Made by a program: the position numbers and the translations under genes. 39,619 nt of DNA from Bacillota bacterium (GTDB lineage Bacteria > Bacillota > DTU025): the NCBI GenBank assembly GCA_028709305.1, contig JAQVXE010000010.1, forward strand, positions 1 to 39,619, read 5' to 3'. Position 1 is the stretch's first letter; each line of letters opens with the position of its first letter. Below the pieces are notes generated by a model. It searched no databases, had not been told where the DNA came from, and saw nothing but the letters and a program-made list of their open reading frames with translations. Below are positions 1 through 39,619 of the stretch, in pieces.

Positions 1-77
1 ATTGATTCAGGGAATGCGCTGATGAAGATAGAGGCAATGGCTGCTATGTCGGAGCTCTCCACAGGTCGTATGCCCAC
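1..77 (-). CDS. GNAT-family N-acetyltransferase, N-terminal fragment (runs off the left edge)
   Basis: A GTG codon at 77-75 lies 8 bases after a GGGAGG ribosome site and opens a frame of 25 residues that continues past the window edge. The peptide starts M-G-I-R-P-V-E-S-S-D-I-A-A-I and continues to A-F-P-E-S. The pattern IRP..xxD...I..I...AF is the usual beta1-alpha1 opening of GNAT acetyltransferases, which transfer acetyl groups from acetyl-CoA to amines. Only the N-terminus is visible, so the substrate cannot be guessed. The 222 bases between this start and the next gene (78-299) show no convincing gene; one open minus frame there lacks a start codon and a ribosome site. The family call rests on a short motif and is moderate. 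Confidence 0.55.
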   Translation of the reverse strand, partial: MGIRPVESSDIAAIASIFISAFPES

Positions 78-299
78 ATATCATGCCTCCCATGACTGTA
101 GATTCCCCAGTGCACCTCGGGTTCTCTTGAAAAGCAAATTGCCGATGGTCGCCGCACACATGGCCCAACCGAGCCAGGTGCCTTGCGTCTTGCGCTTGCA
201 TACTGTGCCGGTCTTCGAAGGCCATAGTAATCAGACGCTAAGGCTCGGTAGGGCCACATGCTAATGTGCGAGTGGGCGAAGCATCTCAGTTATGGTACG

Positions 300-1148
<849 letters not shown>

Positions 1149-1194
1149 TTGGTCCCCTCCCGATCATGGCTTCAGTTTCTGTTTCCACATCTTG

Positions 1195-1224
1195 ATTATA
1201 GCCTTAATATTCTTCCACTGCCAC
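1195..1224 (-). promoter_or_regulatory. Candidate sigma-A promoter for the SDH-family protease gene
   Basis: Read on the minus strand, GTGGCA (1224-1219) is followed after 18 bases by a perfect TATAAT (1200-1195). Transcription would start near 1188, leaving about 40 bases of leader before the ATG at 1148. The -10 is ideal and the -35 matches four of six positions. Confidence 0.5.
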
Positions 1225-1243
1225 GAGCGGAATAGCAATAGAG

Positions 1244-1263
1244 GGCTTCACCAGGGCGAAGCC
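1244..1263 (-). terminator. Possible weak terminator hairpin after the LysM-GH18 gene
   Basis: GGCTTC and GAAGCC form a 6-bp stem with an 8-base loop, 31 bases past the stop codon of the minus-strand gene. The following minus-strand bases (CTCTATTG) are only mildly T-rich, so efficiency is doubtful. Confidence 0.25.
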
Positions 1264-1294
1264 GGAGATCAGCCTTGCGTGGGTTTCGCTGATT

Positions 1295-2365
1295 CTACAT
1301 TCCCATACTCAGCGCCGAACTGAGCAGATTATGCGGAATCGTTCCCAAACGCCACAGAGCGATCTTGCGAATTCCCATTCTGTCAAGGAGATCTATCTTC
1401 ATTGCCACCGACATGAAGTCCTCATACCAAACACGATGCATTCTGCTTGAAGCATCATAGTAAGAGAAGCCCGGAGTTCCATCATCCAGGCTGCGCTCAA
1501 CCAGGCCGCCGGTCTCCCTCGATATTCTTTCTGCCGCTTCTGCCGTGACATAGGCTGGATCTGCTCCTTCGGTCCAATCGAGCCCGTATACGCCGAGTGC
1601 AACGGTGAGCTTGCTGGTTCCAATCCTGTCCACAGCGGCTCTTGCATTCTCTTCCAGCCATGAGATGGAAGTTGGAGGGCCTTCAACTGCCCCAGCCCCT
1701 TTTTCGTAGCCCTCCATGATCATTAGGTCAACACACTCAGATATCTGAGTTAAGTCCAGTCCGGTGTCGAGCCAATCGGATGGGAACACCAGAGCAATAG
1801 TGTAGTAGGGGCTGAGTCTTGCAAACCTGGAACGGACTTCGCATACGAGATTGTGCATTGCATCCCAATGGTCAGGGCCGATTTTCTGGAAGTCCAGGCA
1901 TGCACCATCAAGACAGCAGGTGGTTACTGCTTCCACGACGGCTGTTGCAAGGTGAGAGCGGCTATCATCTGCCATCAGAGCGGCAGAAGCTGCTTCAGCC
2001 GAATACGCAGCTTCTGACAGGTTCGTGACTCCGGCCAGCACTCGTGTGCGCCTTGCCCGAAGCACCTGCAAAGCTCGGTCCACGGCTCCTGCCCGAACCG
2101 TTCCGTCGGATTGCACCCTAAGGAAGGTGTATATCACTTCGTTGAAGGGCTCTGGAGATGCCAAGGCGTCTGCTATCCCCTCGGCAGCGGCATAGTCAGG
2201 AATGAACCCTATCAATCTATGCCTGCGCGGGATATGGAGCACTTGCCCGGGATGTACATGGTAGGGTTCCTCTATGGAATTCGCCTGGGCTATTGCTCTC
2301 AAGTCAGAGCGAAACCTTTGAGCTATGAGCCAGAGAGTATCACCGCTTTGGACTGAGTAATGCAT
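1295..2365 (-). CDS. LysM domain plus glycoside hydrolase family 18-like protein (SleL/YaaH type)
   Basis: Residues 2-46 are a clear LysM peptidoglycan-binding repeat (Y-S-V-Q-S-G-D-T-L-W to H-P-G-Q-V-L-H-I-P). The remaining roughly 305 residues match the GH18 TIM-barrel layout of spore cortex-lytic N-acetylglucosaminidases such as SleL/YaaH: a beta-1 strand L-I-G-F-I-P-D-Y, the catalytic strand motif at 153-160, and a C-terminal I-A-L-W-R-L-G. The motif reads D153-G-A-C-L-D158-F-Q160, where the family has DGxxxDxE; the catalytic acid Glu is therefore Gln. There is no signal peptide, as in other spore-coat LysM-GH18 proteins. ATG follows GGAGGCGGCATTC. It either lost hydrolysis and binds glycans, or uses another acid. 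Confidence 0.85.
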   Translation of the reverse strand: MHYSVQSGDTLWLIAQRFRSDLRAIAQANSIEEPYHVHPGQVLHIPRRHRLIGFIPDYAAAEGIADALASPEPFNEVIYTFLRVQSDGTVRAGAVDRALQVLRARRTRVLAGVTNLSEAAYSAEAASAALMADDSRSHLATAVVEAVTTCCLDGACLDFQKIGPDHWDAMHNLVCEVRSRFARLSPYYTIALVFPSDWLDTGLDLTQISECVDLMIMEGYEKGAGAVEGPPTSISWLEENARAAVDRIGTSKLTVALGVYGLDWTEGADPAYVTAEAAERISRETGGLVERSLDDGTPGFSYYDASSRMHRVWYEDFMSVAMKIDLLDRMGIRKIALWRLGTIPHNLLSSALSMGM

Positions 2366-2424
2366 GAATGCCGCCTCCTACGAGCGGTAATGACCTTAAC
2401 ACTATAGGCTATGCAAAAGGTCTC

Positions 2425-2449
2425 AAAAAAGTCCCCCGCTTGTCGAGAC
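2425..2449 (-). terminator. Candidate intrinsic terminator after the ECF S-component gene
   Basis: On the minus strand GTCTC (2449-2445) can pair with GGGAC (2435-2431), including one G-U pair, with a 9-base loop, followed directly by six T (2430-2425). It lies 20 bases past the stop of the upstream minus-strand gene. The stem is short, so it is probably modest in strength. Confidence 0.4.
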
Positions 2450-2468
2450 GGCATCTGGCTTACTTATC

Positions 2469-2996
2469 CTACGCTCTTGTCCTTCCGTATCTGTCGGTAA
2501 TCGCTCCTGTTCTAAGGAGAGCCTCGGAGACCAACACGGCAAGAACGCCTCCGGTCAGTGCCGTGGCAAGCTGTGGAGATCCCATTGCTTTCGCAGCAGG
2601 CTCTGGCAGTGACAGAAGGTACTTGGCGCTGGTAGATATGAAAAGGAACTTGGTTACGGATGCAGCGGCTATGCCCAGGATGCGGATCCAGATGTTCTTT
2701 CCTTTTCCGGTCTCATCAATGAGGCCGAATACGATGCAGAGAGACGCGTTGCCCAACTGTATCACTGGAACTAGAGGGCCTGCCGCCATTATTCCTACCA
2801 TCCATGCGATTACTGGCGTCGCCAGACCGATGACAGCACCGCTCCACATGCCGACGAGGATTACTGAGAGATACAGAAACATGTTAACTACAGGCCCTGT
2901 AAGCGGTTGAGGCAACTTGAGGACTACCTGGAATGCGAGGGTCATGGCCATCAGTATGGCAGTCCGAGTTATCCAATTGACTGGCTTTGTTGACAT
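2469..2996 (-). CDS. Predicted ECF transporter S component-like membrane protein
   Basis: This is a small, very hydrophobic protein (175 residues) with about five to six membrane segments. The opening R-T-A-I-L-M-A-M-T-L-A-F-Q, the stretch P-Q-P-L-T-G-P-V-V-N-M-F-L, and I-Q-L-G-N-A-S-L resemble substrate-binding S components of energy-coupling factor vitamin importers found in Bacillota. The substrate cannot be told from sequence, and no EcfA/EcfT genes lie nearby, so a shared module encoded elsewhere would be needed. The start is chosen at the ATG (2996-2994), 8 bases after the second GGAG of AGGAGGAG; a GTG two codons earlier (3002) is the alternative. It lies 21 bases downstream of the ZIP gene, probably in one transcript with it. 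Confidence 0.6.
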   Translation of the reverse strand: MSTKPVNWITRTAILMAMTLAFQVVLKLPQPLTGPVVNMFLYLSVILVGMWSGAVIGLATPVIAWMVGIMAAGPLVPVIQLGNASLCIVFGLIDETGKGKNIWIRILGIAAASVTKFLFISTSAKYLLSLPEPAAKAMGSPQLATALTGGVLAVLVSEALLRTGAITDRYGRTRA

Positions 2997-3017
2997 GAAC
3001 ACAACTCCTCCTTGCCT

Positions 3018-3758
3018 TTAGAAAACGTAGATGAGCAACATTCCGACGAGGATTCCCATGACTATTCCGAAGGTTCCTGAGTGCCCCTCCGCAAACTCCT
3101 GAGCGTCGGGTATGAGTTCGTCAGCGGTAATGAAGACCATGGCGCCGCCGGCAAAGGCCAGAGAGACTGCAAGTACGCCGTCTGATACATTTCCGATCGC
3201 TGCCCCCATCAGCGCCCCCACAGCCATTGGCAACCCTGCAAGGGCGCCGTACAGGGCGCTCTTCTTCGGCTCGACACGTGCTGCACACATGGGAGCCGCC
3301 ATGGCCATGCCCTCCGGGATGTTGTGGATCGCGATAGTGAGAGCTACCGACAGACCCAGCGATTCGCCGTGGGCGTAACCAGCGCCAATAGCCAGCCCCT
3401 CCGGGAGGTTGTGCATTGCAATCCCGATCCCTGTAAGAATGCCGGCTCTGAGGAAGCGATTCCTCTCGCAATCTTCTGAGACAAAGTGAAAATGGGGAAT
3501 CAAAAGGTCAACTACTCCGGTTGCGCCTACTCCCAGCAAGAAGCCGCCAACAGTCTGGGCAACTCCCCCTATTTCGATGGCTTCTGGAATAAGGTCGAGG
3601 AAGACTATTGCAAGCATTACGCCGCCTGCGACTCCCATTAGCATGGATAGGGTGCGCCGTTTTGGAATTCCTGATACTGCGGTCAAGAAGGCACCCAGCC
3701 CGGTTCCGAGAACGCCTGCTGCGAGCCCGAGAATTGTCGCTTTCAATATGTGCTGCAA
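3018..3758 (-). CDS. ZIP-family divalent metal transporter
   Basis: The protein has about eight membrane segments and both ZIP signature helices: H-N-L-P-E-G in TM4 and H-N-I-P-E-G in TM5, whose His, Asn and Glu residues form the binuclear metal site. A cytosolic loop with H-F-H-F lies between TM3 and TM4. Members import zinc, iron or manganese down a gradient; the metal here is not predictable. I choose a TTG start at 3758-3756, because AGGAGG ends 7 bases before it; the ATG at 3782 would place that ribosome site inside the coding sequence. The protein is then 246 residues. It leads the minus-strand pair with the ECF S component and is divergent from coaX. Confidence 0.85.
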   Translation of the reverse strand: MQHILKATILGLAAGVLGTGLGAFLTAVSGIPKRRTLSMLMGVAGGVMLAIVFLDLIPEAIEIGGVAQTVGGFLLGVGATGVVDLLIPHFHFVSEDCERNRFLRAGILTGIGIAMHNLPEGLAIGAGYAHGESLGLSVALTIAIHNIPEGMAMAAPMCAARVEPKKSALYGALAGLPMAVGALMGAAIGNVSDGVLAVSLAFAGGAMVFITADELIPDAQEFAEGHSGTFGIVMGILVGMLLIYVF

Positions 3759-3858
3759 CTTTGCACCTCCTGCTCCTAGCATATTTTACGCCGAGTCACT
3801 ATCCCTGTCAAAACCAAGCAGGCGAGATATCAGGGGGGTGATTGAGGCAATTTTCTTG

Positions 3859-3867
3859 TGGTATAAT
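3859..3867 (+). promoter_or_regulatory. Extended -10 promoter element for coaX-hflX-dusB
   Basis: TGG followed by a perfect TATAAT (3862-3867) is an extended -10 element. There is no good -35, as is common for extended -10 promoters. Transcription would begin near 3874, about 14 bases before the coaX ATG, which argues against the upstream TTG at 3867. Confidence 0.5.
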
Positions 3868-3887
3868 TGCGCAAAGAGGGTGGTCGC

Positions 3888-4655
3888 ATGATTCTCGCAA
3901 TTGACGTGGGCAATACCAACACTGTGCTGGGAGTCTTTGACGGCGAAGAACTCCTTGCAAACTACCGAGTGTCTACCGACAAGCTACGGACTGCCGATGA
4001 ATGGGGCATGCTTCTGCTGGACTTGCTTAAGCACGGCAAGACCGACACTTCTACGATCCACGGAGTGATAATCTCCTCTGTGGTTCCCCCGGCAATCACG
4101 GAATTGGAGAAGATGTCGCGTAGATACTTCCGGTGCGAGCCTGAAATAGTGGGTCCGGGAATGAAGACCGGGATGCCAATACGGTACGAGAATCCCAAGG
4201 AGGTGGGAGCCGACAGGATCGTGAATGCTGTTGCCGGATACGAGATGTACGGCGGCCCGCTTATTATCGTGGATTTTGGCACTGCGACTACGTTTTGCGC
4301 CGTTGATCAATCCGGAGAGTACCTTGGCGGTGCGATTGCTCCTGGAATAATGATATCAGCTGAGGCGCTATATATGAGGGCGGCCCGCCTTCCCAGGGTG
4401 GAATTGACCAAGCCTCAGTCGGTAATCGGCAAGAACACCGTCTCGAGCATGCAGGCGGGGATCTTGTATGGCTTTGCGGGCCAGGTTGACGGGATCGTGC
4501 GGAGGATGAAGAGCGAGTTGGCAGGAAGCCCGAAGGTGATCGCAACTGGCGGGCTTGCGGAAGCAATATCGCTTGAATCGGACGAGGTTGATGAGGTCAA
4601 TCAGGATCTAACGTTGATAGGGCTTCGCATTCTATGGGAAAGGAATCATTCTTAG
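3888..4655 (+). CDS. coaX: Type III pantothenate kinase
   Basis: The enzyme phosphorylates pantothenate, the first step of coenzyme A synthesis. The 255-residue length is usual for CoaX. Conserved ASKHA-fold motifs are visible: the N-terminal phosphate loop D-V-G-N-T-N-T, the V-G-A-D-R-I-V-N-A pantothenate-binding segment, V-D-F-G-T-A-T-T-F, and A-T-G-G-L-A near the C-terminus. The ATG at 3888 is preferred over an in-frame TTG at 3867, since the latter sits inside the promoter -10. It is the first gene of a run with hflX (15-base gap) and dusB. The assignment is firm. Confidence 0.95.
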
Positions 4656-4670
4656 ATTCAGCGGGGTGAT

Positions 4671-5993
4671 ATGTTGACTACCAGTTTCAGCCTGCAGGGT
4701 GCAGGCAATGATTCATCCGACTCCGGATCAGATGGCAGTATGGAAAGGGCAGTATTGGTAGGTTTGGAGACTGCTGCTCCTTCCGTATGGAACATAGACG
4801 ATTCCGTGGGAGAACTGGCACATCTGACTGAGACTGCAGGGGCGGCCGTAGCTGCTACTGTAGTCCAGAAAAAAGGCAAGCCTGATCCTGCCTACTACGT
4901 AGGGGAGGGCAAGGCAAGGGAGATTGAGATGGTTCGCTCGGCGACAGGAGCAAACCTAGTCATCTTTGACGATGAACTCAGTCCTGCGCAGCAGCGTAAT
5001 CTTGAAGAGATCATTGACGGGCGTGTGATCGACAGAACTGAGTTGATCCTGGACATTTTCGCCCAGCGCGCTGCGACGTCGGAAGGCAAACTCCAGGTCG
5101 AGCTGGCACAGCTCAATTACATGCTCCCAAGGCTGACGGGGCGCGGAACGGAGCTGTCGCGGCTTGGGGGCGGTATCGGCACTAGAGGCCCCGGCGAAAC
5201 GAAACTTGAAGCAGATCGCCGAACTATCCGAAATCGAATATCCAGCATAACCAAGGAACTTGAGGGGGTTAGGCAGCGCCGTACGGTGCAGCGCCAGAAG
5301 AGGCGCGATGCCCATCTCCCCCTTGTTGCGCTAGTGGGTTACACTAATGCAGGCAAGTCAAGTCTTCTCAATACTCTTACCGGCGCAGAAGCCCTTGTTG
5401 AGGACAAGCTTTTTGCTACTCTTGACCCAACGACGCGGAGATATACACTTCCGGACGGGCAGGCGCTGCTCCTTACAGATACAGTGGGGTTCATACAGAA
5501 GCTCCCACATCACTTGATAATGGCATTCCGAGCCACACTGGAAGAGGTTGTGGATGCCGACATGTTGTTGCATGTTGTCGATGCTTCCCATCCCCGGGCG
5601 ATGGAACACTGCGAAGCCGTCTTCGACGTGCTGCGCGAGATTGATGCCGTGGATCACCCGGTCGTCACGGCGCTCAACAAGTCGGACTTGCCGGAATCCG
5701 GGCCGATGATAGAGAGGCTCCGTCACGCCTATCCGAAGAGCGTCGGAGTTTCCACCGTCACCGGCGAAGGCCTTGACGACCTCGCCAAGATGATATCCGA
5801 CGAGCTATCGAGCTGGAGGGTTAGGGTGGAAGAGGTCATTCCCTATGGCGATCCTGTGTTGGGCCTTATCAGAGCAAGGGGCACAATAATCTCTGAGGAG
5901 TACCGAGAGGACGGAGTGGCCATAGTAGCTGATGTAGATCGAATAGTTGCAGGTCAGGCCAGAAAGGCGAGATCCAATGGATCGAAGCGATAG
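4671..5993 (+). CDS. hflX: Ribosome-associated GTPase HflX
   Basis: HflX splits stalled 70S ribosomes under stress and binds the 50S subunit. The 440-residue protein has the N-terminal HflX domain with Y-Y-V-G-E-G-K-A and the glycine-rich G-G-G-I-G-T-R-G-P-G-E-T-K linker, a helical arm (about 180-215), and the G domain with P-loop G-Y-T-N-A-G-K-S (223-230), D-T-V-G-F-I as G3 and N-K-S-D as G4. The first 23 residues are acidic and Ser/Asp-rich. ATG follows GGGGTGAT. The 3' end overlaps dusB by 17 bases in another frame, indicating co-transcription. Confidence 0.95.
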   Translation: MLTTSFSLQGAGNDSSDSGSDGSMERAVLVGLETAAPSVWNIDDSVGELAHLTETAGAAVAATVVQKKGKPDPAYYVGEGKAREIEMVRSATGANLVIFDDELSPAQQRNLEEIIDGRVIDRTELILDIFAQRAATSEGKLQVELAQLNYMLPRLTGRGTELSRLGGGIGTRGPGETKLEADRRTIRNRISSITKELEGVRQRRTVQRQKRRDAHLPLVALVGYTNAGKSSLLNTLTGAEALVEDKLFATLDPTTRRYTLPDGQALLLTDTVGFIQKLPHHLIMAFRATLEEVVDADMLLHVVDASHPRAMEHCEAVFDVLREIDAVDHPVVTALNKSDLPESGPMIERLRHAYPKSVGVSTVTGEGLDDLAKMISDELSSWRVRVEEVIPYGDPVLGLIRARGTIISEEYREDGVAIVADVDRIVAGQARKARSNGSKR

Positions 5994-7020
5994 CAGCTTG
6001 GGGGTAGGCCAGGCCGGGTCGCAGGCTGGGAACCCTGGGCAGCCTCCTTCAAGAGCGAAAGGCTTTTCCATAGGCACTGTGCACATGGAGAATCCACTCG
6101 TGCTGGCTCCCATGGCCGGCGTGTGCGATGCTCCCTTCAGGCGTATATGTAGAGAGATGGGCTGTGCCCTGACCTATACAGAGATGGTCAGCGGCATGGC
6201 CTTGGTTTACGCCAACGCGCGAACCGTGGAGATGCTGACGCTTTTCGAAGACGATCATCCCATTGCGGTGCAGATCTTCGGATCGAACCCAGGCGTGATG
6301 GCTCAGGCTGCTGCCATGGTTGAGCGAGCAGGCGCAGATATCATAGACATAAACATGGGATGCCCCGTTCCAAAAATCGTGAAGAACAGAGAGGGGTCAG
6401 CGCTCATGCGCGACCCTGAGCTGGCTTGGGCGATTGTCCGGGCTGTGAGGAAAGAGGTATGCGTTCCTGTTACAGTCAAGATCCGCAAGGGATGGGATGA
6501 TTCCAGCGTGAACGCTATCGAGTTCGCTAAAGGGTGTGCAGAGGCTGGGGCAGACGGCATTGCAGTCCATGGCCGCACCCGGGAGCAGGGCTACAGCGGA
6601 GAGGCAGACTGGCACATAATCGCCCAGGTTGCCGATGCTGTGGATGTGCCGGTGATCGGGAACGGGGATGTAACTTGCGCCGAGGATGCTCTGGGGATTA
6701 TGGAACAGACGGGTTGTGTCGGTGTGATGATTGGCCGTGGGGCCTTGGGCAACCCGTGGATTTTCCAAGAATGCCTTCACTACCTGAACACAGGTGACCA
6801 CATGCCCGAGCCGGAGCTTCGTGAGAGGGTTTCAATGGCGTTGCGACATCTTGATGATGCAGTTGAGTTCAAGGGAGAAGGAGTGGCCGTGCGAGAGATG
6901 CGAAAGCACCTGGCTTGGTACATCCGGGGACTTAGGGGTGCGGCGCGAATGCGTGAGGCCATAAACTCTTCAGAGAGCGTTAGGGAGTTGCGCGACATCA
7001 TGTTGAAATACTCCAGCTGA
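5977..7020 (+). CDS. dusB: tRNA-dihydrouridine synthase (DusB type)
   Basis: A flavin-dependent TIM-barrel enzyme that reduces specific uridines in tRNA to dihydrouridine. Motifs include L-A-P-M-A-G-V-C-D at the FMN-binding N-terminus, N-M-G-C-P-V-P-K with the catalytic Cys129, V-H-G-R-T-R-E-Q-G-Y-S-G, and I-G-N-G-D-V. The C-terminal helical domain ends with M-R-K-H-L-A-W-Y-I-R-G, a typical DusB tail. The ATG at 5977 is used instead of an earlier in-frame codon at 5947; it still leaves about 25 variable residues before the conserved core. It overlaps hflX by 17 bases. The neighbouring HTH gene has its own promoter at 7073. Confidence 0.93.
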   Translation: MDRSDSSLGVGQAGSQAGNPGQPPSRAKGFSIGTVHMENPLVLAPMAGVCDAPFRRICREMGCALTYTEMVSGMALVYANARTVEMLTLFEDDHPIAVQIFGSNPGVMAQAAAMVERAGADIIDINMGCPVPKIVKNREGSALMRDPELAWAIVRAVRKEVCVPVTVKIRKGWDDSSVNAIEFAKGCAEAGADGIAVHGRTREQGYSGEADWHIIAQVADAVDVPVIGNGDVTCAEDALGIMEQTGCVGVMIGRGALGNPWIFQECLHYLNTGDHMPEPELRERVSMALRHLDDAVEFKGEGVAVREMRKHLAWYIRGLRGAARMREAINSSESVRELRDIMLKYSS

Positions 7021-7072
7021 GCTGCATGCATTGTCCACCTGCCGATTTCCTTCCATGTTCTTGTCTATCCAC

Positions 7073-7101
7073 TTGTTTCACGCAGCCTCCTCTGCTAGAA
7101 T
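7073..7101 (+). promoter_or_regulatory. Sigma-A-like promoter of the HTH gene, with palindromes downstream
   Basis: TTGTTT (7073-7078) and TAGAAT (7096-7101) are separated by exactly 17 bases. Transcription would begin near 7108, which rules out the long frame start at 7026. Just after the -10 lie TGTGCACA, a perfect palindrome, and GTGTGAACAC, an imperfect one; either could be an operator. The same TTGTnT-N17-TAGAAT pattern recurs at 11877 and 12332. Confidence 0.55.
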
Positions 7102-7148
7102 CGTGGTGTGCACATAAGTGTGAACACCCCTATGTCTTCTGTGGGGAG

Positions 7149-7688
7149 GTGAGTTCCACGAATCTGATACGCGTTGGAGATAAGGTAATCGACAGGAATA
7201 GGATAGACCGGACGATTGACAAGCTTCTTGAAATGAGGCAGAGAGGCGTGTCGCAGGCGGAAGCAGCGGCAGCCGTCGGAATCGATAGGCCCTTTGTGTC
7301 GCGCCTTGAAAATCTCGGAGAGATTCGAAAAGGCAGACGAGTCGCCCTTGTCGGCTTTCCCATCGGGAACAAGGAAGAGATAGGGCGACTTGCAAAGAAG
7401 GCGGGCGTAGACTTTATTTGGCTCATGAACGACGTTGAGAGATGGGCTTACGTGGAGGAAAGGTCAGGGATAGAATTGCTCAATGACGTTGTTCGTGACA
7501 TATCCGATTTTCATCAGTATGATCAGGTAATCTTCCTGGGCTCAGATTTCCGGGTTCGCCTGATCGAAGCGATTCTGGGCGAGAAGGTGACATCTGTGGT
7601 GATCGGGAAATCCCCCATTAAAGAGGATGTCAACATAGACCCTGAGGAAATGGCTGCCCTAATAGAAGCCGTGCGGGGAGGCGCTTGA
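7149..7688 (+). CDS. Helix-turn-helix protein paired with the quinate dehydrogenase-like gene
   Basis: The frame encodes about 179 residues. Residues ~27-60 form an XRE-like helix-turn-helix (R-G-V-S-Q-A-E-A-A-A-A-V-G-I-D-R followed by F-V-S-R-L-E-N-L). The rest is an alpha/beta domain with V-A-L-V-G-F-P-I-G-N-K-E and V-I-F-L-G-S-D-F strands, resembling a small Rossmann-like fold. I recall similar proteins in Clostridia next to the same partner, but know of no proven function. The start is unsettled: the GTG at 7149 directly abuts a GGGGAG, while GGAGGTGA better serves a CTG at 7164; the first conserved residues are I-R-V-G-D-K. It overlaps the TTG alternative start of the next gene. It may be an autoregulator. 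Confidence 0.7.
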   Translation: MSSTNLIRVGDKVIDRNRIDRTIDKLLEMRQRGVSQAEAAAAVGIDRPFVSRLENLGEIRKGRRVALVGFPIGNKEEIGRLAKKAGVDFIWLMNDVERWAYVEERSGIELLNDVVRDISDFHQYDQVIFLGSDFRVRLIEAILGEKVTSVVIGKSPIKEDVNIDPEEMAALIEAVRGGA

Positions 7689-7693
7689 TAGGC

Positions 7694-8617
7694 ATGAAGC
7701 ATGTTGTGAGTGTCAGCATAGGCTCATCTGAACGTAACCATTCAGCAACAGTCAATCTGTTGGGAGAGGAGATCCTCGTCGAGCGAATCGGGACGGATGG
7801 CGACATGAATAGGGCCACAGAGCTGATCAAGGAGCTTGACGGCAAGGTAGATGCTTTCGGAATGGGGGGCATCGACCTTTACATGGCCGGGGTAGGCAAG
7901 AGGTACGTCTTTCGCGATGCACGGAGAATCTCTGCGGCCGCGCAGAAGACTCCTCTCGTAGACGGGACAATCCTGAAGAGCAGTCTGGAGTATAATGCGG
8001 TGAAGCATGCTGCTGAGGCTGAGAAGCTGCCCATAGCAGGCAAGAATGTGTTCGTTGCGTGCGTTATTGACCGCATAGGCATGGGCCGTGCCTTTGAGGA
8101 ACTTGGGTGCAAGATGGTCTATGGCGACCTGATGTTCAGCACAGGCATGCATATCCCGATCTACTCGCTCAATACCATATACCGGCTGGCGCCGATCTTG
8201 ATGCCGATAATGACGCAACTCCCGTTCAGCTGGCTTTACCCCACTGGCAAGAAGCAGAAAGTAGGTGGAGATGGGCAAGGAAACGAGAAACCGAGGTTCC
8301 AGAAATACTACAACCAGGCCGATGTGATCGCAGGCGACTTCCATTATATATACAAGTACTTGCCCCAGCGGATTGACGGCAAGATAGTTCTCACCAACAC
8401 GGTCACTTCCAAGGATGTGGAGGATCTTGGCCGACGAGGCGCAAGCGTTCTAGTGACTACTACCCCTGAGATAAATGGCAGGTCATTCGGGGTGAATGTT
8501 ATTGAGGCAATGATGGTGGCGTTGATGGGCAAACCGGTCGAGAGTATCACCGACGATGATTTCGTGCAGATGCTGCAACGCCTTGATGTAAAACCCCGGG
8601 TTGTGAGATACAAATGA
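7694..8617 (+). CDS. Conserved protein of the family labelled 'quinate 5-dehydrogenase' (function unproven)
   Basis: The 307-residue protein starts M-K-H-V-V-S-V-S-I-G-S-S, and has G-M-G-G-I-D-L-Y near residue 55, an N-terminal half with T-P-L-V-D-G-T, and a second half with G-K-I-V-L-T-N-T-V-T and V-T-T-T-P-E-I-N-G-R-S-F-G-V-N. I recognise it as a family of anaerobic Bacillota proteins commonly annotated quinate 5-dehydrogenase. I see no evidence for quinate metabolism here; no shikimate or quinate genes are adjacent, so the label should be treated with caution. ATG 7694 is preferred over TTG 7685. It directly follows the HTH gene, which suggests that the two work together. Confidence 0.65.
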   Translation: MKHVVSVSIGSSERNHSATVNLLGEEILVERIGTDGDMNRATELIKELDGKVDAFGMGGIDLYMAGVGKRYVFRDARRISAAAQKTPLVDGTILKSSLEYNAVKHAAEAEKLPIAGKNVFVACVIDRIGMGRAFEELGCKMVYGDLMFSTGMHIPIYSLNTIYRLAPILMPIMTQLPFSWLYPTGKKQKVGGDGQGNEKPRFQKYYNQADVIAGDFHYIYKYLPQRIDGKIVLTNTVTSKDVEDLGRRGASVLVTTTPEINGRSFGVNVIEAMMVALMGKPVESITDDDFVQMLQRLDVKPRVVRYK

Positions 8618-8680
8618 GTTTTGGTGGCAATATTCCCATCTCATGCATGACCTGAATCATATATGGCAGGCCCTGGCTCC

Positions 8681-8709
8681 TTGACAAGCCCGGGTCTGCT
8701 TGCCATAAT
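8681..8709 (+). promoter_or_regulatory. Strong sigma-A promoter of the greA-lysS-nagB operon
   Basis: A perfect TTGACA (8681-8686), a 17-base spacer and CATAAT (8704-8709) form a near-consensus promoter. The start site would be near 8716, leaving a leader of about 144 bases before greA. Confidence 0.75.
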
Positions 8710-8711
8710 AT

Positions 8712-8745
8712 TGGCGTGACTTTTGGCGGGGACGCCATATTTTTT
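8712..8745 (+). terminator. Terminator or attenuator hairpin at the start of the greA leader
   Basis: ACGCCA (8732-8737) is followed by a T-rich tail (8738-8745, TATTTTTT). It can pair with TGGCGT (8712-8717, 6 bp) or its CGCCA with TGGCG (8724-8728, 5 bp, GGGA loop). The predicted start near 8716 cuts the outer left arm, so read-through transcripts can form the longer stem while the local promoter's transcript can form only the shorter one. It may stop upstream transcription or attenuate greA. Confidence 0.5.
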
Positions 8746-8802
8746 ACTGTGAAAATTTATGGATCTTTCGGGTTTGAATCTGCCCACGGGGGCGTGAATA
8801 CA

Positions 8803-8859
8803 ATGGTTATCATCCTGGACAGTAGCCAGGAATTGATGTTCGAGGGGAGCTTGGTGTAG
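8803..8859 (+). other. Possible 18-codon leader ORF abutting and in frame with greA
   Basis: ATG at 8803 follows GGGGGCG by about 9 bases. The frame codes for 18 residues (M-V-I-I-L-D-S-S-Q-E-L and so on) and stops with TAG directly before the greA ATG, in the same frame. It may couple translation to greA, or be chance. The same frame is open back to a GTG at 8749 without a ribosome site. Confidence 0.25.
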
Positions 8860-9336
8860 ATGTCTGACAAGGAAGTGATCCTCACTCCCGAAGGCCTCCA
8901 TAACCTGGAAAGAGAGCTCGAGTATCTTCGTACGACAAAACGGAGGGAAATAGCATCCCGGATAAAGCAGGCCATAGAGTTTGGCGATATCAGCGACAAC
9001 TCAGAGTATGAAGACGCCAAGAACGAGCAGGCTTTTGTGGAGGGACGCATCGCTCAGCTGGAGAAGATGCTGAGGAATGCCAAGATTATCGAAGGACCTG
9101 ATGGCGATGGAGACGCAGTCTCTGTAGGCTCCACCGTAGTCTTGAAGGATTTGAGCCACGGTGATGTCGAACAGTATATGATAGTCGGTTCAGCTGAGGC
9201 GAATCCAAGCAAGAAGCGGATCTCGAATGAGTCACCCGTTGGCCGCGCAGTCCTTGGAAAGACTGTCGGGAGTATTGTCGAGGTGATTGTTCCGGTAGGA
9301 ACAATCAGGTACGAAGTAGTTCAGATTGCAAGGTGA
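8860..9336 (+). CDS. greA: Transcription elongation factor GreA
   Basis: GreA inserts its coiled coil into the RNA polymerase secondary channel and promotes cleavage of backtracked transcripts. The 158-residue length is standard. The N-terminal coiled coil (about 1-75) carries the tip motif G-D-I-S-D-N-S-E-Y-E-D-A-K with the acidic residues that position the second magnesium. The C-terminal FKBP-like domain has S-V-G-S-T-V-V-L-K-D, S-N-E-S-P-V-G-R-A-V-L-G-K and V-E-V-I-V-P-V-G. ATG follows GGGGAG by about 10 bases. It begins an operon with lysS, nine bases further on. Its promoter and leader are unusually structured. Confidence 0.97.
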   Translation: MSDKEVILTPEGLHNLERELEYLRTTKRREIASRIKQAIEFGDISDNSEYEDAKNEQAFVEGRIAQLEKMLRNAKIIEGPDGDGDAVSVGSTVVLKDLSHGDVEQYMIVGSAEANPSKKRISNESPVGRAVLGKTVGSIVEVIVPVGTIRYEVVQIAR

Positions 9337-9345
9337 GTGAAGATA

Positions 9346-10830
9346 ATGGACGAACTTGGAGAACAAGTTGAAGGTGCTATGCTAGGGGACGAGCTAGCCC
9401 ACAGGAAAGCGAAGGTTGAGGAGTGGCGCTCACGGGGCATTGACCCCTATGGCTCCAAGTTTGTCAGGACCCACAGCGCTGCTGAGATCATTGACAACTT
9501 CTCCGAACTGGAGGGAGAAGAAGTATCGATAGCCGGACGCGTTATGGCCTTCAGAGGCCATGGGAAGGCTTCATTTCTAGATATTGTGGACATGTCAGGC
9601 CGGATACAGCTTTACGGAAAGCACGACGCACTAGGGGACGAGCAGTATGAGCTTCTACGGCTTGTTGACATAGGCGACATCGTTGGCGTAACGGGAACAG
9701 CATTCCGTACGAGACGCGGCGAGATAAGCGTAGCCGTGTCTTCATTTCGGCTGCTCTCGAAGGCGCTGCGGCCGTTGCCGGAAAAGTGGCATGGCCTTCG
9801 CGATGTGGACATCCGTTACCGCCAGCGCTATCTCGACCTGATGGTCAACCCCGAAGTCCAAAGGACTTTTCTCCTTCGGACCAGGATCATTTCGGCCATT
9901 CGTGAATTCTTGGATTCCAGGGGCTTCCTTGAGGTGGAAACTCCTTGCATGCATGCCATAGCCGGCGGTGCAACAGCTCGGCCCTTCATTACTCATCACA
10001 ACGCGCTTGATATGGAGCTATATCTGCGCATTGCCACCGAATTGCACTTGAAGCGGTTGATTGTGGGCGGACTCGAGAAGGTTTATGAGCTCGGCCGCAT
10101 ATTCAGGAACGAGGGCATTTCAACCAAGCATAATCCGGAGTTCACATCCATTGAGGTCTATGAGGCCTACGCAGACTACTATGACATGATGGACCTTACT
10201 GAAGGGCTTGTTGCCTACGTTGCTGAGTCGGTGCTAGGCACAATGGCCGTAGAATACCAGGGCGAGAAGATAGATTTCACGCCTCCTTGGACGCGGATGA
10301 CAATGGCTGAGGCAGTCCGGAATGAAACAGGAATCGATTTTCTCAGCCTCGAGCAGAAGGAGGCAGTTGCTGCTTGCCGCAAGCTGGGGCTCGAGGTGCC
10401 TGACCATGCCGGATGTGGGCTTTGCATGAGCGAAGCATACGAGGAGTTCGTGGAGAGCAGCCTCATACAACCTACAATAGTCATGGACTACCCAATAGAT
10501 GTGTCGCCCCTTGCCAAGAAGCGGGCTGACAACCCTGACCTAACTTACAGGTTCGAAGTCGTGTGCGCCGGCAGAGAACTGGCTAATGCATTCACAGAGC
10601 TGAATGATCCAGGGGATCAGCTTGAGCGTTTCCTGGCCCAGGTGGCACAGCGCGAGAAGGGTGATGAGGAAGCGCACATGATGGATGATGACTTCATAAC
10701 GGCGCTTGAATACGGGATGCCGCCAACGGGAGGTATGGGGCTTGGCGTTGACAGGCTTGTGATGCTGCTCACGGATTCGGCTTCCATACGCGATGTGATA
10801 CTCTTCCCGCTTATGCGTCCAAAGGAATGA
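9346..10830 (+). CDS. lysS: Lysyl-tRNA synthetase, class II
   Basis: This enzyme charges tRNA-Lys. The protein, 494 residues, has the N-terminal OB-fold anticodon-binding domain (about 55-160, with [14 protein letters not shown]) and the class II catalytic domain: motif 1 around F-L-E-V-E-T-P, motif 2 with R-I-F-R-N-E-G-I and H-N-P-E-F-T, and motif 3 [15 protein letters not shown] 9346 lies 9 bases after AAGGTGA, which overlaps the greA stop; a GTG three codons earlier is less likely. It is followed by nagB after 16 bases. greA-lysS adjacency is familiar in Bacillota. Confidence 0.96.
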
Positions 10831-10846
10831 ATGGAGGCGAAGTGCC

Positions 10847-11578
10847 GTGCGAGTGTTGACATACTCCAACTACGATGAAATGAGTGCAGCTGCTGCACGT
10901 ATGATAGCAACCAGGATCGCTGAACTTTCTGAACCCGTGCTGGGGCTTGCGACTGGTTCTACCCCTATCGGCATGTACTCCGAGCTGGCCCGGCTTCACA
11001 ATGAGGAAGGGCTGGACTTCTCTGGCACTACTACGTTCAACCTTGATGAGTATTGGGGGCTTGACCCTGACGACCCCAGAAGCTATCACTGGTTCATGAA
11101 GGAGCACCTCTTCTCCCGTGTGAATTTGGATCCTGCAAAGACGCACGTGCCCCGTGGCATCGGTGTGGATCCTGATGCCGAGTGCGAGAGATATGAGAAG
11201 CTTATTGAAGAGGTAGGAGGAATCGATCTGCAGGTTCTTGGGATAGGCATGAACGGGCACATAGGATTCAATGAGCCCGGCTCTGACCCGAATTCCAGAA
11301 CACGCCTCGTGCGCCTAGCGCAGCAGACTGTAGACGTAAACATGGCAAAGGGCGCGCTGGATTCCTTGCCTGGCCATGCACTGTCAATGGGTATCGGCAC
11401 GATAATGGAGGCAAAGGAGATACTTCTTCTTGCAAATGGCCAGGGCAAAGCGGAGATCATCCGGCGAGCGCTTCTCGGGTCAGTAACGAGGGATGTGCCA
11501 GCTTCCCTGCTTCAGACACATTCCAACGTCGTATGCATGCTCGATGAGCCGGCGGCCAAACTGCTTGATCTTTCTTGA
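10847..11578 (+). CDS. nagB: Glucosamine-6-phosphate deaminase
   Basis: NagB converts glucosamine-6-phosphate to fructose-6-phosphate and ammonia, feeding amino sugars into glycolysis. The 243-residue protein is of the short Bacillus type. Key residues are visible: the A-T-G-S-T-P phosphate loop (35-40), catalytic Asp67 in N-L-D-E-Y, and G-I-G-M-N-G-H-I-G-F-N-E-P-G with Asn136, His138 and Glu143. The start is GTG, 9 bases after GGAGG. No nagA or sugar regulator is nearby; its position behind lysS suggests steady expression. The stop codon overlaps the -35 of the following tRNA promoter. Confidence 0.95.
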   Translation: MRVLTYSNYDEMSAAAARMIATRIAELSEPVLGLATGSTPIGMYSELARLHNEEGLDFSGTTTFNLDEYWGLDPDDPRSYHWFMKEHLFSRVNLDPAKTHVPRGIGVDPDAECERYEKLIEEVGGIDLQVLGIGMNGHIGFNEPGSDPNSRTRLVRLAQQTVDVNMAKGALDSLPGHALSMGIGTIMEAKEILLLANGQGKAEIIRRALLGSVTRDVPASLLQTHSNVVCMLDEPAAKLLDLS

Positions 11579-11603
11579 CGCCGGCGGGTGCGTATGGTAG
11601 CAT
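11575..11603 (+). promoter_or_regulatory. Promoter of tRNA-Ala(CGC)
   Basis: TTGACG (11575-11580, overlapping the nagB stop) and TAGCAT (11598-11603) with a 17-base spacer place the start near 11610, 16 bases before the tRNA. Confidence 0.55.
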
Positions 11604-11625
11604 TAAACGTGCAATAAGTTTGGAT

Positions 11626-11701
11626 GGGCCCGTAGCTCAGCTGGGAGAGCGCTAGAATCGCACTCTAGAGGTCGCGCGTTCGATCCGCGTCGGGTCCACC
11701 A
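11626..11701 (+). tRNA. tRNA-Ala (anticodon CGC)
   Basis: A complete cloverleaf of 76 bases with encoded CCA (11699-11701). The acceptor pairs GGGCCCG with CGGGTCC and contains the G3-U70 wobble that identifies alanine tRNAs. The anticodon stem CTAGA/TCTAG holds the loop A-T-C-G-C-A-C, giving anticodon CGC, which reads GCG. The T arm has TTCGATC. Its own promoter lies upstream and a 10-bp terminator follows. Confidence 0.95.
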
Positions 11702-11722
11702 TGAATATCTAGATGCTTGATT

Positions 11723-11758
11723 GCCCGGCCGCAGGAATGTGCGGCCGGGCCTTTCTTT
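11723..11758 (+). terminator. Intrinsic terminator after tRNA-Ala
   Basis: GCCCGGCCGC (11723-11732) and GCGGCCGGGC (11741-11750) form a perfect 10-bp stem with an 8-base loop, followed by CTTTCTTT. It probably ends both the tRNA and the greA-lysS-nagB transcript. Confidence 0.85.
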
Positions 11759-11876
11759 GCAGTTTGCATCGTTGGACATTGTTCTTCCTGGTCGCAATGG
11801 GAGTACAAGCAAACAGGTGAAGGCAACTGCAGGTCTCAACTTGAAGGTGCCAGAGATCGGATGTGGAAACCGTGGG

Positions 11877-11905
11877 TTGTATACTGATGTCACATCGTGT
11901 AGAAT
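11877..11905 (+). promoter_or_regulatory. Promoter of the ferredoxin gene
   Basis: TTGTAT (11877-11882) and TAGAAT (11900-11905) are 17 bases apart. A TATAAT at 11914-11919 also occurs but would start RNA inside the ribosome site. Confidence 0.5.
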
Positions 11906-11941
11906 GGAGCAGGTATAATCCCTTGGAAGGAGGGCTCACAG

Positions 11942-12109
11942 TTGGCGTACAAGATCAAGGATGACTGCATTGCTTGTGGTGCATGCAAAGAGGAATGTCC
12001 TACCGAGGCCATCAGCGAGGGCGATATTTATGTAATCGACCCGGACAAGTGCATTGACTGCGGTACATGCAACGAGGTGTGCCCTGTAGGAGCGCCGAAT
12101 CCAGCTTAA
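11942..12109 (+). CDS. Small 2[4Fe-4S] ferredoxin
   Basis: A 55-residue clostridial-type ferredoxin. It carries two complete cluster motifs: C9-I-A-C12-G-A-C15-K-E-E-C19-P and C37-I-D-C40-G-T-C43-N-E-V-C47-P, each with the usual proline after the fourth cysteine. Such proteins carry low-potential electrons in the cytoplasm and are the natural partners of pyruvate:ferredoxin oxidoreductase, which is encoded 2.7 kb downstream. The start is TTG, 7 bases after AAGGAGGG. The gene stands alone between its promoter and a hairpin at 12143, so it is probably monocistronic and abundant. Confidence 0.95.
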   Translation: MAYKIKDDCIACGACKEECPTEAISEGDIYVIDPDKCIDCGTCNEVCPVGAPNPA

Positions 12110-12142
12110 GTAAAGGGCTATATTGAACTGGCAATCCGATTG

Positions 12143-12178
12143 TGGACTTCTCGATGTACATGTACGTTGGGGAGTCCA
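12143..12178 (+). terminator. Hairpin after the ferredoxin gene, possible terminator
   Basis: TGGACTTCTC (12143-12152) pairs with GGGGAGTCCA (12169-12178) over 10 bp with two G-U pairs. The loop contains the palindrome GTACATGTAC. There is no T-run, so it may be a stabilising 3' end or a weak terminator. Confidence 0.35.
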
Positions 12179-12331
12179 TGATTCATCCCATGATATTGTT
12201 TGACGGGTCTCGCGGAAATCTGATGTCTACGGGTCCTCAAGGCGCATGAATCAGTGTGTCTGAAGGCTGCGTGCAATTGCATGTTTGCAGCGGTCGGCTG
12301 TCAGCCTGAAACCCGCCGGCGCCGGTATGAG

Positions 12332-12360
12332 TTGTCTGCATACCAGCAGTGTAGTAGAAT
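12332..12360 (+). promoter_or_regulatory. Promoter of pdxS
   Basis: TTGTCT (12332-12337) and TAGAAT (12355-12360) are 17 bases apart; RNA would start near 12367. This fixes the pdxS start at 12395 and excludes the open frame extending back to 12254. Confidence 0.6.
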
Positions 12361-12394
12361 AAATGATGGATTTCGGTGGTTGGAGGGGTGTAGT

Positions 12395-13291
12395 ATGGCA
12401 ATTGGGGAGCTTTTGGATTCTGCCTTTAGGTCAAAGATAGAGTTCGTTGAGGGGCTCCGAGGCGGAGTAATAATGGATGTTACCACGCCTGAGCAGGCCA
12501 AGATAGCCGAAGACGCTGGCGCGGTCGCAGTCATGGCTCTTGAGAGGGTGCCTGCAGACATCCGAGCTCAGGGCGGTGTAGCGAGAATGGCCGATCCTGC
12601 GCTGGTACAGCGCATAATGGATTCGGTCTCTATTCCGGTAATGGCGAAGGTGAGAATAGGGCATTTCGTTGAGGCCCAGATACTGGAGTCCATAGGAGTA
12701 GATTGTATTGATGAGAGTGAAGTCTTGACTCCGGCTGATGAGAGATATCATGTTGACAAGCATGCGTTTGAGACCCCCTTTGTGTGTGGTTGCCGCAACC
12801 TTGGTGAGGCGCTTCGCAGGATCGGGGAGGGTGCCGCAATGATGCGCACTAAGGGTGAAGCCGGAACAGGCGACATAGTAGAGGCGGTCAGGCACATGCG
12901 GGCGGTGAATGAAGATATCCGAAAGCTCAAGGTTATCCCCCGCGAAGAGATCATGGCCATGGCTAAAGAGATAGGAGCCCCCTACGAGTTACTCTGCTGG
13001 GTGGCGGAGCATGGCAAGCTTCCTGTCGTGAATTTTGCAGCCGGTGGTGTGGCAACTCCTGCAGATGCCGCCCTCATGATGCAGCTTGGGGCGGATGGCG
13101 TTTTTGTGGGATCAGGCATCTTCAAGTCTGATGATCCGCCAGCCATGGCTGATGCTATTGTTCAGGCAGCTGCAAACTACAAGGATGCTGGGGCGCTTGC
13201 CAATATCTCAAAGGGTTTGGGTGATGCCATGAAGGGCATAGACGTCTCATCAATGGCGGATGAGGAGAGGCTGCAGCATAGAGGCTGGTAG
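12395..13291 (+). CDS. pdxS: Pyridoxal 5'-phosphate synthase, PdxS subunit
   Basis: PdxS makes pyridoxal phosphate from ribose-5-phosphate, glyceraldehyde-3-phosphate and ammonia. The 298-residue TIM-barrel protein is nearly invariant. Expected active-site residues are present: Asp28 (G-V-I-M-D), Lys85 in [10 protein letters not shown], and Lys153 in [12 protein letters not shown] follows GGAGGGG by six bases. The glutaminase partner pdxT, usually next door in Bacillota, is absent; glyA follows instead, itself a PLP enzyme. pdxT may be elsewhere in the genome, or ammonia may be taken directly. Confidence 0.97.
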
Positions 13292-13384
13292 TACAGATCA
13301 AAGCATACGGATACGTCTGGATTGGAACCCGGCTGGGCTGCCCGCAGACAGGTGAGCAAAATTTGCGAAGGCGGGGGTAATTGC

Positions 13385-14644
13385 ATGTACGATAATGTTA
13401 GGCGCGAGGATCCCGAGGTAGCAGAGGCGATAGGTAACGAGATTCGAAGGCAGCATGAAAAAATAGAGCTGATTGCGTCGGAGAACTTCGTCAGCGAAGC
13501 GGTGCTTGAGGCGATGGGTTCGCCGTTGACCAACAAGTATGCAGAGGGTTACCCAGGTCGGAGATACTACGGCGGGTGCGAGTACGTGGACGTCGTAGAG
13601 ACTCTTGCCATCGAACGGGCGAAGAAGCTGTTCGGGGCGGAGCATGCAAATGTTCAGCCGCATTCGGGGGCGCAGGCGAACATGGCAGTCTATTTTGCAT
13701 CCCTGCAGCCAGGCGACACTGTGCTTGGGATGAACTTGACCCATGGGGGACATCTGACTCACGGGATGCACCTGAACATATCGGGCAAGTACTTCAACTT
13801 CATTCCCTACGGCGTTAGGAAAGATACACAGGTCATTGATTATGATGCCATGGAGGAGCTTGCCAAGAAACATCGGCCCAAGATGATTGTGGCAGGCGCC
13901 AGTGCATACCCTAGGATCATAGATTTTGGCAGGATACATGAGATTGCCAGCAGCGTAGATGCGCTCTTGATGGTTGATATGGCCCACATCGCAGGTCTGG
14001 TGGCAGCGGGCTTGCATCCTAATCCCGTGGAGTATGCTGATTTCGTCACAACTACTACACATAAGACCCTTCGCGGACCCCGCGGGGGAATGATCTTGTC
14101 CAAGTCTGAGTGGGCTAAGAAGATAGATTCTGCAGTTTTCCCTGGTACGCAGGGAGGACCGCTCATGCATGTAATAGCTGCCAAAGCCGTTGCGTTTTCG
14201 GAGGCTTTAAAACCTGAGTTTGCCCGGTACCAACGTGGTATAATTATAAATGCGCGGGCTCTCGCAGATGCACTGATCGGGCTCGGATGGCGTCTGGTAT
14301 CAGGCGGGACCGACAACCATCTAGTCCTTATGGACCTGCGCGGCACAGGGATTACTGGAAGAGCCGCAGAGGAGGCTCTTGATGAGGTTGGCATCACGGT
14401 CAACAAGAATACGGTTCCGTTTGATCCTGAGAAACCGATGGTTACCAGCGGAGTCAGGATCGGCACGCCGGCTGTCACTACCCGTGGCATGAAGGAGCCT
14501 GAGATGCGAGAGATCGCCTTGCTGATCGACAAGACCCTTAAGAATATGGATTCAGAAGAGGTCATGGATGAAGTAAGGAGAGGCGTAGCCGAGGTAGTAT
14601 CCAGATTCCCACTGTATCCTGGTATTAGGGCTGAGTTAGGCTAA
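13385..14644 (+). CDS. glyA: Serine hydroxymethyltransferase
   Basis: GlyA interconverts serine and glycine and charges tetrahydrofolate with a one-carbon unit, using PLP. The 419-residue protein shows L-I-A-S-E-N-F-V-S near the N-terminus, [22 protein letters not shown], and the PLP lysine Lys227 in [12 protein letters not shown]. The ATG at 13385 follows a G-rich GGCGGGGG site and fits the family N-terminus; an upstream in-frame start at 13322 adds a non-conserved extension. It sits directly after pdxS, the PLP synthase. Confidence 0.96.
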
Positions 14645-14682
14645 TACTCGACTGTCTATGAAACTCGCTCGCGAATCACTTG

Positions 14683-14702
14683 TGCCGCGGGTAACCGTGG
14701 CA
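14683..14702 (+). terminator. Hairpin after glyA, weak terminator or processing site
   Basis: TGCCGCGG and CCGTGGCA form an 8-bp stem (one G-U pair) closed by a GTAA tetraloop of the GNRA class. No T-run follows. It separates glyA from the por operon. Confidence 0.35.
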
Positions 14703-14786
14703 TGATTCATATAGCCTATACACGCTGTGCTCAAGTTACCCTGGCCAGCTATGTATGGAGAAACACACGATAGGAGGAGGAAGGTT

Positions 14787-15362
14787 ATGGCCAATCTTCT
14801 AGAGATTCGCTGGCATGGACGTGCCGGGCAGGGAGCGAAGACGGCTGCACTTGTACTGGCTGAGGCAGCTATTTCTACGGGCAAGTATGCCCAGGCGTTT
14901 CCTGAGTATGGTCCGGAGCGAATGGGCGCGCCCATGAAAGCTTACAACAGAATCAGCGATGAACCAATCACAGTCCACCACCATGTAGAAGAGCCAGACA
15001 TCGTCATAGTTCTAGACCCAACATTGCTCACAGTAGGCGACGTTAAGGCCGGGGTCCCTGACGACGGCATCTACCTTATCAACACGCCGCTTTCAGCGAG
15101 CGAGATGCGCAAGACACTCGATCTTGAAGGCAGCGGGGCGAAGGTATACACCCTCGATGCGACCCAGGTATCAATGGATACCATAGGCCGCAACATCCCG
15201 AACACTCCAATGATGGGTGCCCTCGTTGCGGCAACGGGGCTTCTGGAGCTCGATGAGTTGCTTGAGGACACTCGGATCAAACTGTCCAAGAAGCTGCGCC
15301 CTGAGGTGGTTGACAAGAACATGGAGGCTATTAAGCGGGCCTATCGGGAGGTGGCTTCTTAA
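14787..15362 (+). CDS. porC: 2-oxoacid (pyruvate) ferredoxin oxidoreductase, gamma subunit
   Basis: The 191-residue gamma subunit belongs to the four-subunit CoA-acylating oxidoreductases of Thermotoga and archaea. Landmarks are W-H-G-R-A-G-Q-G-A-K-T-A at residues 9-20 and P-E-Y-G-P-E-R-M-G-A-P. ATG follows the very strong site GGAGGAGGAAGG. It leads the operon porC-porD-porA-porB, and its stop overlaps the porD start by one base (TAATG). The complex makes or splits acyl-CoA with reduced ferredoxin; the small ferredoxin gene at 11942 may supply the carrier. Pyruvate is the likely substrate, but 2-ketoisovalerate cannot be excluded by sequence alone. Confidence 0.92.
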   Translation: MANLLEIRWHGRAGQGAKTAALVLAEAAISTGKYAQAFPEYGPERMGAPMKAYNRISDEPITVHHHVEEPDIVIVLDPTLLTVGDVKAGVPDDGIYLINTPLSASEMRKTLDLEGSGAKVYTLDATQVSMDTIGRNIPNTPMMGALVAATGLLELDELLEDTRIKLSKKLRPEVVDKNMEAIKRAYREVAS

Positions 15363-15667
15363 TGTCAGTTCCGAAGGATGCCGGCTGGAAGGATGTGCCG
15401 AAGGCCGGGAGGATTCTAGAGCCTGGATCTGCTGCGAAGTATGAGACGGGGGGATGGAGGACCTATCGCCCTGTTCACATACCTGAAAACTGCATCAACT
15501 GCCTATTCTGCTGGATTTACTGTCCTGATCAGGCGATTCTGGTGGAGGACGGGAAATTCAAGGGCATAGACTACGCTTACTGCAAGGGCTGTGGCATTTG
15601 TGCCACCGAATGCCCGGGCAAGCGTGGAAACAAGGCACTCAAGATGATTTTGGACGAAGAGGCCTAG
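15362..15667 (+). CDS. porD: 2-oxoacid (pyruvate) ferredoxin oxidoreductase, delta (ferredoxin-like) subunit
   Basis: A 101-residue subunit holding two [4Fe-4S] motifs: C-I-N-C-L-F-C-W-I-Y-C-P and C-K-G-C-G-I-C-A-T-E-C-P. It relays electrons from the thiamine site in the beta subunit to external ferredoxin. The N-terminal 45 residues (with G-W-R-T-Y-R-P) are typical for PorD. ATG overlaps the porC stop by one base, so translation is coupled. porA follows after 25 bases that include a GGAAGGAGG ribosome site. Confidence 0.93.
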   Translation: MSVPKDAGWKDVPKAGRILEPGSAAKYETGGWRTYRPVHIPENCINCLFCWIYCPDQAILVEDGKFKGIDYAYCKGCGICATECPGKRGNKALKMILDEEA

Positions 15668-15692
15668 ACGAAGAAGGAAGGAGGAGCATTTC

Positions 15693-16874
15693 ATGAGCAT
15701 AAGGGTTGGAAAAACAGGCAACGAGGCGGTCGCAGAGGCGATGCGCCAGATCAACCCGGACGTAGTCGCGGCATATCCGATTACGCCACAAACCGAGATA
15801 GTACAGATCTTCTCCAGCTTCGTCGCTAATGGCAAGGTGGATACAGAGTTTGTGACGGTAGAAAGTGAACACTCTGCGATGAGTGCTACAGTGGGAGCCG
15901 CTTCAGCCGGGGCGCGATCCATGACTGCTACGTCAGCAAATGGACTTGCGTTCATGTGGGAGATTGTATATATCGCAGCCGGCATGAGGCTGCCGATAGT
16001 CATGCCCGTTGTTAATAGGGCGCTTTCGGGGCCGCTGAACATCCACTGCGACCATAGCGACACCATGGGAGCCAGAGATTCCGGATGGATTCAGCTTTTC
16101 TCGGAGAACGCGCAGGAGGCATACGACAACGCTGTTCAGGCCCCTAGAATCGCTGAGAACCCCGATGTGAAGCTTCCGGTAATGGTGACAATGGATGGCT
16201 TCATCATCAGCCATGCCATGGAAGTCATGGAGATACTCGAGGATGAGAAGGTGCGGGAGTTCATAGGGAAGTATGTCCCGGAGAATCCTCTGCTCGATGT
16301 AGACAACCCGGTTACGCTTGGGCCTGTCGACCTGCAGGACTGGAACTTTGAGCACAAGAGACAGCAGGCAGAAGCAATGCGCAACGCCAAGCCTGTGATT
16401 CTGGATGTTGCCAGCGAGTATGCGAAGCTGACTGGCCGTAAGTATGGTCTGTTTGAAGAATACAAGCTGGATGACGCTGACATAGCTATCGTGGTATTGG
16501 GATCCACTGCTGGCACTGCTAAGGTTGCCGTGAATGCGCTTAGGGCAAAGGGAGTCCGCGCCGGGATGCTCAAGATGAGGGTGTTCCGACCATTCCCCGC
16601 AGAGGAGATTGCTGATGCCCTGAAACATGTCAAGGCCGTGGCCGTGATGGACAGGTCTGACTCATTCAATGCCGTGGGTGGCCCAGTATTCGTCGATGTG
16701 CGCTCGGCTCTGTATGACGTTGATAACGGTCCGAAGATCGTCAACTACATCTACGGGATCGGCGGCCGCGATGTGACTCCTGATCATGTCAAGACGGTCT
16801 ATGCCGACCTCGCAAAGATCGCCGAGACCGGGCAGGTAGAGAATCCTCTCACCTACCTGGGCATTAGAGAGTAG
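15693..16874 (+). CDS. porA: 2-oxoacid (pyruvate) ferredoxin oxidoreductase, alpha subunit
   Basis: The 393-residue alpha subunit contains the pyrimidine-binding part of the thiamine site and the CoA-related domain. It shows G-N-E-A-V-A-E-A, A-A-Y-P-I-T-P-Q-T-E, V-E-S-E-H-S-A-M-S-A-T-V-G-A-A-S-A-G-A-R, the typical threonine and glutamate of the family, and the C-terminal transketolase-like domain with V-L-G-S-T-A-G-T-A and F-R-P-F-P. ATG follows GAAGGAGGAGC. It lies in the operon directly before porB (11-base gap). Confidence 0.95.
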   Translation: MSIRVGKTGNEAVAEAMRQINPDVVAAYPITPQTEIVQIFSSFVANGKVDTEFVTVESEHSAMSATVGAASAGARSMTATSANGLAFMWEIVYIAAGMRLPIVMPVVNRALSGPLNIHCDHSDTMGARDSGWIQLFSENAQEAYDNAVQAPRIAENPDVKLPVMVTMDGFIISHAMEVMEILEDEKVREFIGKYVPENPLLDVDNPVTLGPVDLQDWNFEHKRQQAEAMRNAKPVILDVASEYAKLTGRKYGLFEEYKLDDADIAIVVLGSTAGTAKVAVNALRAKGVRAGMLKMRVFRPFPAEEIADALKHVKAVAVMDRSDSFNAVGGPVFVDVRSALYDVDNGPKIVNYIYGIGGRDVTPDHVKTVYADLAKIAETGQVENPLTYLGIRE

Positions 16875-16885
16875 GGGGTGTGCAC

Positions 16886-17812
16886 ATGGCGACTTTAAAA
16901 GAACTGTCGAACAAGGAGATCCTGATTTCGTCAGGCCACCGTGCTTGTGCGGGTTGCGGATTTCCAATCATCATAAAGCAGGCGCTTCTGGCGGCAGAGA
17001 ATCCTGTGGTTGTTGCATGCGCTACAGGGTGCATGGAAGTATGCACGACTATCTACCCGTATACGGCGTGGAAGGTTCCATTCATCCATAACGCATTCGA
17101 GAACTCTGCTTCCACTCTCAGTGGCGTCGAGGCAGCCTACAAGTCCCTCTCACGCCAGGGCAAACTAGATAAGAAGATCGATTTCATAGCCTTCGGCGGT
17201 GACGGAGGAACATATGACATCGGTTTCCAGGCACTTTCGGGAGCCATGGAACGTGGGCATAACATGCTATACATCTGCTATGACAACCAGGCCTACATGA
17301 ACACGGGCATTCAGCGGTCGAGCGCGACCCCGAGGGGCGCTAACACCACCACTAGCCCTGCAGGCACTGAGTCATACGGCAAGAAGCAGTATCGCAAGGA
17401 CCTCAGCGCGGTGATGGTTGCGCATGAGATCCCCTACGTGGCCCAGGCTTCTCCAAGCAATTGGAATGACCTGGTCACGAAGGTGAAGAAGGCCCTGGCT
17501 GTTGAAGGCCCGGCTTTCATGAACATTATCCAGCCGTGCGTATTGGGATGGAAGTATCCTTCTGACCAATCAATCGAACTGGCTAAGCTGGCCGTTGATA
17601 CGTGCTTCTGGCCACTGTACGAGGTCGAGGAAGGGGAGTACAAGCTCACCTACAGGCCTAAGGAGAAGAAACCGGTAGAGGACTGGCTCAAGAGACAGGG
17701 CAGGTTCCGACACCTCTTCAAGCCAGAGAATGCCGAGATCCTCAAGGAAATCCAGGAGGATATAGACACTCGTTGGGCCAGGCTGCTGGCAAAGTGCGGC
17801 GAGGAGGCCTAG
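16886..17812 (+). CDS. porB: 2-oxoacid (pyruvate) ferredoxin oxidoreductase, beta (thiamine pyrophosphate) subunit
   Basis: The 308-residue beta subunit binds thiamine pyrophosphate through G-D-G-G-T-Y-D-I-G followed by the distant N in Y-D-N-Q-A-Y-M-N-T-G. The proximal [4Fe-4S] cluster uses C21-A-G-C24, a cysteine in the C-A-T-G-C segment, and a distal one in Q-P-C-V-L-G-W. ATG 16886 follows GGGGGTG at good distance; the GTG two codons earlier is less likely. The operon ends here at an 11-bp hairpin. The order gamma-delta-alpha-beta matches pyruvate synthases of Thermotoga type. Confidence 0.95.
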   Translation: MATLKELSNKEILISSGHRACAGCGFPIIIKQALLAAENPVVVACATGCMEVCTTIYPYTAWKVPFIHNAFENSASTLSGVEAAYKSLSRQGKLDKKIDFIAFGGDGGTYDIGFQALSGAMERGHNMLYICYDNQAYMNTGIQRSSATPRGANTTTSPAGTESYGKKQYRKDLSAVMVAHEIPYVAQASPSNWNDLVTKVKKALAVEGPAFMNIIQPCVLGWKYPSDQSIELAKLAVDTCFWPLYEVEEGEYKLTYRPKEKKPVEDWLKRQGRFRHLFKPENAEILKEIQEDIDTRWARLLAKCGEEA

Positions 17813-17866
17813 CCTGCTAACAGCTGAGCAGCCCATTGAATGACTGAGTAGATAACTGAGCATGCA

Positions 17867-17903
17867 GAAGCCGGCCGTCTCCATCGTTGAGGCGGCCGGC
17901 TTC
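17867..17903 (+). terminator. Terminator-like hairpin after the por operon
   Basis: GAAGCCGGCCG (17867-17877) and CGGCCGGCTTC (17893-17903) form a perfect 11-bp stem with a 15-base loop. The tail is not a clean T-run (ATCCTTGGGGGTTTG), so termination may be partial or the stem may protect the 3' end. Confidence 0.6.
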
Positions 17904-17981
17904 ATCCTTGGGGGTTTGCTTTCCCGGAAACTGACTGCCAGTGGCCAAATGCTGCTTCTACGGGATTCTTGCTTGCACCCC

Positions 17982-18010
17982 TTGACTTTGGCGCACTAGG
18001 GATATATCAT
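17982..18010 (+). promoter_or_regulatory. Promoter of the serS T-box transcript
   Basis: TTGACT (17982-17987) and TATCAT (18005-18010) with a 17-base spacer; RNA begins near 18017, just ahead of stem I of the T-box. Confidence 0.65.
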
Positions 18011-18054
18011 ATAAGGAAGTTACAGGCGGCGATCACCACCTGTACATATAGTAA

Positions 18055-18394
18055 ACGCGATGAAAGGGAATAGTATCTCGTAATCTTCTTTGCAGAGAGC
18101 CGGGTGCGCCTGCAGACCATTTGAGCGTAAGCCACGCTCACTTGATATGGAGTCTGCAGGGCTGGTGAAAACCGGCAGGAAGAAACGGGGGAATCCGCCC
18201 TGGAGCGGCCGGCCGAACAAGAGTAAGCCGTGACGGGACCGCCCGTGACAGCGGACACGAGAAGGTTTGCCTGAGATCAAGCGCATAGCGCCGGAGTGGG
18301 ACGCTCAGAGTGCTTGTCCAGGCGACCAATCGGGGTGGCAACGTGGGAAGTTTGTCCCGCCCCCGGCGGCGAAGCCGTGGGGCGGGATTTTTTT
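18055..18394 (+). promoter_or_regulatory. Serine T-box riboswitch leader of serS
   Basis: T-box RNAs bind a tRNA and allow transcription to continue only when it is uncharged. Recognisable parts are the stem I start GATGAAAGGGAATAGTA (18059-18075), GCAGAGAGCCGG, the distal GCTGGTGAAAACCGGC, and GAA-TCC-GCCCTGGAG (18191-18205), where TCC (18194-18196) is the predicted serine specifier codon. The antiterminator carries GGGTGGCAACG; its TGGC bulge (18336-18339) fits the GCCA end of serine tRNA, which has G73. A G/C-rich terminator with seven T follows. The tRNA expected to bind is tRNA-Ser(GGA), which is not in this window. Confidence 0.92.
18355..18394 (+). terminator. T-box-controlled intrinsic terminator
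   Basis: TCCCGCCCC (18355-18363) and GGGGCGGGA (18379-18387) form a 9-bp stem, extended inside by CGGC/GCCG, followed by seven T (18388-18394). It is the alternative fold to the T-box antiterminator. Confidence 0.9.
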
Positions 18395-18419
18395 GTGGGC
18401 CATTGCGGCAACAGATTAA

Positions 18420-19712
<1,293 letters not shown>

Positions 19713-19743
19713 AGGACGTAATTGGGGCAAGGCTGTTTGAAAG

Positions 19744-20778
19744 CTATTCGAGGCGTTGGACTATCTTTATGTCTGAATCCCGGCGAATTGAGATAGTGTT
19801 GCCTTTGCCCTGGCCCGATACGATCTGAACATCGTAGATCTCTTTGGTAACTCCGACAACGGTGGCCATCGATCCATCACTCAGCGTAACAGCAGTGCCC
19901 AGCGGGTAGGCGGCTACGACATCAACGAAGCACTTAACTACTTTGGGATTGTAGCCCTTGCCCGCACCACGTGCCAGCTCTGAGAGGGCCTGGTGTGGCA
20001 TGACGCCTTCCTTGTACGGCCTATCCGATGTCATGGCTTCGTATGAGTCTGCCACAGCTACTACCTTGGCAAGATCCAAGGTGTCTGCGTCCAGAAGACC
20101 GCGGGGGTAACCTGAGCCGTCGAATCTCTCATGGTGTTGGAAGGCTACATGTGCGGGAATGAGGGGCATCTGTTTGCGCAATACCTGAAAACCGTCCCAT
20201 GGGTGCCTACGTATGACTTCCATTTCGTTATCTGTAAGGAGGTTTGGCTTTGACAGTATCTCTTTTGGCGTAAAGAGCTTACCGACGTCGTGAAGGATTG
20301 CGCCACATCCGAGGTCCAGCAGCTCATACCTGTTCATATGCATGTGGGCGCCGCACAGGACAGAAAGGACGCAAACATCGACTGAGTGTCCATAGGTGTA
20401 GTCGTCGAACGCCTTGATATCGGCCATGTTGTACACTACGTTCGGATTGCTCAGCACTTGGTCCACGATGTCTTCAACGGTTTCGCGCACGCGGGCGAAG
20501 TCTATGCATGATGAGGCAACGGCCGCTTCCGCGACTATTTGCAGTGTTTCTCTGGCATGCACAAGGGTCTCTTGCTTCACTGGTCCTACCAGATTCTCAA
20601 CCGGTTCATCAGGATAGCTTTTTACATAAAGAGCTGAGAAGCAGAACTCCTTGAGCCTTCGTATGTATGACTCTTTTAGGATGGTGTTCGACGTTAACAG
20701 GAGTTGGCCATGTGGACCCCATATGTGCCTCGCCAGGATCATGCCAGGCTCAGCCTGGTCTATTGAAATGTAGCGCAT
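19744..20778 (-). CDS. HD-GYP domain protein, likely cyclic di-GMP phosphodiesterase
   Basis: The 344-residue protein combines an N-terminal domain (about 1-100) of the DUF3391-like or two-strand sensor type with an HD-GYP domain. The metal-binding motifs are intact: H-S-V-D-V-C, G-A-I-L-H-D-V-G-K, R-R-H-P, H-H-E-R-F-D-G-S-G-Y-P-R-G-L, and D-S-Y-E-A-M-T-S-D-R-P-Y. The GYP triplet is exact, so hydrolysis of cyclic di-GMP is likely. A C-terminal beta extension (about 270-344, with G-T-A-V-T-L-S-D-G) follows. There is no membrane segment. I take the ATG at 20778, six bases after GAGGG; the ATG two codons earlier touches that site. It stands alone on its strand. Confidence 0.88.
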   Translation of the reverse strand: MRYISIDQAEPGMILARHIWGPHGQLLLTSNTILKESYIRRLKEFCFSALYVKSYPDEPVENLVGPVKQETLVHARETLQIVAEAAVASSCIDFARVRETVEDIVDQVLSNPNVVYNMADIKAFDDYTYGHSVDVCVLSVLCGAHMHMNRYELLDLGCGAILHDVGKLFTPKEILSKPNLLTDNEMEVIRRHPWDGFQVLRKQMPLIPAHVAFQHHERFDGSGYPRGLLDADTLDLAKVVAVADSYEAMTSDRPYKEGVMPHQALSELARGAGKGYNPKVVKCFVDVVAAYPLGTAVTLSDGSMATVVGVTKEIYDVQIVSGQGKGNTISIRRDSDIKIVQRLE

Positions 20779-20965
20779 GTTCATCCCTCGTTGCTAAGTG
20801 CAGTGTATTGGTCGCTGTTCGTAAGCTCGGTTGTCGAAGTGACCTATCGATATTTTCCACAAGCAATCGCGACATCCTGCCGTAGCCGGATTTGGCGCTT
20901 CATGTCTCCGAGAAGTTGCGTTTGAGGCCGCCTTCCCTGCCCGATTTGCCAGGTCGGGATGCGTC

Positions 20966-20995
20966 TTGACTACGACTCAAAGCTGATGATATACT
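20966..20995 (+). promoter_or_regulatory. Promoter of the two tRNA-Ser genes
   Basis: TTGACT (20966-20971) and TATACT (20990-20995) with an 18-base spacer; RNA would begin close to 21002, nine to ten bases before the first tRNA. The 20785-20965 region shows no gene on either strand. Confidence 0.6.
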
Positions 20996-21011
20996 ATGGT
21001 GGCACTGAACG

Positions 21012-21100
21012 GGAGGGGTGTCCGAGCGGTTTATGGAGCCGGTCTTGAAAACCGGTGTCTCAGAAATGGGCCGTGGGTTCGAATCCCACCCCCTCCGCCA
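21012..21100 (+). tRNA. tRNA-Ser (anticodon TGA)
   Basis: An 89-base class II tRNA with a long variable arm and encoded CCA. Acceptor GGAGGGG/CCCCTCC, discriminator G (21097), T arm GTGGG-TTCGAAT-CCCAC, anticodon stem CCGGT/ACCGG with loop C-T-T-G-A-A-A gives TGA, reading UCA/UCG. The GCCA end matches the TGGC bulge of the serS T-box. Confidence 0.96.
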
Positions 21101-21153
21101 TTAGTCGCGGAAGCTAACGGCGACATTCATTGATAGAGATATCAGCCTTGCGC

Positions 21154-21244
21154 GGAGAGATACCCAAGCGGCTGAAGGGGATGGTTTGCTAAACCATTAG
21201 TAGGGGAAACCCTAGCGGGGGTTCGAATCCCCCTCTCTCCGCCA
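21154..21244 (+). tRNA. tRNA-Ser (anticodon GCT)
   Basis: A 91-base class II tRNA with long variable arm (TAGTAGGGGAAACCCTA region) and encoded CCA. Acceptor GGAGAGA/TCTCTCC, discriminator G (21241), T arm GGGGG-TTCGAAT-CCCCC, anticodon stem ATGGT/ACCAT with loop T-T-G-C-T-A-A gives GCT, reading AGC/AGU. It shares a transcript with tRNA-Ser(TGA). Confidence 0.96.
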
Positions 21245-21259
21245 GTTTTGTTTTCATGA

Positions 21260-21302
21260 GGCATGACCCGCTTGCAGCACGAGGTCATGCCCCTTTTCTT
21301 TG
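21260..21302 (+). terminator. Intrinsic terminator after the tRNA-Ser pair
   Basis: GGCATGACC (21260-21268) and GGTCATGCC (21283-21291) form a perfect 9-bp stem, followed by CCTTTTCTTTG. The next gene begins only 21 bases later, so it depends on read-through or an unseen promoter. Confidence 0.75.
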
Positions 21303-21322
21303 TAGGCTGGGGAGGATCAGAC

Positions 21323-22081
21323 GTGAACAAGAAGAATCGCCTTCCAAAACCATACCATACCAGGATATGGCGAGCCATTTACGAGTTCGAACTCATAGAG
21401 CCGGACGATCGGATTCTCGTTGGCCTGTCAGGCGGTAAAGACAGCTTCTTTCTCACCTATGTTCTTAAGGTGCTCCAATCCTACTCCGCCATTCCATTCA
21501 CCTTTGAGACTGCAACGGTAGATCTGGGTTTTCCGGACCCGCTGGATACCGGAAGGATTGAGGAGCAGTGCGCGCAAATGGGTATCAACTCACACATGAT
21601 CAGCACGCGTATTGCCGATGTGATAGAGGAAAGGCGTGAAAGCGAGAGCCCATGCTCAGTCTGCTCGTATTTCCGTCGGGCCGCTTTGCATCGCTATGCG
21701 TCTGAGCAAGGCTTCAATAAGGTGGCGTTTGCGCACCATCAGGATGATGCGTTGGAGACATTCCTCATGAACATCCTTTACTCTGGGCGGGTGTACGCCC
21801 TTCCATGGAAGACTCACCTGTCGCGAACAGGGATAACCGTAATAAGGCCGATGATGTATCTTGCCGAAAAAGATGTGATAAAAGGATTCAAGCGTACAGG
21901 CTTGGAAGTTGTTGAGCATCTTTGCCCTTACTCCAAGGATACGATGCGCGCGAGAGTCAAACGACTTATTGCCGAACTAACACAGGAGAACCGAAGAGTC
22001 CGACCGAATCTGGCAGCGGCCATACGCGATGGCGATCATGTGGAACTCTGGCCGCCGATTGCGCGTCGTAACAGGAGCTAG
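21323..22081 (+). CDS. TtcA-like PP-loop ATPase (probable tRNA thiolation enzyme)
   Basis: The 252-residue protein is an adenine-nucleotide alpha-hydrolase of the TtcA/TilS superfamily. The PP-loop S-G-G-K-D-S is at 36-41, a CxxC pair C111-S-V-C114 follows, then F-A-H-H-Q-D-D-A-L-E-T-F-L, a signature of TtcA, which makes 2-thiocytidine in tRNA with an iron-sulphur cluster. The second CxxC of canonical TtcA is reduced to one cysteine in H-L-C-P-Y-S-K-D-T-M-R. GTG at 21323 follows GGGGAGGA by seven bases; a longer frame starts inside the tRNA terminator. It lies just behind two tRNA genes, which suits a tRNA modification role. The exact modified base is not certain. Confidence 0.8.
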   Translation: MNKKNRLPKPYHTRIWRAIYEFELIEPDDRILVGLSGGKDSFFLTYVLKVLQSYSAIPFTFETATVDLGFPDPLDTGRIEEQCAQMGINSHMISTRIADVIEERRESESPCSVCSYFRRAALHRYASEQGFNKVAFAHHQDDALETFLMNILYSGRVYALPWKTHLSRTGITVIRPMMYLAEKDVIKGFKRTGLEVVEHLCPYSKDTMRARVKRLIAELTQENRRVRPNLAAAIRDGDHVELWPPIARRNRS

Positions 22082-22086
22082 CTTTG

Positions 22087-22116
22087 TTGACATAGGTTTT
22101 CCAGGATGCCTATAAT
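22087..22116 (+). promoter_or_regulatory. Perfect-hexamer sigma-A promoter of the LolA-RND-barrel operon
   Basis: TTGACA (22087-22092) and TATAAT (22111-22116), both perfect, with an 18-base spacer. RNA starts near 22123, about 18 bases before the ATG. It is the strongest-looking promoter in the window and drives envelope genes. Confidence 0.8.
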
Positions 22117-22140
22117 AAGCTTGGCCGTGTACTTGCTGGG

Positions 22141-22899
22141 ATGGGGGGCAGTGCCGTGGAAGGCGTTGTACATACTGATGGATTTCGACATAAGCGGTGC
22201 GCATGTCAGGCAAGGCTCATGATAATGTGCCTACTCAGCGCAGCGCTTGTAATATGCAATTTTGCAGTTGCCGACGCTTCTCCGTCAGGTGAAGCGATCG
22301 CGGCAAAGGTGACTGAGAAGCTCAAGAACGTTACTACGCTCCAGGCAGACATCGCATCGGAATTTTCTGATCCTTCTAGTAAGTCTCCCATGAGAATGAC
22401 GATCCGTGTTTCGGCCGACAAGGCTAGCGGCATCACTCGAATGGAGATCATGCAGCATGCAGTCTTCGAAGGGCAAATCATCATTATTGATGTGAAGAAG
22501 GATCTAACCACTGTGTACATGCCCGTCACTGGCCAGGCCTTCCGTGGAAAATCTGCTACCATGGCCGCCCAGCTGGGGTTTGATGCAGGATCGTTTGACC
22601 TCGACGAGCTTCTGTTGCTCGACCTTTCAGAGATGATGAAGTGCAGCTATCTAAAACAAGAGAAGCTGAACAGGCTACCCCACTACGTGCTAGAGACTCG
22701 CGTAGCCCAGAGCCCGAAGGAATACCAGCTTGTGTGGGTCGACTGCGAAACGTACATGATCAAGAAAGTGGAAGCCTACGATTATCAAGACAGGCGAGTC
22801 GCAACAGTAGTTCTGAACAACCTCAAGCTTGATGCGAAGATTGATCCGAGCAAGCTCCGGGAACTTCCTAAAGGTACCCGGATTACCGAAATCAAGTAG
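22141..22899 (+). CDS. LolA-like periplasmic outer-membrane lipoprotein-sorting protein
   Basis: The frame encodes up to 252 residues. A hydrophobic signal segment (about 26-46, ending A-V-A-D-A) precedes a LolA/LppX-type domain: A-K-V-T-E-K-L-K-N-V-T-T-L-Q-A-D-I opens the long strand-helix pair, and the domain ends with W-V-D-C-E-T-Y-M-I-K-K-V-E-A-Y-D, the common 'D..T..I.k...yd' pattern. Such proteins carry lipids or lipoproteins across the periplasm. The exact start is unsure: ATG 22141 is close to the predicted transcription start, a GTG at 22156 has a G-rich site, and ATG 22219 would leave a minimal signal peptide. It leads the operon with the RND permease 29 bases downstream. Confidence 0.75.
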   Translation: MGGSAVEGVVHTDGFRHKRCACQARLMIMCLLSAALVICNFAVADASPSGEAIAAKVTEKLKNVTTLQADIASEFSDPSSKSPMRMTIRVSADKASGITRMEIMQHAVFEGQIIIIDVKKDLTTVYMPVTGQAFRGKSATMAAQLGFDAGSFDLDELLLLDLSEMMKCSYLKQEKLNRLPHYVLETRVAQSPKEYQLVWVDCETYMIKKVEAYDYQDRRVATVVLNNLKLDAKIDPSKLRELPKGTRITEIK

Positions 22900-22928
22900 C
22901 GATCGGGAACCTATTAGGAGGTAGTCTG

Positions 22929-25900
22929 GTGAATATCTCAGAACGTTCAGTAAATCGTCCGGTAACAGTGATTATCCTGGTCGCAGCATGCGTCCTTTTC
23001 GGGTTTCTTTCTCTGAATAGGATCGGACTTGATCTTCTGCCAGAGCTCAATCTCCCAATGGCGGCAGTTGTCACAATCTATCCCAATGCCGACCCTGAGA
23101 CTGTTGAAGGTCTGGTTACAGTCCCAATCGAGCAAGCGCTCAGGTCTGTGAGGAACATAAAGGACGTTACGTCCACTAGCATGGAGAATGTGTCGTTTTG
23201 CTTTTGCGAGTTCAACTGGGGAAGTGACCTTGGTGCCGCCCAAGAGAACATGCGCGTAAAAATCGATACCATGAAGCATCAACTGCCCGAAGGAAGCCAG
23301 AACCCAATCGTAACCTTGCTCGACCCATCGCAGATACCAATGATGAGTGTTACGGTTGGAATGCCGGGGGACGTGGGAGATGTTACCCGGACCACGCAGG
23401 AACTGGTTAAGCCAGCTGTTGAGCGAGTGGGTGGTGTTGCGGGAGTTTCGATAAGCGGTGGAGCTAGCCGTGTCATAAGTGTGGAGTATGACCACGAAAG
23501 TCTGGTAGAGAGCGGACTGAGCCCTGTTCTTCTGCAGCAGTTGATTACTTTTCAGAACTTGTCGGTGCCAGCCGGCGTCGTTGTGGAAGATGGAGTGCGA
23601 TATCAGACCAGGGTTGGGGCGAAGTTCACATCTGCAGATGAGATCGCTGATCTTGCCATCGGACTCAAGACACCTTCTGAAAGCCCGGAGGGCATAGGGG
23701 GATTCCTTGGCCTGTCCTTTTTCATGCCGACCTTCCTCACAATTGGTGACGTCGCCAAAGTTGAAGAGACTTTTGAGGAAGCTGAGGGCTACACACGCGT
23801 CAACGGCAAACCCGCCGTTGTGATGAATGTTTACAAGCAATCAGGCGAGAACACCGTAACCGTAGCCAGGCAGGTTAGAGAGGCCATGGCTCGCCTGGGT
23901 GAGGAAAGCTCAGACATTGAGATAGAGTACGTATTCGATCAATCTACATTCATCACAAACTCAATAAACAACCTTGCTGAAAATGCGGGTCTTGGTGCGC
24001 TTCTTGCCGTAGCAGTTCTCTTTCTGTTCTTGCGCCATGTTGGCAGCACGCTTCTGGTAGGGGTTTCAATTCCGCTTTCAATGGTATTTACTTTCGTCAT
24101 GATGTACGCGTTCAATCTTACGATAAACCTCCTCACTTTGGGCGGATTGGCCTTGGGCATTGGAATGCTGGTCGACAACTCTATCGTGGTGCTGGAGAAT
24201 ATCTTCCGCCGACAAGAGCTAGGAGACTCGCCTCGCTCGGCTGCCATCGAAGGCACGGCAGAGGTTTCGAGGGCTATCACAGCTTCCACGCTTACTACAA
24301 TTGCCGTATTCATTCCCGTGGTATTCATTCAGAGCATGGCGGGGCATATTTTCAGAGACCTTGCCATGACAATTACGTTCTCGCTTTTGGCATCGCTCGT
24401 AGTGGCTCTAACCGTGTTGCCTTTGATGGCAAGCCGTTTTGTGCGAGTTTCAGCATCCTATGTTGAGCGAGCAGAAAGGGATGCAAACCGCAAGGAATCG
24501 CTGGGTGGAATCTACGACCGGATGCTCAATTGGGCCATGTCAAGAAGATGGCTAGTGCTGGGGGCCGTCTCTGCAGTGCTTGTTTTGGCGATCTTCACCT
24601 TCCCCAAACTGGGCACCGAGTTGCTGAAACCGATGGACATGGGAAGGGTGGACATCAGTCTTCACCTTCCTCCAGGGACTCCAGTGGAAGCCACAAATGA
24701 GGTTGCGCTCCGGCTGGAGAAAGAGCTAATGCAGATGGCAGGGGTCGAGAGCATCACTGCTCAAGTCGGATCTTCGGGGAGCGGGGATTTCGTTGCGATG
24801 GCCAGTGATGGCAGTGCAAACCAGGCTTCCTTGGCAGTCAAACTGCTGCGCGAGGGGAAGACGATCGTGCCGCTTGCAAAGGCTGGGGCTGAAATGAGGA
24901 GGGTTCTGAATAGGATTCGGGCAGATTACCCCGATCTCCAGTATTCGGTGGACACGTCGGGCTATGGTGCGCTAACTGGTGGCAGTTCTGACTACCTGAG
25001 CAACAACATAAAACTTGAGGTTTTCGGCACTGACCCAAGAGAAATCTCTGACTATACTGACAGGATAGTGGATAGGCTCCGCCGGGAGCCGGGGCTCGTT
25101 GAGGTTGCATCTTCGTCAAGGGAAACGCAGCCTGTCATCTTGCTTGATGTAAACCGCACTAGGGCGCTCATGGGGGGACTAACAGTTGGCCAGATCGGAC
25201 TTGGGGTTCGCACTGGCATGTTTGGGTCTACGGTAACATACGTAGAACGTAACGGAGAGCTTATTCCTGTTATTGTGAGACCTGCATCAGAAGGAGTGCC
25301 CTCGCTCGAAACTGTTCTGGACATGCCGGTTACGTCCACGATCAGCGCAGGGAGTTTTCTGGATGGGGCTAGCGGGCTTGGGAGCAATGTTTCGGCAGCT
25401 GCGCGGACAGCGTCCAGCTCCATACCGACAATGCTTGCTCCATCTGATGAGGTTTTGGTTGGCAGGGTTGTGACTCCTGAAGTAGTAGAGGGCCCCATAA
25501 CGATAAGCAGGCGCAACGGAAGGCGTTATGGTTCTGTGCAGGTAGCGTCTGAGGGAATGAAGCAATCGCAGGCAGGGGAGTTGGCTCTTTCTGCAGCCCG
25601 AGAGGTTGAGGCGCCTGAGGGCTATTCAGTTGAGCTCGCCGGCACGACCCGTGTTATTAATGAGGCATTTTCCGATCTCAGTCTCGCGGGTTGGCTTGCC
25701 ATAGTCCTGGTCTACATGGTGATGGCCATACAATATGAATCTTTACTTTATCCTCTGATAGTTATGTTTACCCTTCCGCTTGCGGGAATCGGGGCGATAG
25801 GGTTTCTGGCTCTTACAGGTCAAAGCCTTAGCATTACTGCGATAATTGGGCTAATAATACTTGCCGGCATAGTAGTGAACAACGGCATCGTGCTGGTGGA

Positions 25901-26198
25901 TTTCATCAATCAGCTTAAGGCGAGAGGGATGACAACCAGTGAAGCGGTACGCAAAGCGGGCCGAGCGCGTTTGAGGCCGATCCTCATGACTGCACTCACC
26001 ACGATTCTGGGCCTTGTGCCGCTGGCCATCGGCCATGGAGCAGGCTCTGAGCTCCAGCAGCCGCTGGCAATCACGGTAATAGGCGGCCTTGCGACCGCCA
26101 CGTTTCTAACGCTTTTTGTGATACCGATCGTTTACGAACTCATGGATGAGCTTGCCCAGAAGCTGAGCCGCAAAGGGGGCACGGTAATTGAAGGATAG
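22929..26198 (+). CDS. RND-family efflux permease (HAE1 type)
   Basis: A 1089-residue inner-membrane pump of the AcrB-like fold: TM1 (about 11-29), a large periplasmic loop, TM2-6 with G-M-L-V-D416-N417-S-I-V-V-L-E-N, a second loop, and TM7-12 with G-I-V-V-N-N-G-I-V-L-V-D-F. It starts at GTG, 8 bases after AGGAGG. In AcrB the proton relay is Asp407, Asp408 and Lys940; here Asp416 is kept while the others read Asn and Asn, a pattern I believe is shared by many HAE1-like permeases. Neither an adaptor nor a TolC-like gene is adjacent; the neighbours are a LolA-like carrier and a barrel protein. Substrate unknown, drug efflux or lipid export both possible. Confidence 0.9.
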   Translation: MNISERSVNRPVTVIILVAACVLFGFLSLNRIGLDLLPELNLPMAAVVTIYPNADPETVEGLVTVPIEQALRSVRNIKDVTSTSMENVSFCFCEFNWGSDLGAAQENMRVKIDTMKHQLPEGSQNPIVTLLDPSQIPMMSVTVGMPGDVGDVTRTTQELVKPAVERVGGVAGVSISGGASRVISVEYDHESLVESGLSPVLLQQLITFQNLSVPAGVVVEDGVRYQTRVGAKFTSADEIADLAIGLKTPSESPEGIGGFLGLSFFMPTFLTIGDVAKVEETFEEAEGYTRVNGKPAVVMNVYKQSGENTVTVARQVREAMARLGEESSDIEIEYVFDQSTFITNSINNLAENAGLGALLAVAVLFLFLRHVGSTLLVGVSIPLSMVFTFVMMYAFNLTINLLTLGGLALGIGMLVDNSIVVLENIFRRQELGDSPRSAAIEGTAEVSRAITASTLTTIAVFIPVVFIQSMAGHIFRDLAMTITFSLLASLVVALTVLPLMASRFVRVSASYVERAERDANRKESLGGIYDRMLNWAMSRRWLVLGAVSAVLVLAIFTFPKLGTELLKPMDMGRVDISLHLPPGTPVEATNEVALRLEKELMQMAGVESITAQVGSSGSGDFVAMASDGSANQASLAVKLLREGKTIVPLAKAGAEMRRVLNRIRADYPDLQYSVDTSGYGALTGGSSDYLSNNIKLEVFGTDPREISDYTDRIVDRLRREPGLVEVASSSRETQPVILLDVNRTRALMGGLTVGQIGLGVRTGMFGSTVTYVERNGELIPVIVRPASEGVPSLETVLDMPVTSTISAGSFLDGASGLGSNVSAAARTASSSIPTMLAPSDEVLVGRVVTPEVVEGPITISRRNGRRYGSVQVASEGMKQSQAGELALSAAREVEAPEGYSVELAGTTRVINEAFSDLSLAGWLAIVLVYMVMAIQYESLLYPLIVMFTLPLAGIGAIGFLALTGQSLSITAIIGLIILAGIVVNNGIVLVDFINQLKARGMTTSEAVRKAGRARLRPILMTALTTILGLVPLAIGHGAGSELQQPLAITVIGGLATATFLTLFVIPIVYELMDELAQKLSRKGGTVIEG

Positions 26199-27243
26199 CA
26201 AGAAGTGGACCGCCGCGGCGCTACTGCTTATTGTCATATTGCTCGGCTCTTCAGTGGCGGACGCGGCTCAAGTGACGGTGGTGGAGGGGACTCCTGTCTT
26301 TTTTGGAGGTCTGTCGCTTTTGCACTCAGACGATGGCCCGCCAAGCGTCAACCTGGATTGGCTGGGGCTTGCGTCTGACTTGGAGTGGCGGGGCGCTACG
26401 CTCAGATTGGGCGGAGCAGTAAGCCCCAGTTCGCCCGCTTTTCTAGAAGGATCTGCGGCATACACATTAGGCGTTGGGGCTGAGATGGCCAGAGTATTCA
26501 GCCTCATGGCCGCGGCTGAAGGTTCAGGCATGGCCTACTTCCAGGACCTTGGAACTGGGCCCATGGCAGCCGTGGTTGGCCAGGCTACAGTATCCACAGC
26601 CCGCATAGGCCTTAAGGCCGATTTTGGAGCAATATCCAGCGGATTCGACACGCGACCCGCTCGCCTTATCGGACAGGACAACTGGGTTGAGGATCCCGGA
26701 AGGGACCTCGCGGGCAAAGGCTGGATAGATGTGGTCGGAGCTCTCCAGAGTTCTCGCACGAGGGCCGACTCGTGGAGGATAGGATACATGAGGGAGCTTG
26801 GCGAGCCCGATTGGCGATCCGACATAGGCTATATTGCAAGATACAGCCCGGAGGGTCTTGGTGTCTCAATAAGGTTCTATTCCGGCTTGGCTTTTGGAGG
26901 GCCAAGAGTCATGCTGCTGTCGAAGCTGACTTTCCGGGCCGATGTCACAGACAGGTCGGGAGCTGAGATAGACCTTGTTGTGCAGGGAGGATCAGGCTCA
27001 GAACACGCCTGGATCTCCGGAGCCGGGTGGCTTTCACTTGGCGAGAGGGCGGACCTGAGACTGAAGGTTTGCGCGCCTGTCATGAGTGAGCAGAGTTATG
27101 ATGGTCCGGAGCTGTTCCGGCCTATAGATTGGGCTGCTTTCGCTGTAAGCTTGGATTTTCATGAAGGCTTCATCTCCAGTTTGAGTGCGAGATATGACTT
27201 GCGCACTAAGGTGGTCGGTTTGGAACTGGCTTCGAGATTCTGA
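26188..27243 (+). CDS. Secreted beta-rich protein, probable outer-membrane barrel
   Basis: I do not recognise a named family. The 351-residue protein has a signal peptide (K-D-S-K-K-W then a hydrophobic core ending V-A-D-A-A), followed by alternating polar and hydrophobic stretches typical of transmembrane beta-strands, and ends L-E-L-A-S-R-F with the terminal aromatic residue that many outer-membrane proteins use for BAM recognition. The TTG start at 26188 overlaps the 3' end of the RND gene by 11 bases, with a GGGGG upstream, so the two are translationally coupled. It probably acts as the outer-membrane member of this three-gene set. No cysteines are needed for the predicted fold. Confidence 0.65.
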   Translation: MKDSKKWTAAALLLIVILLGSSVADAAQVTVVEGTPVFFGGLSLLHSDDGPPSVNLDWLGLASDLEWRGATLRLGGAVSPSSPAFLEGSAAYTLGVGAEMARVFSLMAAAEGSGMAYFQDLGTGPMAAVVGQATVSTARIGLKADFGAISSGFDTRPARLIGQDNWVEDPGRDLAGKGWIDVVGALQSSRTRADSWRIGYMRELGEPDWRSDIGYIARYSPEGLGVSIRFYSGLAFGGPRVMLLSKLTFRADVTDRSGAEIDLVVQGGSGSEHAWISGAGWLSLGERADLRLKVCAPVMSEQSYDGPELFRPIDWAAFAVSLDFHEGFISSLSARYDLRTKVVGLELASRF

Positions 27244-27348
27244 TTCGCAGGTCTATTCTGGAGTCAGGGCGCGATTCTGGGGCCGTGCTCTGACCCTGCC
27301 CTGTGTCAACGGGGCCGGATGCCGAGACGGCGAGCGCTGGAAGTGAAG

Positions 27349-27395
27349 TAGCCCCGGGACCGATGAGCCCACAAGCTTTCATGGTCCCGGGGCTA
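27349..27395. repeat. 13-bp perfect inverted repeat upstream of the MATE gene
   Basis: TAGCCCCGGGACC (27349-27361) and GGTCCCGGGGCTA (27383-27395) are exact inverse complements with a 21-base loop. No T-run follows on either strand. It ends 26 bases before the MATE start codon and could be a leader hairpin, a binding site, or the 3' end of the upstream operon. Nearby, GCCG-AGA-CGGC (27321-27331) forms a smaller hairpin. No promoter is evident between 27244 and 27421. Confidence 0.6.
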
Positions 27396-27421
27396 GAAGT
27401 TACAGACGGGGGATTTCAACC

Positions 27422-28978
27422 ATGGCAGAGAGATCAGATAGAGATGATGTGCTCATAGACGCGGACATATCCTGTTGTGGAGGACCTGCTGTAGATGAGT
27501 TGCCGTGGCCTGGTGGCAGGAAACGTGGGTCTGATGAGCCGAACGGCGCGGGCGCCACAGAAACGGCTGGCGAACCTGTTGAGGAGTCGCATGGCGCAGC
27601 TGGCGGGATACTGTCCGGAGCAGATCTGGACGAGATGATGTCGCATCCATCTGCAATGCGAAAAGCCATACTGGCGCTTGCTTGGCCTGTGGTGACCGAA
27701 TTGGTGTTGCAGACTGTTACCCAGATGGCAGACATGATAATGGTGGGCAGGCTGGGGGCAGAATGTGTTGCAGCTGTGGGCCTTTCGAACCAACCCTTCC
27801 GCATAATCCAGGGCTTCTTCATGGGCATTGGAGTGGGCACAACTGCCCTAGTGGCTCGGTTTACGGGGGCTGGGGACAAGCGTCGCGCCAATCGGGTTAC
27901 AGCTCAATCCCTCGCTGTGGGAAGTATACTTGCGGCACTCTTTGCCACGCTAGGCTACATTTTTACTCCCCAGTTGGTGCGGTTTATGAAGGCAGGCCCT
28001 GACGTTGTGCCTTACGCCGAAAGCTACATGCGTGTTCTCATGCCGGGTCTGTTCATGCTTGTGATCAACATGGTAACCTCATCTGCCCTTCGGGGGGCAG
28101 GCGATACGCGCTACCCCATGATGGTCAACATAATCCTGAATCTTGCCAACATATTGGGTAATTACATACTCATATACGGCAATTTTGGCGCGCCCGCGCT
28201 GGGCGTTACCGGTGCTGCGTTGGCCACCACAGTTGCGCGCACGATAGGCACTGCAATGCTTCTGTTTCATGTGGTTTCAGGGAGAGGCAGGATCGCCATT
28301 CGAACGGTGGGCGAAAGGTTTCGGTTTGACCCCGATCTCATTCGTAGGATTTTCAACGTTGGCCTGCCGGCCTCCCTCGAACGCGTAAGCCTGAGCCTTG
28401 GGATATCTTTCTACGTAAGGATAGTTTCAGCCTTGGGCACGGCAGCCTATGCCGCACATGCAATTGCCATCAATGCGGAGGGCATCTCTTACATGCCCGG
28501 GTTTGCCTTTGCGGTAGCAGCTACCACAATGGTAGGACAGGCGCTCGGGGCTGACAGGCCAGATGTTGCTGAGCGTGCGGGCATAGAATCGTGGAAGATG
28601 AGCGCAACTGTAATGGGACTCATGGGTGTAGTTCTCTTTGTCTTCCCGGAAGCTCTCATGAGGCTATATGGGGACGACATGGAAATCATTGGAATGGGCG
28701 CAGAGGTCTTGCGGATCATGGCGGTAGCCCAGATTCCAATGGCTACTTCCTATGTGTTTGTGGGTGCTCTTCGGGGGGCGGGAGACACCAGGGCTGTCCT
28801 GATTTTTACCATGGCATGCGTTTGGGGGGTGCGTTTCTGCCTCGCATGGCTGTTCGTAAACGTCTTTGGTTGGGGTCTTCCCGGTGCCTGGTATGCGATG
28901 GCCATTGATTGGGTGGCGCGGGGAACGGTGTCTGCTCTGCGCTTTCGGGGCGGCCGTTGGAAACAGATGCGAATCTGA
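27422..28978 (+). CDS. MATE-family multidrug/cation antiporter
   Basis: The protein, 518 residues, has 12 predicted membrane segments in two pseudo-repeats. Typical MATE stretches are A-W-P-V-V-T-E-L-V-L-Q, M-A-D-M-I-M-V-G-R-L-G, G-A-G-D-T-R-Y-P-M in the first half and G-A-L-R-G-A-G-D-T-R-A in the second. These exporters use proton or sodium gradients to expel organic cations. An unusual hydrophilic, mainly acidic extension of about 75 residues, rich in Gly, Glu and Asp with one Cys pair, precedes TM1. ATG follows GGGGGAT. It could be trimmed to an internal start, but no better ribosome site is seen. Confidence 0.9.
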   Translation: MAERSDRDDVLIDADISCCGGPAVDELPWPGGRKRGSDEPNGAGATETAGEPVEESHGAAGGILSGADLDEMMSHPSAMRKAILALAWPVVTELVLQTVTQMADMIMVGRLGAECVAAVGLSNQPFRIIQGFFMGIGVGTTALVARFTGAGDKRRANRVTAQSLAVGSILAALFATLGYIFTPQLVRFMKAGPDVVPYAESYMRVLMPGLFMLVINMVTSSALRGAGDTRYPMMVNIILNLANILGNYILIYGNFGAPALGVTGAALATTVARTIGTAMLLFHVVSGRGRIAIRTVGERFRFDPDLIRRIFNVGLPASLERVSLSLGISFYVRIVSALGTAAYAAHAIAINAEGISYMPGFAFAVAATTMVGQALGADRPDVAERAGIESWKMSATVMGLMGVVLFVFPEALMRLYGDDMEIIGMGAEVLRIMAVAQIPMATSYVFVGALRGAGDTRAVLIFTMACVWGVRFCLAWLFVNVFGWGLPGAWYAMAIDWVARGTVSALRFRGGRWKQMRI

Positions 28979-29006
28979 TCATGATTTTAGAGATGGGGTG
29001 TTCGAC

Positions 29007-29441
29007 TTGAGGGTCAATCCTAAGGCTGTCATACGATACACGATCTTGCTTCTCGTGATCATAGCATGCCTTGTGGCGGCGCTTGTTTTTTCTAATGATA
29101 TGGCAGACTTGCAGGAAATAGAGGCGTGGCAGTTGGCGGCCTTTGAAGCCCTGGTTTACCTCACTGCTTGCTACCATTGGGACCGGAGAGCTGGTGCCAT
29201 GGCTGCGATTGCCCGCACTGCAGTAATGCTTGCGTCCAGAGCAGGACTTGCAGCAATTCTCGCCTTCGGCATTGATCGATGGTGGGAGATTGGGAACTAC
29301 TCTGAGGCATTCGCCCAGGCCATGTACGCCTCGCATCCGGTCGTGGCGGCTCAGATTGCGTATGTGGCTATCCTTTTTGCGCTGCCGTTCAAGGTCATGC
29401 GTGCACCGGACTGGGGCATCTGGGAAAACAGAGGGAGGTAG
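29007..29441 (+). CDS. Small integral membrane protein of unknown function
   Basis: The 144-residue protein has about four hydrophobic segments (R-Y-T-I-L-L-L-V-I-I-A-C-L-V-A, A-W-Q-L-A-A-F-E-A-L-V-Y, A-G-L-A-A-I-L-A-F-G, A-Q-I-A-Y-V-A-I-L-F-A-L). I recognise no family. The TTG start at 29007 is chosen since GGGGTG lies six to seven bases upstream; GTG 28998 is an alternative, and the longer frame reaching into the MATE gene is rejected. It follows the MATE gene by 28 bases and is likely in the same transcript. Role unknown. Confidence 0.6.
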   Translation: MRVNPKAVIRYTILLLVIIACLVAALVFSNDMADLQEIEAWQLAAFEALVYLTACYHWDRRAGAMAAIARTAVMLASRAGLAAILAFGIDRWWEIGNYSEAFAQAMYASHPVVAAQIAYVAILFALPFKVMRAPDWGIWENRGR

Positions 29442-29876
29442 GTCTGGTTACTCTCCCACACAGCCATGATGAATGCCTTCACACAGTCCTATCCTGATAA
29501 CCTCCCTTGCTTCACTAGTCTGTTCTTCTTATCAAGTGCCCTTTGGTCAACATGACCTGTGCGGCGCGGAATCCTTCTGCTGCGATGACGTTCGCCACTC
29601 AATCTGCATTAGATAATCCTCTGCAAATTGGTCTCAATATGCTCTCAAAAACGCTGATTGCTGATGTAATGGTGCGTAACCCGGGATATGGCAAGATGTG
29701 AATAACACGGAAGGGAAATGGGCTCTGCATGGAGAATAGAAATACTGCTTAGTCTAAAAAGACTGGATATTCGTGTACCTTGCCTTGGAGGTGATATGTG
29801 CCGAGGATGGCATTATTACGCATTCTGCTAGGAATGCATCAGTGGTTTTCAAACTTTCAATGAGGGGGGAATACAT
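29442..29876. other. 435-base intergenic region before the subtilase gene
   Basis: No full gene is visible on either strand. It is visibly richer in A and T than its surroundings. It holds an inverted repeat GGTCA-ACA-TGACC (29545-29557), a small AGTCT-AAAA-AGACT hairpin near 29754, and a mini-ORF with a perfect ribosome site (29796-29831). I could not find a convincing promoter. The length suggests that it carries regulation for the secreted-protein block. Confidence 0.5.
29796..29831 (+). other. Possible 11-codon leader peptide
   Basis: GGAGGTGAT directly precedes an ATG opening 11 codons (M-C-R-G-W-H-Y-Y-A-F-C) and a TAG stop, 45 bases before the subtilase start. The ribosome site is the best in the neighbourhood. 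It could be a leader peptide or chance. Confidence 0.3.
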
Positions 29877-32800
29877 GTGTCGAGATCCTCTATCTTAAGG
29901 CGCGCTTTGCTCATAGGTATTCTTATGGTGATCGTCTTTGCGTTCACTGGCTCTGCCGCGCCAAATCTACCGCTCTCCATCGATATGGGTCCGGATCCAT
30001 TCCCAGTCATCCCTGTTTCCAGGGGGGCGATGGATGTAGACTGGGCGGATGGGGAGGTTCTAGTAAAGCTTAAGGGATACATCTCAGTGGCCGACGTGAA
30101 TTCGGAGGCTGTGGAGAGGGACTTTCGGGCTCTCAATACCAGACTGGGGGCTGAAGTTGTTGAGGCGATTCCCGTAAGCGATATCGCTGATGTTTACAGA
30201 GTCAACATTGCGCCCACCATGTCGGTTGAGGAAGCGGTGCTAATCTATCAGGCTAGTCCATTCGTAGAGTATGCTGAACCCAACTACCTGTGGTACCCGA
30301 ATGCGATGCCCAACGATCGTTTCTTCCAGTTGGGATACATGTATAACATGCATAACATTGGGGACGTGACTGCTACGAGCAGATGGTTCCATGCTCCTCT
30401 GGCCGATGCCGACATAGATGCGCCCGAGGCATGGGATATTCGAACCGATGCATCAGACGTGATCGTATGCGTCATCGACCAGGGCATACAGTATTACCAT
30501 CCCGACCTTGCGCCCAATATGTGGGTGAACGAGGCTGAGCTCTATGGCGAGGACGGAGTGGACGATGACGGCAATGGTTATGTGGACGACATCTATGGGT
30601 GGGACTTCTTCTACGATGACAACACGATCTATCATGAGGACGCGGACGAAGACTACCACGGCACGCACTGCGCTGGAATCATCGGAGCTCGTGGGAACGA
30701 CGCAGTTGCAGGCGGATTCCACGGCGGCGTTGCGGGCGTGGCATGGGACGTCCAGATCATGTCCTGCAAGTTCATAGGCTCCGGCGGCGGCCGAACCAGC
30801 GACGCGATCAAGGCCATCAATTACGCCAAAATGATGGGCGCTACGCTAACCAGCAACTCCTGGGGAGGAGGCGGATACAGCCAGGCTCTTGAGGAGGCAA
30901 TCGCCAACTCAGGAATGCTGTTCATCGCTGCTGCTGGAAACGCAGGCGTGAATAACGACGTGATCCCGCATTACCCGTCTTCTTATGATCTGCCGAACGT
31001 GATTGCGGTAGCAGCGACTGAGTGGAACGACAAGTTGGCTAACTTCTCTTGCTACGGCCCGAACTCGGTAGATATTGGAGCTCCGGGTCATATGATTATC
31101 TCCTGCTATCCAGATGGCGAGACGAGCGTGTGGGCATGGATGGGCGGAACGTCGATGGCAACCCCGCACGTGGCGGGCGCCGCGGCGCTGGTGATCGCCG
31201 AATATCCGCATCTACCCCAATATCCTGGAGCCCCGGGTTGGAAGCCTGGGCAGGAGACAATTAGGGACATTCTTCTGAAATCAGGAGATCCACTGCCAGA
31301 CCTTCTGGGCAGAACAACTACTGGCAGGCGCCTCAACCTGTACAACGCGCTTACCCGTACATATCCGCCTGGCATTGAGTATGCGCGTGCGGATGTGACC
31401 TTTGGAGCGCCACCGCTTGATGTTAGGTTTGAGGCAGCACTGGAGGATGCAAGCAGCGTTGCAAAGTGCTGGTGGGAATTTGGAGAAGAGAAGGTATACG
31501 GCCTAGTCGCGAACGGAAAGCTCGAGGACGAAGGTTCTATGATTGCGTGGTTCTATGCCGAGGGCATAGATGGATCCGTGTCGAAGATGCCAGTGCAGGT
31601 GACTGCGGCTAAGCCGGGCACCATTATCTATGTGGACGATACTGGTGAATTCGATGTTGGAATACCGCTTAGTGTTCTCTTCCTTTGGGCGGCTGAAGAT
31701 GCCGAGATTCCGTATGTGACGGTCAACACTAGATACCCGCTCGGCCTGTCCGAGACTGCGGTGGAAAACCCGATCTTCTGGGATACCGGGTTCACGCGCT
31801 TTGAGGTAGTCTCTCCTTTCGACCAGGAGTTCCTGGCAAGCTTCATGGACAATGGCGGAAGGGTGTTCTTTGCAGCCCCGGGCTACCTGGGTGATATGGG
31901 CCTGGATTGGTTCGGCGCCGACTACTTGCACATGATAGGCGCCTATGGAGTCGATATCCCGATAGACATCTACAAGGGCGTCGAGGGCGATCCCATAACC
32001 GACGGGATCGAGATGGAGTTTCAGGTGATGACTGGCACAGACGACCTCATTGCTCCTGATCTCGTTTCAAGCCCCATACTGACAGGCGCATGGGACTTTA
32101 CGGAAGAGGATGATGAAGAACCGGTCATCATGGATCTTCCGGGAGCCTTGGGCCTGCGATATGCAGACGATACATGTAGGCTCGTCTACTTGGCGTCACC
32201 TTGGTCTTCGCTGATGTATGCGTGGGATGGCTACGATCTGGAGGATCCGGACATCAACACCACGCCATACCTGCTGACCAAGATATATGAGTACCTGATG
32301 GGCGACATCAATATTCCGCCTGCGATCGATAAGGCAGAGGCCAACCTCTACTTTGCCGAGGTTGCGCAGGACATCGTGTTTGCAGGTGAAGCACACGATC
32401 CCGATCCTGTCGAAGATGGCGAAATATTCTATCTGTGGGACTTTGACGATGGAACCATGGCTGACACAGCCCAGGCAACGCATGCCTATGCAGAGGCGGG
32501 CGTGTACTGGCCGACACTGTGGGTTGCAGACACTGAAGGCGAGGTCGTAGGTGCCGAGCTTTGCGTAATCGTGCTCGAAGAGGGGAGCGTCGTCTTCGTA
32601 GATGATGACGAGGGTGAGCCCGATACTGAAGGGTACTTCGAGGATCTCCTTACAAGGCTAGACAAGCAGTTCATCACAGTGGAGCCTTTGGACGTGATCG
32701 GCAACGGCGGGGCTAAGGCCGGTCTTGAGCAGTTCAGAGTGATATGGAACTGCGGACAGTACGGATACCTGGACGACGCTGAACAGGCTGCTGTCGCCGA

Positions 32801-33812
32801 CTTCCTCGACAAGGGCGGACGGCTCTTCCTGATGGGCCCTGAGGTAATGTGGGTGCTCGATCCGGAGGAGAGCGACTTTGCCCGCAACTACTTGCACGTT
32901 GTCGGCAAGGAAGATGATGTTGGCACGAAGAAGGTGACTGGAGTCGCTGGGGATCCCATCTCCGATGGACTTAAGATCACCCTCGACTTCGATAGCCATG
33001 GCTTCGTGGATGGAACCGATTCGCTCGAGCTTGGCGAAGGCGCAATGCCTGTGTTCTTCAACGATCACGGCGAACCTTGCGCTCTCCGATACGAAGGTGA
33101 GCATCGCTTGACCTTCTTCGCCTTCATGTTCGAGGCAATACCGGATGAGGTTCCTGTGGTGCCTACAGCAGAGGGTGAGGAGCCCGAACCGGAACCGCTG
33201 ACGATTCCGATGATGCTGATGGGCACTGTCGTCGATTGGCTCGGGCTGGAGCCTGAGGTTGCGGTGCTTGCTCCTGTAGCCGGGGACGAGTGGTACGGCG
33301 AGAATGACGTCAAGTGGGAGGCAACTCATCCGGAGGATGCGGAGCTCACCATTGCGCTTGCCTACTCATTCGATGATGGCGCCACGTGGACAACGTTCGC
33401 GACTGGCCTCGTGAACGACGGAGTATACAAGTGGGATGTGAGCAAGGCGCTGAGGAGCGGTTCTTGCCTCATGAAGGTCATCGCATCCGATGGCTATGGC
33501 AACTCTGGTGAAGCCATCAGCGGTGAGTTCCTGGTGATCAACGCAGGGGCGAATTCGTTTGTGGCAGGTCCTGTCCCAGCATCCGACGTGGTGAACTTCT
33601 ACGTCAATGCTTCTGGCGAAGCGACGCTATACGTCTATGATGTGGCCGGAAGGCTCGTCTTCTCCGAGACAATAGGAGATGGAGAGTTCTTCTACTCATG
33701 GCCGCTCGTGGACAAGGCTGACAAGCCTCTTGCAAACGGACTGTACCTCTGCTTCATAGTGACAGAAGACGGAGTCAAATCCGATACTGTGCGGCTTGTC
33801 ATCAGCCGCTAA
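29877..33812 (+). CDS. Secreted multidomain subtilisin-family (S8) serine protease with FlgD-like C-terminal tail
   Basis: The 1311-residue protein starts with a signal peptide (R-R-A-L-L-I-G-I to S-A-A), a fervidolysin-like propeptide (about 45-145), and an S8 domain with Asp201 (V-C-V-I-D), His261 (H-G-T-H-C-A-G) and Ser426 (G-T-S-M-A-T-P-H). Then come two copies of a unit: a PKD-like domain (about 498-580 and 815-890) followed by a Rossmann-like module opening with V-D-D and holding N-G-G-R-V-F-F or K-G-G-R-L-F-L. An Ig-like domain (about 1135-1225) and a tail (1227-1311) with V-Y-D-V-A-G-R-L-V-F and N-G-L-Y resemble FlgD-like/type IX secretion sorting domains. The GTG start follows GGGGGG. 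It is followed by a PorV-like gene. Confidence 0.9.
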   Translation: MSRSSILRRALLIGILMVIVFAFTGSAAPNLPLSIDMGPDPFPVIPVSRGAMDVDWADGEVLVKLKGYISVADVNSEAVERDFRALNTRLGAEVVEAIPVSDIADVYRVNIAPTMSVEEAVLIYQASPFVEYAEPNYLWYPNAMPNDRFFQLGYMYNMHNIGDVTATSRWFHAPLADADIDAPEAWDIRTDASDVIVCVIDQGIQYYHPDLAPNMWVNEAELYGEDGVDDDGNGYVDDIYGWDFFYDDNTIYHEDADEDYHGTHCAGIIGARGNDAVAGGFHGGVAGVAWDVQIMSCKFIGSGGGRTSDAIKAINYAKMMGATLTSNSWGGGGYSQALEEAIANSGMLFIAAAGNAGVNNDVIPHYPSSYDLPNVIAVAATEWNDKLANFSCYGPNSVDIGAPGHMIISCYPDGETSVWAWMGGTSMATPHVAGAAALVIAEYPHLPQYPGAPGWKPGQETIRDILLKSGDPLPDLLGRTTTGRRLNLYNALTRTYPPGIEYARADVTFGAPPLDVRFEAALEDASSVAKCWWEFGEEKVYGLVANGKLEDEGSMIAWFYAEGIDGSVSKMPVQVTAAKPGTIIYVDDTGEFDVGIPLSVLFLWAAEDAEIPYVTVNTRYPLGLSETAVENPIFWDTGFTRFEVVSPFDQEFLASFMDNGGRVFFAAPGYLGDMGLDWFGADYLHMIGAYGVDIPIDIYKGVEGDPITDGIEMEFQVMTGTDDLIAPDLVSSPILTGAWDFTEEDDEEPVIMDLPGALGLRYADDTCRLVYLASPWSSLMYAWDGYDLEDPDINTTPYLLTKIYEYLMGDINIPPAIDKAEANLYFAEVAQDIVFAGEAHDPDPVEDGEIFYLWDFDDGTMADTAQATHAYAEAGVYWPTLWVADTEGEVVGAELCVIVLEEGSVVFVDDDEGEPDTEGYFEDLLTRLDKQFITVEPLDVIGNGGAKAGLEQFRVIWNCGQYGYLDDAEQAAVADFLDKGGRLFLMGPEVMWVLDPEESDFARNYLHVVGKEDDVGTKKVTGVAGDPISDGLKITLDFDSHGFVDGTDSLELGEGAMPVFFNDHGEPCALRYEGEHRLTFFAFMFEAIPDEVPVVPTAEGEEPEPEPLTIPMMLMGTVVDWLGLEPEVAVLAPVAGDEWYGENDVKWEATHPEDAELTIALAYSFDDGATWTTFATGLVNDGVYKWDVSKALRSGSCLMKVIASDGYGNSGEAISGEFLVINAGANSFVAGPVPASDVVNFYVNASGEATLYVYDVAGRLVFSETIGDGEFFYSWPLVDKADKPLANGLYLCFIVTEDGVKSDTVRLVISR

Positions 33813-33828
33813 TTGAGGGGGTGACATC

Positions 33829-34722
33829 ATGAAGAAGAAACTGAGTAGTTGGTTTGTTATGGTCGCCCTAGTGGCGATGACAGTTGCCGCGTTGGCGCCA
33901 GCTGCGTACGCTGCGGCAGAGGATCCCGTTGGAACGGCAGCTATCTTCGACATAGGGATGGGAGCTCGAGCCCTAGGAATGGGCGGGGCCTTCGTCGCCG
34001 TTGTTGATGATGGGAATGCTATCTACTACAACCCAGCAGGCCTTGCAGGCGTAGAAGGGCACAAGGTTTCATCCTTGTACTCGAGTCTGCACGGTGCCGG
34101 GAGTTACATCGGCGCGGGCTATGCCCAGGAGAATGTCGGGGTTGGCATAATCGGCCTGATGTCGACGGTGACGGAGAAGGACGAGTACGGAAACCCTGGA
34201 GATGACTTCGGTTACCGCGAGGGTGCCGTAATGGGCGGATATGCGCGGAAGTTCGGGATGTTCTCGATCGGCGGTTCGCTCAAGCTCTACTCCCAGGCGA
34301 TCCCGGACAACAACGGGTTCGGCGTCACAGGAGATATCGGAGCCCTCATCGAAATGCCGTGGATAGAAGGATTCAAGCTGGGAGTGGTTGCCCGCAACCT
34401 GGTCGGAACGGCCAAGTACGGAAGTGGCCACACCGACAAGTTTGATCCGGTATTCGTTGCCGGCGCTTCGATGAAGCCCATTCCGAAGATGACGGTAGCT
34501 GCGGACTTCGACATCACCAGCACAAAGGGTCATGTGGGTGTGGAGTATCAGGTCATACCTGCACTGGCAGTCAGGGCTGGGGGCGCTTTCGCTGAAGATG
34601 GAGACATGAGATTCTCGGCTGGGGCCGGCTTCTCAATCCAGAACTTCACGATTGATTACGCCTATCAGATGCATACTGCGCTGCCGGATTCCCACTGGCT
34701 GTCGTTGGGCGTGTCGTTCTAG
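33829..34722 (+). CDS. PorV/PorQ-like (UPF0164) outer-membrane barrel protein
   Basis: The 297-residue protein has a signal peptide (M-K-K-K-L-S-S-W to A-A-Y-A-A) and then the family opening I-G-M-G-A-R-A-L-G-M-G-G-A-F-V-A-V-V-D-D-G-N-A-I-Y-Y-N-P-A-G-L. This 'gaRa.gMGgA..A..dd..a.yyNPAgl' pattern is shared by PorV/PorQ of type IX secretion and the UPF0164 group related to FadL. The remainder is beta-strand-rich and ends W-L-S-L-G-V-S-F. In T9SS, PorV shuttles cargo between translocon and sortase. The gene lies 16 bases after the subtilase with its FlgD-like tail, and a strong terminator follows. Outer-membrane location is likely; function by family analogy only. Confidence 0.75.
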   Translation: MKKKLSSWFVMVALVAMTVAALAPAAYAAAEDPVGTAAIFDIGMGARALGMGGAFVAVVDDGNAIYYNPAGLAGVEGHKVSSLYSSLHGAGSYIGAGYAQENVGVGIIGLMSTVTEKDEYGNPGDDFGYREGAVMGGYARKFGMFSIGGSLKLYSQAIPDNNGFGVTGDIGALIEMPWIEGFKLGVVARNLVGTAKYGSGHTDKFDPVFVAGASMKPIPKMTVAADFDITSTKGHVGVEYQVIPALAVRAGGAFAEDGDMRFSAGAGFSIQNFTIDYAYQMHTALPDSHWLSLGVSF

Positions 34723-34734
34723 TCGAATCAGAGC

Positions 34735-34774
34735 AGGGTCCCCTCACAGTTGTGCAGGGGACCCTCTTTCTTTG
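34735..34774 (+). terminator. Intrinsic terminator after the subtilase-PorV pair
   Basis: AGGGTCCCCT (34735-34744) and AGGGGACCCT (34756-34765) form a perfect 10-bp stem with an 11-base loop, followed by CTTTCTTTG. Confidence 0.85.
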
Positions 34775-34882
34775 TTGAAGTAAGCATCTGGGGCAGAGAA
34801 GCCCACACTGCCATCCCCCTGCAGATGACGGGCAATATGAATGGGCAGTTGATCTGTGCGGGCGGCGTTAGAGGTGATGGAG

Positions 34883-37800
34883 ATGGAGGCCTTCTGCTGT
34901 AGAAGGTGCAGGTCGGGTGGATGCCATGCCTTCCTGCTAGTGTTGTTTGCGGCTGCGGTGGCAGTCCTGATCTTGCTTGGGGCGCCCGCAGGGCACGTAT
35001 ACGCTGAGGAGAATCAGGAAGCTCGCCTTCAAATCGGGGGTGATGTTGAGTTCAAGCTCAGGTCAGCCTGGGGCGATTCTTCCGCCCTTCTTGGAACTGG
35101 CTATACCCCTGGCCGCTTTGAGTTGATGCAGCTCTTGTCACTGAGCGTGCGTGGTCAGGTAGCCCCCGGATTGACGATCTCCGCGAACCTTGATAATCGC
35201 AAAGATGGCAATCTCCAAGTGATGGAGCTGAAGCTTGATGGCGACCCTCTGAAGGGCCGTTTTGGGGGTCTTTCCTTCAGAAGTCAAAACCCCTATACTT
35301 CGTATTCTGCGCGTTTGCGCGGGCTTGAGCTCAGTGCGGAGTTTAGCAAGTTCGCGGTAGGAGCTACGTTCGGCCGCGTGCAGGGGATCGCTGCAAAGAA
35401 GACGTTCCAGGGCAATACAGCCCAGGAGACAATAGTATATGAGCCTCAGGCTCCTTACGGTCCGTCACCTTCAACATCTGGATTTTCAGCATCTCTGGAT
35501 GGAATGGAATACTATCTGCTGTCGGAGCCTTATGATCCAGATTTCATGGGGTGTTGGATACGGTATGACGATGAGGATGAATCCGAAGAAGGCAGAAGCC
35601 TGGAGGAGACCTTGAACCTATGGGATCTGGGTTACTTGTATCTTGAAGATCCAGAGGAGCGCGGGGGACTGTCGGCAGGGAGCAAAGTGCCGTTGACTGT
35701 CGGGCAGTTCGTGACGGTTTCTTCCTTTGAAGAGATGTTGGCTTTGCGGTCTGAGATTCGGGACATTCTGCGAGGCCAGATACAGTCTGCGATACGGTCC
35801 TACAACTCCGAGCACGGACTGACAGGCAGTGATCAGGAGAGATACCCGTTCGTCTACGGGAGCGAAACCGAGGCGGCTTTTCTCGACGACTTGCTTTCGC
35901 ATCACGCTCACATAGTTGCTGGCACGGAGGACGGAGTCGGCATCACAGTCCTGGATGCAAGGGCTGACTCTTACATGCGCACGCGCCTTTATGATCTGGG
36001 CCAGACTGATATTGTCCCTGGATCGGTTGTGGTGGAAGTTCGCAAGGCCGGCAAGTTCCTGCCGGTTGAAGCAGAATTGCCCCTCGTCTTTCAAGTGGCG
36101 TACAATATTGGTGTAGTAGAATTCGATTTTCCGCCAAGCTTCTTTGATGTCTATGATGCGGTGCGCGTCAAGTATCGCCATACAGTGGCCATGGGCATCT
36201 TCAACCTCGGTCTCTCCATTGCCCAGGGAAGTGAGAAGGTCTATCTCAACGATGTGCTGCTTCAGAGGAACACGGACTATACAATCGACTACGAGCTTGG
36301 CATGCTCACTATCCTGAGGATCCTCGGCCCCGATGATGTAGTAAAAGTGGAATACGAGTACTTCAGGGGCCCATTCGGCGCAATGGCTGACTACAAGTCA
36401 AACTTCTACGGCACCACATTCGGTTGGACTCCCTCTGAGAACCTCAACTTGAAGATGGATGTTGCTGTGTACGCAGATGACCCGAAATCGGCCGCGCTGC
36501 CGGAGGCGACACCGGCCATGCCCAATACTCATGCAATCATAGGACTGACCGGGCGATATGATAACAAGGGGCTGAACCTCTCTGCAGATCTAGGCTTCAG
36601 CCATGATCAGTTCCCGTTTGACGACAACCGCAAGGTGAATGCTGCCAACAGGATATCAGGAATCATCGGAGCCGTCGATGCAGAGATGAAATCATACGTC
36701 CTGATTGCCCATGGAGATGGAATCAGCGTTGGCGGAGAAGAGTTCCGCAACTACAGCATAGGCTCTGGGATCGCATCGCCAGCAGTCAAAGGCGTGGCCA
36801 CGTCAGAGGAGAATTGGTTCTTCGCTACGGATGGAGGACTTACTGTATTCGCAGCAACTCCCGGTCCGTCAGGGCAGAACCCCTTTGATTACGTAAGCAA
36901 CTGGCGGAGGATATACATGTCGGCCGGCTTGCCTAGCAACAACCTGACCTCTGTTGTGACCACCCCTTGGAGTGTTTGGGTTGGCACTGCTGACAAGGGT
37001 GTGGCTTCTGCGGATCTGATCGATCTAGAGACATGGACAGTGTACAGAGAGTCTGCTGTGTCAGGCCTGCCGTCTGACGCCATTTCCGCCATTGCCTATG
37101 ACTCAGTTGAGGACCTTGTCCTAATCGGCTCTGAAAAGGGCGTAGCTTGCTTTGGCGGCACCCATTTTGAGCATGAACTCGCCGGGGTAGAGGTGGGGGC
37201 GATTGCATCTGCAGCCAGCGCGGAAGCTGTAGACGGATTCCGCACGTTTGCAGCCGCCGAGGACGGAGTATATGCCAGGGATGATTCTGGCGAATGGAGA
37301 AAGATCCTCGAAGGTTCGCAAGTGAAGGATCCAGAAGCCCTCAGGGTCTGGAACAGGCTTCTATGGATAGGTTGCCCAGACGGCTTGTACGTCTATGACG
37401 GTGTAACGTGTGAAATGGTTGAAGCCACGAGAGGGTACTCCATTACTGCCGTGGGCACTGGCCCAGGGAGCAAATACGAGGGCGGTGAGGTTCTGTGGGC
37501 CGGAACCGCCGGAAGGCCGGCAGGATCCGGAAAGGAGAGCTACAGAATAGCCGTGTTCGAAGTGCTTACGCCGGAGGTAGTGGCTGAGCACGATGGCGAC
37601 ACGCTGGGTGTGGCAGGCCATGACCCGAGGCATTACATTGATATTGCTTCAGACGAGCACACTGCTACAGGCTATGCTGCTAGGGCAACGGCAAGATACA
37701 CGTTGGGATCAGGAAGCGTATACGGGAACTACGAGACTTTGGCACCGGGATTTACGAAGATAGGCCAGACATCGAGGCAGGCTGCGGACATTTGGCGCTT

Positions 37801-39109
37801 GGGCACGCAGTGGCCTATTGGTTCAAGGGTTAATGTGGTTGCCGAGCACTCACAGTCCCGGACCGAAGCGCATCCGGATAAGAACGATGGATCCCCTGGC
37901 AAGGAGGTCCTTGTCATATCAAACAGAGTCGGAGGAACCCTCGACATCGGTCCCAAAGTAGATATTTCATATACAGTATCGCAAGTAGATGATAATGAGG
38001 CCGAAGGGTACGAACGTGAGGAACGCACTTTATCTGTCACAGGGCGTCAGAGTTTCTTTGAAAACAAGCTTACACTGGGCGCCGGTTACGAGACTGTGCA
38101 AAGCGAGAATCTGATGAGGCCCAGCAGTTCGTATCTGCAAGTGAACTTGAGGGGGGACGCCACACTCAAGATAGATGCTCTTTCCGTGTCAGCCTTGTAT
38201 CGAAAGCCTCTGAAGACTGTGGCTCCTGGAGGATCAGATGAGCGAGTTACAGGACTCGAGGAGGTCAGCCTCAATGCTCAATGGGCGAAGCAGCTGGGGC
38301 CGATAGCTCTGAGAGCGTATTACAGGCAGACCATGCGTGACGATATTGCTACAGACCGAAGATTCGATGACAAGAGAGCTGAGATTCGGGCTACATTACC
38401 AGTACTGTCGTTTAAGGAGAATGCCTTAACTCCGAGTGCCGTTTTGAAGTGGGAGAATACTGTGCCCTTCTCGGGACAGGCAAGGCAGGGCATCACCGCG
38501 CAAGGGAGCATCTCAGGGAACTTGGGCGGTTTCCGGACCTCTTCTGGAGTGAACTTGAGGAGAACAGAGTATCCTGGCATGGAGAAGCTTACTCTTGATA
38601 CAGAGGTCTTCACCACACTTAGTTCAACGACACGTGGCAAGTTTGTGCCTCAATTCGATATTAGGTGGAAGAGATCCAGCTCAAAAAGGGCGGACTTGGG
38701 CGTTGCTGCAAGCGATTCTCTGACAGCGACAGCCCGCACCATATGGACTCCTGTTCAAGGCTTGAGCAATGTAGCATCAGTAGCATACTCACTCACATCG
38801 TCATCTGGCCCTATGGGCATGCAGAAGCATTCAGCCAGCATTCAGGATACAGTCGACTACAGGGCGAGCGAGAAGGTTACCATGACCGGAGAGGCGTCCA
38901 TCAGATCGACAGCCTCCGAGCTTCAGGCACTCGCTGGAGGGGATGGTGCGGACATCAGGGGAGCTCTCAAGAGCGGGCTTCGCTACAGGATCAGTGACAT
39001 GTGGTCGCTTGGGGCTTCGGTGGGCTATCATGTGCATAAGCTCCCGGCAAGTCAAGACGGATTCGCACACGGACTGACTTTGGAGGCAGGGCTGAGGGCT
39101 ACGTTCTAG
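34883..39109 (+). CDS. Very large outer-membrane protein with SprA-like motif and internal propeller-like region
   Basis: The 1408-residue protein has an N-terminal signal region (basic C-C-R-R-C-R-S, then F-L-L-V-L-F-A-A-A-V-A-V-L-I-L-L) and a beta-strand-rich part. Around 450-495 lies S-E-K-V-Y-L-N-D-V-L-L-Q-R-N-T-D-Y-T-I-D-Y followed by a G-M-L-T-I-L strand, a pattern I know from SprA/Sov-type T9SS translocons and related surface proteins. Residues about 630-890 contain repeats with W-F-F-A-T-D-G-G-L and W-V-G-T-A-D-K-G, like two-component-regulator propeller blades. The last 450 residues are amphipathic strands ending L-R-A-T-F. ATG 34883 lies 8 bases after GAGG; a GTG at 34856 is weaker. 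Its exact function is unknown. Confidence 0.7.
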   Translation: MEAFCCRRCRSGGCHAFLLVLFAAAVAVLILLGAPAGHVYAEENQEARLQIGGDVEFKLRSAWGDSSALLGTGYTPGRFELMQLLSLSVRGQVAPGLTISANLDNRKDGNLQVMELKLDGDPLKGRFGGLSFRSQNPYTSYSARLRGLELSAEFSKFAVGATFGRVQGIAAKKTFQGNTAQETIVYEPQAPYGPSPSTSGFSASLDGMEYYLLSEPYDPDFMGCWIRYDDEDESEEGRSLEETLNLWDLGYLYLEDPEERGGLSAGSKVPLTVGQFVTVSSFEEMLALRSEIRDILRGQIQSAIRSYNSEHGLTGSDQERYPFVYGSETEAAFLDDLLSHHAHIVAGTEDGVGITVLDARADSYMRTRLYDLGQTDIVPGSVVVEVRKAGKFLPVEAELPLVFQVAYNIGVVEFDFPPSFFDVYDAVRVKYRHTVAMGIFNLGLSIAQGSEKVYLNDVLLQRNTDYTIDYELGMLTILRILGPDDVVKVEYEYFRGPFGAMADYKSNFYGTTFGWTPSENLNLKMDVAVYADDPKSAALPEATPAMPNTHAIIGLTGRYDNKGLNLSADLGFSHDQFPFDDNRKVNAANRISGIIGAVDAEMKSYVLIAHGDGISVGGEEFRNYSIGSGIASPAVKGVATSEENWFFATDGGLTVFAATPGPSGQNPFDYVSNWRRIYMSAGLPSNNLTSVVTTPWSVWVGTADKGVASADLIDLETWTVYRESAVSGLPSDAISAIAYDSVEDLVLIGSEKGVACFGGTHFEHELAGVEVGAIASAASAEAVDGFRTFAAAEDGVYARDDSGEWRKILEGSQVKDPEALRVWNRLLWIGCPDGLYVYDGVTCEMVEATRGYSITAVGTGPGSKYEGGEVLWAGTAGRPAGSGKESYRIAVFEVLTPEVVAEHDGDTLGVAGHDPRHYIDIASDEHTATGYAARATARYTLGSGSVYGNYETLAPGFTKIGQTSRQAADIWRLGTQWPIGSRVNVVAEHSQSRTEAHPDKNDGSPGKEVLVISNRVGGTLDIGPKVDISYTVSQVDDNEAEGYEREERTLSVTGRQSFFENKLTLGAGYETVQSENLMRPSSSYLQVNLRGDATLKIDALSVSALYRKPLKTVAPGGSDERVTGLEEVSLNAQWAKQLGPIALRAYYRQTMRDDIATDRRFDDKRAEIRATLPVLSFKENALTPSAVLKWENTVPFSGQARQGITAQGSISGNLGGFRTSSGVNLRRTEYPGMEKLTLDTEVFTTLSSTTRGKFVPQFDIRWKRSSSKRADLGVAASDSLTATARTIWTPVQGLSNVASVAYSLTSSSGPMGMQKHSASIQDTVDYRASEKVTMTGEASIRSTASELQALAGGDGADIRGALKSGLRYRISDMWSLGASVGYHVHKLPASQDGFAHGLTLEAGLRATF

Positions 39110-39154
39110 ACAGCAGGGCTTGTGCGCTGTTTGGGCAATTCGGTTGTCGTGGCG

Positions 39155-39184
39155 TTGACTCTTTAAGGAAGCGCGTGATATAAT
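39155..39184 (+). promoter_or_regulatory. Promoter of the two tRNA-Arg genes
   Basis: TTGACT (39155-39160), 18-base spacer and perfect TATAAT (39179-39184). RNA would start near 39191, 37 bases before the first tRNA. Confidence 0.7.
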
Positions 39185-39227
39185 ACTTGAGCGACGCCGA
39201 TCTCGCTGGTTGGCAAGTCGATCGAGT

Positions 39228-39303
39228 GCGCCCGTAGCTCAGTGGATAGAGTGACGGACTACGAATCCGCAGGCCGCAGGTTCGAATCCTGCCGGGCGCG
39301 CCA
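39228..39303 (+). tRNA. tRNA-Arg (anticodon ACG)
   Basis: A 76-base cloverleaf with encoded CCA. Acceptor GCGCCCG/CGGGCGC, discriminator G, T arm GCAGG-TTCGAAT-CCTGC. The anticodon loop C-T-A-C-G-A-A gives ACG, whose A34 is normally edited to inosine to read CGU/CGC/CGA. The first anticodon-stem pair is an A-C mismatch. Confidence 0.94.
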
Positions 39304-39324
39304 TTTATCCGAATATGGTTGTGT

Positions 39325-39400
39325 GGCCCTGTAGCTCAGGGGATAGAGCAGTGGTTTCCTAAACCATTGGCCGCAGGTTCGATTCCTGCCAGGGCCGCCA
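39325..39400 (+). tRNA. tRNA-Arg (anticodon CCT)
   Basis: A 76-base cloverleaf with encoded CCA. Acceptor GGCCCTG/CAGGGCC, discriminator G, T arm GCAGG-TTCGATT-CCTGC. Anticodon stem GTGGT/ACCAT with loop T-T-C-C-T-A-A gives CCT, reading AGG. It is 21 bases behind tRNA-Arg(ACG) and shares its promoter. Confidence 0.95.
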
Positions 39401-39413
39401 TTTGTCCGTTAGT

Positions 39414-39439
39414 GCGGTGGGAAATTTTCCACCGCCTTT
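39414..39439 (+). terminator. Intrinsic terminator after the tRNA-Arg pair
   Basis: GCGGTGG (39414-39420) and CCACCGC (39429-39435) form a 7-bp stem that can extend through GAAA/TTTT, followed by CTTTTCTG. Confidence 0.8.
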
Positions 39440-39619
39440 TCTGTGTTCACATGGCACTCAGTGTTCTCATCATGCCAATCCTTGAGAGCCATGGCTGTGT
39501 GGAAGGGGCAACAGCGGAAAGCGAGCTCATGGAAGCCCAGTGGAACAATTGTCCTCTATGACCCGTCGATGATATCGAAGAGCCTCTCTGCCTTGAATCA
39601 GCAGAGGTGACAGTATTCA
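39440..39619. other. Right-edge stretch without a recognisable gene
   Basis: No convincing coding frame or RNA is visible on either strand in these last 180 bases. The plus-strand open frame that runs through it overlaps tRNA-Arg(CCT) and lacks a ribosome site. Confidence 0.4.

Follow-up and report, generated by a model that had tools for sequence, protein, structure and literature searches.

Positions 34883 to 39109 of the window (the whole stretch of DNA analysed, 39,619 nucleotides) raise the question what kind of outer-membrane protein carries a propeller between two barrel-like halves and what the propeller does there. The likely answer is an outer-membrane translocon for a type-IX-like system of outer-membrane-bearing Bacillota, with the propeller as its outer cap or docking surface.

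The gene is a single open frame on the plus strand which starts at GTG 34856 or ATG 34883 and ends with the stop codon at 39107-39109. The ATG was adopted as start because of the good Shine-Dalgarno match GAGGTGAT just before it (Table 1). Inspection of the translation by eye revealed no lipobox in the signal-peptide region.

Table 1. Features of the propeller-bearing gene and its upstream neighbours, with positions in the window.
Feature	Position	Strand	Basis or remark
Secreted subtilase, candidate cargo (Peptidase_S8, PKD domain, C-terminal sorting domain)	29877..33812	+	Pfam; TIGR04183
Type IX type A C-terminal domain (TIGR04183), end of the subtilase	33570..33782	+	Profile match
PorV/PorQ-family outer-membrane protein, candidate shuttle	33829..34722	+	NF033709, E 1e-28, 100.9 bits, above the cut-off of 90
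Shine-Dalgarno-like GAGGTGAT	34871..34878	+	Upstream of ATG 34883; good match, judged by eye
SprA/Sov-like outer-membrane protein with inserted propeller	34883..39109	+	1408 aa; alternative start GTG 34856; open frame and SprA homology
Probable signal peptide	34883..35005	+	Cleavage after ...GHVYA, judged by eye
N-terminal half, collinear with SprA 132-845	35015..36610	+	Profile, Foldseek, VIA-align
SprA/Sov motif (TIGR04189)	36164..36358	+	Profile match
Seven-bladed propeller, hybrid-sensor/PorZ superfamily	36635..37579	+	Profile, AlphaFold2 model, structure superposition, motif count
C-terminal half	37670..39106	+	25 predicted strands of at least 10 residues; final residue F

SprA/Sov forms the barrel of the translocon in type IX secretion, and the protein encoded here is a divergent homologue of it. 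The NCBIfam model TIGR04189 matches residues 428-492 of the window protein (E 3.8e-10, 37.6 bits); the equivalog cut-off of 200 bits was missed by the window protein and reached in none of 61 genomes, and the protein is therefore named a SprA homologue and not a member of the equivalog. The same model matches all 19 aligned proteins, the window protein included, at E ≤ 0.01. The first-pass annotation had mentioned a SprA-like motif near residue 450 as a detail. Its presence was correctly seen, its weight was underrated: the motif is the key to the identity of the protein.

The propeller shares its superfamily with those of hybrid two-component sensors and of PorZ. Its best sequence matches are the hybrid sensor propellers BT4663 (4a2l), BT3049 (3v9f) and BT4673 (3ott), of which 4a2l was reached at E 1.3e-19 and 3v9f at E 1.4e-17 by the profile of the 19 aligned proteins, and 3va6, 3ott and 3v9f are among the best 50 structural matches. 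Unlike in these sensors, no kinase or receiver domain was found, as no Pfam family matched the window protein at E ≤ 1, and the propeller is flanked by barrel-like halves. It is the best part of the AlphaFold2 model, in which its ten-residue blocks mostly have a pLDDT of 78-92, with the weaker blocks (52-68) mainly in its first third. The modelled domain superposes on the seven-bladed RACK1 (4aow; Z 27.3, rmsd 2.6 over 262 residues), on BT4673 (3va6; Z 27.3 over 266 residues) and on 7big, a designed protein titled '7-bladed' (Z 26.3). Seven blade motifs with a spacing of 38-53 residues were detected. A blade pattern, composed after the motifs had been seen, occurs six times in the propeller segment, whereas 5000 shuffled versions averaged 0.3 and never reached six. 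It also occurs twice in the remaining 1107 residues. A hybrid-sensor-type propeller within a barrel-like outer-membrane chain, as read from the sequence in the first-pass annotation, is thus borne out by the profile, the model and the superpositions, and the number of blades falls within the six to eight that had been set as a check; the estimated length of about 260 residues was too short, the propeller comprising about 315.

The profile of the 19 aligned proteins also reached PorZ (5m11) at E 0.0015, and the PorZ model NF052228 was detected in eight of them (best E 3.2e-10). According to the excerpted text of PMC8545088, PorZ has two propeller domains as well as a C-terminal domain of its own, and as part of a complex with PorV and PorQ it presents the sortase PorU with anionic LPS. 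As a special case of the translocon reading, the propeller may accordingly be conceived as a built-in PorZ, holding a glycolipid or glycan of the cell surface for attachment to cargo that has been exported. This seems rather unlikely, taking into account that the hybrid sensors match better (1.3e-19 versus 0.0015), that NF052228 reached only E 0.036 in the window protein (12.5 bits versus a cut-off of 260), that the second propeller and the sorting domain of PorZ are absent, the C-terminus consisting of barrel-like strands, and that no PorU-type sortase (Peptidase_C25, PF01364) was found, the last being a weak test in which no control genome matched either. Apart from the superfamily, the propeller presumably shares with PorZ the position at the outer face of the outer membrane; however, PorZ is a separate protein, whereas the single propeller described here is part of the putative translocon.

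The propeller lies inside a large β-barrel-like chain with halves on both sides. A survey for homologues with the same order, as proposed in the first-pass annotation, showed N-terminal half, propeller and C-terminal half to be common to 18 of the 19 aligned proteins, with an insert of 323-431 residues. The exception is a 1033-aa protein (L009) from which the propeller is cleanly absent, ten residues being found in its place. Trees of 19 and 21 rows, in which L009 and two outgroups are located on long branches, left gain versus loss of the propeller undecided.

The strands after the propeller and the final F had also been predicted from the sequence: the AlphaFold2 model contains 25 such strands of at least ten residues, and 18 of the 19 aligned proteins terminate in F. 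The first of these strands begins in a stretch of pLDDT < 50, and strands 10 and 11 are located in one. In the model of the N-terminal half (pLDDT 46.9), the barrel-like parts contain eight strands of at least ten residues plus five that are shorter; measured against the 36-strand barrel of SprA, the sum of 25 and these eight long and five short strands includes weakly modelled parts and does not settle a total of 36. The 25 strands place the propeller opposite the C-terminus, a strand-parity argument that is soft due to the low-pLDDT strands and the unsettled strand number of the N-terminal half. Loops are longer on the propeller's side (mean 8.3 versus 4.1 residues; Mann-Whitney p 0.004), and differences in loop length between the 19 proteins weakly agree (p 0.078). 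The four strands that immediately precede the propeller in the N-terminal model are connected by turns of 2, 15 and 5 residues, which fit the same side. The propeller is most likely positioned on the extracellular face. A plug in the pore, which had been suggested earlier, was set aside as the likely position since both the loop lengths and the parity of the strands speak for the outer face, in a model with weak stretches.

The genes encoding the PorV-family protein and the sorting-domain subtilase are located directly upstream of the propeller-bearing gene. With TIGR04183, whose cut-off is 23 bits, the subtilase scored 21.4 in one search and 27.2 in another. The genome contains six sorting-domain genes over this cut-off, five of which are directly followed by a PorV paralogue, and at least six PorV-type genes. 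With SprA the protein has in common a PorV-family neighbour and a genome that also encodes type A sorting-domain proteins. In Flavobacterium one PorV serves all type A cargo according to the excerpt of PMC12618676, whereas here a cargo gene is frequently paired with its own PorV paralogue. The genome also encodes an Omp85 protein (E 5.3e-49), which indicates that outer-membrane assembly is present.

Among the 398 genomes of the phylum that were surveyed, 23 hold the SprA-like family, and its named relatives are mostly Bacillota MAGs. Of these 23, 22 have a PorV match, which exceeds the cut-off in 14, versus 47 of the 375 others; for the sorting domain the corresponding counts are 19 and 21. 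A PorV match is located within 1.5 kb downstream of the sorting-domain match in 38 of 51 cases in family genomes versus 3 of 24 elsewhere, a linkage that p-values overstate since kin genomes are not independent. Across the 398 genomes the SprA-like protein, PorV and the sorting-domain protein travel together. At the locus of genome G005 no PorV was found, and the whole genome gave only weak PorV matches (best E 2.5e-4). In genomes G009 and G011 PorV is located about 41 kb from the gene. SprA-motif proteins were also detected directly behind a PorV-like frame in genomes G157 (805 aa) and G178; they share two stretches of the N-terminal half in the same order but are much shorter and show no propeller match, the copy in G178 spanning two frames.

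A SprA-derived barrel which no longer exports cargo and serves as a surface receptor or adhesin, the propeller binding a ligand such as polysaccharide as sensor propellers do, would agree with the ligand-sensing domains among the best sequence matches of the propeller. It would also suit genomes G009 and G011, which carry the gene without any sorting-domain match, and the lack of a GldM match (TIGR03517) at E 0.1, a weak test of the motor protein as the controls gave only one sub-threshold match. We regard this role as improbable, since TIGR04189 matches no other gene of this genome, which has six sorting-domain genes and no fewer than six PorV-type genes, since the gene lies directly behind such a pair, and since PorV is the direct neighbour of the SprA-like gene at 11 of the 19 fetched loci.

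The homology to SprA reaches beyond the single motif, in the N-terminal half only (SprA 132-845). Against the PDB, the profile of this half found SprA alone (E 1.7e-10; next-ranked entry E 0.76). The match comprises SprA 148-263 and 695-809, which follow in order and of which the first (profile 40-150) is weak by itself (i-Evalue 0.26); a further stretch of 2.4 bits is out of order. Foldseek with the folded N-terminal half returned three SprA entries at the top (E 5.9e-9, 2.8e-8 and 1.7e-5; next chain 0.012) and a fourth, 6h3j, at rank 10 (E 0.038), a result not independent of the sequence as Foldseek weighs sequence letters too. In VIA-align the half runs along SprA 132-845 (Z 12.8, rmsd 8.1 over 231 residues); with Z values of 12.8, 12.0 and 12.0 for SprA at a loose rmsd of 8.1 to 14.0 and 11.1 for a porin, VIA-align alone hardly tells the two apart. 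No SprA match was obtained with the profile of the C-terminal half against the PDB (best E 0.075), and phmmer with the propeller-less L009 protein alone gave nothing in the same database at E ≤ 10. For the whole model, the best 50 VIA rows are filled by the propeller, so that the missing SprA row says nothing against SprA. LptD and TonB receptors, which account for many of the whole-model Foldseek matches listed, alongside SprA, as any large barrel may, were rejected as the N-terminal searches rank SprA first. That only the small domain with the GSE-VYLN-DYTIDY motif is common with SprA, the remainder being an unrelated porin-like or LptD-like barrel, is very improbable: the motif weakly matches phage tail models too (NF052337, E 0.0024), the whole-model list names other barrels, and VIA-align places porins close behind SprA, but the stretch far from the motif (profile 40-150) follows SprA in order and Foldseek ranks three SprA entries well above every other barrel.

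Compared with SprA of Flavobacterium johnsoniae (6h3i, 8gl6, 8gl8), the protein shares the collinear region and long barrel-like strands. It differs in its length (1408 versus 2403 aa), in the propeller inserted past the region that matches SprA up to about residue 845, in a C-terminal half not recognisable by sequence, in its host, which is Bacillota by its named relatives, and in the lack of a GldM match.

In the putative translocon, the SprA-like barrel would take up from the periplasm those exported proteases that carry a C-terminal sorting domain; these would then bind to the adjacent PorV-family shuttle, and both would exit sideways, as in Flavobacterium. The seven-bladed propeller would be spliced into the turn between two barrel strands, most likely extracellular, and would probably act as outer cap or docking surface holding cargo, shuttle or surface glycan, a task of the separate protein PorZ in Porphyromonas. 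A cargo-docking platform comes nearest among the three roles suggested in the first-pass annotation, because a SprA homologue is encoded beside a PorV-family protein and sorting-domain cargo.

In the excerpts of PMC11285876, PMC4793230 and PMC11205867, type IX genes are described as confined to Bacteroidota or the FCB group. If the translocon reading is true, the export route would reach into a further phylum, outer-membrane-bearing Bacillota having a SprA-PorV-cargo set through either old ancestry or transfer. Tentatively, these Bacillota may run a type IX system of their own, with a SprA-derived translocon bearing a built-in cap or attachment propeller, PorV shuttles assigned to single proteases, some of them giant, and a source of energy that is not the GldL/GldM motor of Bacteroidota. 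The channel-fused propeller, missing in one relative, would then hint at what may cover the opening of the SprA pore and at the reason for the same fold in PorZ.

The open frame encoding the propeller-bearing protein extends on the plus strand from a GTG at 34856 or an ATG at 34883 to 39109. Since the Shine-Dalgarno-like GAGGTGAT (judged by eye) precedes ATG 34883, this start, chosen by the first-pass annotation, is probably right and gives a protein of 1408 residues, from which residues are counted here unless stated otherwise. Inspection of the N-terminus by eye revealed a probable signal peptide and no lipobox.

The protein is a homologue of SprA, the outer-membrane translocon of type IX secretion, that falls under the equivalog cut-off and has a built-in propeller. 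The SprA-like motif previously noticed near residue 450 was recovered by the SprA/Sov model TIGR04189, which matches residues 428-492 (E 3.8e-10, under the model's cut-off) and, at E <= 0.01, every one of the 19 proteins in the alignment, that of the window included. A profile of the barrel-like part preceding the propeller (N-half) retrieved SprA alone from the PDB (two sequences, E 1.7e-10; next match E 0.76), aligning in conserved order to SprA residues 148-263 (i-Evalue 0.26) and 695-809 (i-Evalue 1.2e-4), while a third, tiny match was out of order. In a structure search with the N-half model, which is poor, the SprA entries 8gl6, 8gl8 and 6h3i came out on top (E 5.9e-9 to 1.7e-5; next E 0.012) and the SprA entry 6h3j took rank 10 (E 0.038). 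The VIA-align of this model spans SprA 132-845 (Z 12.8, rmsd 8.1 over 231 residues), with porins following from Z 11.1. The profile of the part behind the propeller (C-half) gave no SprA match in the PDB. The homology is thus founded on the N-half, and what agrees with SprA in the C-half is just its long series of barrel-like strands.

No Pfam family matched the protein at E <= 1, and as a single sequence it found only 4a2l in the PDB (E 0.082). The profile of the 19 aligned proteins, however, matched hybrid-sensor propellers at E 1.3e-19, 1.4e-17 and 3.2e-13, followed by designed propellers and then by the surface propeller protein PorZ (E 0.0015). In the AlphaFold2 model (10 sequences; residues 218-1417 counted from the GTG; mean pLDDT 61.4) the propeller is the best predicted part, and VIA-align superposed propellers on it at Z 25.8-27.5 with 253-268 aligned residues, one loose row excepted, among the best 50 matches listed. 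Seven blade motifs are spaced 38-53 residues apart; the search pattern for them was devised after the motifs had been seen. Their number lies within the six to eight blades that the first-pass annotation had set as a check.

In 18 rows of the 19-row alignment the halves are separated by 323-431 residues, against 10 in the 1033-residue protein of L009 (genome G023), which matches both halves. The trees did not tell gain and loss of the propeller apart. Shorter SprA-motif proteins without a propeller match lie directly behind a PorV-like gene in L097 (9682-12096, G157) and L098 (9088-12187, G178), and the 805-aa one, that of G157, has a FlgD_ig/CHU_C-like domain near its N-terminus. A 585-aa frame in L073 (G262:C45:67540-69036), possibly a stand-alone propeller protein, was matched three times by the propeller part of profile A1, the search profile for the family, and by no other part.

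C-terminal to the propeller the model predicts 25 strands of at least 10 residues (mean 13), a soft count given that the pLDDT is below 50 across strands 10 and 11 and at the start of the first strand. The C-terminal residue is F in 18 of the 19 aligned proteins. The C-terminus of known outer-membrane barrels is periplasmic; if this applies here, the 25 strands would place the propeller outside. Modelled loops on the propeller's side are longer (mean 8.3 vs 4.1 residues, p 0.004). The N-half, folded separately with 8 sequences, yielded a poor model (mean pLDDT 46.9) with 8 strands of at least 10 residues and 5 shorter ones in its barrel-like parts, and therefore no total strand number is given. 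Its predicted turns of 2, 15 and 5 residues between the last four strands would agree with a propeller on the outer side.

Genes accompanying the SprA homologue in the window
Feature	Position	Arrangement	Evidence
LysM + GH18 protein	1295-2365 (-)		
LolA-like protein	within 22141-27243	head to tail with the next two	E 1.2e-5, under cut-off
AcrB-type RND pump	within 22141-27243		ACR_tran E 1.6e-221
351-aa protein	within 22141-27243	frame begins inside end of RND pump gene	no Pfam match; resembles outer-membrane barrel (by eye)
Subtilase carrying a PKD and a sorting domain	29877-33812	upstream of SprA homologue	domain models
PorV-family protein	33829-34722	upstream of SprA homologue	NF033709 100.9 bits vs cut-off 90

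Among 19 fetched loci (L078-L096) from 18 genomes, 11 have a gene similar to that of the shuttle PorV directly adjoining, and three have one elsewhere in the stretch (L078, L080, L087). The search gave none in the remaining five (L081, L083 with its short contig, L091, L092, L094). The window's genome encodes an Omp85 protein and has seven genes with PorV-family matches (four above cut-off, one very weak) and six sorting-domain genes, five of which are directly followed by a PorV-like gene. Of the five further candidate cargo proteins, two were scanned for domains: a 3022-residue frame carries seven PKD stretches besides its subtilase domain, and a 992-residue frame carries an M6 peptidase.

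The single-contig genome G196 contains two copies of the propeller-bearing protein (L079, L080), and close to either copy lies a PorV-like gene as well as a sorting-domain match. Among the relatives with a propeller, L091 and L092 are the most divergent; they come from G009 and G011, genomes without a sorting-domain match, and have no PorV at the locus. A DegV-like frame adjoins the gene in the fetched flanks of G011 (by eye).

Of 398 genomes of the phylum, profile A1 matched 29. The 23 with E <= 1e-50 are called the family, which leaves out G084, G157, G178, G262, G352 and G392. G196, G311 and G372 are single-contig family genomes. PorV was matched in 69 of the 398 genomes, namely 22 of 23 in the family (the exception, G010, is 77% complete) and 47 of 375 others; above cut-off it occurs in 17 genomes, 14 of the family plus G006, G012 and G303. 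The sorting domain was matched in 40 genomes (19/23 vs 21/375), the family genomes lacking a match being G009, G010, G011 and G210. Of the 51 sorting-domain matches in the family, at least 38 are followed on the same strand by a PorV no more than 1.5 kb downstream, vs at least 3 of 24 in the other genomes (G006, G043 and G178 among the matches listed). Because the genomes are akin to one another, the p-values for this linkage are too small.

Named relatives comprise seven loci of six MAGs labelled Bacillota, Firmicutes or Clostridia bacterium; one is labelled Pseudomonadota (L047, JAKOVB010000015.1). Going by these relatives, the window is assigned to the Bacillota. L047 has a PorV-like gene directly upstream and groups inside the window's clade with L044, its tree partner being a Bacillota MAG; this points to either mislabelling or transfer. 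The group presumably belongs to the class Limnochordia or near it, members of which are described, in the text available, as having an outer membrane (PMC11456536).

According to the available portions of three papers, type IX genes occur in the FCB superphylum (PMC11205867), are absent outside FCB phyla (PMC11285876) or are found only in Bacteroidetes (PMC4793230). Among the literature matches listed (titles and abstract openings, with subscription journals and preprints outside the scope) there was no report of type IX secretion in Firmicutes, Bacillota or Limnochordia, nor of a SprA with a propeller; one study listed (PMC7323717) reportedly deals with the transfer of type IX components. A profile search did not find the motor protein GldM (its controls gave only one sub-threshold match), and that for the sortase PorU (Peptidase_C25) gave no match, but none in the control genomes either.

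As far as the accessible text on Flavobacterium describes it, within the SprA barrel the cargo docks onto loops of PorV with its C-terminal domain, it is thought to exit via a lateral opening, and a cap sits on the outside of SprA (PMC10994853). PorZ, in the part of the source available, has two propeller domains and acts at the surface with PorU, PorV and PorQ (PMC8545088). In contrast to Flavobacterium SprA and PorZ, the window protein joins channel and propeller in one chain. Its homology and gene linkage suggest that it would transport cargo, and the task of the propeller may be indicated by its place and its kin.
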